A stretch of DNA of 58,967 bases from Alphaproteobacteria bacterium (lineage in GTDB: Bacteria > Pseudomonadota > Alphaproteobacteria > Bin65). The stretch's first letter is position 1; each line of letters begins with the position of its first letter. Location of the stretch: contig JAJFFJ010000052.1 of NCBI GenBank assembly GCA_021776685.1, forward strand, positions 1 to 58,967, in the 5' to 3' direction. This document shows, piece by piece, positions 1-58,967 of this stretch. The notes beneath the pieces were generated by a model. It was not told the DNA's origin. It worked only from the letters and a program-made list of their open reading frames with translations, and did no database searches. Made by a program: the position numbers and the translations under genes.

Positions 1-39
1 CGGGCGGCGCTAAGTCTCACGGACAGCACAGGCACATTG

Positions 40-1251
40 ATGACGACTACCCTGATCACCAATATTGGCGAGGCCTTTACCGGCGATATCGATGCTCCGA
101 CCGCGAACATCACGTCCCTGCTGGTAGACGGCGAAAAGATCGCCCGCCTCGACCCTCCCGCAGACACCTCCGCCGACATGGTGATCGACGCAAAGGGCAG
201 CGCGGTGATGCCGGGCATCGTCGATGGCCACGTCCATCCGGTTTTCGGAGAGTGGACACCGACCCAGAACACCCAAGGCTGGGTCCGCAATTATCTGCAT
301 GGCGGCAGCACCACCATGGTTTCCGCCGGCGAGCTGCATGTACCGGGTTTGGACTACAACAACCTGACCGCCGACCTGATGACCAATCTGGCGCTGGTCA
401 CCCGCGCCACCACGGGCCGCACCCGGTGGAGCGGCGTCAAACTGCATGCCGGTACGGTACTGATGGTGCCGGGCATGACGGAGGCGCATTTCGACCAGCT
501 GGCAGACGCCGGGTCGATCCTCGCGAAATTCCTGTTCTATCCGCTCGAAGCGGCGAACAAAGAGGAGGCGCAGCGCTACGTCGCCTGGTGCCACGACCGC
601 GGCCTGAGGGTGAAGGTGCATACCGGCGGCGTTTCCCGCTCCGGCGCCAATGCGGTCTGCGGATTTGAAACCCTGTCCTGGCTGCAGCCGGATGTGGCGG
701 CCCATGTGTCCGGCGGACCGATCCCTATGAGCGATGATGATCTGGACAACCTGGTGGACGAGACCACCTTTGCGCTCGAGTTGTGTTCGTCCGGCAGCTA
801 TCGCTCCTTCATCCGCGTGGTGGAACGGCTGGCAGAAGCAGGGCGATTGGATCGTCTGACGCTTGGCACGGATACGCCGGGCGGCACCGGCGTGCTGGCC
901 CGCGGCATGCTGCGCAACATGCTGTTCCTGTCATCGGTCTGCGGGCTGACCGCCGGACAGGCAATTGCCGTCGGTACGGGAAATACGGCGGCGGCCCATG
1001 GGCTGGACGTAGGTTTCCTCCGCGAAGGCAGCCCGGCGGACATTGTCGTCGCCGGACGCATTGACGGTTCCGCAGGTTCCACTGTCGCAGAGGCCATCGA
1101 GCATGGGGACCTGCCTGGCATTTCCACGGTGATGATCGACGGCAAGGTGGTGGTCAAAGGCCGCAGCGAGCAAACCCCGCCGCCCGCTGTGCGTGCTGAC
1201 ATGAGCGTGGAAGACTGGAACGCTTTCGGCGGCTGTCCCTTCTGCGGCTAG
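40..1251 (+). CDS. Enamidase-like metal-dependent amidohydrolase
   Basis: This 403-residue protein is an amidohydrolase-superfamily enzyme. Metal-ligand candidates are visible in order: GHVHP (H64, H66), KVHTGG (H194), AHVSGG (H222) and LGTDTPGG (D278). The sequence and the C-terminal PGISTVMIDG segment closely recall the Eubacterium barkeri enamidase of nicotinate breakdown, which opens the 6-oxo-tetrahydronicotinate ring to 2-formylglutarate. The assignment is from memory of that family; the true substrate is not proven. ATG at 40 is preferred over the adjacent TTG at 37, but the frame is open to the window edge, so an upstream start is possible. Its stop shares a CTAG palindrome with the stop of the convergent amidase. 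The neighbouring amidase and deacetylase suggest breakdown of a cyclic amide or N-heterocycle (inference). Confidence 0.8.
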   Translation: MTTTLITNIGEAFTGDIDAPTANITSLLVDGEKIARLDPPADTSADMVIDAKGSAVMPGIVDGHVHPVFGEWTPTQNTQGWVRNYLHGGSTTMVSAGELHVPGLDYNNLTADLMTNLALVTRATTGRTRWSGVKLHAGTVLMVPGMTEAHFDQLADAGSILAKFLFYPLEAANKEEAQRYVAWCHDRGLRVKVHTGGVSRSGANAVCGFETLSWLQPDVAAHVSGGPIPMSDDDLDNLVDETTFALELCSSGSYRSFIRVVERLAEAGRLDRLTLGTDTPGGTGVLARGMLRNMLFLSSVCGLTAGQAIAVGTGNTAAAHGLDVGFLREGSPADIVVAGRIDGSAGSTVAEAIEHGDLPGISTVMIDGKVVVKGRSEQTPPPAVRADMSVEDWNAFGGCPFCG

Positions 1252-2678
1252 GCCAGGGCACCAATGTCGGGAACGGCCCGGGCACAGACCGGGTCGTTCG
1301 CAAACACCAGCTCCAACGCATGGGCGATCCGCAGCAGTTGGGCATCGCCGTTGCGGGGACCAACGATCTGCAGGCCGAAGGGCAGTCCCCGGTCGTCAAC
1401 GCCACACGGGATCGAAATACACGGGTGGCCCATCAGCGTGATCGAGTAGGTGAGGGCCACATAGTCGAAATAGCCCTCCACCCTGCGGCCATCCACTTCC
1501 GCCGGGAACATCTGCTCCTTGGGCCAGGGGTAGACACCCATGGTCGGGCAGATCATCACATCGATATCCGCGAAATAGTCCTGAAACCCGCGGAAAAGGT
1601 GGGTCTGGTGGGCGAATGCCCACCCCGCATCGTCAATTGAAAAGCGCCGTGCTTTTTCCAGATTGCCGGTCACCAGGGGCCCGAAACGACCGGGCTGCTC
1701 TGCATCCCGCTCAGCGTAGGTGCCGATAAACAGCACGCCGCGGATGATATCGTAAGCCCGGTCGAGCCCCTCGAAATCAGGATCAGTCCCGCGCGCATCT
1801 GCAAACAGCGGCGCTATGCGTTCCATTCGGTCGGCAAAGACATTGCGCAGCCCCGGCTCGATCGGTGAAAACCCCTGGTCGGCCGTAAATGTAACCCGCA
1901 CCCGCGACAGGTCTGCCGGCGTAACCGGCCCATCAAACGCCGGGTCGGGATGTCCGGCACAGGGATCCATGGTGGTCCGCGCCATCGCCCCCTGCAGCAG
2001 GAGCCATGTGTCCGCCACATCGCGCGCCATGGGTCCGGGCACGGAGAGCGGGATCGCGCCAACCGGCCGCAGGCTGGCGGGAACCACGCCGGCGCTCGGC
2101 CGAAAGCCAACCACGCCGTTGAACGATCCGGGGATCCTGAGGCTGCCCGCATTGTCGGTGCCCATGGCCAGCGGGAACATGCCGGTCGCAAGCCCTACGG
2201 CGGAGCCACCCGAAGAACCACCGCATGTCAGGGCGAGGTCCCATGGGCTTGGCGTCGCGCCGAATAGCGGATTGGTGGTGTTGCCGCCTGCGGACAGCTC
2301 CGGCAGGTTGGTTTTGCAGAAGACCGTGCCGCCGGCGCCCTTGATGTTGGCGACCGACTCTTCATCCGCTTCGGGCACATTGTCGGCCATCGCCGGCGAG
2401 CCCCAGGTGGTTCGGATGCCGCCCGTGGTGTAGTTGTCCTTGAGGGCTACCGGCAGGCCGTGAAGCGGCCCCAGTGCGCCACCGGCCATGACTGCCGCCT
2501 CTGCTTTCCCGGCAGCAACCCGTGCACCTTCCTCGTCAATCGTCACCACTGCGTTGAGGGTGCCGTTCAACTTTTCGATGCGGGTCAGACATGCGTCCAG
2601 CAGGTCGACGGGTGACAATGCCCTGGCGCCAATCAGACGGCGCTGTTCGACGGCAGTGAGATCTACGATATCGGCCAT
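1248..2678 (-). CDS. Amidase signature family hydrolase
   Basis: A 476-residue amidase-signature enzyme that would hydrolyse an amide bond in the cytoplasm. The Ser-cisSer-Lys triad is complete: K80 in GLPVALK, S155 in the GGSSGG loop and S179 in NAGSLRIP. The K-S-S spacings (75 and 24) equal those of GatA. The start is set at the ATG at 2678, four bases after the stop of the deacetylase gene, so the two are probably co-transcribed; a longer frame upstream overlaps that gene and is rejected. No gatB or gatC is nearby, so this is not the tRNA amidotransferase. Together with the enamidase-like gene it may process the amide product of a heterocycle pathway (inference). Confidence 0.85.
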   Translation of the reverse strand: MADIVDLTAVEQRRLIGARALSPVDLLDACLTRIEKLNGTLNAVVTIDEEGARVAAGKAEAAVMAGGALGPLHGLPVALKDNYTTGGIRTTWGSPAMADNVPEADEESVANIKGAGGTVFCKTNLPELSAGGNTTNPLFGATPSPWDLALTCGGSSGGSAVGLATGMFPLAMGTDNAGSLRIPGSFNGVVGFRPSAGVVPASLRPVGAIPLSVPGPMARDVADTWLLLQGAMARTTMDPCAGHPDPAFDGPVTPADLSRVRVTFTADQGFSPIEPGLRNVFADRMERIAPLFADARGTDPDFEGLDRAYDIIRGVLFIGTYAERDAEQPGRFGPLVTGNLEKARRFSIDDAGWAFAHQTHLFRGFQDYFADIDVMICPTMGVYPWPKEQMFPAEVDGRRVEGYFDYVALTYSITLMGHPCISIPCGVDDRGLPFGLQIVGPRNGDAQLLRIAHALELVFANDPVCARAVPDIGALA

Positions 2679-2682
2679 GAGA

Positions 2683-3546
2683 TCACGCCGATTCCCGATC
2701 GAGCGCCCATTGGGCGATCTCGCACTTTCGCGCAAACCAGACGCCGTCATGGGCGCGGGCATGGTCGATACACTGGCGGATTGCAGGAATCAGGGTTGGC
2801 CGCCCCGCCATGTGGCAGTGCAGGGTCATCTCGACCCATTTTGGCCTGCCCGCAACGCCTTCGGCATAAAGCTCATCGAAGGTTGGCTGGAAGCTGTGCC
2901 ACAGGATGTCAGGCGGATTGGTCGGGAAGATCCACTGGATCAGGTCGTTGGCCGGGATATTGACCCGGGGCATCGATACAATCGGCCCATTTTTGGTATC
3001 CGCCAGAAACGGCAGGTCATCGCTGGCGTCATCGCCATGCCAGAGATAGCCCTGGGATGTAAGGATATCGAAGGTGTTGCTTGACCCTGTACTGCCGGGG
3101 CTGACCCAGCCCACCGGCCGCACGCCCCCCGCATCGGTCAGGGCGGCAGTTACCCTGCGGATCTCCTCGATTTCGGCTTCGATATCGTCATCCTTCATCA
3201 GGATATCGTTGACCCAGCCATGGCCGACGACCTCATGGCCTGCGTCGGTAGCCGCGCGGATCACATGGGGATGGTCTTCCGCAGCCCGCCCGTTGGTGGA
3301 CATGCTGGCTTTCAGGCCATAGCCGTCAAGCAGGTCCAGAAGCCGCCAAACGCCCGCCTTCCAGCCATAGTCGGCGTAGGACAGGGAAAAATGATCCTTT
3401 TTTCCCGGTTCGCTGTAGTGGCTGTACTGGGATTTGTACTCGAACGACTCAAACGCCAGGCCAATCGACATGGCGATACGCGCACCGTCGGGCCATGCCC
3501 AATCGCGGGGTCCGTGGCGGCTTGCGCCGGCGGCACTCTTGTTCAT
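2683..3546 (-). CDS. Polysaccharide deacetylase family protein (PuuE-like)
   Basis: A 287-residue NodB-type (polysaccharide deacetylase) protein without a signal peptide, so probably cytoplasmic. It resembles the allantoinase PuuE branch, which acts on cyclic ureides rather than glycans. Visible features are an N-terminal PDGARIAMSIGLAFE segment, a GHEVVGHGW motif in the middle and a late WVEMTLHCHMAGRP segment, typical of this branch. A strong GGGGGA Shine-Dalgarno precedes the ATG at 3546. It is the first gene of a two-gene leftward operon with the amidase. A ring-opening amide hydrolase role fits the context but is inferred; a formamidase-like or deacetylase role is equally possible. Confidence 0.75.
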   Translation of the reverse strand: MNKSAAGASRHGPRDWAWPDGARIAMSIGLAFESFEYKSQYSHYSEPGKKDHFSLSYADYGWKAGVWRLLDLLDGYGLKASMSTNGRAAEDHPHVIRAATDAGHEVVGHGWVNDILMKDDDIEAEIEEIRRVTAALTDAGGVRPVGWVSPGSTGSSNTFDILTSQGYLWHGDDASDDLPFLADTKNGPIVSMPRVNIPANDLIQWIFPTNPPDILWHSFQPTFDELYAEGVAGRPKWVEMTLHCHMAGRPTLIPAIRQCIDHARAHDGVWFARKCEIAQWALDRESA

Positions 3547-3712
3547 TTTTCTGTCCCCCGGCTATTTCGGCATCATTGCGTGGCGTGGCGGCCAGCATGG
3601 CACACTACCACGCGCAATGCCGCCCGACCCACAGCAACCCATGGAAGATGAACAGCGAGCCCGTTGTGGAATCCGCCGAGAGACAGCCGCCGAACGCTGG
3701 ATTGGCGCGGGC

Positions 3713-5110
3713 CTACGCCAATTTGACCAGATCCTGCGGCATCTCCACGCCATCCACCTGCCGGCCGGACAGCAGCGTTTCGTGGCCATCTGGCGCGAAT
3801 CCCTGAGCCTTCGCGACGTCGAAGGTTTCCTGAGTGGTCAGCAGCCGGCTTTTTTCCGTTCGGTTGTGCTTTTCCAGCTTGGCGGTCAGGTTAACCGGGT
3901 CGCCGATGACGGTGTATTCCAGCCGGCTTTTGTCACCGACGGCGCCGAAAATCACGGGCCCCGCGGCCACGGCGGCGCCCACCTGAATGTCCGGCAACCC
4001 CTGTGCCCGCTTGGCCGCGCCCCAGGCAGCTGCGGCAGCAAGGCAGGCCTGCGCCGCACGAAGCGCATCCGCTGCGCCGGTCTCGCTTGGCCGAGACGCA
4101 CCGAAGGTAGCGAGGATGCCATCACCCAGGAATTTGTCCACGGTGCCGCCATGGCCCTGGATCACAGGCACCAGGGTCGCCTGATATTCCGCGAGCAAGC
4201 CCATGGCCGCGGCCGGCGCCATTGCCTGGGCCAATGGCGTAAAGCTGCGGATATCCGTCATCAGGATCGCCGCCTGCCGCACTTCGCCGTCACCGGCCTG
4301 AATAGGATTGTCCGACCGGGTGATCTGCGCCGCTACCTCAGGCGCAAAAAAGCGGGAGAGGCCTTCCGCCGCCGCATGGTCTGTCGCGCCACCCACCAGC
4401 ACGTTGCGGCCGCGGTACAGCGCCAGCGCCAGAATGCCGGTGACCGTGAGGATCGAGATGATCTTGTCGAACTCCGCGCCCAGCAAAACCGAGTTGGACG
4501 TCAGATAGGTCACATAGTTGCGCGTGATGGTCATGGCGCCGCCGGTGGACCAGATCGCATAAACCAGCAGCGCAACCCAGCCGAGCGCCGCGGTCAGACC
4601 GGCGGCCACCACATAGCGCGCCTCGAAGCGGAGCGCCCGGATGGCGATGAAGATGAACACATAGAGAAGCGTGGGTGCCTTCAAATAGAAGGGCGCGGGC
4701 TGCTGGTATTCCAGATGGAAGCTCCAGATCAGCGTCATCAGCAACGCCATGTCCGCCACAATCGACAGATACAAAAACCAGGCCGGCAGGCGGATTCGGT
4801 AGGACAGCCACAGGCGCATTACGGTGAAGAGCGCATAGAGCGTCAGCGCCCAGAAAGCCGTGCGTTCGAAGATGGACACCGGCAGCAGGTTGGGCGCCAT
4901 CAGGAACAGCACCAGGAATGCGCCGACCAGGGTCAGTTGCACCCAGCCGATCAGCCGCTCGCTCTCGTTCTGCTGTGCGGCAATCGCAGCGGCGACGATG
5001 CGCGGCGCAACGGCGTCCGTGTCACGCCGCAGGCGCAGGCGCGCCAGCCCACGAGCGACGAGGCCTGGAGCGGGGTTTCCCGATTGCTGCATGTTTTCAG
5101 GGATGGTCAT
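3713..5110 (-). CDS. Membrane-anchored class III adenylate/guanylate cyclase
   Basis: A 465-residue protein with about six transmembrane segments (roughly residues 53-72, 84-102, 110-130, 143-160, 167-187 and 216-232) followed by a cytoplasmic class III cyclase domain from about residue 275. The metal-binding aspartates are visible in LMTDIRSF (D286) and FLGDG (D330). K326, next to the second motif, is the usual adenine-specifying lysine, and YTVIGDPVN follows in the right place, so the domain appears active and would make cAMP. The membrane part lacks a recognisable sensor fold, so the stimulus is unknown. It is flanked by 166 and 112 non-coding bases and is likely its own transcription unit. 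Confidence 0.9.
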   Translation of the reverse strand: MTIPENMQQSGNPAPGLVARGLARLRLRRDTDAVAPRIVAAAIAAQQNESERLIGWVQLTLVGAFLVLFLMAPNLLPVSIFERTAFWALTLYALFTVMRLWLSYRIRLPAWFLYLSIVADMALLMTLIWSFHLEYQQPAPFYLKAPTLLYVFIFIAIRALRFEARYVVAAGLTAALGWVALLVYAIWSTGGAMTITRNYVTYLTSNSVLLGAEFDKIISILTVTGILALALYRGRNVLVGGATDHAAAEGLSRFFAPEVAAQITRSDNPIQAGDGEVRQAAILMTDIRSFTPLAQAMAPAAAMGLLAEYQATLVPVIQGHGGTVDKFLGDGILATFGASRPSETGAADALRAAQACLAAAAAWGAAKRAQGLPDIQVGAAVAAGPVIFGAVGDKSRLEYTVIGDPVNLTAKLEKHNRTEKSRLLTTQETFDVAKAQGFAPDGHETLLSGRQVDGVEMPQDLVKLA

Positions 5111-5222
5111 ACCCCCTTAGATCGTCACGGCGACGGCCCACGCCAGTTCCAACGCTGTCACGTAACTTCAATTGGCTGTGACGCCAGCGTGTCCAACGGA
5201 ATTGATCAAGGCTTGCTGGCCA

Positions 5223-6086
5223 TCACGGCCGGAGGATAAGTCCCTCGCGCGCCACCACCGATGCGCCGCGGACCCGCCGTACGCTGTCAGAGATCTGGTC
5301 CATCATATTGTCCGTATGCTCGGGCGCATGATGGAACACCACATAATTCGCAACGCCTGCGGCATCCGCCAGCCGTGCACCCTGTTGCCAGGTGGAGTGG
5401 CCCCAGCCGCGATGGTCAGGATATTCGTCGTCGGTATAGGTCGCGTCATAGATAAAGATATCGCAGCCGTCGATCAGCTCCAGGATAGCCTCGTCCAGCC
5501 GGCCCTCAACATGCTCTGTATCGGTCACATAGCAGACCGAGCGGCCGCCATATTCCACACGATAGCCGGTCGCGCCATTGGGATGATTGAGCGGTGCGGT
5601 GCGCACCTTCACATGATTGCCCAGCTTGATGGTATGCCCGACATCAAAATCGTGAAAGGACAGGTCCGCCTCGAGCGCTTCAAGCGGTATTGGAAACAGG
5701 GGCGGCTGCATGGTCCGCTCGACCACTTCTTTCAATGTCATGCCCTGTTGCAACAAATGCCCTGCGCCCATGCGAATGGTGTTGCCGGGCTTGAACATGG
5801 GCAAGAAGAAAGGCAATCCTGCCACATGGTCCAGATGGGTATGGGTCAGGAGGATCTCGGCCTTGATCGGCCCATTTTTTTCAAGCACGGCGCCCAGCGG
5901 GCGCAAGCCGGTGCCGGCATCCAGCACGATCAACCGCTTGCCGCAACGCACCTCAATGCATGACGTGTTGCCGCCATAGCGCATGTATTCGGGGCCGGGG
6001 CAGGCAATGGTGCCGCGCACCCCCCAAAATCGAATATGAAAATCCGCGTCTTCGCGCGCGCTTTCTGCGCCCGTCATGCCGGTCAC
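5223..6086 (-). CDS. MBL-fold metallo-hydrolase
   Basis: A 287-residue metallo-beta-lactamase-fold protein. The dinuclear zinc motif is THTHLDH (H82, H84, D86, H87). Later ligand candidates are in the NHPNG, VTDTEH and VFHHAPEH segments. The N-terminal FWGVRGTIACPG stretch is typical of a family of stand-alone MBL hydrolases of uncertain substrate, sometimes next to cyclase or signalling genes, as here. A GGAG motif eight bases before the ATG supports the start at 6086. A phosphodiesterase activity is possible, since some members act on cyclic nucleotides or RNA, but no class II phosphodiesterase signature is obvious. Confidence 0.85.
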   Translation of the reverse strand: MTGMTGAESAREDADFHIRFWGVRGTIACPGPEYMRYGGNTSCIEVRCGKRLIVLDAGTGLRPLGAVLEKNGPIKAEILLTHTHLDHVAGLPFFLPMFKPGNTIRMGAGHLLQQGMTLKEVVERTMQPPLFPIPLEALEADLSFHDFDVGHTIKLGNHVKVRTAPLNHPNGATGYRVEYGGRSVCYVTDTEHVEGRLDEAILELIDGCDIFIYDATYTDDEYPDHRGWGHSTWQQGARLADAAGVANYVVFHHAPEHTDNMMDQISDSVRRVRGASVVAREGLILRP

Positions 6087-6217
6087 TCCAAACGTGGATC
6101 AGCCCCGCGGATAAGCTTTTCCCGCGCGTTCTGTGGCGCGCTGCCCCCTATACATGGCATCCCGCCCCCCATCGGTTCAAGGGCCGGCCGTGATATTTTT
6201 GCAGGAAGAGAATACGC

Positions 6218-6916
6218 CTAAGGCGCCAGGCGATAGCCACCCGGCTCGGTCACAAGCAGTTCCGCGTTGCTGGGATTTGCCTCGATCTTCTGGCGCAGCC
6301 GATAAACGTGGGTTTCCAGGGTATGAGTGGTGACCCCGGCGTTGTAGCCCCAGACCTCGTTCAACAGCGTATCGCGACTGACCACTTCGCCGCTGGCCCG
6401 CAGCAGGAACTTCAGGATTGCGGTCTCTTTTTCGGTCAGCCTGATCTTGCCACCGTCGTCGCCTTGCAACAGCATCTTGTTGCCAGGCTGGAAGGTGTAA
6501 GGGCCGATGGTGAAAACCGCGTCCTCGCTGGATTCGTGCTGACGAATATGCGCGCGCAGGCGCGCCAGCAGCACACCCAGCCGGAAGGGCTTTGTGATAT
6601 AGTCGTTCGCGCCTGAATCGAGCCCCAGGATCGTGTCAGCATCGGTGTCAGCACCAGTCAGCATGATGATTGGCGCCTTTACGCCGGTGCGGCGCATGAC
6701 CCGGCACAATTCGCGGCCATCCATGTCCGGCAGGCCCACATCCAGCAGGATGGCGTCAAAGCGTTCGTCCTTGCAGACCACCAGCGCCGCCGCGGCGTCG
6801 CTCGCCTCGTTGGTCTCAAATTCTTCGTGCAGGCGCAACTGCTCGACCAGCGACGTACGCAGGTCGTCGTCATCATCCACTAGCAAGATCCGCTTGCCGG
6901 CTCGTGAAGTGCTCAC
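6218..6916 (-). CDS. OmpR/PhoB-family response regulator
   Basis: A 232-residue two-domain transcription factor. The receiver domain has the acidic cluster VDDDDD at residues 13-18, the phospho-acceptor D59 in ILLDVGLPDMDG and the conserved K109 in ITKPF. The C-terminal winged-helix DNA-binding domain runs from about residue 130, with LTEKETAILKFLL and the recognition-helix region THTLETHVYRLRQKIE. I chose the GTG at 6916 because it follows an AGGGG ribosome site and gives the family's usual N-terminus; the longer frame upstream lacks support. No histidine kinase lies beside it, so it appears to be an orphan regulator. Confidence 0.88.
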   Translation of the reverse strand: MSTSRAGKRILLVDDDDDLRTSLVEQLRLHEEFETNEASDAAAALVVCKDERFDAILLDVGLPDMDGRELCRVMRRTGVKAPIIMLTGADTDADTILGLDSGANDYITKPFRLGVLLARLRAHIRQHESSEDAVFTIGPYTFQPGNKMLLQGDDGGKIRLTEKETAILKFLLRASGEVVSRDTLLNEVWGYNAGVTTHTLETHVYRLRQKIEANPSNAELLVTEPGGYRLAP

Positions 6917-7041
6917 TGTGGCAGACCCCTGTTGAAATGCCTTCTGGCGGATATACGCCGTCTTGGCTGCGCTACAAGGAAACGTTTCACGATTGGGCCC
7001 CTCAATCAACCGCCGCTCGCGGTGGTTTTACCAGTTCGTCC

Positions 7042-7070
7042 CCAGCTGGCTCGAGCCGGGGGCCAGCTGG
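7042..7070 (-). repeat. Inverted repeat just after yggS
   Basis: Nine-base arms CCAGCTGGC (7042-7050) and GCCAGCTGG (7062-7070) enclose an 11-base loop, three bases beyond the yggS stop. There is no T-run on the leftward strand, so it is not a textbook intrinsic terminator. It may stabilise the 3' end of the yggS transcript (inference). Confidence 0.5.
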
Positions 7071-7072
7071 CA

Positions 7073-7753
7073 CTATGTATTGCGGGGACCAAAAATCGCC
7101 GTTCCCACACGTACATGGGTGGCGCCCAGGCGGATGGCGGTCTCGAAATCGCCACTCATACCCATCGACAGACCAGGGACAGCCACGTCGGCCGCCAGTT
7201 TGGCGAGGAAGGCGAAATGGGGTGCAGGCTCATCTTCCACGGGCGGAATACAGGTCAGCCCCGCAATGTCCAACCCGTGTTGATCCCGACATGCCGCCAC
7301 CAACGCCGCCGTATCCTCCGGCAGGACCCCGCCTTTCTGTGGCTCCTTGCCCGTATTTACCTGAACAAAGCAAGGCAGGGTGCGTCCCGCCTTTGCCATC
7401 TCTGCCGCCAGCCGCTGCGCCAGTTTGGGCCGATCTACGGTATGGATCACGTCGAACAGCGCGACAGCATCCGCAGTTTTGTTGGTTTGCAGGCTGCCAA
7501 TGAGATGTAGCGTGACGTCTGGCCACGCGGCCTTCAGGGCAGGCCATTTGCCCTGAGCTTCCTGAATCCGGTTCTCGCCAAAATGCCGCTGACCTGTAGC
7601 AAGGACCGGCTCAATCGTTGCCGCGTTATGGGTCTTGCTGACCGCGATCAGGGTAACCTCCGCCGGATCACGCGCAGCGTCTTTGGCCGCGGCCGTCATC
7701 TTCGCGGTGACATGTGCCAGCCTGTCCTCAGCGGTCGTTGCTTCGACGGTCAT
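7073..7753 (-). CDS. yggS: YggS-family PLP-binding protein (PLPHP)
   Basis: A 226-residue single-domain PLP protein of the alanine-racemase-like TIM-barrel fold. The PLP lysine is K40 in TLIAVSK. The HFGENRIQEAQGKW segment, the LHLIGSLQTNK segment, LSMGMSGDFETAIRLGATHVRVGTAIFG near the C-terminus and the overall length are all typical. The family buffers and delivers pyridoxal phosphate in the cytoplasm and has no established catalytic reaction. It is divergent from the DUF3576 lipoprotein gene with a 206-base shared upstream region, and may be co-transcribed with the downstream response regulator across a 156-base gap. Confidence 0.93.
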   Translation of the reverse strand: MTVEATTAEDRLAHVTAKMTAAAKDAARDPAEVTLIAVSKTHNAATIEPVLATGQRHFGENRIQEAQGKWPALKAAWPDVTLHLIGSLQTNKTADAVALFDVIHTVDRPKLAQRLAAEMAKAGRTLPCFVQVNTGKEPQKGGVLPEDTAALVAACRDQHGLDIAGLTCIPPVEDEPAPHFAFLAKLAADVAVPGLSMGMSGDFETAIRLGATHVRVGTAIFGPRNT

Positions 7754-7959
7754 CGGCCTCTCAATTCATCCCGGATTATCCGCCGACGGTGACTTTGGCG
7801 TCCGGATCCGGCAGTTCACCGGCGTCGGAACGCCGCACGATTACGGCAATTTCGGCGCGCCAATCCGCCTTTGCGCGCCCCATATGTATGCTATATAGCG
7901 GGCCGCCTCACCTTGATCGATACGTTTGATCGCCCCATCCGGAATTTTGGAGAACAAAG

Positions 7960-8499
7960 ATGTCCGTTGGCCAACACCGCCTGAGTTTTCGCCTGGCGCC
8001 GGCCCTCGCCGCCACCCTTGCGGTGCTGGCCGTGGGTGCGTGCAGCAGCAGCGGTCAGAAAGGCCCGGGTGCTGGCACCGTCAGCGAGCCGGGTGGGCCG
8101 AGAGCCACGGAATCCAAGCTTCCGGTCGGCGTGCGCCGAACTTATGCGAAAGGCGGCACCACCGGCGGCCGGGCGCGCGTGAATGTCAACCAGTTCGCCT
8201 GGCAGGCTTCTTTGGACGCCATCGCGTTCATGCCAATCAAGACCAGTGACCCCTATGGCGGGCTGATCGCCACGGACTGGTACCGTCCCACCACCTCGCC
8301 AAAGGAACGGCTTCGCGTCAACATTCTGGTTGGCGGGCCTCAGCTGTCATCCGATGTGGTGCGGGTCACGGTTTTCAAGCAAATCCAGGGGCCACGCGGC
8401 GCGTGGAAACCAATCAAGGTCAACCCGCGGACGGCGACTGATCTTGAAAATGTAATTCTCAGCCGCGCCCGTCAGGCACGCCTGGGTGCGAACCGGTAG
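7960..8499 (+). CDS. DUF3576 lipoprotein
   Basis: A 179-residue predicted lipoprotein. The N-terminus has a positive stretch, a hydrophobic core and a lipobox LAVGAC with C28 as lipidation site. The mature part matches the alphaproteobacterial DUF3576 family as I recall it, including VNVNQFAWQASLDAIAFMP and a Tyr/Trp/Pro-rich centre. Its molecular role is unknown; the outer membrane is the likely location. A GGAGA motif precedes the ATG. It sits 65 bases before leuS, and the DUF3576-leuS-lptE-holA order is common in this class, which links it loosely to envelope assembly genes. Confidence 0.88.
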   Translation: MSVGQHRLSFRLAPALAATLAVLAVGACSSSGQKGPGAGTVSEPGGPRATESKLPVGVRRTYAKGGTTGGRARVNVNQFAWQASLDAIAFMPIKTSDPYGGLIATDWYRPTTSPKERLRVNILVGGPQLSSDVVRVTVFKQIQGPRGAWKPIKVNPRTATDLENVILSRARQARLGANR

Positions 8500-8564
8500 C
8501 CTGACCCGGCGCCACCTCCCAACGAATTTCCAACGCGCCCGTTAGTGGCGCGGGTACAGGGATC

Positions 8565-11129
8565 ATGTCCCGCTACAACTTCCGTGAAACCGAGCCGAAA
8601 TGGCAAAAGCGCTGGGACGATGCCCAATGCTTTGAGGTGTCTGAGGATACCGACCAGCCAAAATACTACGTGCTCGAGATGTTTCCCTATCCGTCGGGGC
8701 GCATCCATATGGGCCACGTGCGCAACTACACCATGGGTGACGTGGTCGCGCGCTACAAGATGGCCCGCGGATTCAACGTGCTCCATCCCATGGGCTGGGA
8801 CGCCTTCGGCCTGCCGGCGGAAAACGCGGCGATGGAGCGCAAGATCCATCCGGCGGAATGGACCTATGACAATATCGCCAACATGCGCGATCAGCTGCGC
8901 ATGCTGGGTCTTTCCATTGACTGGAGCCGCGAGCTGGCCACCTGCCATCCCGGCTATTACGAGCATCAGCAGCGCCTGTTCCTGGATCTTTACGAACGTG
9001 ACCTCGCGTATCGCAGGGAATCCTGGGTCAACTGGGATCCCGCGGACAACACAGTGCTGGCCAACGAGCAGGTAATTGACGGCAAGGGCTGGCGCTCTGG
9101 AGCGCCGGTGGAAAAACGCCTGCTGTCCCAGTGGTTCTTCAAGATCACCGAATATGCCGAAGATCTGCTTCAGGCGCTGGAAGGGCTGGATCGCTGGCCC
9201 GACCGGGTACGGCTCATGCAGCAGAACTGGATCGGCCGGTCGGAAGGAGCATTTATCAGCTTCGACCTCGATGGGCGCGATGACCGGCTGGAAGTCTACA
9301 CAACACGGCCCGATACGATATTTGGCATGAGTTTTTGCGCGCTGTCGCCCAACCACCCACTGGCCACCGAACTCGCCGAAGACAATTCTGATCTTGCCGC
9401 GTTCATCGACGACTGCAATCGCATGGGTACCAGCGAGGAGGCCATCGAGAAGGCGGAGAAAAAGGGCGTCGATACCGGCATTCGTGTGCGCCACCCGTTT
9501 GAGGACCGCACCGTACCCCTCTATGTGGCCAACTTCGTGCTGATGGAATATGGCACGGGCGCCATCTTCGGCTGCCCCAGCGGCGACCAGCGCGATCTGG
9601 ATTTCGCACACAAATATGGCCTGGACGTCATCACCGTGGTGCGCCCGGCCAGCGCTGACGACAGTTTCCAGGTAACTGACGAGTGCTACGCCACCGACGG
9701 CGTGCTCATGAACTCGGAATTTCTGAATGGCCTGGATGTGGACACGGCCAAGTCGCAGGTGATCGAACGATTCGAGGCCGCGGAAACCGGCCGAGGCACG
9801 GTTCAGTACCGTTTGCGTGACTGGGGCATTTCCCGACAGCGGTATTGGGGCTGTCCGATCCCCGTGATCCATTGCAGCGCCTGTGGTGTGAGCCCCGTAC
9901 CGGCGGCGGACCTGCCGGTGCTCCTGCCCGACGACGTTGAATTTGATGCGCCTGGCAATCCCCTGGACGTGCATCCTACCTGGAGCCAAGTGGCGTGCCC
10001 CAAATGCGGTGCGGACGCCCGGCGCGATACGGACACCATGGATACGTTCGTGGATTCGTCCTGGTATTTTGCGCGCTTCTGTTCACCGCGGTCGGATGTG
10101 GCCTTGGACCGTGATGCGGTCGACTACTGGTTGCCGGTGGACCAGTATATCGGCGGCATTGAGCACGCGATCCTGCACCTTCTCTATTCCCGTTTCTTTA
10201 CCCGCGCGATCCGTGGCGCGGGCCACCTGGATGTGGATGAGCCGTTTGCCGGCCTGTTCACCCAGGGGATGGTCTGCCATGAGACTTACAAGGATGACGC
10301 TGGCAAATGGCTTTATCCGGAAGAAGTGAAAGCTGACGGCGACGCCATGATTCATGTGGAAACCGGCCAACCAATCAAGGTGGGCCGATCCGAATCCATG
10401 TCAAAGTCGAAGCGCAACGTGGTTGATCCGGAAGCGATCATCGAATCTTATGGCGCTGACACGGCGCGCCTGTTCATGTTGTCGGACAGTCCGCCGGAAC
10501 GGGATCTTGAATGGACCGATTCCGGTGTCGAGGGCGCGTGGCGCTATATCAACCGCGTCTACCGCATGTTGGAAATTGACGGGCTGACCCTGCCGTCCGC
10601 CAACACCCCGGCGCCCGGCCAGTTCAGCGACAGCGCGCTGGACCTGCGCCGCCAAGTGCACAAGGCCATCCAGGGCGTCAGCGATGACATTGAGCGGTTC
10701 CGCTTCAACCGGGCCGTCGCCCGCGTCCGCGAGCTGACCAACGCGATGGCGGAGTTTGCCGAAGGCGGCGACTTCAGTAGCGGCGGCGACTGGGCCTATC
10801 GTGAAGCGATTGAGGCCGTGGCGCGGCTGCTCAGTCCCATGACCCCGCACTTGTCAGAAGAATTGTGGGCCCGGCTGGGCCATAATATGCTGCTGGCTGA
10901 TAGCGCCTGGCCCGAATGGGACGAGGCGCTGATTGTCGAGGACGCCGTGACTATCGCTGTCCAGGTGAATGGCAAGCTGCGCGGCACCGTTGACCTCGCC
11001 AGAGGGATTGCCCAGGAAGAGGCGGAAAGCGCAGCGCTGGCGCTTGACGCGGTCGCCCGGGCGATTGAGGGTAAGGACATTCGCAAGGTGATTGTGGTCC
11101 CCAACCGCATCATCAATGTCGTCGTCTAG
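8565..11129 (+). CDS. leuS: Leucyl-tRNA synthetase
   Basis: An 854-residue class Ia synthetase that charges tRNA-Leu. The HIGH signature appears as HMGH at residues 48-51 and the KMSKS signature as SMSKS near residue 610. The connective peptide 1 editing domain (roughly residues 220-420) carries TRPDTIFG, typical of post-transfer editing. A cysteine-rich zinc-binding segment with CSACG and CPKCG lies before KMSKS. The C-terminal [11 protein letters not shown] segment is characteristic. Length is normal. The lptE reading frame follows within 16 bases, indicating an operon. Confidence 0.98.
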
Positions 11130-11144
11130 CCCGTGGAGCGCATC

Positions 11145-11669
11145 ATGAAGGGCATACCCGCAAGGTTGCTTGCAGCGATTCTGGTCCTCCTGGCGGCCGG
11201 ACTCAGCGCCTGCGGATATAAGCCGCTCTATGGCAAGTCCGGCGTGATACAGCAGGATATGGCTCAGGTACGTGTGGGACAGATCCCCAACCGCGAAGGT
11301 CAAATTCTGCGCAATGCGCTGCTCGACCGGATCAATCCCGGTGGCCAGCCTGGCGCTGCGCCCTATAGCCTGAGGGTCGAATATTCGGAGAGTTTGAGCC
11401 AACTGGCGATTCGCCAGGACGAAACAGCTACCCGCGCGAACCTCCGCATCTCTGTAAATTTTATTCTGCGTGAGGCAGCATCTGGCCTGGTTGTTTTCCG
11501 GGGCCGGAGCCGGCGCACGGCGAGCTACAACATCGTTCAGTCCGACTACGCGAACGTTGTCGCGCGGCGCACGGCGCAGCGCCGTGCCGCCCATCTGGTC
11601 GCCGACGATATCGCCACCCGGCTGGCGCTTTACTTCAACCGCGTCCGCAAGGTGCGCAAGAAGAATTAG
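11145..11669 (+). CDS. lptE: LPS-assembly lipoprotein LptE
   Basis: A 174-residue lipoprotein that plugs the LptD barrel and helps insert lipopolysaccharide in the outer membrane. The signal peptide ends in a lipobox LSAC with C23 as the modified residue, followed by GYKPLYG, the hallmark of alphaproteobacterial LptE. I use the ATG at 11145 because GGAG lies six bases upstream; a GTG at 11133 is in frame but has no ribosome site. It lies between leuS and holA, the usual arrangement, and ends two bases before the holA start, so the three are likely translated from one message. Confidence 0.93.
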   Translation: MKGIPARLLAAILVLLAAGLSACGYKPLYGKSGVIQQDMAQVRVGQIPNREGQILRNALLDRINPGGQPGAAPYSLRVEYSESLSQLAIRQDETATRANLRISVNFILREAASGLVVFRGRSRRTASYNIVQSDYANVVARRTAQRRAAHLVADDIATRLALYFNRVRKVRKKN

Positions 11670-11671
11670 CC

Positions 11672-12715
11672 ATGAAGATCCCCGCGGGCCGTGTTGGCGC
11701 GTTTGTCAAAAATCCGGATGCTGCGGCGCAGTTGTTGTTGATCTATGGCGACGACCGGGGCCAGGTGCGGGAGCTCGCCGCGACCGCGTCGGCCGGTGTG
11801 GTGGAAGATCCCGACGACCCTTTTCGTATTGTGACCATGACCGCCGGCGATCTGGCAAATGATCCCGCGCGGCTGAGTGACGAGGCTGCGGCGATCGCTT
11901 TCGGCGGCGGCCGGCGGGTTTTGCGCATCGACGGCGCCACCGACACCCACACCAAACACCTGAAGTCATTTCTCGACGCGCCCATGGGCGACGCGCTGAT
12001 CCTGGTCGAGGCCGCCTATCTGGGCAGCCGGTCCAGTCTGCGTAAGCTGGCAGAAGGCGCCAAGAATGCAGCGGCGCTGCCCTGCTTCGCGGATGAGGGC
12101 CAGTCGCTGGAAGATGTGATTCGGGAAAGCCTGCAAAAACAGGGACTGTCGGTGAGCCCGGAGGCCCGCGCCTATCTTGCCGCCAATCTTGGCAGCGATC
12201 GGCAGGTGACCCGCAGCGAGTTGGAGAAGCTGGCGCTATATGCGGAGGCGCGCGATGATCCTGGCGCCCCCGTGACACTCGAGGATGCAGCGGCTTGCGT
12301 GGGCGATTCCTCAGCTTTGACCTTGGACAACCTGACCTTTGCCACCGGCGGCGGCGACAGCGCCAACGCCGACCGGGCGCTGACCCGGCTGTTTGATGAA
12401 AATACCAATGCCGTGGGAATCTTGCGTGCGCTGGGCCGGCATTTTGTTCGCCTGCAGGCGATGGCGGCAGCGCTGGACCGGGGTGTGGCGCCCGATGCCG
12501 CCGGCCGCGGCCTGCAACCACCCGTTTTTGGTCCGCGTGCCCGCCAGCTGGCTAATCAGGCCCGGGCCTGGCGCGCCAATGCCGTCAGCCAGGCCATTGC
12601 GCGGATCGACGACGCCGAAGCACAGTGCAAGACCACGGGGGCGCCCGATCAACTGTTATGTGGAAGGCTGGTCCTGTCGCTGGCCGCGTCTGCGGCAGCG
12701 CGCCAGAAGCGCTAA
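11672..12715 (+). CDS. holA: DNA polymerase III delta subunit
   Basis: A 347-residue clamp-loader subunit that opens the beta clamp. The N-terminal LLLIYGDDRGQVRE and the middle FADEGQSLEDVIRESLQ, AYLAANLGSDRQVTRSELEKLALYA and C-terminal LLCGRLVLSLAA segments fit the HolA family in order and length. It is the last gene of the leuS-lptE-holA run. Its stop is nine bases from the stop of parB on the other strand, so the two operons converge with almost no spacer. No intrinsic terminator is apparent there, so transcripts may overlap. Confidence 0.95.
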   Translation: MKIPAGRVGAFVKNPDAAAQLLLIYGDDRGQVRELAATASAGVVEDPDDPFRIVTMTAGDLANDPARLSDEAAAIAFGGGRRVLRIDGATDTHTKHLKSFLDAPMGDALILVEAAYLGSRSSLRKLAEGAKNAAALPCFADEGQSLEDVIRESLQKQGLSVSPEARAYLAANLGSDRQVTRSELEKLALYAEARDDPGAPVTLEDAAACVGDSSALTLDNLTFATGGGDSANADRALTRLFDENTNAVGILRALGRHFVRLQAMAAALDRGVAPDAAGRGLQPPVFGPRARQLANQARAWRANAVSQAIARIDDAEAQCKTTGAPDQLLCGRLVLSLAASAAARQKR

Positions 12716-12724
12716 CATTCGGCC

Positions 12725-13618
12725 TTAGCTGTCGCACACGCCGAGGCGGCCCAGCAACTCGTCCAGCTGATCCAGGGATGCGAAACTGAAGGTGATATCG
12801 CCACCTTTTGCCCGCTCATGGATATTTACCTTCAATCCCAGGCTTGCCGCCAGATTTCGTTCCAGCGCCAAGGTATCGGCGGATTTTTCCGCCGTTTGCC
12901 GCGAGGGTGCCGGCCTACTGGGAGTAGCTTTGGCCAATTGTTCGGTCTGACGTACGGTCAGGCCTTCCCGCGCTACCCGGCCGGCCAGCGCCACCGGGTC
13001 CGGCGCAGTGAGAAGCGCCCGGGCATGTCCAGCAGATAGAATGCCCTGATCCACCAGCGCCTTCACCTCGTCCGGTAGACCCAGCAGGCGGAGGGTGTTG
13101 GCAATGTGGCTGCGGCTCTTGCCGACAACGCCGGCCAGAGCTTCCTGGGTATGATCGAATTCATCGATCAGCCGTTGGTAGCCAGCCGCTTCTTCCAGGG
13201 GCGACAGGTCCTGGCGCTGGATATTTTCCACCAGGGCCACTTCCAATGTGGTCCGGTCATCCAGATCGCGCACCAGCGCGGGTATTTCATGAAGACCCGC
13301 CCGTTGCGCCGCCTGCCAGCGCCGCTCGCCGGCAATCAGTTCGTACCGCCCGGGTTTATCTGGCAATGGTCGCAGCAATATGGGCTGCAATACCCCCTGC
13401 TCCCGGATCGAGTCCGCCAGCGCGTTCAGCTCGTCCTTGTCGAAATGACGCCGTGGCTGGTAGCGGCCCGGATCGATATCCGCGATCGCGATCTGGGCCG
13501 CGCCCGGGTTGCTAGGGGGGGCCGGGCCGGTTTTGTCTCCCAGCAAAGCATCCAGGCCGCGGCCAAGTGCTCTTCGGGGTGGGGTTTTGGTTTTATCCTG
13601 GGTGTTTGCTGTGTTCAT
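12725..13618 (-). CDS. parB: Chromosome-partitioning protein ParB
   Basis: A 297-residue ParB that binds parS and spreads as a CTP-dependent clamp. The N-terminal LGRGLDALLGD motif is typical of chromosomal ParB. The CTP-binding domain shows QPRRHF and GERRWQA. The ENIQRQDLSPLEEA segment and the helix-turn-helix VVGKSRSHIANTLRLLGLP follow, and the C-terminal dimer domain ends the chain. The start codon overlaps the parA stop by four bases, so the pair is translationally coupled. Its target sites at 15024 and 17030 lie within 3.5 kb upstream. Confidence 0.97.
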   Translation of the reverse strand: MNTANTQDKTKTPPRRALGRGLDALLGDKTGPAPPSNPGAAQIAIADIDPGRYQPRRHFDKDELNALADSIREQGVLQPILLRPLPDKPGRYELIAGERRWQAAQRAGLHEIPALVRDLDDRTTLEVALVENIQRQDLSPLEEAAGYQRLIDEFDHTQEALAGVVGKSRSHIANTLRLLGLPDEVKALVDQGILSAGHARALLTAPDPVALAGRVAREGLTVRQTEQLAKATPSRPAPSRQTAEKSADTLALERNLAASLGLKVNIHERAKGGDITFSFASLDQLDELLGRLGVCDS

Positions 13619-14400
13619 GCCGCCAATTCGCTGTCACGGCGCAGCATTTCGCTCGCCAGGTGGATGTAAGCCTGTGATCCCGCACAGTTCACGTCATAGA
13701 GCAGCACCGGCTTGCCATGGGAGGGCGCCTCGGAAATGCGGACATTGCGGGGGATCACGGTGTCGTAAACCTTGGCGCCAAAATGACGGTAGACTTCGTC
13801 GGCAACCATTTCGCTGAGATTGTTCCGGCGATCGTACATGGTCAGCACAATGCCCTGGATATCCAGCCTTTCATTAAAATTGTTCTTGATCCGTTCGATA
13901 GTGCGAATCAGATGGCTGATGCCTTCAAGGGCATAATACTCGCACTGCAGCGGCACCAGCACCTTGTCCGCCGCAACCAACGCGTTGATGGTCAACAAAC
14001 CGAGTGCCGGCGGGCAATCTATAAGAATATAGTCATACTCACCCAACAATGGCTGCACGGCATTGCGCAACCGGTACTCGCGAAGCGGTTGGTCGACCAG
14101 TTCCGTCTCTGCGCCTGCCAGGTTTACGGTGGTCGGCATGATGGACAAGTTTGGGATGGCGGTCGGCACCACTGCCTGAGCTGCAGATGCTTCACCCAAC
14201 AGCACTTCGTAAGATGTGGGCCTGCCGGGTTCCACCTGAATTCCGAATCCGGTGGTGCCGTTGGCCTGGGGATCCAGATCAATCAGCAGCACCCGGCGGT
14301 GCACCGCGGCCAACGCCGTTCCAAGGTTGACGGTGGTCGTCGTCTTGCCCACGCCGCCTTTTTGGTTGGCAATGGCCATCACGCGGGTCGGTCGGGTCAT
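13615..14400 (-). CDS. parA: Chromosome-partitioning ATPase ParA
   Basis: A 261-residue Walker-type ATPase that moves ParB-parS complexes on the nucleoid. The deviant Walker A KGGVGKTT starts near residue 13, with LLIDLDPQANGT (Walker A') and ILIDCPPALGLLT (Walker B) following in order. Length and the short N-terminus identify the chromosomal Soj/ParA type and not a plasmid ParA with an N-terminal helix-turn-helix. It overlaps rsmG by four bases upstream and parB by four bases downstream, so rsmG-parA-parB form one tightly coupled operon. Confidence 0.97.
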   Translation of the reverse strand: MTRPTRVMAIANQKGGVGKTTTTVNLGTALAAVHRRVLLIDLDPQANGTTGFGIQVEPGRPTSYEVLLGEASAAQAVVPTAIPNLSIMPTTVNLAGAETELVDQPLREYRLRNAVQPLLGEYDYILIDCPPALGLLTINALVAADKVLVPLQCEYYALEGISHLIRTIERIKNNFNERLDIQGIVLTMYDRRNNLSEMVADEVYRHFGAKVYDTVIPRNVRISEAPSHGKPVLLYDVNCAGSQAYIHLASEMLRRDSELAA

Positions 14401-15080
14401 TTCTGCTCCTGGCTCCCGGCGGCAGATGATGCCTCGGGGTGGCTCGCCGGGTCCCGCGGCGTCAGGTCATGGATCCTGAGGATACGCGCGGCCGGATCGG
14501 TGATGCTCGGTAGCGCGTCCACCTGCATCTTCCAGTGTCCTTGGGCTACCGTCAATTCCTCGGCCCATTTTCGGCCCTTGTGGAAAAGACCAATTCCGGG
14601 GGAATCCCCCTGACCCCCTATATACGGCGCCACCTGACCGAGGGTTTTGGTCAAGCTAGATAAGGCTCTGGCGGTTGCGACAGTCAGGACAGGAAGTTCA
14701 ACGGATTCAATGCGTTCTCTGTGTATTTGGACCTCCACACCAGCAGCTCGCGCCGCCTCCTGCAGGAAGACGCACTTGCGGGCGTCTACTTCTATGAGAT
14801 GGACCTCCAATTCGGGCCGCATGATGGCCAAAATTAATCCCGGCAGCCCGGCGCCCGCGCCAAAATCACCGAGGATGGCTGGCGCGTCCGGAACAAGGGG
14901 CGCCAGTTGCGCCGAATCGAGCAGATGCCGTTCCCAGAGATCGTGAAGCGTGGAATTGGCCACCAGGTTGACCCGAGGCTGCCAGCGGTGCAGCAGGGCG
15001 ACATAGGCCTCGAGCCGCTCCATTGTTTCACGTGAAACACCGGTCGCATGCTGAAACCCGGCGGCATCCATATGGGCCAT
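14397..15080 (-). CDS. rsmG: 16S rRNA (guanine527-N7)-methyltransferase RsmG
   Basis: A 227-residue SAM-dependent methyltransferase (GidB) that modifies G527 of 16S rRNA. The SAM loop is DFGAGAGLPGL, with HLIEVDARKCVFLQEA and VATARALSSL following in the normal order. Near residues 14-20 the peptide GVSRETM is encoded by a perfect parS sequence, a feature shared by many alphaproteobacterial RsmG proteins. A C-terminal tail of about 25 low-complexity residues is present. It lies nine bases after the mnmG stop and overlaps parA. Confidence 0.96.
   Translation of the reverse strand: MAHMDAAGFQHATGVSRETMERLEAYVALLHRWQPRVNLVANSTLHDLWERHLLDSAQLAPLVPDAPAILGDFGAGAGLPGLILAIMRPELEVHLIEVDARKCVFLQEAARAAGVEVQIHRERIESVELPVLTVATARALSSLTKTLGQVAPYIGGQGDSPGIGLFHKGRKWAEELTVAQGHWKMQVDALPSITDPAARILRIHDLTPRDPASHPEASSAAGSQEQK
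15024..15039. promoter_or_regulatory. parS: parS centromere site inside rsmG
   Basis: The 16-base palindrome TGTTTCACGTGAAACA is a perfect match to the ParB-binding consensus. It lies inside the rsmG coding region and encodes the VSRET peptide on the leftward strand. It should load ParB encoded 1.4 kb downstream and marks this segment as origin-proximal. Confidence 0.96.
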
Positions 15081-15089
15081 ATCAGCAGA

Positions 15090-16961
15090 TCACGCGGCAG
15101 ATTTTGCTTCAGGTCGGCGCACGTACCGCAAAAGCGCCGTGAGGGCCGCCGGCGTGACGCCAGGGATTCGGCCTGCCGCGCCCAGGGTCGCGGGGCGCGC
15201 CACATCGAGCTTTTGCCGGACCTCGGCAGAGAGCCCGCCAATGGCGCGATAGTCCAGGTCGCCGGGCAGCGCCAGCTCTTCGTCGCGACGATAGGCGGCG
15301 ATGTCGGCGGCCTGCCGATCGAGATAGCCCCGGTAGACTGCATCGATCTCAAGTTGCTCCGCCACATCAGGTCGAATCTGCGCCAACTCAGGCCAAATTT
15401 GAGCCAGCCGCGCCACATCAACATCCGGATAGGCGAGCAGGTCGGCGGCGCTGCGCAGGCGGCCGTCCTGATTTACGGATAGGTCTCTGTCTGCCAGCGC
15501 CTGCGGCGACAGAGTAAGTTTGCCGGTCAGGTCGCGAGCATCGTCGAGGGCCGCCTGCTTGGACCCAAACGCACGGGCGCGCTCAGAACCCACACAGCCC
15601 ACGCCAATACCCAAAGCCGTCAGCCGTTGATCCGCATTGTCAGCCCGCAGCAGCAGCCGATATTCCGCCCGGGAGGTAAACATCCGATAGGGCTCGGTGG
15701 TGCCACGATTGGTCAAGTCATCGATCATCACGCCGATATAGCCATCTGCCCGGTCCAGAGTGAACGAGCCACCGCCGCCAGCCTGTAGCGCCGCATTGAC
15801 ACCGGCCATCAGGCCTTGCCCGGCCGCTTCTTCGTATCCTGTGGTGCCATTGATCTGACCGGCAAGGAAAAGTCCAGGAATTCTGCGGGTTTCAAGGGTC
15901 GGACCCAATTCACGCGGATCCACATGATCATACTCAATGGCATAGCCGGGCCGCACCATTTCCACCCGTTCCAGGCCGGGGATGGCCGCCAGCATCGCCA
16001 GCTGAACATCCCGCGGCAGGCTCGTGGAAATGCCATTGGGATAGACCGTCGGATCATCGAGCCCTTCCGGCTCCAAAAAGATCTGATGCCGCTCCCTGTC
16101 GGCGAAGCGCACCACTTTGTCCTCAATCGACGGACAATAGCGGGGGCCAACGCTGTCGATCTGCCCGGAATACATCGGCGCCCGATGAAGATTGGCGCGA
16201 ATGACCTCATGGGCTGCGGTGGTGGTGCCCGTAATGTAACAGCTGATTTGTGGTGTGGTGATCTGCGTCGTCAGAAAGGAAAACGGTACAGGAGGCGTAT
16301 CACCCGGCTGTTCTTCAAGCGCAGCCCAGTCAATGGTCCTCCCATCCAGACGTGGCGGTGTGCCGGTCTTGAGGCGTCCCAACGAAAAGCCAAATCGCTC
16401 CAGAGTGGCTGAAAGACCGGTTGCGGGCGCCTCGCCCACGCGTCCAGCCGGGATTTTCTCCTCACCCATATGGATCAGGCCGCGCAAAAATGTACCGGTG
16501 GTGATCACCACAGCGCCACAAAAGAGCGTTTCACCGGCCGCCGTCACAACACCGCAAACTCGCCCATCAGCACCCGTCGCAATATCTTCCGCGCCAGCCT
16601 CGAGAATAGCGAGGTTTGGCAGGTCACGAAGAAGCGCCTGCATGGCTTCGCGATACAATTTGCGATCTGCCTGGGCCCGCGGGCCACGCACCGCTGCACC
16701 TTTGCTCCGATTGAGCATACGGAACTGGATGCCGGCCTGGTCAATCACGCGGGCCATGACACCATCGAGCGCATCCACCTCACGCACCAAATGCCCCTTG
16801 GCCAGGCCACCAATCGCCGGATTACAGGACATTTCACCGATCGTCGACGCCTTATGGGTCAGCAACAAGGTTTCCGCACCCATGCGCGCCGACGCCGCCG
16901 CGGCTTCACAGCCGGCGTGTCCTCCACCAATCACAATGACATCGTAGCGATCCATCGGCAT
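15090..16961 (-). CDS. mnmG: tRNA uridine-34 carboxymethylaminomethyl enzyme MnmG
   Basis: A 623-residue FAD protein (GidA) that, with MnmE, installs the cmnm5 group on U34 of certain tRNAs. The FAD motif [12 protein letters not shown] is near residue 11. The [20 protein letters not shown] region, [10 protein letters not shown] and the [17 protein letters not shown] segment are family hallmarks. The C-terminal domain that contacts MnmE ends with [15 protein letters not shown] start at the ATG at 16961; a GTG one codon earlier and an ATG two codons later are alternatives, and none has a clear ribosome site. It is followed by rsmG after nine bases. Confidence 0.97.
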
Positions 16962-17029
16962 CACATAGTGGCCGCAGACGGGGTTGTCAAAGCACCCAAA
17001 CCGTTTCCTGCCACCATGTACGCCTGCAT

Positions 17030-17045
17030 TGTTTCACGTGAAACA
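17030..17045. promoter_or_regulatory. parS: parS centromere site between mnmG and mnmE
   Basis: A second perfect 16-base TGTTTCACGTGAAACA palindrome, in the 101-base gap between the mnmE stop and the mnmG start. It is 2.0 kb from the first copy. Two identical sites in one gene cluster would form a stronger ParB loading zone. As it sits upstream of mnmG it could also affect that promoter. Confidence 0.96.
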
Positions 17046-17062
17046 TCGCCTCACTTGCCGCC

Positions 17063-18400
17063 TCACTTGCCAATACAGAAATCGTGGAAAATCACATCAA
17101 GCAAATCTTCCACATCGACGGCGCCCACCACACGCCCCAAGACCAGACTGGCCCGGCGCAAATCTTCCGCCGCCAATTCAATCTCTTCGGCGGTCTGGCC
17201 TTGCTCAAGGGCCGCAAGCGCCCCCTGAATGGCCTCTCGATGGCGCGTACGGGTCAATACAGGCGTCACCCTTTCAGGGGCCATTTTCTCTACATATTGC
17301 GATATCGCCTGCAATACACCACCAAATCCAGCTCCGGTACGGGCAGATACACCGTACGTCACCTCCTCAATGGCATTGCCAGGAAGGGTCCATTCATCAA
17401 GGTCAGACTTATTGACCAATAGGAGCTCATATTCATCCGGCCCAGGCAGTCCAAGAGTGTCGAATTGGACTCCGTCAATCACATAGAGCCGCATATCCGC
17501 AGCCGCCGCGGCATCCCGGGCACGCCGCATCCCTTCGATCTCAATATCGTCTGCAGCGGAATCGGGTCGCAGCCCGGCGGTGTCCGAAAGGATGACCGGG
17601 TATCCCCCCAGGTCCAGCCGCACCTCAATCACATCCCGGGTGGTTCCAGCAGTTGTTGCGACAATCGCCGCATCCCGGCCTGCCAACCAATTCAGGACAG
17701 AGGATTTCCCGGCATTGGGCGGGCCGATGATGGCAATAGACAAACCACTCCGAAGAATCTCGCCGCGACGGCCATCATCCAGATGTTGCGCCATCTCCTC
17801 CATCAATTCAGCGATTTGGGGTCGCACAGCGGCTGTCACCGCGGCGGGTACATCGGCTTCCTCGACAAAATCAATGCCCGCCTCGAGATGGGCCAGCAAT
17901 CCGATCAGGCGTTCACGCCAACTGGCATACAGCTCACCCAGTGCGCCCCCATATTGTCCGAGGGCTTGTTGCCGCTGCGCCTCCGTTTCAGCATCAATCA
18001 GATCAGCCAAACCCTCGACTGCGGTCAGATCCAGCTTGCCGGCGTCAAAGGCGCGACGGGTAAATTCACCCGCCTCGGCCGCCCGCGCCTGACCCGTCGC
18101 ATGAACAGCGTCCAGAACAGCCTCAACTACTGCGCGCCCGCCATGCACATGAAACTCCACCACGTCCTCGCCTGTGAAGCTGGCCGGACCGGGGAATGCC
18201 AACACCAATCCGCTATCCAGATGCCGACCGTCGTCAGGATGATGCAACTGCCTCAGACGGGCGACGCGATCCCGCAGGACATCACTGCCGGTCAGCAGCG
18301 CCGCCACCGCAGCGGCGGACGGTCCCGACAGGCGCACGACAGCAATGCCCGCTTTCCCCACCGCGCTGGACAGTGCATATATTGTATCATGTGATATCAA
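17063..18400 (-). CDS. mnmE: tRNA modification GTPase MnmE
   Basis: A 445-residue GTPase (TrmE) acting with MnmG on tRNA U34. The N-terminal folate-binding domain starts with HDTIYALSSAVGKAGIAVVRLSGP. The G domain shows GPPNAGKSS (P-loop), TTAGTTRD (switch), DTAG and NKSD. The protein ends in FCIGK, the conserved C-terminal CxGK motif with the essential cysteine. No ATG fits: a TTG at 18400 preceded by AGGA gives the normal N-terminus, while a GTG at 18433 lacks a ribosome site. The start is therefore uncertain, but the gene is secure. Confidence 0.95.
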   Translation of the reverse strand: MISHDTIYALSSAVGKAGIAVVRLSGPSAAAVAALLTGSDVLRDRVARLRQLHHPDDGRHLDSGLVLAFPGPASFTGEDVVEFHVHGGRAVVEAVLDAVHATGQARAAEAGEFTRRAFDAGKLDLTAVEGLADLIDAETEAQRQQALGQYGGALGELYASWRERLIGLLAHLEAGIDFVEEADVPAAVTAAVRPQIAELMEEMAQHLDDGRRGEILRSGLSIAIIGPPNAGKSSVLNWLAGRDAAIVATTAGTTRDVIEVRLDLGGYPVILSDTAGLRPDSAADDIEIEGMRRARDAAAAADMRLYVIDGVQFDTLGLPGPDEYELLLVNKSDLDEWTLPGNAIEEVTYGVSARTGAGFGGVLQAISQYVEKMAPERVTPVLTRTRHREAIQGALAALEQGQTAEEIELAAEDLRRASLVLGRVVGAVDVEDLLDVIFHDFCIGK

Positions 18401-18477
18401 ACAGTCCTGCCTGGCGCTCCGCACCGAATACACGCAAAAGCTGAATTATCCGCAGCGCATAAGACATCTCGCTTGCC

Positions 18478-18492
18478 CCAACGCTGCGTTGG
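18478..18492. repeat. 15-bp palindrome upstream of the thioredoxin-domain gene
   Basis: CCAACGC and GCGTTGG flank a single T, a perfect dyad in the 173-base divergent region between mnmE and the thioredoxin-domain gene. A regulator-binding site or hairpin is possible; nothing identifies the ligand. Confidence 0.4.
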
Positions 18493-18573
18493 TCCTAGGT
18501 AGGATGAAGTCAACCCGGTCACACGCCCCTGGTCAATCCACCGGCGGCGCGCGGCCCTGAGGAGGAGCGAGAC

Positions 18574-20595
18574 ATGACCGCCCAGGGCCAGACCCGTAAC
18601 CGGTTGGGTGACGAAACCAGCCCCTATTTGCTGCAGCACAAAGACAACCCTGTCCACTGGATGGCCTGGGGTGATGACGCCTTCGACCTGGCGCGGACCT
18701 CCGGCAGACCCGTGCTTCTGTCCATCGGCTACGCTGCCTGCCATTGGTGTCACGTAATGGCGCACGAAAGCTTCGAGGACGATGCGATCGCGGCGCAGAT
18801 GAACGACCTCTACGTCAACATAAAGGTGGACCGCGAAGAGCGCCCTGATGTGGACGCCATCTATCAGCAGGCGCTGCAGCTTCTGGGTGAGCAGGGTGGT
18901 TGGCCGCTGACCATGTTTCTCACACCGGAACGCAAGCCATTCTGGGGCGGGACCTATTTTCCTCCGGAAGATCGCTATGGCAGGCCGGGGTTTCCACGGG
19001 TATTGGACAGTATCGCGCAAATCTACACGGGCGAACCTGAAAAGGTCGAAAGCAACACAACATCCCTGACCGACGCGCTCGCCCAGATGAGTGAGGTCTC
19101 CCCCGGCGACGGCATCACGGACCAAATAATTGACAATGCCGCGCAAGGCTTTCTGCGCAATGTGGATACCGTACACGGCGGCCTCGGCGGCGCACCAAAA
19201 TTTCCCCAGGGCCCCGTCTTCGAATTCCTCTGGCGCGCCTGGAAGCGGACTGGCATCCCGCAATACCGCGATGCGGTGCTGGTGACCCTTGACCGGATGA
19301 GCCAGGGCGGCATCTACGATCATGTGGGTGGCGGATTCGCCCGGTATTCGGTCGATACCGTATGGCTCGTGCCCCATTTCGAAAAAATGCTCTACGACAA
19401 CGCACAGCTGATCGACCTGTTGTCGTTGGCATGGCGGGACACTCAAACGCCGCTCTATCGCGAACGGGTGGAAGAAACGGTCGACTGGCTCCTTCGCGAA
19501 ATGGTTGTAGAGGATGGTGGCTTTGCCGGCACCCTCGACGCCGACAGCGAGGGTGAAGAAGGCAAATTCTATGTCTGGTCAGAAGCAGAGATCGACGCAG
19601 CCCTGGGTGATGACGCGGCACTGTTCAAGTCAGCCTACGACATCAGCGCCGCCGGCAACTGGGAAGGCAAGGTCATCCTCAACCGCTCCCAAAAGCCATT
19701 GCGGATGTCCGATGCTGAGGAAGCCACCCTGAAGGCCTGCCGCGAGAAACTCCTGGACCTGCGCGCCGACAGAATCCGCCCCGGCCTCGACGACAAGGTA
19801 ATGGCCGACTGGAACGGCCTGATGATCGCAGCACTCGCGAACGCCAGCCAGGTCTTCGACAGGCCCGAATGGCTGGAGGCAGCCAAAACCGCATTCACCT
19901 TTGTGCGTGACAAAATCAGCGACGGACCACGCTTGCGCCATACCTGGAGGGCCGGTCAAGCGACCCAGCCGGCAACCCTCGAGGACTATGCCCATATGAT
20001 GCGCGCCGCTCTGGCGCTCCTGCAGGCCACACAGGACAGCACCTATCTGGATGCTGCCGTCGGCTGGATGGAGATCCTGGACGCTCATTATCTGGACAGT
20101 GAATCCGGGGTCTATAACCTGTCAGCGGATGATGTGGAGGATCTGATTGTCCGCACGAAGCCATTTTTCGACAACGCGACCCCATCCGGCAACGGCACCT
20201 TGGTGCAAAACCTCGCCCGCCTCTGGCTTTTGACCGGCAACGACACCTACCGCAAACAGGCCGACCGATTGATCAATGCTGTTTCCGGCGATCTGAACCG
20301 CACTGCCATGGCAATGCCCACCCTCCTGTCAGGGCGCGAAATTCTCGTCAACGGCGTTCAGGTGGTGATAACCGGAAATCAGGAGGCCGCAGAACCTCTG
20401 CTGCGCACTGCCTGGGCTGCGGCCAACCCCAATATTGTCATTCAGCATGTGGCGGATGGCGCCACCCTACCCGCCGGCCATCCAGCCGCAGGTAAGGGCC
20501 CCGTGGACGGCCAACCCGCTGCTTATGTGTGCCAGGAAACTACCTGCTCGTTGCCCCTTTCTGCCGCACAAACACTAGAAGACGCGCTTAAATAG
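18574..20595 (+). CDS. Thioredoxin-domain protein of the YyaL/DUF255 family
   Basis: A 673-residue protein with an N-terminal thioredoxin-like domain (DUF255) and a C-terminal alpha/alpha-barrel resembling glycosidases or N-acyl-glucosamine epimerases, as in YyaL and human SPATA20. The N-terminus [21 protein letters not shown] and the C56-H-W-C59 active-site motif are diagnostic. Functions in this family are poorly defined; protein redox control is suggested by the fold only. A GAGGAGGAG ribosome site lies just before the ATG. It is the first of a rightward run with the alkyltransferase gene 22 bases downstream. Confidence 0.92.
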
Positions 20596-20617
20596 CTGTG
20601 ATATACAAGATGTTGAT

Positions 20618-21106
20618 ATGCGCGCACTTGTTGTTGACAGCCCCCTCGGCCCCCTGACGGTCGCAGAGCAGGACGGCACCATCACCCACCTCCATTGGGG
20701 TCCGGTGCATGGGCCGCGCAGCTCTACGGTGCTCGAAGCCGCGCGGGAACAGCTCGACGCCTATTTCTTTGGCCGACTTCAGAATTTCAATTTACCGCTT
20801 GGCCCCCGGGGCACCCCCTTCCGCCAGCGCGTGTGGCTGGAGATGTGCAACATCGACTATGGCTGCACCCGGACCTACGGCGAACTCTCGACCCTTGCCG
20901 GTGGTTCAGCCCAATCTGTTGGCACTGCCTGCGGTGAAAACCCGATCCCGATTATCATCCCCTGCCACCGGGTTATCGCGGCCGGCGGCGGCATGGGCGG
21001 CTATTCGGGCCAGGGCGGCCTCGACACCAAGCGCTATCTGCTCGACCTGGAAGGCTGGACGGGCCTATCGCCGGGACCGCTGTTCGCCGCCGCTGCCAAC
21101 TTCTAA
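20618..21106 (+). CDS. Methylated-DNA-protein-cysteine methyltransferase
   Basis: A 162-residue O6-alkylguanine-DNA alkyltransferase that repairs alkylated guanine by suicidal transfer to cysteine. The acceptor is C116 in IIIPCHRV, and the helix-turn-helix RTYGELSTLAGGSAQSVGTACGENP precedes it. The GYSGQGGLDTKRYLLDLEG segment closes the fold. Length matches the Ogt-like single-domain form without an Ada regulatory domain. It is 22 bases after the thioredoxin-domain gene, and a small membrane protein starts six bases after it, so all three are probably one transcript. Confidence 0.93.
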   Translation: MRALVVDSPLGPLTVAEQDGTITHLHWGPVHGPRSSTVLEAAREQLDAYFFGRLQNFNLPLGPRGTPFRQRVWLEMCNIDYGCTRTYGELSTLAGGSAQSVGTACGENPIPIIIPCHRVIAAGGGMGGYSGQGGLDTKRYLLDLEGWTGLSPGPLFAAAANF

Positions 21107-21112
21107 AGAAAA

Positions 21113-21358
21113 ATGACCACGGTCGACGAAGCGATCCGCTCCCTGAAGACGCGCCGCTGGATGATGGCCGTGGGACTGTTGGCGGGCCTGGCGCTCGCCG
21201 CGTTGAACGCAAAACCCCTTGTGGATGGCGTCGCCCGTGACTGGCTGGACGTAGGCATCGTCGTGGTCTGGGGATTCGTCGCACTCTCCGGCGGCGCCGG
21301 TTACTGGATGCTGAGCCGGCAGATTGCCCGGCTTGAACGGACCCGTGGCCAACTCTAA
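21113..21358 (+). CDS. Small two-helix membrane protein
   Basis: An 81-residue protein with a charged N-terminus (about 18 residues), two hydrophobic segments (about residues 18-35 and 46-67) and a positively charged C-terminal tail RQIARLERTRGQL. I do not recognise a family. It begins six bases after the alkyltransferase stop, with a weak AAAGAAAA ribosome region, and has the base composition of its neighbours. It is directly followed by a 16-bp tandem repeat. Being expressed is likely from its position; the function is unknown. Confidence 0.6.
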   Translation: MTTVDEAIRSLKTRRWMMAVGLLAGLALAALNAKPLVDGVARDWLDVGIVVVWGFVALSGGAGYWMLSRQIARLERTRGQL

Positions 21359-21359
21359 G

Positions 21360-21423
21360 CCCCGCTGCTTCTGAGCCCCGCTGCTTCTGAGCCCCGCTGT
21401 TTCTGAGCCCCATTGCTTCTGAG
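21360..21423. repeat. Four tandem copies of a 16-bp unit
   Basis: The unit CCCCGCTGCTTCTGAG is repeated head to tail four times (starts at 21360, 21376, 21392, 21408), the third and fourth copies with one and two substitutions. The array begins one base after the small membrane gene stop and ends about 70 bases before the dienelactone hydrolase start. The unit is not a multiple of three. Confidence 0.95.
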
Positions 21424-21493
21424 CCACTGGCTCTCGCTCCGGCAGGCGACTATTCTCTCGTCAAACCAACAGCATCCGCGGGAGGAACATACC

Positions 21494-22186
21494 ATGGCTG
21501 AAGTCAACATTCAGGGCCCAGACGGGGACTATTACGCCTACAAGGCGACACCAGCAGGCGGCAGCGGACCGGGCCTGGTCCTGATTCAGGAAATCTTCGG
21601 GGTCAACAACAACATGCGCCAGATCGCTGACCGGCTCGCCGGGGAAGGCTTTGTTGTCTACGTGCCCGACCTCTTTTGGCGGTTCGAACCACGCATCGAA
21701 CTTGACCCGGACGTGGAGGCGGAGTTCCAGACAGCCATCGGTTACTACCAAAAATACAGCGAGGACGACGGCGTCAAGGACCTGCAGGCTGCTGTCACCG
21801 CGCTGCGCAACGATGCCAGTTGCACCGGCAAAGTCGGCACCCAGGGTTACTGCCTGGGCGGCAAGCTCGCCTATCTGATGGCCGCCCGAACAGATGCGGA
21901 CGCAAGTATCGGATACTACGGCGTCGGCATCGAAGGTGCGCTGGACGAAGCCGGCAATATCGGCAAACCGCTGATGCTGCACATCGCCGAGGAAGACGGA
22001 TTCGTCCCCAAGGACGCACAAGCGCTAGTGCATGCCGGGCTGGACGCCAACGACCAGGTCACAATCCACGACTATGCCGGCGAGGATCACGGCTTCGCCC
22101 GCGAGACCGGCCACGCCTACAGCACAGCGGCGGCGGAGCTTGCCAACCAGCGCTCGTCGGAATTTCTAAAGGCAAATCTGGCCTAG
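21494..22186 (+). CDS. Dienelactone hydrolase family protein
   Basis: A 230-residue alpha/beta hydrolase. The Cys-Asp-His triad of the family is present: C120 in GYCLGG, D168 in EEDGFVP and H199 in EDHGFAR. Family members hydrolyse dienelactone in chloroaromatic and protocatechuate-type pathways, but many, like this one, are outside such operons and have unknown substrates. The ATG at 21494 follows GGAGGA. It is separated from the upstream small membrane gene by the 16-bp tandem repeat and from the quinone oxidoreductase gene by 111 bases. Confidence 0.92.
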   Translation: MAEVNIQGPDGDYYAYKATPAGGSGPGLVLIQEIFGVNNNMRQIADRLAGEGFVVYVPDLFWRFEPRIELDPDVEAEFQTAIGYYQKYSEDDGVKDLQAAVTALRNDASCTGKVGTQGYCLGGKLAYLMAARTDADASIGYYGVGIEGALDEAGNIGKPLMLHIAEEDGFVPKDAQALVHAGLDANDQVTIHDYAGEDHGFARETGHAYSTAAAELANQRSSEFLKANLA

Positions 22187-22297
22187 CCAGCAAAGCAGCT
22201 TATGTAAGGGGCGGGCCCGTAGCGGCCCGAGCGACATTCACGCGCCACCGGCGCGGGCTCCGGCCATTCTGGCTTCGGGGGCACAGGGAGGAACTAA

Positions 22298-23275
22298 ATG
22301 ACGAACGCAATTCTGGTCCACGAAACCGGAGGACCCGAGGTAATGAAGTGGGAAAGTGTCGAGGTTGGCGCACCCGGAGAGGGTGAAGTGCGCATCCGGC
22401 ACACCGCTGTCGGCCTCAACTATATCGATGTCTATTTCCGCTCCGGCATGTATCCGGCCCCCAGCCTGCCCTTCACGCCAGGCTTCGAAGGCGCGGGCGT
22501 GGTCGAAGCCGTCGGCCCGGGCGTCTCCGGTCTCGCCGAGGGCGACCGGGTCTGCTACGGCACCAGTCCTCCAGGCGGCTATGCAGAGGTCCGGCTGATC
22601 CCCGCGGCCAACCTGGTCAAGCTGCCAGACGCGATCGCCGACGAAACCGCCGCCACCATGATGCTCCAGGGCATGACCGTCCGCTATCTCCTGAAGGAGA
22701 CCTATGCGGTGCAGCCCGGTGACACCATTCTGTTTCATGCGGCTGCAGGCGGCGTTGGCCTGATTGCCTGCCAATGGGCAAAGCATCTGGGCGCCACCGT
22801 CATCGGCACAGTTGGGTCGGAAGAGAAAGCCGAGCTGGCCCGTGCCCATGGCTGCGACCATACCATCCTCTACAAGACCGAAGACGTGGCCGCGCGGGTG
22901 CGCGAGCTGACCGACGGCAAGGGCGTACCTGTGGCCTATGACTCCGTGGGCAAGGACACCGTGGACGCTTCCCTCGACAGCCTGCAGCCACGGGGGGTGT
23001 TCGTGACCTTCGGCAATGCCTCCGGGCCGATCACCGACTTCAACCTCGGGACGCTCTCGGCGAAAGGCTCACTCTACGTGACCCGGCCCACCCTCTTCAC
23101 CTATGTCAGCACGCCGGAGGCGCTGCAGGCCAACGCCAACGATCTGTTCGAGGTGGTCGCCAACGGGACGGTCAAGATCGAGGTCAACCAGACCTACGCC
23201 CTTGCCGACGCCGCGCAGGCGCACGCCGACCTGGAAGCCCGCAAGACCACCGGCTCGACGGTCTTCACCGTCTAG
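22298..23275 (+). CDS. NADPH:quinone oxidoreductase (zinc-free MDR family)
   Basis: A 325-residue medium-chain reductase that would reduce quinones or enoyl substrates with NADPH. It lacks the zinc-binding cysteines of alcohol dehydrogenases, starts with the HETGGPEVMKWE segment typical of Qor and has the nucleotide-binding HAAAGGVGLIACQWAK motif near residue 150. The C-terminal YALADAAQAHADLEARKTTGSTV is also characteristic. A GGGAGG ribosome site precedes the ATG. A strong intrinsic terminator follows 26 bases after the stop. Confidence 0.94.
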   Translation: MTNAILVHETGGPEVMKWESVEVGAPGEGEVRIRHTAVGLNYIDVYFRSGMYPAPSLPFTPGFEGAGVVEAVGPGVSGLAEGDRVCYGTSPPGGYAEVRLIPAANLVKLPDAIADETAATMMLQGMTVRYLLKETYAVQPGDTILFHAAAGGVGLIACQWAKHLGATVIGTVGSEEKAELARAHGCDHTILYKTEDVAARVRELTDGKGVPVAYDSVGKDTVDASLDSLQPRGVFVTFGNASGPITDFNLGTLSAKGSLYVTRPTLFTYVSTPEALQANANDLFEVVANGTVKIEVNQTYALADAAQAHADLEARKTTGSTVFTV

Positions 23276-23300
23276 GCCAAATACGCATGCAGATGTGAAG

Positions 23301-23337
23301 ACGGCGGGTCTCTGGCAATGAGAGGCCCGCCGTTTTT
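23301..23337 (+). terminator. Intrinsic terminator after the quinone oxidoreductase gene
   Basis: A GC-rich stem pairs ACGGCGGGTCTC with GAGAGGCCCGCCGT (two-base bulge), followed by a run of five T. It ends three bases before the stop of the convergent membrane-protein gene and may act in both directions. Confidence 0.85.
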
Positions 23338-23339
23338 CG

Positions 23340-23906
23340 TCAGATCACCACCCGGAAATAGATCATCGGCGTCACCCAGGCGAGTGCCGCCAACGCCACA
23401 ACAATCCGCACCCAAAGCGCGGGAAACCGCCGGAACAGCACAAACACACAAATCAGCAGCAGCGCAATTTCCACGCCATTGACCCACCCCGCATGGTGGG
23501 CCCGGTCCCAGTAGGAGACCGGGCTCTCAAACCGCCAGTTCGTCAGGGGCCAGAAATGAGCGTGGGCGTCGCTTGCGTGAACCGGAAAGTCGAGCGCCAG
23601 ATGAAGCAGCGCCGCGGCGGCGAAGGCCCACAGCCAGACTGGCCCCAACCACAGGCCAATGATCAGCAATAATGCGTAGAGCGGCGCAGAGTTGAACACC
23701 GCGCTCATGACCGGGGCGGGCTCCATGAAATAAATCCGCCGCCACAGGTCCGCCTCGCCGACACCGCTCACCTTCGCCCAAATCCAGATGCCGAAGATAT
23801 AGAGATCCGGAATCAACGCCCCGGCAACCACCGCCACATTCCGGCGCGGTGACCGGCGGCGGGTAAGCAGCGCCGCTGCCACCAGTCCGTGGGTGACCGT
23901 GTTCAT
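23340..23906 (-). CDS. Inner-membrane protein of the metal-dependent hydrolase-like (YdjM/DUF457) type
   Basis: A 188-residue polytopic protein with about four to five hydrophobic segments. The N-terminus MNTVTHGLVAAALL with a conserved His, the AGALIPDLYIF motif and a later HLALDFPVHASDAHAH segment resemble the YdjM/DUF457 group of membrane-bound metal-dependent hydrolase-like proteins. His and Asp residues fit metal binding, but no activity is known. It lies nine bases downstream of the threonine-dehydratase-like gene, so it is probably co-transcribed with it. Confidence 0.7.
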   Translation of the reverse strand: MNTVTHGLVAAALLTRRRSPRRNVAVVAGALIPDLYIFGIWIWAKVSGVGEADLWRRIYFMEPAPVMSAVFNSAPLYALLLIIGLWLGPVWLWAFAAAALLHLALDFPVHASDAHAHFWPLTNWRFESPVSYWDRAHHAGWVNGVEIALLLICVFVLFRRFPALWVRIVVALAALAWVTPMIYFRVVI

Positions 23907-23915
23907 CGCCTCGGA

Positions 23916-24863
23916 TCAGCCGATGGTGGTGAGATCTGTATTCGCGCCACAGAGAACAACGCCAACCCGTTCACCGTCTGCTGGCACATAGGCGCCGGAG
24001 GTGAGCGCGGCCAAGGCTGTCGCGGCGCCATACTCCACCGGTGCACGCAAATCCCGCCACAGCATATTGCGCGCCGCCGTGACGGCGTCATCGCTGACCA
24101 GAAGCGCATGGTCGATATAAGCCTCGGCAATGGGGAACATGACCGCCCCGGCACGGGGCGCACCCAGGGAGTCAGCCGCAACCCCACTGACCTGCACATC
24201 CACTGGCGTGCCCGCATCCAACGCCCGTGAGAGCGCCGGGCAACCTTCAGTCTCCACGGCGATCACCCTGACCCGGCCTTCATACCAGGCAGCAATACCG
24301 CCGATCAGCCCACCGCCGCCCACGGCGACCAGCAGCGTGTCGAGATCCGCCTGGGCTTCCAGCTCCCGCGCCAGGGTGCCTTGACCGGCGACCACGTCCG
24401 GCTGGTCATAGGCATGCATCTCCACAGCGCCTGTGGCCGCGATATGGGCGTCGCGCGCCGCCAGGGTTTCCGCGTAGACATCGCCCACCACATGCAGGTC
24501 CGCGCCCATGGCTTCGAGCATGGCGATCTTTGCGGGCGAGCTGATGGTGGGCACAAAGGCGCTGGCGGTGTGGCCTAGCGACTGCGCCGCATAGGCCGCT
24601 GCTATCGCGGCGTTACCACCGGAGGCAACCGCAATGCCGGCCTCACCCACATTCACGGAGAGCATGCGGTTGAACATGCCCCGCGGTTTGAAGGTGCCGG
24701 TGACCTGAAAATATTCGAGCTTGAAGGTGACCGGAAAGCCGAGGTCGAAGGCGACGGGCTCGGTCGTCACCACGGGCGTTTCGCGCACGTGGCCTTCAAT
24801 GCGCCGGGCCGCGGCCTCTACATCCGCCGGTGTTACCGGCAGCCCGCCCGCGTCCCTGGCCAT
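23916..24863 (-). CDS. Threonine/serine dehydratase-like PLP enzyme
   Basis: A 315-residue fold-type II PLP enzyme. The Schiff-base lysine is K59 in TGTFKPRG, the SGGNAAIAAAYAA loop binds the PLP or substrate carboxylate, and VAVGGGGLIGG near residue 180 binds phosphate. It lacks an ACT regulatory domain, so it is the catabolic, unregulated form, and it could deaminate threonine or serine or act as a racemase-like paralogue. It begins three bases after the rho stop, which suggests read-through transcription from rho. Confidence 0.88.
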   Translation of the reverse strand: MARDAGGLPVTPADVEAAARRIEGHVRETPVVTTEPVAFDLGFPVTFKLEYFQVTGTFKPRGMFNRMLSVNVGEAGIAVASGGNAAIAAAYAAQSLGHTASAFVPTISSPAKIAMLEAMGADLHVVGDVYAETLAARDAHIAATGAVEMHAYDQPDVVAGQGTLARELEAQADLDTLLVAVGGGGLIGGIAAWYEGRVRVIAVETEGCPALSRALDAGTPVDVQVSGVAADSLGAPRAGAVMFPIAEAYIDHALLVSDDAVTAARNMLWRDLRAPVEYGAATALAALTSGAYVPADGERVGVVLCGANTDLTTIG

Positions 24864-24866
24864 GGG

Positions 24867-26123
24867 TCAGGTGTTCATCGAGTCGAAGAAATCGTCGTTG
24901 TTCTTCGAATCCTTGAGTTTGCCGACCAGGAATTCCATTGAGTCGGTGACGCCCATGGGCAACAGGATCCGCCTGAGCACCCACATCTTGCTGAGCGTGC
25001 CGGGATCGACCAGCAGCTCTTCTTTCCGGGTGCCGGATTTGCCGATGTCGATGGTCGGCCAGATGCGCTTGTCGCTGAGCTTGCGGTCCAGATTGATTTC
25101 CGAGTTACCCGTGCCCTTGAACTCTTCGAAAATCACTTCGTCCATACGGCTGCCGGTGTCGATCAGGGCGGTTGCAATAATCGACAACGAGCCACCCTCT
25201 TCGATATTCCGCGCCGCGCCGAAGAAGCGCTTGGGCCGCTGCAGGGCGTTGGCGTCGACACCACCGGTCAGCACCTTGCCGGACGACGGCACCACGGTGT
25301 TGTAGGCGCGCGCCAGGCGGGTCACCGAGTCGAGCAGGATCACCACGTCGCGTTTGTGCTCCACCAGCCGCTTGGCCTTCTCGATCACCATTTCGGCAAC
25401 CTGCACGTGGCGTGACGCCGGCTCGTCGAAGGTGGAGCTCACCACCTCGCCTTTCACCGTGCGCTGCATGTCGGTGACTTCTTCCGGCCGCTCATCGATA
25501 AGCAGCACCATCAGATATACTTCCGGATGATTCTGTTCGATCGAATGGGCGATGCTCTGCAGCATCATCGTCTTGCCGGTACGCGGCGGCGCCACGATCA
25601 GCGCACGCTGGCCTTTGCCGATGGGGGTGATCAGGTCGATGACCCGATGCGTGCGGTCCTTGATGGTCGGATCGTCGATTTCCATCGTCAGCCGCTCATC
25701 GGGATAGAGCGGTGTCAGATTGTCGAAGTTGATCCGGTGGCGGACCGCATCCGGGTCCTCGAAATTGATTTCGCTGACCTTCAGGAGAGCGAAATAGCGC
25801 TCACCATCCTTCGGGCCGCGAATTTGTCCCGTGACGGTATCACCGGTGCGGAGGCTGAACCGACGGACCTGGCTGGGAGAGACATAAATGTCGTCCGGCC
25901 CCGGCAGATAATTTGATTCGGCGGAGCGCAGGAAGCCGAAGCCGTCCTGCAGCACTTCCAGCGTACCGGTACCGATGATCGCCTCATCCTTGGCGGACAG
26001 CTCTTTCAGGATCGCGAACATCATGTCCTGCTTGCGCAGGCTCGAGGCGTTCTCGACCTCCAGCTCTTCGGCGAATGCCAGAAGGTCGGCGGGGGATTTG
26101 GTTTTCAGTTCTTGGAGGTTCAT
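24867..26123 (-). CDS. rho: Transcription termination factor Rho
   Basis: A 418-residue hexameric RNA helicase that terminates transcription. The N-terminal Rho domain starts [15 protein letters not shown], the RNA-binding OSB fold contains GFGFLRS, and the ATPase shows the P-loop APPRTGKT near residue 178 and [13 protein letters not shown]. Length equals the normal family size. The reading frame is open for another 88 codons upstream, but the family start is the ATG at 26123, preceded by GTTCTTTTTGG-type sequence on the complementary strand rather than a strong ribosome site. A leader of about 230 bases separates it from the likely promoter. Confidence 0.98.
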
Positions 26124-26357
26124 TGGCGTTCTTTTTGGGGGATCTAGGTTGGTCCGGCGGCCGGAAATCTGGGCCGGAAAACAGGGATTGGGAAAGCATC
26201 CAAGCGCCAGCGTTGAGGCAGCCGGCAGAAACGAACTCGGGTTTCGTCTGACATAGACGCAGCGGCGCAGGAAACGCCCCTCATACCGTCTTGTCTGATG
26301 ATTTCCTGGATTGCGCGCCGCGAACAGGCAGGAACTCAAGGTGGGCGCGCGACAACT

Positions 26358-26387
26358 CTTATATGATCTGCGCGTATAGACTATCAA
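26358..26387 (-). promoter_or_regulatory. Candidate sigma-70 promoter of rho
   Basis: On the leftward strand TTGATA and TATAAG are separated by 18 bases. An overlapping pair TTGCCA/TATACG with 17 bases is an alternative. Either gives a transcript with a leader of roughly 230-250 bases before the rho ATG. Confidence 0.45.
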
Positions 26388-26417
26388 GACAATGATGGCA
26401 AATCAAAGGCGCGGCTG

Positions 26418-26870
26418 TTGAATCGATTATTAAGTTTGACCAGAAGTTTTTGTTTGAGCGCAGCAATCGGCATAAGTGGCGGCGCCTTCGTTACAACTTC
26501 CGGCCAAGCCCGTCCCAAGCCCAGGGTCTGGATCTGCCAGGCCGACCACGCGATGGAGTGTGGCAAGAAGGGTTGCAAGATGGAGCGCAATACGTCCGCT
26601 TCCATCGCCTTCAACCGCTCCAATCTCAACATTGAGATCTGCCTCTACAGCCAGTGCCTGGCCGGCAAGGCCCGCCATGTGCGCGGCGCCGGCACGGACC
26701 TGGAGCAGGTGTGGGTGCGCGCGAAGAGCAAGCCCGGATATCCCAACCCCATCACAACCGTTTTGATGGTGCGCTTTGACTGGCGTCGAATGCGTTTCCT
26801 GCTGTCCCGCCCTGGCCGCATCTTTCATGGCGGCGGCTGCCAGCCCCAGAAGAAACAACCTCCGAAATAA
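26418..26870 (+). CDS. Small secreted cysteine-rich protein
   Basis: A 150-residue protein with a convincing signal peptide (charged MNRLLSLTR start, hydrophobic core, TTSGQA cleavage region near residue 30). The mature part has several cysteines, in WICQADHAMECGKKGC and IEICLYSQC, and a basic Gly/Lys/Pro tail. I do not recognise a family; disulfide bonding in the periplasm is plausible. The start would be a TTG at 26418 preceded by AAAGG. It is divergent from rho, so its promoter must overlap the rho promoter. An opposite-strand frame spans the same bases, but it lacks any family feature. Confidence 0.6.
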   Translation: MNRLLSLTRSFCLSAAIGISGGAFVTTSGQARPKPRVWICQADHAMECGKKGCKMERNTSASIAFNRSNLNIEICLYSQCLAGKARHVRGAGTDLEQVWVRAKSKPGYPNPITTVLMVRFDWRRMRFLLSRPGRIFHGGGCQPQKKQPPK

Positions 26871-26920
26871 CTTCGGACAGAGCTGGAAAATAGCAGAGCC
26901 CGAAGCACCTGTACCAGCGG

Positions 26921-27364
26921 TCAAAACGGCTTCACGATCACCAGGATGACGATGCCGACCATGAAAACGGCCGGCACCTCGTTGATCAAGCGATAGTAGC
27001 GCGCCGGACGGGTGTTGCGATCCTCGCGGAACTGTTTGAAGTGGACGGCGAGCAGGTGATGCCAGGCAGTGAGCAGGATTACCAGCAGCCACTTGGCGTG
27101 CATCCAGCCGGCGCTCCACCACCCCCCGGAGGTGTAGATCATGATGCCCAGGACCCAGACCAGGATCATTGACGGGTTCATGATGCCGCGCAGAAGGCGG
27201 CGCTCCATCACCTTGAAGGTTTCCGCCTTGTCGGATCCCGTTTCCGCCTCGCTGTGATAAACGAACAGCCGGGGCAGGTAGAGCATGCCCGCCATCCAGG
27301 CGATCACCGCCATCAGATGAAAAGCTTTCACCCAAGGATAGGCTTCTCCCAGCCAGTCAGCCAT
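26921..27364 (-). CDS. hemJ: Protoporphyrinogen oxidase HemJ
   Basis: A 147-residue four-helix inner-membrane protein that oxidises protoporphyrinogen IX in heme synthesis. The N-terminal YPWVKAFHLMAVIAWMAGMLYLPRLFVYH carries the conserved first-helix His; a later HAKWLLVILLTAWHHLLAVHF holds further His residues. Length and order match the HemJ family (UPF0093). It sits 43 bases from the ferrochelatase stop, completing a hemE-hemH-hemJ series of late heme genes read away from the origin region. Confidence 0.93.
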   Translation of the reverse strand: MADWLGEAYPWVKAFHLMAVIAWMAGMLYLPRLFVYHSEAETGSDKAETFKVMERRLLRGIMNPSMILVWVLGIMIYTSGGWWSAGWMHAKWLLVILLTAWHHLLAVHFKQFREDRNTRPARYYRLINEVPAVFMVGIVILVIVKPF

Positions 27365-27406
27365 TACCCGCCCAAATCACCGTCAATTCGCCCGTCGATC
27401 CTGCCG

Positions 27407-28486
27407 CTATGCTGCGGCTTGTTCTGCGCAGGGGCATTGCCCCCACTCCGCCGGACACACACGAGCCCCCCCGTCCGGTCCGATATTTTTTTCAGCGCTT
27501 CTGCTGTCTCCGCGTCCGGGTACATCATCGCGGCCGAGCGCCTGGTCCACAAGGGCTGCCAGACCGGCAATGAATTCAGGGCGTGTGGATACGGTGGGTA
27601 CGCGGGAGAACTTCGGCACTCCGGCGGACACCGCCAGCTCGCGATACTCCACATCCAGCTCCACCAAAGTCTCGGAATGCTCGGACACGAAGGCGATTGG
27701 CGCAACCACCAGGGGCACGCCATCGCTTCCGGCCCGGGCGATCTCGTCCTCGGTTGACGGGCCGATCCATTCCAGGGGTCCGACCCGGCTCTGGTAACAC
27801 ACCGTCCAATCCAGATTCGGAACCTTGAGCGCATCAACCACAGCGCGGGCGCTGGCTTCCACCTGCCACTGGTAGGGGTCGCCCCGGTCGATGATTTTCT
27901 TCGGCAGGCCGTGGGCCGAAAACAGCAGCCGGGCGCCGGGCGTGGCGTCGAGCGCAGCCCGAACCTCCAACGCGACCGCTGCAACAAATCCCTGCTCCGC
28001 CGGATAGCAGCAAACCGCCTGCGCAGGCGCGGTGATGCCAGCCTTGCGCGCGGCCTTTGCCCAGTCATCCAGCGACGATTGGCTGGTGGTGGTCGAATAT
28101 TGCGGATAGAGCGGCAGTAGAACCACCCGATCGGGGTCGAATGCGGCCACCTCACGGGCGGTTTCGCTGGCAATGGGATGCCAGTATCGCATGGCGACAA
28201 ACACCCGGCAGTCATCGCCCGATCTGGCGCTGATCACGGCTTGCTCCAACGCCGCCGCCTGGGCCTTCGTATTCGGCAGCAGAGGCGAGCCACCGCCCAG
28301 CTCAGAATAAATCTTCCGGGCAATCGGCGCCCGGCGGCGGGAGATCATTCGAGCCAGCAGCCAGCGCATGGGCTGGGGCACATCGATGATCGCCTTGTCG
28401 TTGAAAAGATTAAATAAAAATGGCTGAACAGCATCCGGAGTGTCCGGACCACCGAGGTTGAACAGGACCACCGCAACCCGGCTCAC
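27407..28486 (-). CDS. hemH: Ferrochelatase
   Basis: A 359-residue enzyme that inserts ferrous iron into protoporphyrin IX. The N-terminal VAVVLFNLGGPDTPDAVQPFL, the middle MRYWHPIASE, the FSAHGLPKKIIDRGD active-site His motif and the SEHSETLVELDVEY segment are all present. The C-terminus carries three cysteines (C344, C351, C353), a pattern that matches ferrochelatases with a [2Fe-2S] cluster, as reported for Caulobacter. The GTG start at 28486 overlaps the hemE stop by four bases, giving translational coupling. Confidence 0.96.
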   Translation of the reverse strand: MSRVAVVLFNLGGPDTPDAVQPFLFNLFNDKAIIDVPQPMRWLLARMISRRRAPIARKIYSELGGGSPLLPNTKAQAAALEQAVISARSGDDCRVFVAMRYWHPIASETAREVAAFDPDRVVLLPLYPQYSTTTSQSSLDDWAKAARKAGITAPAQAVCCYPAEQGFVAAVALEVRAALDATPGARLLFSAHGLPKKIIDRGDPYQWQVEASARAVVDALKVPNLDWTVCYQSRVGPLEWIGPSTEDEIARAGSDGVPLVVAPIAFVSEHSETLVELDVEYRELAVSAGVPKFSRVPTVSTRPEFIAGLAALVDQALGRDDVPGRGDSRSAEKNIGPDGGARVCPAEWGQCPCAEQAAA

Positions 28487-29517
28487 GCGTTGCCCCGCAC
28501 AGCGGCTACGAGGGCCGCCACATGCTCCGGCGGCGTCTCCGGCACCACGCCATGACCCAGATTGAAAATGTGCCGATGGCCAGCCAGGCCCGCGACCATC
28601 TCACGGATCCGCGCCTCCATGGGTTCGCCGCCAGCGACCAGCAATTGCGGATCCAGATTGCCCTGCACGGCGACGGTTTCCGCCAGGGATTTCATGGTTG
28701 CCAAAGTGACCGACTGGTCCACCGCCACAGCATCCACGCCGGTTTCTGCTGCGTAGACCGCATAGCGATCACCCGCCTGTCGGGGAAAACCAATGATCCG
28801 CGCGTCCGGATGTGCCGCCCGGACCCGATCGACAATTCGCCGGGTGGGCGCGATGACCTGCCGGGCGAAGTCCGGTTCCGGCAGCACACCGGCCCAGCTG
28901 TCGAACAACTTGACGCAATCCGCACCCGCCTCAATCTGCGCGATCAGGTGGTGCGCTACCGCCTCCTCCAGCCGGTCCATAAGCCGGCCAAATACATCCG
29001 GCGCCTGCCACATCAGGCGCTTGACGGTCTCGAAACCATGTCCGCCTCGGCCTTCGACCATGTAGGTCGCGATTGTCCAGGGCGCGCCTGCGAATCCGAT
29101 CAACGAAATCCCGGGATCAAGGTCCGCACGCAGGATCCTGAGCGCCTGGTAAACCGGCGTCAGGTGATCGGTAACGCCATCACCCGGCTTCAGCCCGTCG
29201 ACGCCCCTCGCATCGGTGACCGGTTCCAGCACCGGGCCGACCTTTTCGACAAACGTGACCGGCATGCCCAACGCATCCGGGATCACCAGAATATCCGAAA
29301 ACAGGATCGCCGCATCCAAAGCGAACCGTTCGATCGGCTGCAGGGTCGCCGTCACAGCCATCTCGGGCGTGTAACAAAAATCCAGAAACGATGACGCCTT
29401 CTGGCGAAGGGCGCGATACTCCGGCAAATACCGTCCTGCCTGCCGCATCAGCCAGATCGGTGGTGTTGCCTCAGGGCTGCCCGCCAGCACAGCCATGAGG
29501 GGTTTGATATTGGTCAC
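28483..29517 (-). CDS. hemE: Uroporphyrinogen decarboxylase
   Basis: A 344-residue cytoplasmic enzyme that removes four carboxylates from uroporphyrinogen III. The diagnostic motif IWLMRQAGRYLPEYR is at about residues 21-35, followed by the FSDILVIPDALG and GFAGAPWTIATYMVEGRG segments. I choose the GTG at 29517, which follows GGAG and gives the usual length; a GTG nine codons earlier is also in frame. It heads the hemE-hemH-hemJ run. Its upstream region contains a large palindrome and is the side of the presumed origin. Confidence 0.96.
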   Translation of the reverse strand: MTNIKPLMAVLAGSPEATPPIWLMRQAGRYLPEYRALRQKASSFLDFCYTPEMAVTATLQPIERFALDAAILFSDILVIPDALGMPVTFVEKVGPVLEPVTDARGVDGLKPGDGVTDHLTPVYQALRILRADLDPGISLIGFAGAPWTIATYMVEGRGGHGFETVKRLMWQAPDVFGRLMDRLEEAVAHHLIAQIEAGADCVKLFDSWAGVLPEPDFARQVIAPTRRIVDRVRAAHPDARIIGFPRQAGDRYAVYAAETGVDAVAVDQSVTLATMKSLAETVAVQGNLDPQLLVAGGEPMEARIREMVAGLAGHRHIFNLGHGVVPETPPEHVAALVAAVRGNA

Positions 29518-29545
29518 GCGCCCGTTCTCCGGCTTTGTGTACACT

Positions 29546-29608
29546 GACCAACAGACTCCACTACATAGATTCTTTATAAGAATCTTGTTGTAGTGGTAGT
29601 AGTTGGTC
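29546..29608. repeat. 63-bp three-tier palindrome
   Basis: Three nested pairs of arms are seen: GACCAAC/GTTGGTC (29546-29552, 29602-29608), CCACTACA/TGTAGTGG (29558-29565, 29589-29596) and GATTCTT/AAGAATC (29568-29574, 29578-29584). Spacers of five bases separate the outer and middle tiers on both sides. It starts 28 bases upstream of the hemE start. Confidence 0.93.
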
Positions 29609-29670
29609 CACCTAGAGTCGGGGATTATTAAACAGTCTACAAGAGGCGGTCGTTTCGGGCGACAACCTGT

Positions 29671-29699
29671 CCTGTATTATACAACGCGGGATAATCAGG
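29671..29699. repeat. Dyad with an internal TATAAT-like core
   Basis: CCTG..ATTAT and ATAAT.CAGG flank a 10-base loop (29671-29680, 29691-29699). Inside its left arm and loop is an 11-base perfect palindrome TGTATTATACA (29673-29683), which on the leftward strand contains the sequence TATAAT. Confidence 0.7.
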
Positions 29700-29732
29700 G
29701 GGACATGTCGGAAAGTGGTCGCCTGTGCCTCA

Positions 29733-29762
29733 GGATTCACACCCCTCTAAACAAGTGAATCC
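29733..29762. repeat. Inverted 8-mers GGATTCAC/GTGAATCC
   Basis: Perfect 8-base arms at 29733-29740 and 29755-29762 enclose 14 bases. Read outward they give GGATTCACA and GGATTCACT, each close to a DnaA box (TTATNCACA) in its last seven bases. Confidence 0.8.
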
Positions 29763-29785
29763 CACACATGAAATTTCAGGTGTGG
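29762..29785. repeat. 24-bp near-perfect palindrome
   Basis: CCACAC and GTGTGG flank the 10-base palindrome TGAAATTTCA with one mismatched base pair between core and arm. It abuts the inverted 8-mers on its left. Confidence 0.85.
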
Positions 29786-29940
29786 TTTGTCCCTCCCCAC
29801 TGTTCACCCGCCTCTGACAAGTCGATACAGTGTGCGGAACCCTGCGGGGCAATCCGAGTCGGCTGAGGCACTGCGGGTATAGAATCAGGCCTTTCCGGAA
29901 AACACCCTATTCCATCCCCGCGACTCAGAGTGGGACTCAC

Positions 29941-30789
29941 ATGTCATCCAGAGAACCGCACCACCTTTATTTGATCTCTGACGCCACCGGCGAGACCGTG
30001 CAGGCGATCGCCAAAGCGTGTGTGGTGCAGTTCGAAGACGTGGAAGTCGTGGAGCACATCTGGCCCATGGTGCGGACGGAACGGGCCCTGGAAACCGTGC
30101 TTGAAGAGTTGGAGGAACAGCCGGGTCTGGTCATGTTCACGCTGCTGGACGACAAGCTGCAACGACGGCTGAAGGAATTCTGCTGGACCAACGGTATCAA
30201 CTGTCTGTCGGTGATGGAGCCGTTCATCTCGGCGATGGCCGCTCATTTCAAGGCGGTCAGCCAGGGTCTGCCCGGCCGGCAGCATGTGCTGGACGAGAGC
30301 TATTTCACACGGATCGATGCGATCAATTTCGTCATGGCTCACGATGACGGTCAGGCAACCGCTAACCTGGCAGAGGCAGAGGTTATTCTGGTTGGCGTCT
30401 CGCGCACCTCGAAAACCCCCACGTCAATCTATCTGGCCAACCGGGGTATCAAGGCAGCCAACGTCCCCATCGTTCCGGACCTGCCTTTGCCGGAAGGATT
30501 ATTGAACGGACCCAAAGCGCTTATCGTCGGCCTCACCGAGGACCCGCGCCGGCTGGTAGAAATCCGCCGCACGCGCATGAAGATTCATGCCGAAGACCAC
30601 GACACCGACTATACGGATCTGGAGGCAGTGAAGGTAGAAGTGGCCGCCGCGCGGCGGCTTTTCGCGAAACAGGGCTGGCCGGTCTTCGACGTCACCCGCA
30701 GGTCGATAGGGGTACCCGCGGCCGGGATCATCCAGCTGTTGGGCCAACAGCAGCGTCAGGACGACGACCCTGTCTCCCCGGCGGACTGA
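29941..30789 (+). CDS. Pyruvate-phosphate dikinase / PEP synthase regulatory kinase-phosphorylase
   Basis: A 282-residue bifunctional DUF299 protein that phosphorylates and reactivates PEP synthase or pyruvate-phosphate dikinase. The N-terminal LYLISDATGETVQAIAKA, the conserved YFTRIDAINFVMAHDDG segment and the P-loop GVSRTSKT at residues 152-159 are all present, and NVPIVPDLPLPEGL follows. The ATG at 29941 begins the family's usual N-terminus and follows the presumed origin. No ppdK or ppsA is in the window, so the target enzyme is elsewhere. Confidence 0.93.
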   Translation: MSSREPHHLYLISDATGETVQAIAKACVVQFEDVEVVEHIWPMVRTERALETVLEELEEQPGLVMFTLLDDKLQRRLKEFCWTNGINCLSVMEPFISAMAAHFKAVSQGLPGRQHVLDESYFTRIDAINFVMAHDDGQATANLAEAEVILVGVSRTSKTPTSIYLANRGIKAANVPIVPDLPLPEGLLNGPKALIVGLTEDPRRLVEIRRTRMKIHAEDHDTDYTDLEAVKVEVAAARRLFAKQGWPVFDVTRRSIGVPAAGIIQLLGQQQRQDDDPVSPAD

Positions 30790-30793
30790 CCCG

Positions 30794-31420
30794 ATGCCTG
30801 TTGCAATGCTACGCGGCGGAGCATCCGCACGACTGATCCTGGCGTCGGGTAGTGCCACGCGGGCTGACATGCTGACCCGCGCCGGCCTGGCCTTCGATGT
30901 GGCGCCGGCGGCGGTGGACGAGGATTCGATCAAGGCCAGCCTGAAGGCCGATGGCGCCACAGCCCACCAACTGGCGGACACATTGGCGGAACTGAAGGCC
31001 GCACGTATCTCCGCACAGAACCCCGGGGCTTTCGTCGTGGGAGCCGATCAAGTCCTGGTCTTGGACCAACAATGGTTCGACAAACCCGCGGACAGGGATG
31101 AGGCGGGCCGTAACCTGCAGAGTCTGGCCGGCAAGTCCCACCAGCTTGTTTCTGCCGCCGTGGTACTGCGCGGCGGCGAGCGTCTCTGGGGCCATACAGA
31201 TCATGCGACCCTGTTGATGCGGGCGCTGTCAGAGGAATTCATCGATCACTATCTGGATGCGGCGGGCGATGCGGTGCTGGACTCGGTCGGCTGCTATCAA
31301 CTTGAGGGGCTGGGCGCGCAGCTGTTCCAGCGGGTGGATGGGGATTACTTCACGATTTTGGGCATGCCCCTGTTCCCGCTGCTTGATTTCCTGCGCGGAC
31401 ACGATTTCATTCCCGCATGA
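30794..31420 (+). CDS. maf: Maf-family nucleotide pyrophosphatase
   Basis: A 208-residue Maf-like protein; members hydrolyse non-canonical or dTTP/UTP-type nucleotides and in some bacteria affect septum formation. The N-terminal LILASGSATRADMLTRAGL motif and the VVGADQVL segment with its conserved Asp are visible, then DSVGCYQLEGLG near residue 160. It starts four bases after the upstream stop and overlaps aroE by four bases. The exact nucleotide specificity cannot be read from the sequence. Confidence 0.92.
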   Translation: MPVAMLRGGASARLILASGSATRADMLTRAGLAFDVAPAAVDEDSIKASLKADGATAHQLADTLAELKAARISAQNPGAFVVGADQVLVLDQQWFDKPADRDEAGRNLQSLAGKSHQLVSAAVVLRGGERLWGHTDHATLLMRALSEEFIDHYLDAAGDAVLDSVGCYQLEGLGAQLFQRVDGDYFTILGMPLFPLLDFLRGHDFIPA

Positions 31421-32274
31421 CACTATCTGGCACCAGCAAACTGGCAGGTGTACTCGGCTGGCCGGTCTCCCATTCCAGGTCGCCGCGCCTGCATGGCCAT
31501 TGGCTGCAGCACCATGGCATCGACGGCGCCTATGTACCGCTGCCGGTGGAGCCGCTGAATTTCGCGGCAGCCGTGCGCGGTCTGGCCCAGGCAGGATTCC
31601 AGGGCGCGAATGTCACCGTGCCCCATAAAGAGCGCGCCTTCGCGCTGGCCACCAGCAAGGATGACTTCGCGGCGCGCACCGGCGCGGTCAACACATTGGT
31701 GTTTGGCGCTGACGGGGATATCCAGGGCTCGAATACCGACGGCTTCGGATTCATCGAAAATCTGCGCCAGGGCGCACCTGACCTGGAATTCACTCGTGGA
31801 CCGGCAGTCGTGCTGGGCGCAGGTGGCGCGGCCCGTGCGATCCTGGTGGCGCTGGCGGATGCTGGTGTGCCGGAAATCCGCCTGACCAACCGCACCCGCG
31901 CCAAGGCCGACCAGCTGGTGGATGACCTCGGCGTGACGGCGCGGGTCTATGACTGGCACACCTGTGAGGCTGCGTTGCCGGATGCAGCCCTTCTCGTAAA
32001 CACAACATCCCTTGGTATGACGGGTCAGCCGCCGCTGGATCTGACGCTGGATCGGCTGCCTACGGGCGCTGTGGTGAATGACATCGTCTACTCGCCGTTG
32101 ACCACACCGCTGCTCGCGGGCGCGGTGGCGCGGGGTAACCCGGTGGTGGATGGTCTGGGGATGCTGCTGCATCAGGCGCGGCCCGGCTTCAACGCCTGGT
32201 TCGGCGTCGACCCGCAGGTGACCGATGAATTACGGGCCTTTGTCGCTGCCGACCTGATGGAGGCCGACGGGTGA
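31417..32274 (+). CDS. aroE: Shikimate dehydrogenase
   Basis: A 285-residue NADPH-dependent enzyme converting 3-dehydroshikimate to shikimate in aromatic amino acid synthesis. The substrate site shows SHSRSPRLHG near residue 19 and NVTVPHK with the catalytic lysine near residue 70. NTDGFGF carries the catalytic Asp, the nucleotide motif is GAGGAARA, and NTTSLGM follows. It overlaps maf upstream and coaE downstream by four bases each, so it lies in a translationally coupled operon. Confidence 0.96.
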   Translation: MTLSGTSKLAGVLGWPVSHSRSPRLHGHWLQHHGIDGAYVPLPVEPLNFAAAVRGLAQAGFQGANVTVPHKERAFALATSKDDFAARTGAVNTLVFGADGDIQGSNTDGFGFIENLRQGAPDLEFTRGPAVVLGAGGAARAILVALADAGVPEIRLTNRTRAKADQLVDDLGVTARVYDWHTCEAALPDAALLVNTTSLGMTGQPPLDLTLDRLPTGAVVNDIVYSPLTTPLLAGAVARGNPVVDGLGMLLHQARPGFNAWFGVDPQVTDELRAFVAADLMEADG

Positions 32275-32954
32275 TCATTGTCGGCCTTACTGGCTCCATT
32301 GGCATGGGCAAATCCACGGCGTCGGCCATGTTCCGCCAACTGGGGGTGCCGGTCTATGACGCGGATGCGGAGGTGCACAAGGTCTTCGCCCGTGGCGGCG
32401 CGGCGGTGCCCGCGATCGGTGCGGCCTTTCCCGATGCGATCGTCGATGACGCCGTTGACCGCACGGTGCTGTCACGATTGGCCGTGAACGACCCCTCGGT
32501 CTTCAAGACGCTGGAATCGGTTGTTCATCCGCTAGTGCGTGGCATTCAGGAGCGGCTGATCCGCGTCATGCGCCTACGCCGTGCGCCGATGCTGGTGATG
32601 GACATACCGCTGCTGTTTGAAACCGGCGGAGAGCGGCGCTGCGATCTGGTCCTCGTGGTCAGTGCGCCGGGTTATCTACAGACCCAGCGTGTGCTGGCCC
32701 GCGGCGGCATGACCCTGGAGAAGTTCCATGCCATTCTTGCGCGGCAGACGCCCGACGGGGAAAAACGCCGCCTGGGTGACGTTGTGATTCCGTCCAACCG
32801 CGGCATAGCGGCTGAATACCGGCAGATCGCCGGCCTGACCCGGGCAATCCGGGCCGGCCGGATGCCGGCGAACCATCCGCTGACCGCGCGGCGCAATCCG
32901 CCCGGCTTCCGCAACCGCAAAGGCGCCTATCGGCGCAAAGGACTCCGCAGATGA
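32271..32954 (+). CDS. coaE: Dephospho-CoA kinase
   Basis: A 227-residue kinase for the last step of coenzyme A synthesis. The P-loop GSIGMGKST is near residue 8, DADAEVHK and the LVMDIPLLFETG segment follow in the family order. The C-terminal 25 residues are basic. The GTG start at 32271 overlaps the aroE stop, and the dnaQ start overlaps this gene's stop by four bases. This coupling of CoA synthesis with a polymerase subunit is a conserved alphaproteobacterial arrangement, not a functional link. Confidence 0.95.
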   Translation: MIIVGLTGSIGMGKSTASAMFRQLGVPVYDADAEVHKVFARGGAAVPAIGAAFPDAIVDDAVDRTVLSRLAVNDPSVFKTLESVVHPLVRGIQERLIRVMRLRRAPMLVMDIPLLFETGGERRCDLVLVVSAPGYLQTQRVLARGGMTLEKFHAILARQTPDGEKRRLGDVVIPSNRGIAAEYRQIAGLTRAIRAGRMPANHPLTARRNPPGFRNRKGAYRRKGLRR

Positions 32955-33634
32955 GAGAAGTGGTCCTGGATACTGAAACCACCGGCCTCGACCCCGGCTC
33001 TGGCCACCGGGTGGTGGAAATCGGTTGCCTGGAACTGATCAACCATGTGCCCACAGGCGTGGAATTCCATCACTATCTGGACCCGGAGCGGGATATGCCC
33101 GACGAGGCATTTCGGATTCACGGCCTCTCGGGTGAATTTTTGAAAGGTCAGAAGAAATTTGCGGCTGTGGCAGAGGAATTGAACGCTTTTCTCGAGGACT
33201 CACCCTTGGTGATCCACAACGCGTCCTTTGACATCAAATTCCTGAATGCGGAATTCGAGGCTGTGGGCCAGCCGCCTCTCGCCATGAGCCGGGCGGTCGA
33301 CACCATGCTGATGGCGCGGCAGAAATTCCCCGGCGCGCCGGCCAGTCTCGACGCGCTTTGCAAGCGTTTCGACATCGACCTGACAGTCCGTGACAAGCAC
33401 GGGGCGCTGCTCGACTCCCAGCTTCTCGCGGCCGTCTATCTGGAACTGATTGGCGGTCGGCAAACCGACCTTGCCCTGGTGGCCGATACGCGGATGGAAA
33501 CCCCGACAGATGTCGTTCCCCGCGCCATCCGGGAGGCCCGCTCCGATCTGCCGGGCGCGCAGCCAACCGCCGAAGAAATCTCAGCTCACGAGAAATTTCT
33601 CGACCGGCTCACCGACCCGGTCTGGCGGCACTAG
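32951..33634 (+). CDS. dnaQ: DNA polymerase III epsilon subunit
   Basis: A 227-residue proofreading 3'-5' exonuclease of the replicase. Exo I is LDTETTGLDPG near residue 6, Exo II is IHNASFDIKFLN near residue 86, and Exo III is HGALLDSQLLA with the conserved His and Asp near residue 155. The C-terminal tail that binds the alpha subunit is present. It ends the five-gene run starting at the PEP synthase regulator and meets convergent secB after 24 bases. Confidence 0.96.
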   Translation: MREVVLDTETTGLDPGSGHRVVEIGCLELINHVPTGVEFHHYLDPERDMPDEAFRIHGLSGEFLKGQKKFAAVAEELNAFLEDSPLVIHNASFDIKFLNAEFEAVGQPPLAMSRAVDTMLMARQKFPGAPASLDALCKRFDIDLTVRDKHGALLDSQLLAAVYLELIGGRQTDLALVADTRMETPTDVVPRAIREARSDLPGAQPTAEEISAHEKFLDRLTDPVWRH

Positions 33635-33658
33635 CGCAAGACACACACCCTTGGCAGG

Positions 33659-34177
33659 TCAGGAGGGCGGCGTGCCCTGCTGGACCTGTTGTTCGTAGAG
33701 AGCAGCGAAGTCGAGCGGCTGCAGGAGCAGAGGCTGGAAGCCGCCTTCCTGCGTGGCGCTGGAAATAATCGCGCGGGCAAAGGGGAACAGCAGCCGGGCG
33801 CATTCGATCAGCAGGATCGGGGGGTGATGCTCTTCCGGAATCGTCGGCCCAATCCCGAAAACGCCGGCATAAGACAATTCGCAGATAAACAGCTGGGTGC
33901 CGCCCGATTTGGCGTCGACGCCAATGGTCAGCGCCACCTCATAGTCTTCATCGTTGAGCTTGCCGACTTCGACGTTCACATTCACGTCGATTTCCGGCTC
34001 CTCGTGAAGTTCCATCAGGCCCGCAGGGGCGGACGGGTTCTCGAAGGACAGATCCTTTACATACTGCGCCTTGACGGCGAGCTGCATTTCGTCGAGCTCA
34101 ATCGCATCGGCGTCATTGCCGTTTGCGCCGTTACCGTTGGGGCCAACACCGCCTGGAGTGTCGTTATCGTCCGCCAT
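33659..34177 (-). CDS. secB: Protein-export chaperone SecB
   Basis: A 172-residue tetrameric chaperone that holds preproteins unfolded for SecA. The core AQYVKDLSFENPSAP near residue 36, EYEVALTIGVDAK-type beta strands and LFICELSYAGVFGI with ECARLLFPFARAIIS are diagnostic. The N-terminus has an unusual Asn/Gly/Asp-rich extension of about 25 residues. I take the ATG at 34177, which starts MADDND, rather than a longer frame upstream. It lies 150 bases downstream of fxsA on the same strand. Confidence 0.95.
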   Translation of the reverse strand: MADDNDTPGGVGPNGNGANGNDADAIELDEMQLAVKAQYVKDLSFENPSAPAGLMELHEEPEIDVNVNVEVGKLNDEDYEVALTIGVDAKSGGTQLFICELSYAGVFGIGPTIPEEHHPPILLIECARLLFPFARAIISSATQEGGFQPLLLQPLDFAALYEQQVQQGTPPS

Positions 34178-34327
34178 GGCGGGTCTCCCGATTGCTGATT
34201 TGTTTGGAATGAAGCCGCCCGAGTGCGGACAATTGGCATAAGGGCCGGCACGAGATCCGGCACGAGGGGCGGCAGCTATCACGTCTCATGGGGGTCGGCA
34301 AGGCGGCAACCTGTCCCTGACCGGTCC

Positions 34328-34786
34328 CTACCGCGGCAGGGAGGGTGTTTCCGGCGGGTTGCCCGGCGGGTCCGGGGTGACGTCGTGAAAATCGCCGTCA
34401 ATGACGGTTTCTTGCTGTGGGGCGGCACCGAATACCTGGATTCGGCTACGCACCAGACGGATCACAAGACTCCGCACCGGCGGCAGCAGCAGCAAGAATC
34501 CGACCGCATCCGTAAAAAACCCCGGCGTGATCAAAAAGGCTGCTGCAAAGATCAGGCACACCCCATGCAGCATCGGCTCGACCGGCGGCGTGCCCTCGGC
34601 CATCTGGCTACGGGCCGCGCGAGCGACCGCAAACCCCTGAAATCGCAAGAGAAATGTGCCGACAATGGCAGTGGCCACAACCACACCCAAGGTCGGCCAC
34701 AGGCCAATTTCGCCGCCCACCATGATGAACAGCGCAATTTCCACCAGCGGCACCGCGATGAACGCGGCCAGAAGCACCAAAGCCAT
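34328..34786 (-). CDS. fxsA: FxsA-family membrane protein
   Basis: A 152-residue inner-membrane protein with about four hydrophobic segments. The N-terminal VPLVEIALFIMVGGEIGLWPTLGVVVATAIVGTFLLRFQG is characteristic of FxsA, whose overproduction relieves phage T7 exclusion by the F plasmid in E. coli; its native role is unclear. A GTPPVEPMLHG loop and the APLITPGFFTD-like segment are seen. The C-terminal 25 residues are Pro/Asp-rich and soluble. It is divergent from timA with a 211-base shared region. Confidence 0.92.
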   Translation of the reverse strand: MALVLLAAFIAVPLVEIALFIMVGGEIGLWPTLGVVVATAIVGTFLLRFQGFAVARAARSQMAEGTPPVEPMLHGVCLIFAAAFLITPGFFTDAVGFLLLLPPVRSLVIRLVRSRIQVFGAAPQQETVIDGDFHDVTPDPPGNPPETPSLPR

Positions 34787-34882
34787 GCTTGTTCTTTCCC
34801 TGCTTTCCGCCTATGTAAGCACTGGTACCCGCCCGCGCCAGGGATTCAACAAAATACCGACAGAGGCGCGGCGTCTTTGGGA

Positions 34883-34915
34883 TTTTCGGGCGCATTCCCG
34901 GTTGTTTTCGGGCGC
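34883..34915. repeat. Two direct 11-mers spaced 22 bp apart in the fxsA-timA region
   Basis: TTTTCGGGCGC occurs at 34883-34893 and 34905-34915, so the copies start 22 bases apart, about two helical turns. They lie between the divergent fxsA and timA genes, a position that fits an operator. No regulator is known. Confidence 0.7.
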
Positions 34916-34997
34916 TACAGTACAAATATACGCGCTGGTTCCGACGACGCGGCGGGGAGCATCGGGCTCCCGGCTCCGTACCGGAATATGCAGGCAT

Positions 34998-35687
34998 ATG
35001 AACGACGAACTTCTTATCACCCTGATTTTCGCAGCGATCGCGGCTTTCGTGATCTTCAAGCTGCGCAGCGTTCTGGGCCGCCGCACTGGCCACGAACCGC
35101 CGCCAAATGAAGGCGCTGCGGGTGGTTTTGGTGGGGCTGAACGGCGTGCGCCGGGTGATGGCGGCAGCGACAACATCATCAATCTGCCGGATCATCGGAG
35201 TGACGTGGCGGAGCCGGTGCTGGACCCGGAGTCACCGGCCGCGGCGGGAATTGCCGATATTCAGGCCCTCGATCATACATTCACGGCTGGCGAATTCGTC
35301 ACGGGCGCCCAAAGCGCCTTCCGCATGATTGTTGACGCCTATGCCGCTGGCGACAGGCAGACCCTGGAACAGCTGCTGGCTAAAGACGTCTACGAGAGCT
35401 TCGAGTCCGCTATCGCTGACCGGGAACAGGCCGGCGAAAGCTTCGAGACCCATATCGAGAAGATTCGGGGCGCGGAAATTGTGGAGGCCGAAACCATCGA
35501 CGGCGAGGCGCGGGTGACCGTTCTGTTCGTCACCGAACAGGCCAATGCCACCCGGGATTCCTCGGGCGAACTGATCGACGGCGATCCGGACGTGATCGAG
35601 ACAATTTCCGACCTGTGGACGTTTGCGCGGGACACGTCTCTGGCCGACCCCAACTGGCAACTGGTCGAAACCGCCACACCCGAATAG
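34998..35687 (+). CDS. Tim44/TimA-family protein
   Basis: A 229-residue protein with one N-terminal transmembrane helix (LLITLIFAAIAAFVIFKLRSVLG) and a cytoplasmic Tim44-like domain from about residue 90, including FRMIVDAYAAGDRQTLEQLLAKDVYESFE and IVEAETIDGEARVTVLF. It is the alphaproteobacterial TimA type, related to mitochondrial Tim44 and thought to bind inner-membrane proteins. A Gly/Pro-rich linker joins helix and domain. The ATG at 34998 starts MNDELL. Position next to secB and fxsA is conserved in the class. Confidence 0.9.
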   Translation: MNDELLITLIFAAIAAFVIFKLRSVLGRRTGHEPPPNEGAAGGFGGAERRAPGDGGSDNIINLPDHRSDVAEPVLDPESPAAAGIADIQALDHTFTAGEFVTGAQSAFRMIVDAYAAGDRQTLEQLLAKDVYESFESAIADREQAGESFETHIEKIRGAEIVEAETIDGEARVTVLFVTEQANATRDSSGELIDGDPDVIETISDLWTFARDTSLADPNWQLVETATPE

Positions 35688-35881
35688 GCGTATTCTCCGG
35701 GCCTCCGGGCTTGCCATGATGGGCCGTGGGGCCCAATCTGGGCATCCCATTTCCCCATTTGCGCAACTCGCTTTCCATGGCCAGAAACATCGTGCCCCGT
35801 TCCCAATCGCCCGCGCCGGCAGGCGGCAGCGCAGACCTGCGCAGCTTCGAGATTCCGGCGCCTGCGGCTGAAGGACCTGGC

Positions 35882-36655
35882 GTGGGCAAACGCGTCGGCC
35901 TGTTTGCGACTTGCCTGGTGGATCTCTTCCGGCCCACGGTGGGTTTTGCCGCCGCCCGATTGCTTGCGGACGCAGGTTGCTCAGTCGTTGTGCCGGCCGC
36001 CCAGACCTGTTGTGGCCAGCCGGCCTGGAATTCCGGTGATCGCCGAGGCGCAAAGCGTGTGGCGCGCACAGTCATCCGCGCATTTGAAGGCTTTGATTAC
36101 GTTGTGGCGCCGTCAGGGTCCTGCGCTGGCATGCTACGACATCAATATCCGGACCTGTTTGCCGGCGACCGGAAATGGCTGCCCCAGGCGGCGGCTCTGG
36201 CCGCCAGGACCTGGGAGCTGACTTCATTTTTGGTGGATGAGATGGGGGTCAACACGGTCGCGGCCAAATATGACGGCCTGTGCACCTATCACGACTCCTG
36301 CTCCAGCCTGCGCGAGATGAAGGTCAAGGATGCGCCGCGCACTCTACTTGCCTCGGTCGAAGGCGCCGGGCTTGCGGAGCTTGCGACGCCTGAAATCTGC
36401 TGCGGCTTCGGCGGTGCTTTCTGCGTCAAATATCCGGATATTTCCAATCACATGGTCACCGACAAGGTCCGTGATGTCGTTGCCACCGGCGCGGACACGT
36501 TGCTGGCCGGCGACATGGGCTGCCTGTTGAATATTGCAGGCAAGCTGTCGCGCGAGGGTCAGACAGTGCGCTGTTACCATGTGGCTGAGGTATTGGCAGG
36601 GGTCGCGGCGCCACCGATTGGCGAGCCGCTGCCCAAACCGGAGAAGGGCCAGTGA
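35882..36655 (+). CDS. lutA: Lactate utilization protein LutA
   Basis: A 257-residue subunit of the iron-sulfur L-lactate dehydrogenase complex LutABC. It carries the two CCG-type cysteine motifs: TCCGQPAWNSG near residue 40 and EICCGFGGAFC near residue 170, plus the VGLFATCLVDLFRP start of the family. I prefer the GTG at 35882, after AAGGA, because the extra 35 residues from an ATG at 35777 are absent in the family; that start remains possible. It overlaps lutB by four bases. Confidence 0.93.
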   Translation: MGKRVGLFATCLVDLFRPTVGFAAARLLADAGCSVVVPAAQTCCGQPAWNSGDRRGAKRVARTVIRAFEGFDYVVAPSGSCAGMLRHQYPDLFAGDRKWLPQAAALAARTWELTSFLVDEMGVNTVAAKYDGLCTYHDSCSSLREMKVKDAPRTLLASVEGAGLAELATPEICCGFGGAFCVKYPDISNHMVTDKVRDVVATGADTLLAGDMGCLLNIAGKLSREGQTVRCYHVAEVLAGVAAPPIGEPLPKPEKGQ

Positions 36656-38121
36656 CCAGCGCTGCCCAGATGACGCCGCGCGGATTCAAGAAACAGGCGT
36701 CCGCCGCCCTGGAAGATGTGTCCCTGCAACGGGCATTGGGCAATGTGCGGGACGGCTTTATCGCGAAACGGAGCAAGGCCGTCGCCAAGCTGCCCGAGTT
36801 TGACGACCTCCGCGACCAGGCGCGCGAGATCAAGGATCACGTGATCGAAAATCTCGACGTCTATCTGGAGCGGTTCGAACAGAATGTGGTGATGCAGGGT
36901 GGCACGGTGCACTGGGCCGCCGACACCAAGGCGGCGCAAGAGGCGGTGCTGACCATCTGCCGCCTGGTGGGCGCCCGCACAGTCACCAAGGGCAAGTCGA
37001 TGATTGGCGAGGAGATCCACGTCAATCCGTTCCTCGAAGAGAACGGTATCGAACCGGTGGAAACCGATTTGGGGGAATACATCATCCAGCTGCGGGAGGA
37101 ACCGCCCAGTCACATCATCGCGCCCGCAATTCACGTGAACAAAGAACAGGTGGCTGATGCTTTCCTGGAGCATCACACCGACCTGCCCCGCGACCGAAAC
37201 CTGACGGACAACGCGGCACTGCTAGCCGAGGCGCGGGCCAAGCTGCGAGACCGTTTCCTCGAAGCGGACGTGGGCATCACCGGCGCCAATTTCCTGATTG
37301 CAGAGACCGGGTCGACCGTCATCGTCACCAACGAAGGCAACGGTGACCTCACCCAAACCCTGCCGCGCATCCACATCGTGCTGGCCAGCATCGAAAAAGT
37401 GGTGCCGACCCTGGAAGACGCCAGCACGCTCTTCCGCGTGCTCGCCCGCTCGGCCACGGGACAGGAGATGTCGGTCTACACGACAGTTTCCACCGGACCG
37501 CGCCGGCCCGGTGACCTGGATGGGCCGGAACAGTTCCATGTGGTCCTCGTCGACAATGGCCGCAGCAAGCTGATCGGCTCCGACTGGCAGGATATTCTGC
37601 GCTGCATCCGGTGCGGCGCATGTCTCAATCACTGCCCGGTCTACAGCGCCGTCGGCGGCCACGCCTATGGCTCCACCTATCCGGGACCCATGGGCAAAGT
37701 ACTGACCCCGGTGATCATGGGCATCAAGGAAGCCGGGCAACTCCCCAATGCCTCCAGTTTTTGCGGCCGCTGCGAGGAGGTCTGCCCGATGCACATTCCT
37801 CTGCCCAAAATGATGCGGCACTGGCGGGAGGAAGAATTCAATCGTGGCCTTTCGCCCCGTCTTGGCCGCTGGGCCCTGGGATTCTGGTCGCGTGCGGCAG
37901 GGATGCCGTGGCTCTACCGACTGGGCGCACGCATGTCGATCGCGTGGATGAGCCGCAAGGCGCGCAAGCTGGGACGGCCCTTCGGCGCGGGCCAGCTGCC
38001 TCTGGCTGGTGGCTGGACCGGGCATCGCGATTTTCCCGCGCCCCAGGGGATTACCTTTCAAAGCGCCTGGCGGAAGGCGAAGCGCGAGCCCTCCCGGCGG
38101 CCGTTAGGACCGGGCCGATGA
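36652..38121 (+). CDS. lutB: Lactate utilization protein LutB
   Basis: A 489-residue iron-sulfur subunit of the lactate oxidation complex. The first part is the LUD domain, with GANFLIAETGSTVIVTNEGNG. Two four-iron-four-sulfur motifs follow: CIRCGACLNHCP (C318, C321, C324, C328) and CGRCEEVCPMHIP (C371, C374, C378), and the last 100 residues are basic. The GTG start overlaps the lutA stop, and its own stop overlaps lutC by four bases. The three proteins together oxidise lactate to pyruvate in the cytoplasm. Confidence 0.95.
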   Translation: MTSAAQMTPRGFKKQASAALEDVSLQRALGNVRDGFIAKRSKAVAKLPEFDDLRDQAREIKDHVIENLDVYLERFEQNVVMQGGTVHWAADTKAAQEAVLTICRLVGARTVTKGKSMIGEEIHVNPFLEENGIEPVETDLGEYIIQLREEPPSHIIAPAIHVNKEQVADAFLEHHTDLPRDRNLTDNAALLAEARAKLRDRFLEADVGITGANFLIAETGSTVIVTNEGNGDLTQTLPRIHIVLASIEKVVPTLEDASTLFRVLARSATGQEMSVYTTVSTGPRRPGDLDGPEQFHVVLVDNGRSKLIGSDWQDILRCIRCGACLNHCPVYSAVGGHAYGSTYPGPMGKVLTPVIMGIKEAGQLPNASSFCGRCEEVCPMHIPLPKMMRHWREEEFNRGLSPRLGRWALGFWSRAAGMPWLYRLGARMSIAWMSRKARKLGRPFGAGQLPLAGGWTGHRDFPAPQGITFQSAWRKAKREPSRRPLGPGR

Positions 38122-38873
38122 CCGACGCAGCGCCGCTGCCCAGCGCCCGCGCCGGCATTCTGGGTCGTATCCAGTCGCGCCTCGACGCCCGGACCGATCG
38201 CACTGCCAGAGAGGCGAGCGCGAAAGAGCGGCTGGCCGACCGGCGCGCCAATCTTGTTCCAGCCCGTGGCCAGCTTGCGCCTGCAGATCAAGTCAATCTG
38301 TTCGTCCGCATGGCGGAGGAGGCGGACGCCACCGTCACCAGGGTCGCCGCCGCAACGGATGTGCCTGCCGCAGTGTCCGATTGGCTGCGCCAGAACAACC
38401 GGCCCATGAACGTCCGCCGGGCCCCTGACCCAACGCTGGATGCCTATCCATGGGCTGCCGAGGCGCTGCTGACAGTAGAAGCCGGCAAGGCCGAAAGCAC
38501 CGACGAAACCAGCGTCACTGCCGCCCATTGCGGCGTGGCGGAAACCGGCACCCTGATGCTGACGTCCGCCGAGGACCGTCCCACGACCCTGAACTTTCTG
38601 CCGGAAAGCCACATCGTGGTGCTGCGCGCCGACCAGGTCGTTGGGAGCTACGAGGACGGCTGGACACTGCTGCGCCAGACGCAGACCGTGGACAGCGGCT
38701 GGATCATGCCGCGAACGGTGAATTTCATCACCGGCCCGTCGCGCAGCGCCGACATCGAGCAGACCCTGCAATTGGGCGCCCACGGGCCGCGGCAGCTGCA
38801 TATCATCGTGGTCGGAGAGGCGGCGGACGATGACAACGCCGAAGACGGCGAAAATTCGGACAATCCGGTCTGA
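38118..38873 (+). CDS. lutC: Lactate utilization protein LutC
   Basis: A 251-residue LUD-domain protein, the third part of the lactate oxidation complex. The late VAETGTLMLTSAEDRPTTLNFLPESHIVVL and FITGPSRSADIEQTLQLGAHGPR segments are typical of LutC. The N-terminal 60 residues are helical and Arg/Ala-rich, and the C-terminus ends in an acidic tail DDDNAEDGENSD. Its ATG overlaps the lutB stop by four bases. No lactate permease or LutR-type regulator adjoins the operon. Confidence 0.93.
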   Translation: MTDAAPLPSARAGILGRIQSRLDARTDRTAREASAKERLADRRANLVPARGQLAPADQVNLFVRMAEEADATVTRVAAATDVPAAVSDWLRQNNRPMNVRRAPDPTLDAYPWAAEALLTVEAGKAESTDETSVTAAHCGVAETGTLMLTSAEDRPTTLNFLPESHIVVLRADQVVGSYEDGWTLLRQTQTVDSGWIMPRTVNFITGPSRSADIEQTLQLGAHGPRQLHIIVVGEAADDDNAEDGENSDNPV

Positions 38874-38890
38874 GGTTGCGGTGGCAGGCG

Positions 38891-39487
38891 ATGGCAAAGA
38901 AAAAGACCAGCAAACCACCGGATGACGATGCGGACCTGTGGGCGCGCTTTACCCAGGACATTGCGCCGACCCGAAAGGTAGACCGGGTCCCTCCCGAAAA
39001 AGCTGCCGAGAAAAAAACGCCGGTAAAAGACGCGCCCGCGTCACCCACTGCCGCGCCGCCGCCGCGCCGGCGGGTGGTGCAGCCGGGCCCGGCCCCCAAG
39101 CCGCCAACGCCCAAACCGGTCCCGCCCCGCGGTCACGGCGATACGCCCGGTGTGGACGGGCGCACCGCTGCCAAGCTGAAGCGCGGCCTGATGCCCATCG
39201 ACGGCACCCTCGACCTGCACGGTGAAACCCGGGTCCGGGCACAGGCATCCCTGACCCGCTTTATCCAATCGCGTCAGGCCGCGGGCGCCCGCTGCGTGCT
39301 GGTGATCACCGGCAAGGGGCTGAACCAGGGCGGCGTTGGCGACTGGTCGCCAGGCGTGCTGCGCCAGTCGGTACCGGATTGGCTGAATGCGCCGCCGCTC
39401 GCAGACCGGGTTCTGGGCTTCAGCTTTGCTCAGCCGCAGCATGGCGGGTCCGGCGCGCTCTACGTGCTGCTCAAACGGCTGCGCTAG
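38891..39487 (+). CDS. Smr/MutS2 domain protein
   Basis: A 198-residue protein with a disordered Lys/Pro-rich N-terminus (about 100 residues) and a C-terminal Smr domain. LDLHGETRVRAQASLTRFI and CVLVITGKGLNQG are the Smr signatures, and LGFSFAQPQHGGSGALYVLLKR ends the domain. Smr domains nick or bind DNA or RNA; the exact role here is unknown. The ATG at 38891 starts MAKKK. It is 17 bases after lutC, but a gene in this place is normally next to timA and mltA in relatives. Confidence 0.9.
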   Translation: MAKKKTSKPPDDDADLWARFTQDIAPTRKVDRVPPEKAAEKKTPVKDAPASPTAAPPPRRRVVQPGPAPKPPTPKPVPPRGHGDTPGVDGRTAAKLKRGLMPIDGTLDLHGETRVRAQASLTRFIQSRQAAGARCVLVITGKGLNQGGVGDWSPGVLRQSVPDWLNAPPLADRVLGFSFAQPQHGGSGALYVLLKRLR

Positions 39488-39501
39488 CCCGGGTCTGGCC
39501 C

Positions 39502-40200
39502 ATGGCAATCCAGGAAACCGAACTGGAGGAGCTGGGCCCAGGCCTCTGGGTCAAACGCATTCCGTTGCGTTTCTGGTCCCTGCCGATGGGCACGCGCATG
39601 ACCGTGATGCGCCTGACCACCGGCTATCTGATGGTTCATTCACCCACAAATATCACTCAGGAAATCAAGGACCAGCTGAGCAGGATCGGCCCCGTCGGCT
39701 ATCTTGTGGCCCCCAATCGGCTGCACCATCTCTATATCCGCGACTGGCATGACGAATACCCGTATGCGGAACTGTGGGGGGTCAGAGGCCTGCATCGGAA
39801 GCGCAAGGATTTGCCATGGAGCGGTGCCCTGGGCCACGCGCCGGAACCTGCATGGGGCGCGGATGTGGACCAGGTGCTGTTCCAGACCGCCTACCAGGAC
39901 GAGGCGATCTTTTTCCATCGCCGCTCCCAGACGCTGATCGTCACCGACCTGTTGGAATCGGTCTGGCCCGAGGACGCGTGGCATTACCGTCTGTTCGCGC
40001 GGCTCGCTGGCACTTGGCGTTTCCCGACCCTGACCCGCGATCAACGCCTGTCGGTTCTCAAACGCCGCCGTGCCCGGGAAATTGCCTGCCGAATACTGCT
40101 CTGGGATTTCAACAAGATCGTCCTCGCCCACGGCCGTTTGGTGACCGAGGACGCCAAGGATGTTTTCCGCGACGGGATGCAGTGGCTGCTGAAAGATTAG
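39502..40200 (+). CDS. DUF4336 protein
   Basis: A 232-residue soluble protein matching the DUF4336 family as I recall it, which resembles the metallo-beta-lactamase fold. Seen are an N-terminal ETELEELGPGLWVKRIPLRFW, the HLYIRDWHDEYP segment and FFHRRSQTLIVTDLLES near residue 140. The usual HxHxDH motif of active metallo-hydrolases is not present, so it may have lost catalysis or use a different site. It is 14 bases after the Smr gene, in the same direction, so the two are likely co-transcribed. Confidence 0.75.
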   Translation: MAIQETELEELGPGLWVKRIPLRFWSLPMGTRMTVMRLTTGYLMVHSPTNITQEIKDQLSRIGPVGYLVAPNRLHHLYIRDWHDEYPYAELWGVRGLHRKRKDLPWSGALGHAPEPAWGADVDQVLFQTAYQDEAIFFHRRSQTLIVTDLLESVWPEDAWHYRLFARLAGTWRFPTLTRDQRLSVLKRRRAREIACRILLWDFNKIVLAHGRLVTEDAKDVFRDGMQWLLKD

Positions 40201-40277
40201 GTGGGGTTAGCGCCCTGTGTCAGACCCAGTCCTCCTAAAGGCGGGCTTGCCGCGGTGGCCAATTTTGCCGCCACCAG

Positions 40278-40685
40278 CTACACCTCGCCGTGGATCAGGA
40301 AGACATAAACCGCCCAACCCAACAGCACCCCAAACGGGCAGGCCATCAGCATGACAATCAGGTTGCCCGGGGTTAGCAGCGGATGCTTGATCCGTTCCTG
40401 ACGCCGGCGCGCGGCGCTCCGGTTTTCCCGGCCGACGATAAAGGCAAAAAAGATACCGAGCAGCGTAAAGCGCAGGTTGATTGGGAAACGCGCCGGCTCT
40501 TCGCCGGCAAGTGCCCTCCCAAGAGCGTGGCGCTGCACCGGGCTGAAGCTGTCGCGCACCTCCGGCGGCATCCGCCTGAGTACGCGATCAGCGCTGGCCG
40601 GACTAAGTGCGCCTGGCTCGCTGCCGCCCGCGGGCGCGGCATCGCCGACAATCTGGTCCGCGGATATCGAATGCTGATCGGTCAT
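40278..40685 (-). CDS. Membrane protein with one or two C-terminal helices
   Basis: A 135-residue protein. The first 65 residues are polar (Ser/Ala/Asp/Pro-rich), and two hydrophobic segments follow, at about residues 70-85 (LRFTLLGIFFAFIVG) and 107-130 (LIVMLMACPFGVLLGWAVYVFLI), separated by a strongly basic RRRQERIKH loop. I do not recognise the family. It converges with the DUF4336 gene across 77 bases, and faces a 402-base gap before the helicase. Composition is like its neighbours. Confidence 0.6.
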   Translation of the reverse strand: MTDQHSISADQIVGDAAPAGGSEPGALSPASADRVLRRMPPEVRDSFSPVQRHALGRALAGEEPARFPINLRFTLLGIFFAFIVGRENRSAARRRQERIKHPLLTPGNLIVMLMACPFGVLLGWAVYVFLIHGEV

Positions 40686-41087
40686 GGCAGTCTCCTAACT
40701 CCAGCGGCCTCAGGAAATGGCGCCGGGGTCCAGGCTCAGGAATAGACCAAAGGCATTGCGGCAACATTGACGAGCGGCGTTAACCAAATGGAAATCCGGC
40801 ATTGGTCATGATGACGGGCGCAGACTAGGGTGCTATCCGCCGCGACAAACTCGCTGAAATGCGACGCAAATTGTTGAATTACTTGACAATGTCGGCGCGG
40901 TGCCCCAAATGTCTCGCATATATTTTCTCGCGATTGCGCGAAACGTCGCCTTCCGGCGGCCTCTTGTCCCGAGAACATTTTCCAAAAAATCAACCTGCAC
41001 TGGGCGCGCCCGGGGGTGGGCCAAAAGCAGGACTCCGTCCGCACGCAAACACAGCGGCGGCGAACACCTGCGCATAAAGGACTCTTT
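40686..41087. other. 402-base gene-free stretch before the helicase
   Basis: Divergent region between the small membrane gene and the helicase. A TTGACA at 40883-40888 with a weak downstream element 17 bases later is the only promoter-like feature I can point to. A TCGCGATTGCGCGA hairpin lies near 40929. No open frame with coding character is visible on either strand. Confidence 0.5.
40883..40911 (+). promoter_or_regulatory. Candidate promoter of the RhlE-like helicase
   Basis: TTGACA matches the -35 consensus perfectly; 17 bases downstream lies only a weak CAAATG. It would give a leader of about 170 bases, as often seen for cold-responsive helicase genes (inference). Confidence 0.35.
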
Positions 41088-42587
41088 GTGACTGACTGTA
41101 CTTTTGACGAGCTCGGCCTGGCCGAGCCGCTCCAGCGTGCCCTGAAAGGGCGCGGCCATGTTGTGCCCACGCCGATCCAGGCGGGCGCCATTCCAAAACT
41201 TCTCTCCCGCCGCGATCTGCTGGGCATTGCCCAGACCGGCACCGGAAAGACCGGCGCTTTTGCCTTGCCGATCCTCCATCATCTTTCAACGTCCAGCGGG
41301 CCACCAGCCAACGGCGAGGCCAGCGGGCAGACCAGCGAACAGACCAGTGCGCCTCCGGCCGATGAGGATCCTGATGAATTTCGGGGCCGTGGCGTCGGCC
41401 GCGGCAGGAACCGGGGGCAGGGAAACCGGCACCGGAAAGGGCAATCCCAAAATTCAAACGGTCGGCGGTCGAATAACCAGGGCCGGCCCCGGGCGTTGAT
41501 CCTGGCGCCAACCCGCGAGCTCGCAATCCAGATCGGTGAAGAGTTTCGCGCCTACGCGACCCATCTGCGCACCCGGCAGACCGTTATCTTCGGCGGCGTC
41601 AGCCAGCACCGGCAGGTCATCGCGCTGAGCCGGGGCGTCGACATCGTAATCGCCACGCCGGGCCGCCTGCTTGATCTTCTCAATCAGGGGCACATCGTCT
41701 TGGACGGGGTAGAGTTCCTGGTCCTCGACGAAGCAGACCGCATGCTCGACATGGGCTTTGTCCGCGATGTGCGGAAGATCGTGGCCAAAACGCCTTCCAC
41801 CCGCCAATCGCTTCTGTTCTCCGCCACCATGCCGGCAGAAATCGCCCGGCTGTCCGGCGACTTGCTCCACGACCCGGTGCGGGTTGAGGTGACGCCCCAG
41901 GCAACGCCGATCGAACGCATCGAACAATCGGTCCATTTCGTCGATAGTGGCGCCAAGCTCCGGCTGCTCACGGATATTCTGGACGATCAAGACATGTCGC
42001 GGGTGCTCATTTTTACTCGCACGAAGCATCGCGCCAATCGGGTGGCCCAGACCCTGGAGAAGCAAAACATTCCCGCCGAGGTGATCCACGGCAACAAGTC
42101 CCAGGGTGCGCGCCAGAGGGCGTTGAAGAGCTTCAAGTCGGGCAAGTGCAGAATTCTCGTGGCCACCGACATTGCCGCCCGCGGGATTGATGTCGAAGGC
42201 ATCAGCCATGTGGTCAATTTCGAGATCCCGAATGAGCCGGAAAGCTATGTGCATCGGGTGGGACGAACCGCCCGCGCCGGCGCGAGCGGAGTCGCGATCT
42301 CATTCTGTGATGGCACGGAAGTGGCTTATCTTCGGGACATCGAACGGCTGATCGGTTGCACGCTGACCAAGATTGGCGACGCGCCTGCAGCAATCGCCCC
42401 CGCCAAACGCGGCAACAACCGTAACCAGCCCCGTGGCAAAGCCGCAGGTAACAGAGGTGGCAACAGGACAGGTAACGGGGCGGGCAAGCCCGGGGGTGCC
42501 GGTGGCGCAGGGAAACCTGGCGGCCGCAGCCATTCACGGCGCAGGCCTTCACCTGGTGGGCGCAGCAGGTTCAAACAGGCAGCCTGA
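41088..42587 (+). CDS. rhlE: DEAD-box RNA helicase of the RhlE type
   Basis: A 499-residue ATP-dependent RNA helicase. Motifs in order: the Q-motif region [10 protein letters not shown] near residue 28, motif I AQTGTGKT (49-56), motif Ia PTRELA (141-146), motif II DEAD (214-217), motif III SAT (245-247) and motif [10 protein letters not shown] (389-396). Between motif I and Ia lies a roughly 65-residue disordered Gly/Arg/Asn/Gln-rich insertion (about 67-132) that normal RhlE proteins lack. The C-terminal 60 residues are also Arg/Gly-rich. GTG at 41088 is preceded by AAAGG. Confidence 0.93.
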
Positions 42588-42646
42588 CCGGCTTCATCGC
42601 CACCGGGGCGTCACATCTCCATCGGCGTGACGGGTTTCCATCAATA

Positions 42647-42676
42647 GCGTCGGCAGATCGTTGATCTGGCCGACGC
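42647..42676. repeat. Strong hairpin between convergent helicase and amidase genes
   Basis: GCGTCGGCAGATC and GATCTGGCCGACGC pair with one bulged base across a three-base loop. It lies 26 bases beyond the end of the amidase gene on the leftward strand and 59 after the helicase stop. No T-run follows on either side, so it is only a possible terminator. Confidence 0.6.
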
Positions 42677-42702
42677 GATGGACACCGCATGGCCCAGGGC
42701 CG

Positions 42703-44157
42703 TTACGCCCGGGGGTCGATGGGCAGGTCACTATCCAGGTGGGCCTCTATCACCTCGCCGGCTCTCAGGCATAATTCCTCGCCAAACCGCGGGCCGACAA
42801 TCTGTACGCCCGTGGGCGCGCCGTCGCGAACGCCCATAGGGACGGCCAGGCCGGGCAGGCCGAGCAGGGATACCGCCAGCATCGGATGGTGGGCGTCGAG
42901 CATTCGGCGGACCGCGTCATCGCCACCCTGATCGAAATCAATGGGCCAAGGCGGTTGCCACGACACGGGCATGATGATGACCGAATAGCGGGCCAGAAAT
43001 GCCTGCCAGTCGCGCAGAATCGTGCTTCGGCGCGCCAGCGCGCGGATATATTCCTCGTAGGACATCCCGCCGGCATAGACCCGGGTCGACGCCCGGGTGC
43101 GCTTGACCGCGTCATCGCCGAACCGTTCGATACCGCTGTTTGACGCGTTGGTCTCCTTGTCGGTGGCGGCACGTTCCTCGGCCATCAGCACCGACCAGAA
43201 CAGGCTCCCGGCTTCATCGAAATGGGGCGGTTCTGCCTCTTCCACCCGATAGCCGGCATCCTGCAGCCAGTGGCCCGCCTGGCGCACGGCATCCTCCACA
43301 TGGGGATGCACATCTGTGCCGGATGCAGACGCAAAAATCGCGGCGGTTGGTGGCGACGATGTGTTTCCGATATCCAGCGGGGCCGGCACCCATAACGGGT
43401 CGCGCGTATCGCCCTGGGCCAGCGCTTCATAGCCGAGGCGAATGTCGGCGATACAGCGCGCCAACGGTCCCTGAATATTCGTAAGCTGGGAAGCCAGGCC
43501 GCGCTCTTCTGTTGTGCTGGGATTGTAATCGGCGATGCGGCCGGTTGATGAACGCAGGCCGAAGACGCCAGATGCGTAGGCTGGAAAACGCACCGATCCA
43601 GCACGGTCGTTGCCATGGCCGAGCGGTCCCATGCCGGTCGCCACCGCCGCGGCGGCCCCGCCGCTGGAGCCTCCCGGCGTCAGGCCGGGGTTCCATGGGT
43701 TCAGCGTTCGGCCATGCAAGGCATTGTCGGTGAAATAGCGGGTCGAAAAGGCGGGGACGTTGGTGCGGCCGAAAATGATGGCGCCCGCCTTGCGCAGGTT
43801 CGCCACGGGCACGCTGTCTTGATCGGCGATCGTGTCCTTGAAGGCGACAACGCCGTTGGTCGTGGCGCGGCCGGCCACATCCACATTGATTTTCACGGTG
43901 ATCGGGACGCCATGCAGCGGGCCAACCGCCTGGCCGTCGCGCACTGCCTTGTCGGCGTCATCGGCGGTGGCAAGGGCTTCTTCCGCCATCACGTCTACAA
44001 CTGCATTCACCGTCGGATTTACGGCATCCAGCCGCGCCAGGCAGCTCTCGACCGCCTCGCGGCTCGATACCGCGCCCGCACGGATCGCCTTTGCCAGGTC
44101 AACCGCCCGCCAGCGCCACAGTTCATCAGACTGTGCATCAGACTGTGCATCACCCAT
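42703..44157 (-). CDS. Amidase signature family hydrolase
   Basis: A 484-residue amidase-signature enzyme. The triad is complete: K89 in HGVPITVK, S164 in TPGGSSGG and S188 in DRAGSVRFPA, with the same 75 and 24 spacings as GatA. The start is taken as the ATG at 44157, giving MGDAQSDAQSDELW; the first ten residues contain a duplicated DAQS encoded by a 12-base tandem repeat. It is unrelated in detail to the amidase at 1248, so the two are old paralogues. It is divergent from the DUF1989 gene; substrate unknown. Confidence 0.85.
   Translation of the reverse strand: MGDAQSDAQSDELWRWRAVDLAKAIRAGAVSSREAVESCLARLDAVNPTVNAVVDVMAEEALATADDADKAVRDGQAVGPLHGVPITVKINVDVAGRATTNGVVAFKDTIADQDSVPVANLRKAGAIIFGRTNVPAFSTRYFTDNALHGRTLNPWNPGLTPGGSSGGAAAAVATGMGPLGHGNDRAGSVRFPAYASGVFGLRSSTGRIADYNPSTTEERGLASQLTNIQGPLARCIADIRLGYEALAQGDTRDPLWVPAPLDIGNTSSPPTAAIFASASGTDVHPHVEDAVRQAGHWLQDAGYRVEEAEPPHFDEAGSLFWSVLMAEERAATDKETNASNSGIERFGDDAVKRTRASTRVYAGGMSYEEYIRALARRSTILRDWQAFLARYSVIIMPVSWQPPWPIDFDQGGDDAVRRMLDAHHPMLAVSLLGLPGLAVPMGVRDGAPTGVQIVGPRFGEELCLRAGEVIEAHLDSDLPIDPRA
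44124..44147. repeat. Tandem 12-bp repeat in the amidase 5' end
   Basis: CATCAGACTGTG occurs twice head to tail within the amidase N-terminal codons and adds four residues (DAQS) without a frameshift. It is a plausible site of replication slippage. Confidence 0.9.
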
Positions 44158-44344
44158 CGCAACCCCCGTCCCGTCCTGTTTCGTGCGGCCGCAGTCTATC
44201 CATATCCGGGCATCGCATAAATGGTTCACGCCCGCTGGTGTCTTTTAGGCAGCCGCCATGCCGGATCTGTGCCTGCGTTTCTGTGCTAGGATCAGCCCGT
44301 CAAAAGACGAGAGCCATTCGGGGCAAGCAGGGGGAGTAGGCGAA

Positions 44345-44980
44345 ATGGATGTGATTTTTGAGCAGGTGATGCCGCCGGCAACCGGTCTCGCGGTTGAGGT
44401 GGAGGCCGGGCAACATCTCCGGGTGATCGACATCGAGGGCCAGCAGGTCGTCGACATGGCCCTGTTCAACCGGGAAAACCTGCGGGAGAAGCTTTCCACC
44501 TCCTATTCGCGTACGCGCTATGTGCCTAAACCGGGCGACGAATATGTGCCGCGGGACACGCTGACGGTCGGCGACACCCTGATGTCGACCACTTGCCGGC
44601 CGATGATGACCATCATCGCCGATACGCCGGAGCCCAAGGGGGTTCACGACGTGCACAACCGCATGTGCAACCGCTTTCTCTATGACAGCCATGGGGTTGG
44701 GCCCAAGGACGGCTGTCACGAGATTATCGCCGGCGTTCTCGAGCCCTATGGAATCGCCTACGAGGATATTCCGGACACCATGGACCTGTTCATGAACTAT
44801 CACCACGACTGCGCCGAGCGTCGTTGGATCATCGACTATCCTGTCTCGAAGCCCGGCGACTTCATCGAGTTCGAAGCGACGATGCCGCTTTTGGTCGGCT
44901 TCTCGAACTGCCCGATGGACGTGCTCGCGCCCTGCAACGCCTACAACTGCACGCCCATGAAGGTGGAAATCCGCGGCTGA
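44345..44980 (+). CDS. DUF1989 (urea carboxylase-associated) protein
   Basis: A 211-residue soluble protein of the DUF1989 family, often annotated as urea-carboxylase-associated and structurally related to aminomethyltransferases. Seen are an early GQHLRVIDIEGQQVVDMALFN segment, NRMCNRFLYDSHG near residue 108, and a late SNCPMDVLAPCNAYNCTPMKVEIR, with several cysteines suggesting metal or redox chemistry. GGGGGAG lies about eight bases before the ATG at 44345. It lies 106 bases before the Rieske oxygenase gene. Confidence 0.85.
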   Translation: MDVIFEQVMPPATGLAVEVEAGQHLRVIDIEGQQVVDMALFNRENLREKLSTSYSRTRYVPKPGDEYVPRDTLTVGDTLMSTTCRPMMTIIADTPEPKGVHDVHNRMCNRFLYDSHGVGPKDGCHEIIAGVLEPYGIAYEDIPDTMDLFMNYHHDCAERRWIIDYPVSKPGDFIEFEATMPLLVGFSNCPMDVLAPCNAYNCTPMKVEIRG

Positions 44981-45086
44981 CGTCTGGCAGTGGCAGCGTG
45001 TTTGATCCTGGCCGTGGTTTGGGGTCACCTGCCAATTGCTCCATTGCATGCGAAATGATACCTCTCCGGCAGACAGGGAGATCCAC

Positions 45087-46193
45087 ATGAAATCAGAGAA
45101 TCGCTGGCCCAGGAATTGCTGGTATGTCGCCGCGCACGCGCATGAAATTACCGAGTCGCTGTATGCGCGGACACTGCTGAACCAGGCGGTGATTTTCTGG
45201 CGCACCGCTGATGGCAACGTCGCCGCGTTGGAGGATCGCTGTCCGCATCGGCTGGTGCCGCTGTCCACCGGCAAGACCGTCAACGGCGTCGTCGAATGCG
45301 GCTATCACGGGCTGCGGTTCGACGCCGAGGGCGCCTGCGCCTATGTGCCAGGGCAGGACACCGTGCCCTCAGGCACCCATGTCAAAACCTTTCCGGTCGC
45401 CGAGCGTCACGCCCTGATCTGGATCTGGATGGGCGCGGCGGATCTGGCCGACGAAGACCTGATCCCCGATCTGCACTGGATGGATGCGCCCGGCTGGTCT
45501 GCCACCACCGGCTATCTGCATTTCAATGCCGATTACCGGTTGGTCAATGACAACCTGCTCGATCTTTCCCACGAGACTTACATCCACAAACACACCATCG
45601 GCAACGACGCGGTGGCGGATTCACCGGCCGTGATGAATGTCATCGGCCGCCGTGTTGTGCGCGTCCATCGGGAGATGCCGAATATCGAGCCACCGCCGTT
45701 CTTCGCGCTGGCACAGGGCCACGACGGGCGCATCAACCGCTGGCAGATCGCGATCTACATGGCGCCCGGCTTCAACATGACCGAAGTCGGCTTTCATGCG
45801 GTCGACACTGACCGCCTGCAGGATCATCTGATGATGCGGCCGATCCATATCATCACGCCGGAAACCGACCATACCGCGCACTATATCTGGGGCCTCACCC
45901 GCAATTTCCGCCTCGACGACGAAAAGCTGGACGCCGGGATCTATGATCAAACCATGGCGACGTTCAACGAGGACCGGGGCTTGCTCGAAACCCAGGACCT
46001 GCGCATGCAGGCGGAAGGAATGCCGAACCTGCCGAACCTCTCGGTAAAGCTGGACAGCGGCCCGGTTCAGGGACGCCGCCTGCTCGAGGCGATGATCAAG
46101 CGAGAGACGGACGATCCGAACTATTGCGAACCGCCCGGCCTGCTCGCCGATGACGATGTGGTGACGATGCCCTTCGCGATGGCCGCCGAGTAA
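45087..46193 (+). CDS. Rieske ring-hydroxylating oxygenase, VanA-like
   Basis: A 368-residue terminal oxygenase alpha subunit of the aromatic demethylase type. The Rieske cluster ligands are C52 and H54 in RCPHRLVPLS, and C71 and H74 in CGYHGLRFD. The mononuclear iron ligands are probably H162 and H167 in LSHETYIHKH. GGGAG precedes the ATG at 45087. No reductase or ferredoxin gene is nearby, so it must borrow an electron donor. The substrate is unknown; vanillate, dicamba and steroid-type demethylation are all in the family. Confidence 0.9.
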   Translation: MKSENRWPRNCWYVAAHAHEITESLYARTLLNQAVIFWRTADGNVAALEDRCPHRLVPLSTGKTVNGVVECGYHGLRFDAEGACAYVPGQDTVPSGTHVKTFPVAERHALIWIWMGAADLADEDLIPDLHWMDAPGWSATTGYLHFNADYRLVNDNLLDLSHETYIHKHTIGNDAVADSPAVMNVIGRRVVRVHREMPNIEPPPFFALAQGHDGRINRWQIAIYMAPGFNMTEVGFHAVDTDRLQDHLMMRPIHIITPETDHTAHYIWGLTRNFRLDDEKLDAGIYDQTMATFNEDRGLLETQDLRMQAEGMPNLPNLSVKLDSGPVQGRRLLEAMIKRETDDPNYCEPPGLLADDDVVTMPFAMAAE

Positions 46194-46208
46194 GACCCTG
46201 CAAGGCGC

Positions 46209-47594
46209 TTAAAGAATAAACTTCGACAGGTCTGTGTCTTTGGCAAGTTCGCCGATCTGGTCGCGGACATAGGTGGCGTCCACGGTCACCGTGTCGCCGC
46301 CGCGCTCGCTGGCGTCGAAGCTGACGTCTTCCAGAATCTTCTCCAGCACCGTGTGCAGGCGGCGGGCGCCGATATTCTCGACGGTGGAGTTGATTTCGGC
46401 GGAAAGCGTCGCGATCTCCTCGATGCCGTCCTCGGTGATGTCGAGTTCCAGCTCTTCAGTCTTCATCAGCGCGCGGTATTGCTTGACCAGGCTGTTCTCC
46501 GGCTCGGTCAGGATGCGCACGAAATCCTCGCGGTTGAGCGCGTTCAGTTCCACCCGGATGGGCAGCCGGCCCTGCAGTTCCGGCAGAAGATCCGCCGGTT
46601 TGGCCAGGTGAAATGCGCCCGAGGCGATGAACAGGATATGGTCGGTCTTCACCGTGCCGTGCTTTGTGGCGACCGTTGTTCCCTCGATCAGCGGCAGCAG
46701 ATCGCGCTGTACGCCTTCGCGGGAAACGTCTCCGCCGCCCACGCGGTCGGACCGGCTGGTGATCTTGTCGATCTCGTCCAGGAAGACGATGCCGTTCTGC
46801 TCCACCGAGTCGATGGCTTCACCCAGAACCTGGTCCTCGTCGAGCAGGTTGTCGCTCTCTTCCGCCAGCAGCACATCATAGCTTTCGGAAACCAGCATGC
46901 GCCGGGACTTGGTGCCGCCGCCGAAGGCGTTACCGAACACGTCGTTCAGGTTGAGCATGCCCATCTGGGCGCCCGGCATGCCGGGGATGTCAAAGGTGGG
47001 CAGGTTGCCGCCACCGCCACCGCCGCCGGAGCGCACCTCCAGCTCGATTTCCTTGTCGTCCAGTTCGCCGGCGCGGAGCTTGCGGCGAAAGGCGTCGCGG
47101 GTGTCGGGCCGCGCGTCTTCGCCCACGAGGGCGTCAAGCACCCGGTCTTCCGCGGCCAGCTCGGCGCGGGCCAGCACATCCTTGCGCAGCCGCTCCCGGG
47201 TCATGGTGATGGCGATTTCCACCAGGTCGCGGACAATCTGCTCCACGTCCCGGCCCACATAGCCCACTTCGGTGAACTTGGTCGCCTCGACCTTGAGGAA
47301 AGGCGCGTCCGCCAGCCGCGCGAGCCGCCGTGCGATCTCGGTCTTGCCGCAACCTGTGGGGCCGATCATCAGGATATTCTTGGGCAGCACCTCTTCGCGC
47401 ATGCCGTCGTCCAGCTGCTGCCGGCGCCAGCGGTTGCGGAGCGCCACGGCGACAGCGCGCTTGGCGTCCTTCTGGCCGACAATGAAGCGGTCCAATTCCG
47501 ACACCGTTTCCCGCGGCGTAAACGCAGCCTGCATTTTCGTCGGCTTGGCCGGCGTTCTGCTCTGCGGTGGGCCGGGTGTATTCCCTTCAGGCAT
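46209..47594 (-). CDS. hslU: HslU, ATPase subunit of the HslUV protease
   Basis: A 461-residue AAA+ unfoldase that feeds substrates to HslV. The N-terminal [31 protein letters not shown] and Walker [26 protein letters not shown] and Walker B IVFLDEID are seen in order, with a normal C-terminal sensor 2 region. A 20-residue Pro/Thr-rich extension precedes the core. The ATG at 47594 overlaps the hslV stop by one base pair set (ATGA), supporting this start; a later ATG at 47534 is an alternative. Confidence 0.96.
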
Positions 47595-48148
47595 CAGGCA
47601 GCGTCCATGGTTTCGACCGTAAGCTGGTCGTTTGTGTAAATGCATATGTCGGCGGCGATGCCCATGGCGCGGCGAGCAATCTCTTCGGCGCCCATGCCGT
47701 CCACACCGGCTAGTGCGCGGGCGGCGGCGAGCGCGAAGGGTCCGCCGGAGCCTATGCCGATCAACCCGTCCTCGGGCTCGAGCACATCACCGGTGCCGGT
47801 CAGCACCAGAGACACGTCCTTGTCCGCCACGGCCATCATGGCCTCCAGCCGGCGGAGGTAGCGGTCGGTGCGCCAGTCCTTGGCCATTTCCACGCAGGCG
47901 CGGGTCAATTGGCCGGGATGGGTTTCCAGTTTGCCTTCCAGCCGCTCAAACAGCGCGAAGGCGTCAGCGGTCGCGCCGGCAAAACCGGCGATCACGTCGC
48001 CCTTGCCCAGGCGGCGCACCTTCTTGGCGCCCGCCTTCAGAACAGTGTTGCCGAAGGTGACCTGGCCGTCACCGGCGATCACCACCTTGCCGCCGCGTCG
48101 GACGGAGAGAATGGTGGTGCCGTGCCATATGGGAGAATTATCGCTCAT
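47594..48148 (-). CDS. hslV: HslV, peptidase subunit of the HslUV protease
   Basis: A 184-residue proteasome-like N-terminal-threonine peptidase. The catalytic threonine is T11 in [13 protein letters not shown] after removal of a short propeptide. [27 protein letters not shown] and IGSGG are conserved family segments. It is the first gene of hslVU, with hslU overlapping its end. A sequence resembling a heat-shock promoter lies about 75 bases upstream. ATG at 48148 gives the normal N-terminus. Confidence 0.96.
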
Positions 48149-48221
48149 GGCTCGGATATGTGGCGACGCAAAGGCCACCCGTCAATGGTCTCCATTGTAA
48201 CACCTGATGATATGGGGGCTG

Positions 48222-48254
48222 AAATGCGGGCGATTTCGCTCCCTTTTTTCAAAG
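48222..48254 (-). promoter_or_regulatory. Candidate RpoH (heat-shock) promoter of hslVU
   Basis: On the leftward strand CTTTGAA (48248-48254) and CCGCATTT (48222-48229) are separated by 18 bases. The -10 part matches CCCCATnT at 7 of 8 positions, the -35 part is close to CTTGAA. hslVU is a classic RpoH target. Confidence 0.4.
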
Positions 48255-48345
48255 CGTGATGGCCGTCACTGCGCGTCGGCGCGCTCCCGCCTACTCTCAG
48301 GGCAATCCTGCCGCTGTGGCAGTTCACACATTCATGGAGCGACAC

Positions 48346-48852
48346 ATGAACATCACCCTGATCCGCCGCATTTCCGCGGCCGCGGCCACCGCCGTGATCC
48401 TTTCCGTAGGTGCGGCCACCACGGCCAGCGCCACCAATGACACCAACATTCAGAACCCGTTCGGCCCCAAGGTCCCCTTCACGCCGCCGGCACGCACCGT
48501 GCCGGGCGACCAGGACCGCCCCTTCGGTAATCCGCCGGTCAAGCAGAAGCGGCGCTACAAGAGCGTTTCCCACTATCTGCTGGGCATGTGGAACGGCCGC
48601 CTGAAAAACGGCGCCGTGGTGCGGATTTCCTTCAGCCGCGACGGCAAGTTCTCGCTGATCAACGTGCGCCGGGGCATTGCCCAGGTCGGTTACTGGCGCG
48701 TCCAGGGCCTGAAGATCCAGCTGATCGCCGTCGGCCAGTGCAACCGCGGTCGCTGTGTCCGCTATCCGCAGCAGAAGCGGGTGGTTTTCGCGATCAAGCC
48801 GCTGAACGCCAACGCAATGCGCACCCCGGGCGGCAGCTTCCGCCGGGCCTAA
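48346..48852 (+). CDS. Secreted protein of unknown function (possibly DUF2147-like)
   Basis: A 168-residue secreted protein. The signal peptide (RRISAAAATAVILSVGAATTASA) is clear. The mature part begins with a Pro-rich 40-residue stretch and continues with a compact domain, LGMWNGRLKNGAVVRISFSRDGKFSLINVRRGIAQVGYWRVQGLKIQL, with two cysteines nearby. The GxWxG-like pattern and beta strands recall lipocalin-like small domains such as DUF2147, but I cannot assign it firmly. GGAG precedes the ATG at 48346. Two tandem terminators follow. Confidence 0.75.
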   Translation: MNITLIRRISAAAATAVILSVGAATTASATNDTNIQNPFGPKVPFTPPARTVPGDQDRPFGNPPVKQKRRYKSVSHYLLGMWNGRLKNGAVVRISFSRDGKFSLINVRRGIAQVGYWRVQGLKIQLIAVGQCNRGRCVRYPQQKRVVFAIKPLNANAMRTPGGSFRRA

Positions 48853-48901
48853 CCCTCAACCCGAACCAGAACCCTAAGACCCCAATCCCCTGATTGCGGG
48901 C

Positions 48902-48934
48902 ACCCCCGCGTCCTCCGGACGTGGGGGTTTTTTT
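48902..48934 (+). terminator. Intrinsic terminator after the secreted protein gene
   Basis: CCCCCGCGTCC pairs with GGACGTGGGGG around a short TCC loop (one mismatch), followed by seven T. Confidence 0.9.
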
Positions 48935-48940
48935 ATTCGG

Positions 48941-48975
48941 GGCGCGCTCCCTGTGAGCGCGCCGTTTCTGTTTTT
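48941..48975 (+). terminator. Second terminator-like hairpin in tandem
   Basis: GGCGCGCTC and GAGCGCGCC enclose CCTGT, followed by a T-rich GTTTCTGTTTTT. It backs up the first terminator before the his operon. Confidence 0.75.
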
Positions 48976-49053
48976 AGGGTGCAGGTCCCGGAAAGACGCG
49001 GGTCGGATTTGCCCTCTCCGCCCTTCACGTCTTGTTAACCATATTGCCGTCAT

Positions 49054-49082
49054 TTGCGGGAACGGGTTGGGCCGCCTATATA
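49054..49082 (+). promoter_or_regulatory. Candidate sigma-70 promoter of the his operon
   Basis: TTGCGG and TATATA lie 17 bases apart, about 50 bases before the hisB start. A TTAACCAT motif 20 bases upstream resembles half of a CtrA box; the other half is missing. Confidence 0.5.
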
Positions 49083-49131
49083 TGCCCCAACCTCTGTTTG
49101 TCCCTTAGTCGCCTGTGGCGAGGACTGACCC

Positions 49132-49785
49132 ATGAATGAAGCCATTGTTGGCCCAACGTCTGGCCCCGCGGCTGCCGACACGGCCCCCCGCACGGGGTCA
49201 GTTGCACGCAAGACTAAAGAGACCGAAATCGCGGTTCAGGTAAATCTGGACGGCTCCGGCACCTATAACATCTCGACCGGCATCGGTTTTCTCGACCATA
49301 TGCTCGAGCAGCTGTCGCGCCACTCGCTGATCGACCTCGACGTCTCGGCCAAGGGCGACACCCACATCGATTTCCACCACACCACCGAGGATACGGGCAT
49401 TGCCATCGGCGAGGCCGTGACCCAGGCGATGGGCGACCGCGCCGGCGTCACCCGCTATGGCAGTGCGCTGATCCCCATGGATGAGACGCTGACCCGCGTG
49501 GCCCTGGACGCGTCGAACCGGCCTTATTTGATCTGGAAGGTCAATTTCTCGAAGCCCAAGCTGGGTGACTTCGACACGGAACTGTTCAAGGAATGGTTTC
49601 AGGCCTTTGCCCAGGCGGCGGGGCTGACGCTGCACGTGGAGAATCTCTACGGCGACAACAATCACCACATCGCCGAAAGCTGCTTTAAGGGCCTGGCCCG
49701 GGCACTCCGCCAGGCGGTGGAGATTGATCCGCGCAAGGCGGATGCCGTGCCGTCCACCAAGGGCGTGCTGGGCGGCAGCCTGTAG
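49132..49785 (+). CDS. hisB: Imidazoleglycerol-phosphate dehydratase
   Basis: A 217-residue metal-dependent dehydratase of histidine synthesis (single-domain, no fused phosphatase). The two-fold repeated motifs are visible: [12 protein letters not shown] with [16 protein letters not shown], and [27 protein letters not shown]. The N-terminal 20 residues are an Ala/Pro-rich extension. It is the first gene of hisBHAFE and follows a strong promoter candidate. Genes hisG, hisD, hisC and hisI are not in the window. Confidence 0.96.
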
Positions 49786-49918
49786 TTTTTACAAACGGAC
49801 TGCTTGAGCGAACTGCGGCACACGGGCGGTGCCGGTTTTGCGCATGCCCATGTTATGAACCGGTCAACCCGTCATTTTTCCAGCCGTCCCTCTGACTGCC
49901 CATCATGTCTGCCCAACA

Positions 49919-50566
49919 ATGACCGATTGCGTCGCCATCATCGATTACGGTTCCGGCAATCTCCGCTCGGCCGCGAAGGCCTTTGAGCGGGCGGTCGCGG
50001 AATCCGGCCGCGCCATGGCCGTCAAAGTCACCGCAGATGCCGCAGACCTGGCGGCCGCCAGTCATATCGTGCTGCCCGGCGTCGGCGCCTTTGCCGACTG
50101 CAAGGCCGGGCTCCACGCTGTGCCCGGCATGGTCGATGCGCTGACGCAAGCGGTTCGCCGTCAGGCCAAGCCCCTTCTGGGCATCTGTGTGGGCATGCAG
50201 CTGATGGCCAGCCGCGGCCTCGAACACGGGGTGCATGATGGCTTCGACTGGATCGCCGGTGACGTAGCGCCGCTCACGCCTGATGATCCCGCGCTAAAGA
50301 TCCCCCACATGGGCTGGAACGACCTGGTGGAAAGCCGCGGCCATCCGGTGCTGGACGGCGTAAGGACCGGCGACCATGCCTATTTCGTGCATTCCTATGC
50401 GCTAAAGCCGGCGGTGGAAACCGAGCTGTTGATGACCTGTGACTATGGCGGGCCGGTCACCGCTGTCGTCGGCCGGGACAATATGATCGGCACCCAGTTT
50501 CATCCGGAGAAAAGCCAGGAAACCGGGTTCAAACTGATCACCAACTTTCTGGGCTGGCGGCCCTGA
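49919..50566 (+). CDS. hisH: Imidazole glycerol phosphate synthase, glutaminase subunit
   Basis: A 215-residue class I glutamine amidotransferase that feeds ammonia to HisF. The nucleophile is C90 in [10 protein letters not shown], the oxyanion region is LPGVGAFAD, and the catalytic His/Glu pair is in TQFHPEKSQ near the end. It starts 133 bases after hisB and ends 13 bases before hisA. The DNA start ATG at 49919 gives [14 protein letters not shown], the usual N-terminus. Confidence 0.96.
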
Positions 50567-50579
50567 GGCTGAGAAGCGA

Positions 50580-51305
50580 ATGATCCTCTTTCCCGCCATT
50601 GATCTAAAGGACGGGCGCTGTGTGCGCCTGGTCAAAGGCGACCTGGCCGCGGAGACCGTGTTCAACGACAACCCCGCAGACCAGGCGCAGGCTTGGGAAC
50701 GGGACGGTTTTGCCTGGATTCATCTGGTCGATCTGAACGGCGCTGTAGAGGGCCGTGCGGTCAACGGCGCGGCTGTCTCGGCGATCCTGGACGCGGTCAC
50801 CGTGCCGGTGCAGCTGGGCGGGGGTATCCGCGACCGGGCGGGCATCGAGCGCTGGCTGGAGGCGGGCGTCGCACGGGTGATCCTGGGCACGGTCGCGCTG
50901 ACTGACCCGGATCTGGTCCGTGAGGCCTGCCGGGCCCATCCGGAACGCATCGCCGTCGGCATCGACGCCCGCGGCGGCAAGGTGGCGACCGACGGCTGGC
51001 TCAAGACCTCCGACACCGATGCGGTGGATCTGGCCCGCGCGTTCGAGGACGCCGGTGTCGCGGCGATCATCTACACGGATATCGACCGCGATGGCGCCCT
51101 CAGCGGCGTCAATGTGGAGGCCACGGCGGCGCTGGCCGAAGCCATCTCCACCCCCGTTATCGCTTCCGGTGGCGTCGCGTCGCTCGACGATCTGCGTGCG
51201 CTGAAAACCGTGGCGGGCAGCGGCATCATGGGTGTCATCAGCGGTCGCGCGCTCTATGACGGGCGGATTGATCCGGCCTCGGCCCTCGCGCTGCTGGAGG
51301 GCTGA
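50580..51305 (+). CDS. hisA: Phosphoribosylformimino-AICAR ribotide isomerase
   Basis: A 241-residue TIM-barrel isomerase. The catalytic aspartates are D8 in [13 protein letters not shown] and the one in IYTDIDRDG near residue 165. The phosphate sites QLGGGIR and [12 protein letters not shown] are present. It begins 13 bases after hisH and ends three bases before hisF, so all are tightly packed in one transcript. Length is standard. Confidence 0.96.
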
Positions 51306-51308
51306 GCG

Positions 51309-52067
51309 ATGTTGAAAACCCGCATCATTCCCTGCCTGGACGTGAAGGATGGCCGCGTGGTCAAGGGCGTCAACTTCGTCGACCTGGTGGACGCGGGCGA
51401 CCCGGTGGAACAGGCGAAGATTTATGATCGGGAAGGCGCGGACGAACTATGCTTCCTGGATATCACCGCCAGCAGCGACAATCGCGAAACCATCTATAAC
51501 GTGGTCGGCCGCACGGCGGAACAGTGTTTCATGCCCCTCACCGTGGGCGGCGGCGTGCGCGTCAACGAGGATATCCGCAAGCTGTTGCTGGCCGGCGCGG
51601 ACAAGGTGTCGATCAATACGGCAGCGGTGAAACGGCCAGAGTTTGTCCAGGAAGCGGCGAATAAGTTCGGCACCCAGTGCATTGTGGTCGCGATCGACGC
51701 CAAGCAGGTGGCGCCGGGCAAATTCGAAATCTTCACCCATGGCGGCCGGGAGCCCACCGGCATAGACGCGGTGGCCTGGGCCGAGCGCATGGTCGCCTAT
51801 GGCGCCGGCGAGATCCTGCTCACGTCAATGGATCGGGATGGCACCCGGAAGGGCTTCAACTTGCCCCTTACCCGCGCCATCGCGGATGCGGTGACAGTGC
51901 CGGTGATCGCATCAGGCGGCGTCGGCACCCTCGATCATTTGGTGGAAGGCGTTCGCGAAGGCCACGCGGCGGCGGTCCTGGCGGCGTCGATTTTCCATTT
52001 CGGCGACTATTCCATCGGTGAGGCGAAGGCCCACATGGCAGCTGCCGGCATCGCCATGCGCCTGTGA
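51309..52067 (+). CDS. hisF: Imidazole glycerol phosphate synthase, cyclase subunit
   Basis: A 252-residue TIM-barrel cyclase that receives ammonia from HisH. D11 in [15 protein letters not shown] and D130 in VVAIDAKQ are the catalytic aspartates. PLTVGGGVR and [18 protein letters not shown] follow as expected. It is a paralogue of hisA lying three bases downstream of it. The hisE gene follows after 88 bases, which include no clear terminator. Confidence 0.97.
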
Positions 52068-52155
52068 AACTATGTGACGTGCCGCGATATGCCCGCGATA
52101 TTACGGGGGCCGTGGAAAGCTGACTCCGTAACGCCGATCTGATAAGGCAACGCCC

Positions 52156-52521
52156 ATGACAAAAAAAGCCGAGACCCGGAAAAAACCGCCACCGCAGGGC
52201 GCGGATATTCATGTGCTGGATGCGCTCTTCCGGACCATCCAGAGCCGCAAGCGCAGCAAGCCTGAAAATTCATGGACGGCCGCGTTGATGGCCCGCGGCG
52301 TGCCAAAGATCGCCCAGAAAACTGGTGAAGAGGCGGTTGAGACCGTCATCGCCGCCATGGCGGGCGATAAAAAGGAGATCGCCGCCGAAAGCGCTGATCT
52401 GTTGTATCACCTGCTGGTGTTGTGGGCGGCCACCGGGGTCAAGCCCAAGGACGTCTGGTCGGCGCTGGAAAAGCGCCGCGGCGTCTCCGGCATAATCGAG
52501 AAATCCACCCGCAAATCCTGA
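52156..52521 (+). CDS. hisE: Phosphoribosyl-ATP pyrophosphatase
   Basis: A 121-residue enzyme for the second step of histidine synthesis. LDALFRTIQSRKRSKPENSWTAALMARG and the metal-binding EEAVETVIAAMAGDKKEIAAESADLLYHLLVLW helices are diagnostic. A short basic, Pro-rich N-terminus precedes the core. It is separate from hisI, which is not nearby. A HIT-family gene follows 73 bases later in the same direction. Confidence 0.95.
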   Translation: MTKKAETRKKPPPQGADIHVLDALFRTIQSRKRSKPENSWTAALMARGVPKIAQKTGEEAVETVIAAMAGDKKEIAAESADLLYHLLVLWAATGVKPKDVWSALEKRRGVSGIIEKSTRKS

Positions 52522-52594
52522 CCGGGCGCCGCACGGCGACTGGAGAGACCGAGACGAACAAGGCGGCAACGGGAATGGCAACAGGAGGGGCCAC

Positions 52595-52963
52595 ATGGCC
52601 TATGACGACCAGAATATCTTCGCAAAAATCATTCGCGGCGAAATTCCGTGCAACAAGGTGACCGAAACCGCGCATTCGCTAGCCTTTCACGACATCAATC
52701 CGCAAACGCCGACCCATATTCTGGTCGTCCCCAAAGGCCCCTATGAGGATCTGGACGCTTTCAGCGCCAATGCGACGGAACCAGAGATCGTCGACTATAT
52801 CCGTACGCTCGGCGACGTGGCGCGGCAGGCGGGGGTTGTGGCCGATGGCTACCGCACCCTGACCAACAATGGCCAGGATGCGCACCAGGAGGTGCCGCAC
52901 CTGCATTTCCATATATTCGCCGGCAAGAATCTGGGTCGGATGATCAAGCCACTCGACAAGTAG
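52595..52963 (+). CDS. HIT-family (histidine triad) hydrolase
   Basis: A 122-residue HIT protein of the HinT type, hydrolysing adenosine phosphoramidates or related nucleotides. The triad is H102, H104 and H106 in HLHFHIFAG; the N-terminal NIFAKIIRGEIPCNKV is typical. GGAGG precedes the ATG. It follows hisE and is convergent with a glutathione transferase gene 20 bases away. The C-terminal IKPLDK completes the normal length. Confidence 0.93.
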   Translation: MAYDDQNIFAKIIRGEIPCNKVTETAHSLAFHDINPQTPTHILVVPKGPYEDLDAFSANATEPEIVDYIRTLGDVARQAGVVADGYRTLTNNGQDAHQEVPHLHFHIFAGKNLGRMIKPLDK

Positions 52964-52982
52964 GGCCTGTTTTTTCCCTATT

Positions 52983-53600
52983 TCAATCACCGGACGGTTG
53001 CCAGCTGATCGGTACATAGTCAGGTTGCGTACGTACGCGCTCAAACCAGCGCAATATCCCAGTATATCGGGATATTTCGAAGCCCCCTTCATCGGCTACA
53101 TGTGTGTATGCGTACAGGCAAATATCCGCGATTGTGTAGGAATCTCCAACCAGCCAGTCGCTGTAGGACAGTTGTTTCTCCATAATATCCAATGCTGCGT
53201 AACCGCGGTCGCGCAACTCCGATTCGCGGGCTGCCATCTCCGGCGTCATGTTCAGATATTTGGTCCAGCTGCGTAAAACAGCCACATAGGGCTCGTGGCT
53301 ATATTGCTCGAAGAACATCCAGCTCAGGACCTGCGCCCGCGCCATCTTGTCGCCGGGCCAGAAAGCGGTGCCATCGGCGAGATAGCAGAGAATCGCATTC
53401 GATTCCGCAAGATGACTACCGTCCGGCAACGCCAGTACCGGCACTTTGCCGACCGGGTTGCGCGCCAGGAATTCCGGCGTCCGGGTGCTGCCGTCGAAGG
53501 TATTGACCTCCACAGTCTGGAAGTCGTGGCCGAGCTGATGAAGCAACAGCCGAGCCTTGTAAGCGTTGCCGGATGTGGACTGGTCGTAAAGCGTAAACAT
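52983..53600 (-). CDS. Glutathione S-transferase family protein
   Basis: A 205-residue two-domain GST. The thioredoxin-like N-terminal domain begins FTLYDQSTSGNAYKARLLLHQLG, has the cis-proline segment NPVGKVPVLALPDG and LAESNAILCYLA, and the helical domain has YTIADICLYAYTHVADEGGF. A Ser near residue 10 is the likely catalytic residue. Substrate unknown. It is a separate unit from the universal stress gene 117 bases upstream. Confidence 0.9.
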   Translation of the reverse strand: MFTLYDQSTSGNAYKARLLLHQLGHDFQTVEVNTFDGSTRTPEFLARNPVGKVPVLALPDGSHLAESNAILCYLADGTAFWPGDKMARAQVLSWMFFEQYSHEPYVAVLRSWTKYLNMTPEMAARESELRDRGYAALDIMEKQLSYSDWLVGDSYTIADICLYAYTHVADEGGFEISRYTGILRWFERVRTQPDYVPISWQPSGD

Positions 53601-53717
53601 GGGCGGTCCCGTCTGGCGAAGTTTCAGAGCCTTTACCCCATGCCGCTGCCGAGTCCAAACGGGTATCCCTCACGGATCCAAAAGACCCGCTCATACGTGG
53701 GACGCCGCCTTGTCCGC

Positions 53718-54227
53718 TCAGGTCACGGCGTCAATCGCCTCATCCGACAAATTACCCGGCACGATGGTGATGGGAATATCGATCTTGCTGTATTCCTTGC
53801 CGGTCAGATGACTGATCAAGGGGCCCGGCCCTTTGCCGCCGGTGCCCGCGGCCAGAACCAGAACGGATATCTGCGGCTCTTCATGTAAAAGTTGCAACAG
53901 TACATCGCGGTGGGTGCCATAGCGGATATAGATAATCGGCATTTTACCCGAGAGCACATTCACATCATCGGCGAATTTTTCCAGCCGCGCCTCCGCCTCC
54001 TCGCGCAACTCCTCTTCCATGCGTTCTTTCACAGCCTGCCAGTGACCAAAGTCCGATGGCTCGATGGCCGCAAACAGCGCCACCCGCCCGTCTGTGGCTT
54101 TGGCGCGGAGGCTGGCGAAGCGCAGTGCAACCCGCATCTCATCAGACTCATCCACGACCACCAAAAAAATCCGTTCGTCGCCCTTGAGGCGGCCGCTCTT
54201 GGATCGTTGCCGTTTAGAACTTGCCAT
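53718..54227 (-). CDS. Universal stress protein (UspA family)
   Basis: A 169-residue Usp-type protein. It starts with a basic SSKRQRSKSGRLKGD stretch, then the core RIFLVVVDESDEMRVALRFASLRAK typical of the family, and later YIRYGTHRDVLLQLLHEEPQISVLVLAAGTGGKGPGPL with a nucleotide-binding-type Gly motif. GGAGGG lies before the ATG. It is next to the sulfur-related membrane genes and read in the same direction. Confidence 0.85.
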   Translation of the reverse strand: MASSKRQRSKSGRLKGDERIFLVVVDESDEMRVALRFASLRAKATDGRVALFAAIEPSDFGHWQAVKERMEEELREEAEARLEKFADDVNVLSGKMPIIYIRYGTHRDVLLQLLHEEPQISVLVLAAGTGGKGPGPLISHLTGKEYSKIDIPITIVPGNLSDEAIDAVT

Positions 54228-54280
54228 CGGAGCCCTCCGATTGCGGTTGTCGCCCGGGCGAAACTGCCCGGACGGGTCGT

Positions 54281-55048
54281 CTAGTTATGCCGGCGCAGCA
54301 CTACCGCACCCAACCAGCCGAGGAACCCCGCGATCAGCACGGCCAACAGGCCATAGAGCACCGACTGTTCATGGGCAAAGGCGGTCAGCTCCGCATTCAT
54401 CCCGGTTTTATTGACATATAGCGGCGATGAAGAGCCGCCGATGATCTTGCCATCGCGCAAAAGATAAAAGCGCACCGTATAGGTGCCCGTCGGCACATTG
54501 GCCGGAAAATGAAGCGTCGCCCGAAACAGCCGATTACCGATCAGGGTCACTGGGAACACCTGTTTGGGGTAGAGCTGGTCCCGGGCGCGCAGGCGCACCA
54601 GCGCGGCACGGAATAACTTCCGCTCCCCTGGGCCCGCCAAACTGCCTTCCTTCAGCTTCAGGCGGAGATAGTCGACCCCTATCTGTTCCTGCCGCGCGAT
54701 CGCGTCGGGCACGATTTTCGCCAGCGGGCCGGTCGCCGCCACCGCATAGAAAGAGGGCGCACCGGCGAAGGTCAGGGAATCGCGGTTGGCCCAGATGCCG
54801 GATACGCGTCCCTTGCGCCGCACGACCACATCCTGGCCCGGTCCTTGCACCACCACCACCACGTCACCTTTGCCCTCCACGGCACCGAACACCAACACGT
54901 CCGATCCGGTGAAGCCGGTGGTGATCGCCACCACGTGCTTTGAAAGATCAGCAATCAAAGGTTGCGCATGAGCAGGCGAGATCGAAAGCGCCGGTAACAA
55001 CGCCACCACAACCAGGCTAGGGAGCATTCCTGGAAACCGCCGGCCCAT
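54281..55048 (-). CDS. TIGR02186 family membrane protein
   Basis: A 255-residue protein with a signal peptide ending near ALSISPAHA, a large periplasmic part and one C-terminal transmembrane helix (VLYGLLAVLIAGFLGWLGAVVL). It fits the TIGR02186 family, which has no assigned activity but is regularly paired with TauE-type exporters, as here. The ATG overlaps the last base of the TauE stop (TGATG), so the pair is translationally coupled. A role in handling a sulfur anion at the periplasmic side is inferred. Confidence 0.82.
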   Translation of the reverse strand: MGRRFPGMLPSLVVVALLPALSISPAHAQPLIADLSKHVVAITTGFTGSDVLVFGAVEGKGDVVVVVQGPGQDVVVRRKGRVSGIWANRDSLTFAGAPSFYAVAATGPLAKIVPDAIARQEQIGVDYLRLKLKEGSLAGPGERKLFRAALVRLRARDQLYPKQVFPVTLIGNRLFRATLHFPANVPTGTYTVRFYLLRDGKIIGGSSSPLYVNKTGMNAELTAFAHEQSVLYGLLAVLIAGFLGWLGAVVLRRHN

Positions 55049-55968
55049 CAGTGGCTCCCCGGTGTGCCGACAGAGAACAACTCCGACGGGGTCAGTACCA
55101 GATCAAGGGCAAGCTTGATGCACACAGCCAACACCATCAGCGCCAGCAATCCGCGCAACTGCTCCCCCCGCAGAAGCTGTCCTGCGCGGGTGCCGAACTG
55201 GGCGCCAACCACACCGCCGGCCAGCAAGATCAGCGCCAGCAGCACGTCCACAGTCTGGTTAGTCACCGCCTGCAGGAAGGTGACGTTGGCAGTGACGAAG
55301 ATAATCTGAAACAGCGATGTGCCCACGACCATCATGGTTGGCATACCGAGCAGATAAATCATTGCCGGTACCAGCAAAAACCCGCCGCCCACGCCCATGA
55401 TCGAGGCCAGCACGCCAACCACAAAGCCGATTATTATCGGTGAAATCGCGCTGATATAGAGTTTGGATTTACGGAACCGCATTTTCAGGGGCCACCGATG
55501 CACCCAATAGTGCTGGTGCAGCCGCCGCCGCGCACCTGACTGCCGCCGACTACGCAAAATTGTCCGGCTCGCCTCGAGCAGCATCAAAATGCCGATGATG
55601 CCCAGGAAAACCACGTAGGACAGGCTGATCACGAGATCAATCTGGCCGAGGGTTCTGAGCCAGGAGAACAGTTGGACGCCGGCAAACGAGCCAAGGAAGC
55701 CGCCAATCAGCAGCACCCCGCCCATCTTGAAGTCCACATTCCCACGCCGCCAATGGGCCATCACACCTGACATGGACGAGGCGATGATGTGGTTGGCCTC
55801 GGAGGCCACGGCCACGGCCGGCGGAATGCCGATAAAGATCAGCAGCGGCGTCATCAGAAATCCGCCACCCACGCCAAACATGCCGGACAGAAAGCCAACG
55901 CCGCCGCCCAGAAAAAGCAGCAGGAAGACATCAATAGAGACTTCGGCAATCGGTAGGTAAATCTGCAT
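55048..55968 (-). CDS. TauE/SafE-family sulfite or sulfonate exporter
   Basis: A 306-residue permease with about eight transmembrane helices. The two inverted family motifs GFLSGMFGVGGGFLMTPLLIFIG and GVLASIMGVGGGFLLVPAMIYLLG are visible near residues 24 and 210. An Arg/Gln-rich cytoplasmic loop separates the halves. The ATG at 55968 gives a normal length; a TTG at 55986 is in frame. It probably exports sulfite or another sulfur anion; the partner is the TIGR02186 protein downstream. Confidence 0.9.
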   Translation of the reverse strand: MQIYLPIAEVSIDVFLLLFLGGGVGFLSGMFGVGGGFLMTPLLIFIGIPPAVAVASEANHIIASSMSGVMAHWRRGNVDFKMGGVLLIGGFLGSFAGVQLFSWLRTLGQIDLVISLSYVVFLGIIGILMLLEASRTILRSRRQSGARRRLHQHYWVHRWPLKMRFRKSKLYISAISPIIIGFVVGVLASIMGVGGGFLLVPAMIYLLGMPTMMVVGTSLFQIIFVTANVTFLQAVTNQTVDVLLALILLAGGVVGAQFGTRAGQLLRGEQLRGLLALMVLAVCIKLALDLVLTPSELFSVGTPGSH

Positions 55969-56116
55969 GCGCGCGTCGAAAACCAAACAGGATGGGCGGC
56001 CCCATGCCGCCCGCCCCTGTTCGTGGCAGGATCACCCTATCCCTCAGCCTGCGCGCTGCCAATGGCCGCCACGCCAGGCGCGCGATTTTTCCCTTCAGAT
56101 GGGGTGGGCCGGCGGA

Positions 56117-56419
56117 CTACTTCTTGCGAAACAGGACCTCGCCGCGCCGGGCGATCAGCAGCAACTCAAGCGACACTGGGTGGAAATAGGCTTCCACCCG
56201 CTGACCCTTGGGCGATGTGCCATAGACCTCATAACAGCCACCATCGACTTTGACGTGGCGCACCTTCCACCCTTCGGCGGAAATCTTCTTGGTAAGGTCC
56301 TGCTGGCTCTTCCAGGTTGAGCGGTCGCCGGACTTACAGGTCATCAAGCCAGTGGCCTGGGCGCCGCCGGTGAGAGCGAAGAATGTCAGGGCAGTCGCAA
56401 GTGCAATAAGTTTTGCCAT
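56117..56419 (-). CDS. Small secreted PepSY-like protein
   Basis: A 100-residue exported protein. The signal peptide MAKLIALATALTFFALTGGAQA is followed by a single small domain with two cysteines and a VKVDGGCYEVYGTSPKGQRVEAYFHP segment like PepSY/YpeB domains. AAGGA precedes the ATG at 56419. It is 26 bases downstream of the ferric-reductase-like membrane protein, so the two are probably co-transcribed, an arrangement often found for PepSY proteins with such cytochromes. Confidence 0.82.
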   Translation of the reverse strand: MAKLIALATALTFFALTGGAQATGLMTCKSGDRSTWKSQQDLTKKISAEGWKVRHVKVDGGCYEVYGTSPKGQRVEAYFHPVSLELLLIARRGEVLFRKK

Positions 56420-56445
56420 GGGTAAATTCCTTTGGTTGGCCGGTA

Positions 56446-57042
56446 TCAGGTGGTGGTCGAAGGCGCCGACCGCCGGCGCATGAAGTAAAAAATTCGGTAG
56501 GCCTGCAGCAAGGCCAACGGCGCAAAATGCACCAGCGCCGGACCCAGATTGTTGTGAACGAAAATCCAGTGCAGGAGCGTCAGCACGGCCGCCGGATAGA
56601 CCCAGCGGTGGAGCGGCTGCCAGGCCCGGCGCAACTGCCGAACCGCCTTGTCGTTGCTGGTCACTGCGAGTGGAATAAAAATTGCGAAGGCAACCCAGCC
56701 GGTCCAGATACCCAGCGCCCAGAACTCCGCCAGCATGGCTTTGAGCGACCCCATGTCCACGACATAGAGGAGCGTGTGAAAGGCGGCGTAGCCGAAGGCG
56801 GCAACGCCAAGGGGTCGGCGTCGACGCATCAGCCAGCGGGTCCACCGCGCGCCCCGGAACAACAGTCCAAGCGGCGTCACCATCAGGGCCAGGATCAGAA
56901 AACGCCCGGAAAATTCGCCTGACGGGTGCAGCAGCATCTCCGCCGTGGCGCCGCCGGAGGCGAGGCCGGCGATCATCGGCACCGCCGGCACGCACAGCAG
57001 CAGCCAGAAAAACCAGGGATGGTTGAGAATGCGCAGCAGCAT
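56446..57042 (-). CDS. Ferric reductase-like / MsrQ-like heme membrane protein
   Basis: A 198-residue polytopic protein with about six hydrophobic segments. His residues that could bind heme b lie in AAFGYAAFHTLLYVVD and RAWQPLHRWVYPAAVLTLLHWIFVH, the pattern of the ferric-reductase-like domain family and MsrQ. MsrQ pairs with MsrP in methionine-sulfoxide repair, but msrP is not here, so the partner is not seen. Located next to a PepSY-like secreted protein. Confidence 0.78.
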   Translation of the reverse strand: MLLRILNHPWFFWLLLCVPAVPMIAGLASGGATAEMLLHPSGEFSGRFLILALMVTPLGLLFRGARWTRWLMRRRRPLGVAAFGYAAFHTLLYVVDMGSLKAMLAEFWALGIWTGWVAFAIFIPLAVTSNDKAVRQLRRAWQPLHRWVYPAAVLTLLHWIFVHNNLGPALVHFAPLALLQAYRIFYFMRRRSAPSTTT

Positions 57043-57315
57043 GAAGCGCTATGGTCCGATCACCGTCAAATGAGCCGTTGCCTGTTGAACGCAGCGATCA
57101 CGGGATTCCGTTCCTCTACAATGGGCTAAATCCGGTTATGCCCGACCGCATCTACAAGGCGCACCTGTTCATGTGGGCCCACCCAACCCACAGAACCAAT
57201 GACGATTGGCTATAACGGTTTTCCGCCAGCTGAAATTGCCGGGGCAAGCCTGTCTTCCGGTCCCCCCCTGGGCGCATACCGGACGCCCTCGCTGCCACAC
57301 CGGCAAGGCCTCTGA
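57043..57315. other. 273-base gene-free stretch
   Basis: Between the heme membrane gene and the second GST gene. I see no RNA gene, terminator or convincing frame; only a 25-codon frame at 57138 is open and it has no ribosome site. Confidence 0.5.
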
Positions 57316-58098
57316 TCAACCCAGGGGCAGGCGGGCGAAATAGTCTGCCAGGTCTTCCGAAAAACGTGGTTCCCGCGCCAGACGGGCAAGGTGGCGGCAG
57401 ACTGCAGGATGATCGGCCAGCTGTGGCAGCAAGGGCGGAAGTCCAGCCTCGTCAAGCACGGCACCCAGATTCACTTCGTTGGAAAATGAACTGACTTCGC
57501 AGGCGAAGGAGATATCGGCGAGGGTGATCCTGTCACCGACCAGGCAGCTATTGGATGACAACGCGTTTTCTAGTCCGCCCAGCCAGCTGGCAAGCGCGGT
57601 TTCCATTTCGGCATACAAGGGCGGCGTCATCGCCGTGCGGCCGCCCAGCATGTAGCGTTGGGAATCGCGGGCAAAGACCAGCGCCCGGTCCAGGAAGCTG
57701 TCTATGCGGGTCTGCTCCATCGGACCGTCGCCAAGCAGGCAGCCGCCGTTTGGCCCCAGCCGCGCGGCGGCACGCATGATGCTGTTGGATTCGAAAAACC
57801 CGACGCCGCCGCCCTCGGCGAAGCCCGCCGGTACGGCGCCGAAGGGATGGGCAGTCAGGAACGCATCCGTTTTGTAGAGCGCACCGTCGAAGCCTGTCTT
57901 GGCCTGCCGTGCGAAAGCAGCGAGGGTCTCCCGGTCGCCGTCGGTCAATTCCCGCGAGTCATAGTCCCAGAGCCAGTTCTGCAGCTCGCCCATCGGTCCG
58001 CCGAAGATCTCAACGGTCGCGCCGGAATAGCGTGCTGCAATGGTCGCCTTGTAGAGCCGTGGATTGGGAAGATAGGAGAAGACGCGCAGGTCGGCCAC
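57316..58098 (-). CDS. Glutathione S-transferase family protein
   Basis: A 260-residue two-domain GST variant. It has a thioredoxin-like start LRVFSYLPNPRLYKATIAARYSGATVEIFGG, the cis-proline-like AHPFGAVPAGFAEGG segment, FFESNSIMRAAARLG and a helical domain with FLDRALVFARDS and DRITLADISFACEVSSF. It is longer than standard GSTs because of an insertion after the first strand region. GGGAGG precedes the GTG start at 58098. It lies 13 bases after the SDR stop, so they are co-transcribed. Confidence 0.88.
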   Translation of the reverse strand: MADLRVFSYLPNPRLYKATIAARYSGATVEIFGGPMGELQNWLWDYDSRELTDGDRETLAAFARQAKTGFDGALYKTDAFLTAHPFGAVPAGFAEGGGVGFFESNSIMRAAARLGPNGGCLLGDGPMEQTRIDSFLDRALVFARDSQRYMLGGRTAMTPPLYAEMETALASWLGGLENALSSNSCLVGDRITLADISFACEVSSFSNEVNLGAVLDEAGLPPLLPQLADHPAVCRHLARLAREPRFSEDLADYFARLPLG

Positions 58099-58111
58099 GG
58101 CGCCCGCCTCC

Positions 58112-58831
58112 CTACCATTCTTCGCCGAACGGGCGGATCATTACGTCGAAAGTCCAGGCCGAACGAGGCTGGTGGGCCACATGATAGACTTCCTCCGCGA
58201 TGTCGGCCGGCTTGCAGAACCAGTCGTCGGGCTTGTCGGCAAAGGCCTCCCGCGCCCACGGCACGTCGATCGCCGCATCAATGACGATATAGCCGGCATG
58301 CACGCCTTCGGGGCCGAGGCGGCGGGCGATGCTCTCCATCAAAATCCGCTGCGCCGCTTTGGTCGGTGCGAAGCCGGCAAATGCGGCTTTGCCGCGGTAT
58401 GTTGCAGTATTGCTCGTGGCCAGGATCGCGCCTTCGCCCTTCTCGATCATCGCCGGCGCTGTCAATTGCGCCAGATGCAAAAGCGCCATGGTGTTGATCT
58501 GGAAAGTCCGCTCCAGCTGGCGCGGCTTTATCTCCATGAAATCGCCGAAGGCAGCGCTGACCGCGTTGTGCACGACCACCGCAGGGTCGCCCAGGTCGGC
58601 CTTGATCTTCTCGATGGTTGCGATGAATCCGTCGGCATCCAGCACATTGCAGGGATAAGGGTGCGTGTTGGGGGTCTCGGCCGCCAGTCCCGCCAGTCGC
58701 TCTTCGTCCCGCGCGATCATCGCCACCGTGTAGCCGCCTTCGGCAAAGCGCTTGACCAGCGCACTGCCGGTGCCGGGTCCAACGCCTGTCACGATGCAGG
58801 TTTTACCGTTGCCCTCATTGCTCTCGCTCAT
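58112..58831 (-). CDS. SDR-family protein lacking classical catalytic residues
   Basis: A 239-residue Rossmann-fold short-chain dehydrogenase-like protein. The nucleotide motif is TGVGPGTGSA near residue 15, and VVHNAVSA stands for the usual NNAG motif. At the active site the classical Ser and Tyr positions appear to be N141 and F154 (in FAPTK), while K158 is kept, so catalysis by the usual mechanism is doubtful. The start overlaps the stop of the upstream gene by four bases, indicating an operon that continues beyond the window edge. Confidence 0.88.
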   Translation of the reverse strand: MSESNEGNGKTCIVTGVGPGTGSALVKRFAEGGYTVAMIARDEERLAGLAAETPNTHPYPCNVLDADGFIATIEKIKADLGDPAVVVHNAVSAAFGDFMEIKPRQLERTFQINTMALLHLAQLTAPAMIEKGEGAILATSNTATYRGKAAFAGFAPTKAAQRILMESIARRLGPEGVHAGYIVIDAAIDVPWAREAFADKPDDWFCKPADIAEEVYHVAHQPRSAWTFDVMIRPFGEEW

Positions 58832-58967
58832 GGAATTGTTCCCTCCTCGTTTTCGATCTCATCCCATACATCGCGGACGAATTGAGCCACCGCCGCGTTC
58901 TGGATCCTTGGCCACTGCCTGGCCCCCGTCAGTGCCTGCCCCCGACGTAAGACGGCGGGGTTGGGCG
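58828..58967 (-). CDS. C-terminal fragment of an upstream gene, cut by the window edge
   Basis: About 46 codons are open to the right edge and end with a TGA that overlaps the SDR start (ATGA). The peptide ends RDVWDEIENEEGTIP and reads like a real gene tail with charged residues, but is too short to identify. The overlap indicates that this gene, the SDR and the GST form one leftward operon. Confidence 0.6.
   Translation of the reverse strand, partial: PNPAVLRRGQALTGARQWPRIQNAAVAQFVRDVWDEIENEEGTIP

Follow-up and report, generated by a model that had tools for sequence, protein, structure and literature searches.

The window analysed here is a 58,967-nt stretch of DNA that makes up an entire contig (C106) of a draft alphaproteobacterial genome (4.54 Mb, 158 contigs, 98.9% complete), among whose closest relatives in the family are drafts that were submitted under the name 'Candidatus Odyssella'. 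A 423-bp intergenic gap (29518-29940), the putative oriC, separates two divergent genes identified by Pfam: hemE on the minus strand (28483-29517; URO-D, E 4.6e-117) and, on the plus strand, a DUF299/COG1806 (PPSR) kinase-pyrophosphorylase gene homologous to RP001 (29941-30789; PF03618, E 2.2e-88). The gap is richer in A+T than its flanks (48% vs 38%), and its size falls inside the range of about 300-600 bp of alphaproteobacterial hemE/COG1806 oriC regions, the boundary genes of which are divergent. Leftward of the gap, hemE is accompanied by hemH, hemJ and rho (all assigned by Pfam) and, beyond them, by mnmE, mnmG, rsmG, parA and parB; rightward, the DUF299/PPSR gene is accompanied by maf, aroE, coaE, dnaQ and secB (Pfam). 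Transcription is directed away from the gap on either side, out to rho on the left and dnaQ on the right. The parB and parA genes (Pfam) occupy 12725-14400 on the minus strand. Exact matches to the parS sequence TGTTTCACGTGAAACA are found at the rsmG/mnmG boundary (15024-15039) and in the mnmG/mnmE gap (17030-17045), 14.5 and 12.5 kb to the left of the hemE/DUF299 gap, respectively. They are the only two exact sites in the whole 4.54-Mb assembly, and parS pairs around mnmG occur at equivalent places in three relatives. Their distance from the gap agrees with the rule that an alphaproteobacterial hemE/COG1806 oriC has its centromere no more than some tens of kb away. The dnaA gene is located on a different contig (C11). 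An initial annotation had placed a chromosomal origin in this gap on account of the hemE side, the rightward gene order from the PEP synthase regulator to dnaQ, the divergence of the genes and the presence of two parS sites 12-15 kb to the left, and all of these descriptions are borne out.

The gene order is that of the experimentally proven origin of Caulobacter; both this origin and that of Rickettsia are situated between hemE and COG1806 (PMC1914354). The Cori of Caulobacter crescentus resembles the gap in its boundary genes, its length (404 vs 423 bp), its AT-rich core, its proximity to ParAB/parS and its weak TCCCC-type sites. It differs in carrying G-boxes TGATCCACA, five CtrA sites and one IHF site, none of which was found in the gap. 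A search for CtrA sites of the form TTAA-N7-TTAA found none in the gap and one in 5 of 72 class origins, and the gap contains no match to the IHF consensus. The origin of Rickettsia prowazekii (hemE/RP001) has the same boundary genes, but it is strongly AT-rich and has been reported to contain DnaA, CtrA and IHF sites. The adjacency of hemE and DUF299 is kept in all ten family genomes in which the contig permitted a check, and in 60 of the 63 other genomes drawn from the class (23/23 in one draw and 37/40 in another).

Our pooled set of hemE/DUF299 gaps has 72 members, namely that of the window, nine from its family and 62 others, and a gapless class motif of 40 bases was trained solely on the 62 non-family gaps. 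In the motif, a TNG-rich triplet tract is separated by a short spacer from an inverted DnaA box TGTGGATAA, after which comes CGGGGAT; the inverted box has decayed to differing degrees, being exact in eight class origins. At the level of sequence, this order and its polarity are those of the basal unwinding system (BUS), whose DnaA boxes serve to load the protein onto DnaA-trios (PMC8287927). Within the window contig the top-scoring match lies at 29586-29625 on the plus strand (8.9 bits vs 5.6 for the runner-up), and shuffled versions of the gap reach the score of the real one in 9 of 2000 shuffles. The score of 8.9 is beaten at at least seven places in 0.52 Mb of the same genome, by scores of up to 13.3; the class motif by itself is therefore insufficient to identify the origin, and its use as a genome-wide unique origin marker was rejected.

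Within the motif match lies a DnaA-trio-like tract, GTTGTAGTGGTAGTAGTTG (TTG TAG TGG TAG TAG TTG; 29587-29605, plus strand), and the stability minimum of the contig sits immediately before it. When the 59-kb contig is scanned for nearest-neighbour stability, its least stable stretch begins at 29554-29562 whether the length considered is 30, 50 or 80 bp, and the same scan places a candidate DNA unwinding element at 29554-29641. Conservation within the class motif is highest in the block represented here by CGGGGATTA on the plus strand, which is TAATCCCCG on the minus strand, a W-box- or DnaA-box-like site (29619-29627, minus strand) with three mismatches to TTATCCACA. The trio-like tract and CGGGGATTA are in register with the places where the 62 other class origins have trios, the inverted DnaA box and CGGGGAT. 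The gap shares with the BUS of Bacillus subtilis and others an unwinding core, a triplet tract, a short spacer and a DnaA-box position, all with the same strand polarity. It differs in that the triplets are TNG, some of them TAG, and in that no DnaA box lies inside the published limits. The published BUS rule, which asks for three or more NAN triplets no farther than 16 bp from a DnaA box having at most two mismatches, holds for 37 of the 72 class origins and fails for the gap, so that a strict BUS classification of the gap was rejected.

DnaA boxes are where the gap departs from its class. It contains none with at most two mismatches to TTATCCACA, the number predicted by chance being 1.2. At least one such box is present in 70 of the 72 class gaps, which together hold 371 against an expectation of 77. 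The position of the inverted box TGTGGATAA of the relatives (box 1), as given by the in-register class alignment, is 29610-29618 on the plus strand; here the sequence is ACCTAGAGT, which mismatches at 9 of 9 positions and includes the start of a GAGTC. A genome of the same family (G008) retains GCTGGATAA at box 1, and boxes such as TTTTCCACA or TTCTCCACA are still present in family relatives. The remark in the initial annotation that no canonical box is visible is thus correct at the two-mismatch threshold, and its suggestion of divergent boxes or another layout holds up, as the box conserved in relatives has been replaced here. W-box-like TCCCC[A/G] sites number three in the gap against 0.75 expected (P 0.04). 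The W-boxes of Caulobacter are TCCCCA (PMC4285127), and those of Cori are bound solely with cooperative help (PMC4468827). The DnaA of the source genome is a full-length DnaA family member whose DNA-binding domain has the usual DHTTV signature. Since this motif is ordinary, altered specificity is not indicated as the cause of the divergent boxes, and a DnaA of altered specificity was rejected, the signature and domain IV both looking ordinary by eye. Canonical DnaA boxes look as though they are avoided in the same genome, where TTATNCACA has 14 occurrences and the reversed pattern 36.

The gap is also dense in GANTC (CcrM-type) sites. Ten of them, starting at 29554, 29568, 29580, 29615, 29734, 29757, 29856, 29882, 29922 and 29934, form a cluster (29554-29938) where the density of the contig predicts 0.85, an enrichment of about 12 times over background in 423 bp (Poisson P 2e-8). 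Any other 423-bp stretch in 0.52 Mb of the same genome holds at most six, and the density in the gap tops those of all 72 class gaps. GANTC sites in Caulobacter origins have already been reported (PMC3973325). Among the 72 origins, 19 have a GANTC in a single exact register within the inverted DnaA box (motif positions 27-31), where column frequencies predict 7.2, and the sequence there takes the form GTGANTC followed by TGGGGAT. The same register is used in 12 of the 62 origins outside the family against 4.5 expected, related genomes not being independent samples. A CcrM homologue with a RAMA domain is encoded in the source genome (C92:38015-39058). A search of that genome for GcrA did not find it; the CcrM homologue is thus present without GcrA, though the pair has been described as conserved together. 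In genus g2, full CcrM is absent from G001, G002, G003, G005 and G007, several of them near-complete, and is present in the sisters G004 and G006, a patchiness that suggests recent loss or assembly gaps.

A 63-nt imperfect inverted repeat (29546-29608, plus strand; z -5.6) surrounds the AT-rich melting core, the triplet tract forming its 3' arm. It folds as DNA at -19 kcal/mol, and none of 200 shuffles folds equally well. The hairpin is the strongest among the 72 class origins and has the second strongest non-overlapping folding z in the contig scan; the strongest z of the contig (-6.5) belongs to the segment 48897-48970. Across the class the hairpin is real but weak, with a mean z of -0.79 vs -0.14 in control segments. 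In the 72 gaps, the 40 nt upstream of the triplet tract pair with their own tract better than with swapped tracts by 5 SD; the corresponding value in controls is 1.35 SD, and within-genome base composition may contribute. These results hint that an imperfect inverted repeat around the core is common to class origins. Neither the GANTC cluster nor the hairpin appeared in the initial annotation.

Local GC skew has no clear switch in the window or in the 142-211 kb contigs of three family members, and is too weak in the family to inform on the origin. In one complete relative (G289), the sampled skew stays negative or close to zero in almost all 20-kb samples as far as 1.63 Mb and is positive from 1.68 Mb onward; the DUF299 gene is at 1.654 Mb. 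The skew of another genome (G267) is weak but consistent with a switch at the junction. In the source genome, none of the 75 TTNTCCACA sites forms a pair less than 350 bp apart, which leaves the genome with no visible rival cluster of boxes. An origin beside dnaA on C11, the kind of finding that the initial annotation had named as speaking against its proposal, was rejected, as no C11 site is among the TTNTCCACA and TTATNCACA matches listed.

Taken with the junction, the parS sites, the unstable core and the trio-like tract, the skew switch of G289 at the junction and the lack of a DnaA-box cluster elsewhere in the genome support the proposal that the origin lies between hemE and the PEP synthase regulator gene. 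The gap is very probably the chromosomal origin of the source alphaproteobacterium, homologous by position to Caulobacter Cori. We judge it to be a Caulobacter-type oriC whose position and readily melting core are ordinary for the class and whose interior is otherwise unusual. The gap could instead be a relic, in which gene order and parS were inherited, initiation was relocated elsewhere in the genome and the DnaA boxes decayed. The complete lack of boxes with two or fewer mismatches, the full mismatch of box 1 and the persistence of boxes in family relatives are what such decay would leave. The gap has retained, however, the unwinding core, which is the least stable DNA of the contig, as well as the trio tract and CGGGGATTA; ten GANTC sites would not be expected in a decaying gap; and an assembly rated 98.9% complete has no TTNTCCACA cluster elsewhere. 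A relic is very unlikely on this evidence. That the hairpin and the conserved block serve hemE or the DUF299 gene as a regulatory leader or promoter region, with no origin present, is extremely improbable. The hairpin does lie upstream of hemE, 29 bp from its start codon, and would fall in the hemE 5' leader, but no sigma-70-like promoter was found in the gap, an Rfam search of the gap gave sub-threshold matches alone, and the block resembles a DNA unwinding element, trio and inverted DnaA box, the last of which is exact in eight class origins.

If the gap is the origin, DnaA would, as in Cori, load cooperatively from the weak W-box-like sites, not from high-affinity boxes, and would spread along the strand carrying the TNG triplets, with melting at about 29554-29608. 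GANTC methylation and the hairpin might, more speculatively, adjust access to the melting core. On another reading, the origin would be sequestered through CcrM in the manner of E. coli Dam/SeqA, and GANTC would have taken the place of the DnaA box at box 1. The gap and E. coli oriC are alike in the density of methylation sites within the origin, but the sites here are GANTC and not GATC. The cluster, densest among the 72 origins, the CcrM homologue with its RAMA domain and the shared box 1 register are in keeping with sequestration. Against it, origin GANTC density is alike in genomes without and with CcrM (6.6 vs 6.8 per kb of gap, P 0.85; drafts may miss ccrM), and a dependence of this density on CcrM was rejected for want of a difference. 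Furthermore, relatives in genus g2 that lack CcrM still have GAGTC at box 1, GcrA was not found in the source genome, and deletion of ccrM in Caulobacter leaves initiation control normal (PMC3973325). We regard sequestration as unlikely. It is also quite unlikely, to our mind, that the gap is a DnaA origin without any high-affinity box, in which the box has been replaced and opening of the core is controlled by the GANTC cluster together with a hairpin that holds the trio strand. Were this so, the overlap of GANTC and DnaA box (GTGANTC) that other alphaproteobacteria have in this register would represent such a switch in its general form.

The position of the origin was already expected for the class, and it is the interior that merits a second look. 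In the alignment across the class, unwinding core, trios, inverted DnaA box and CGGGGAT follow one another in a constant order. Because this order is kept here while the DnaA box is lost, the locus is a natural test of the minimum DnaA-box information that an origin needs. It equally offers a natural test of whether GANTC sites have any function in the origins of alphaproteobacteria.
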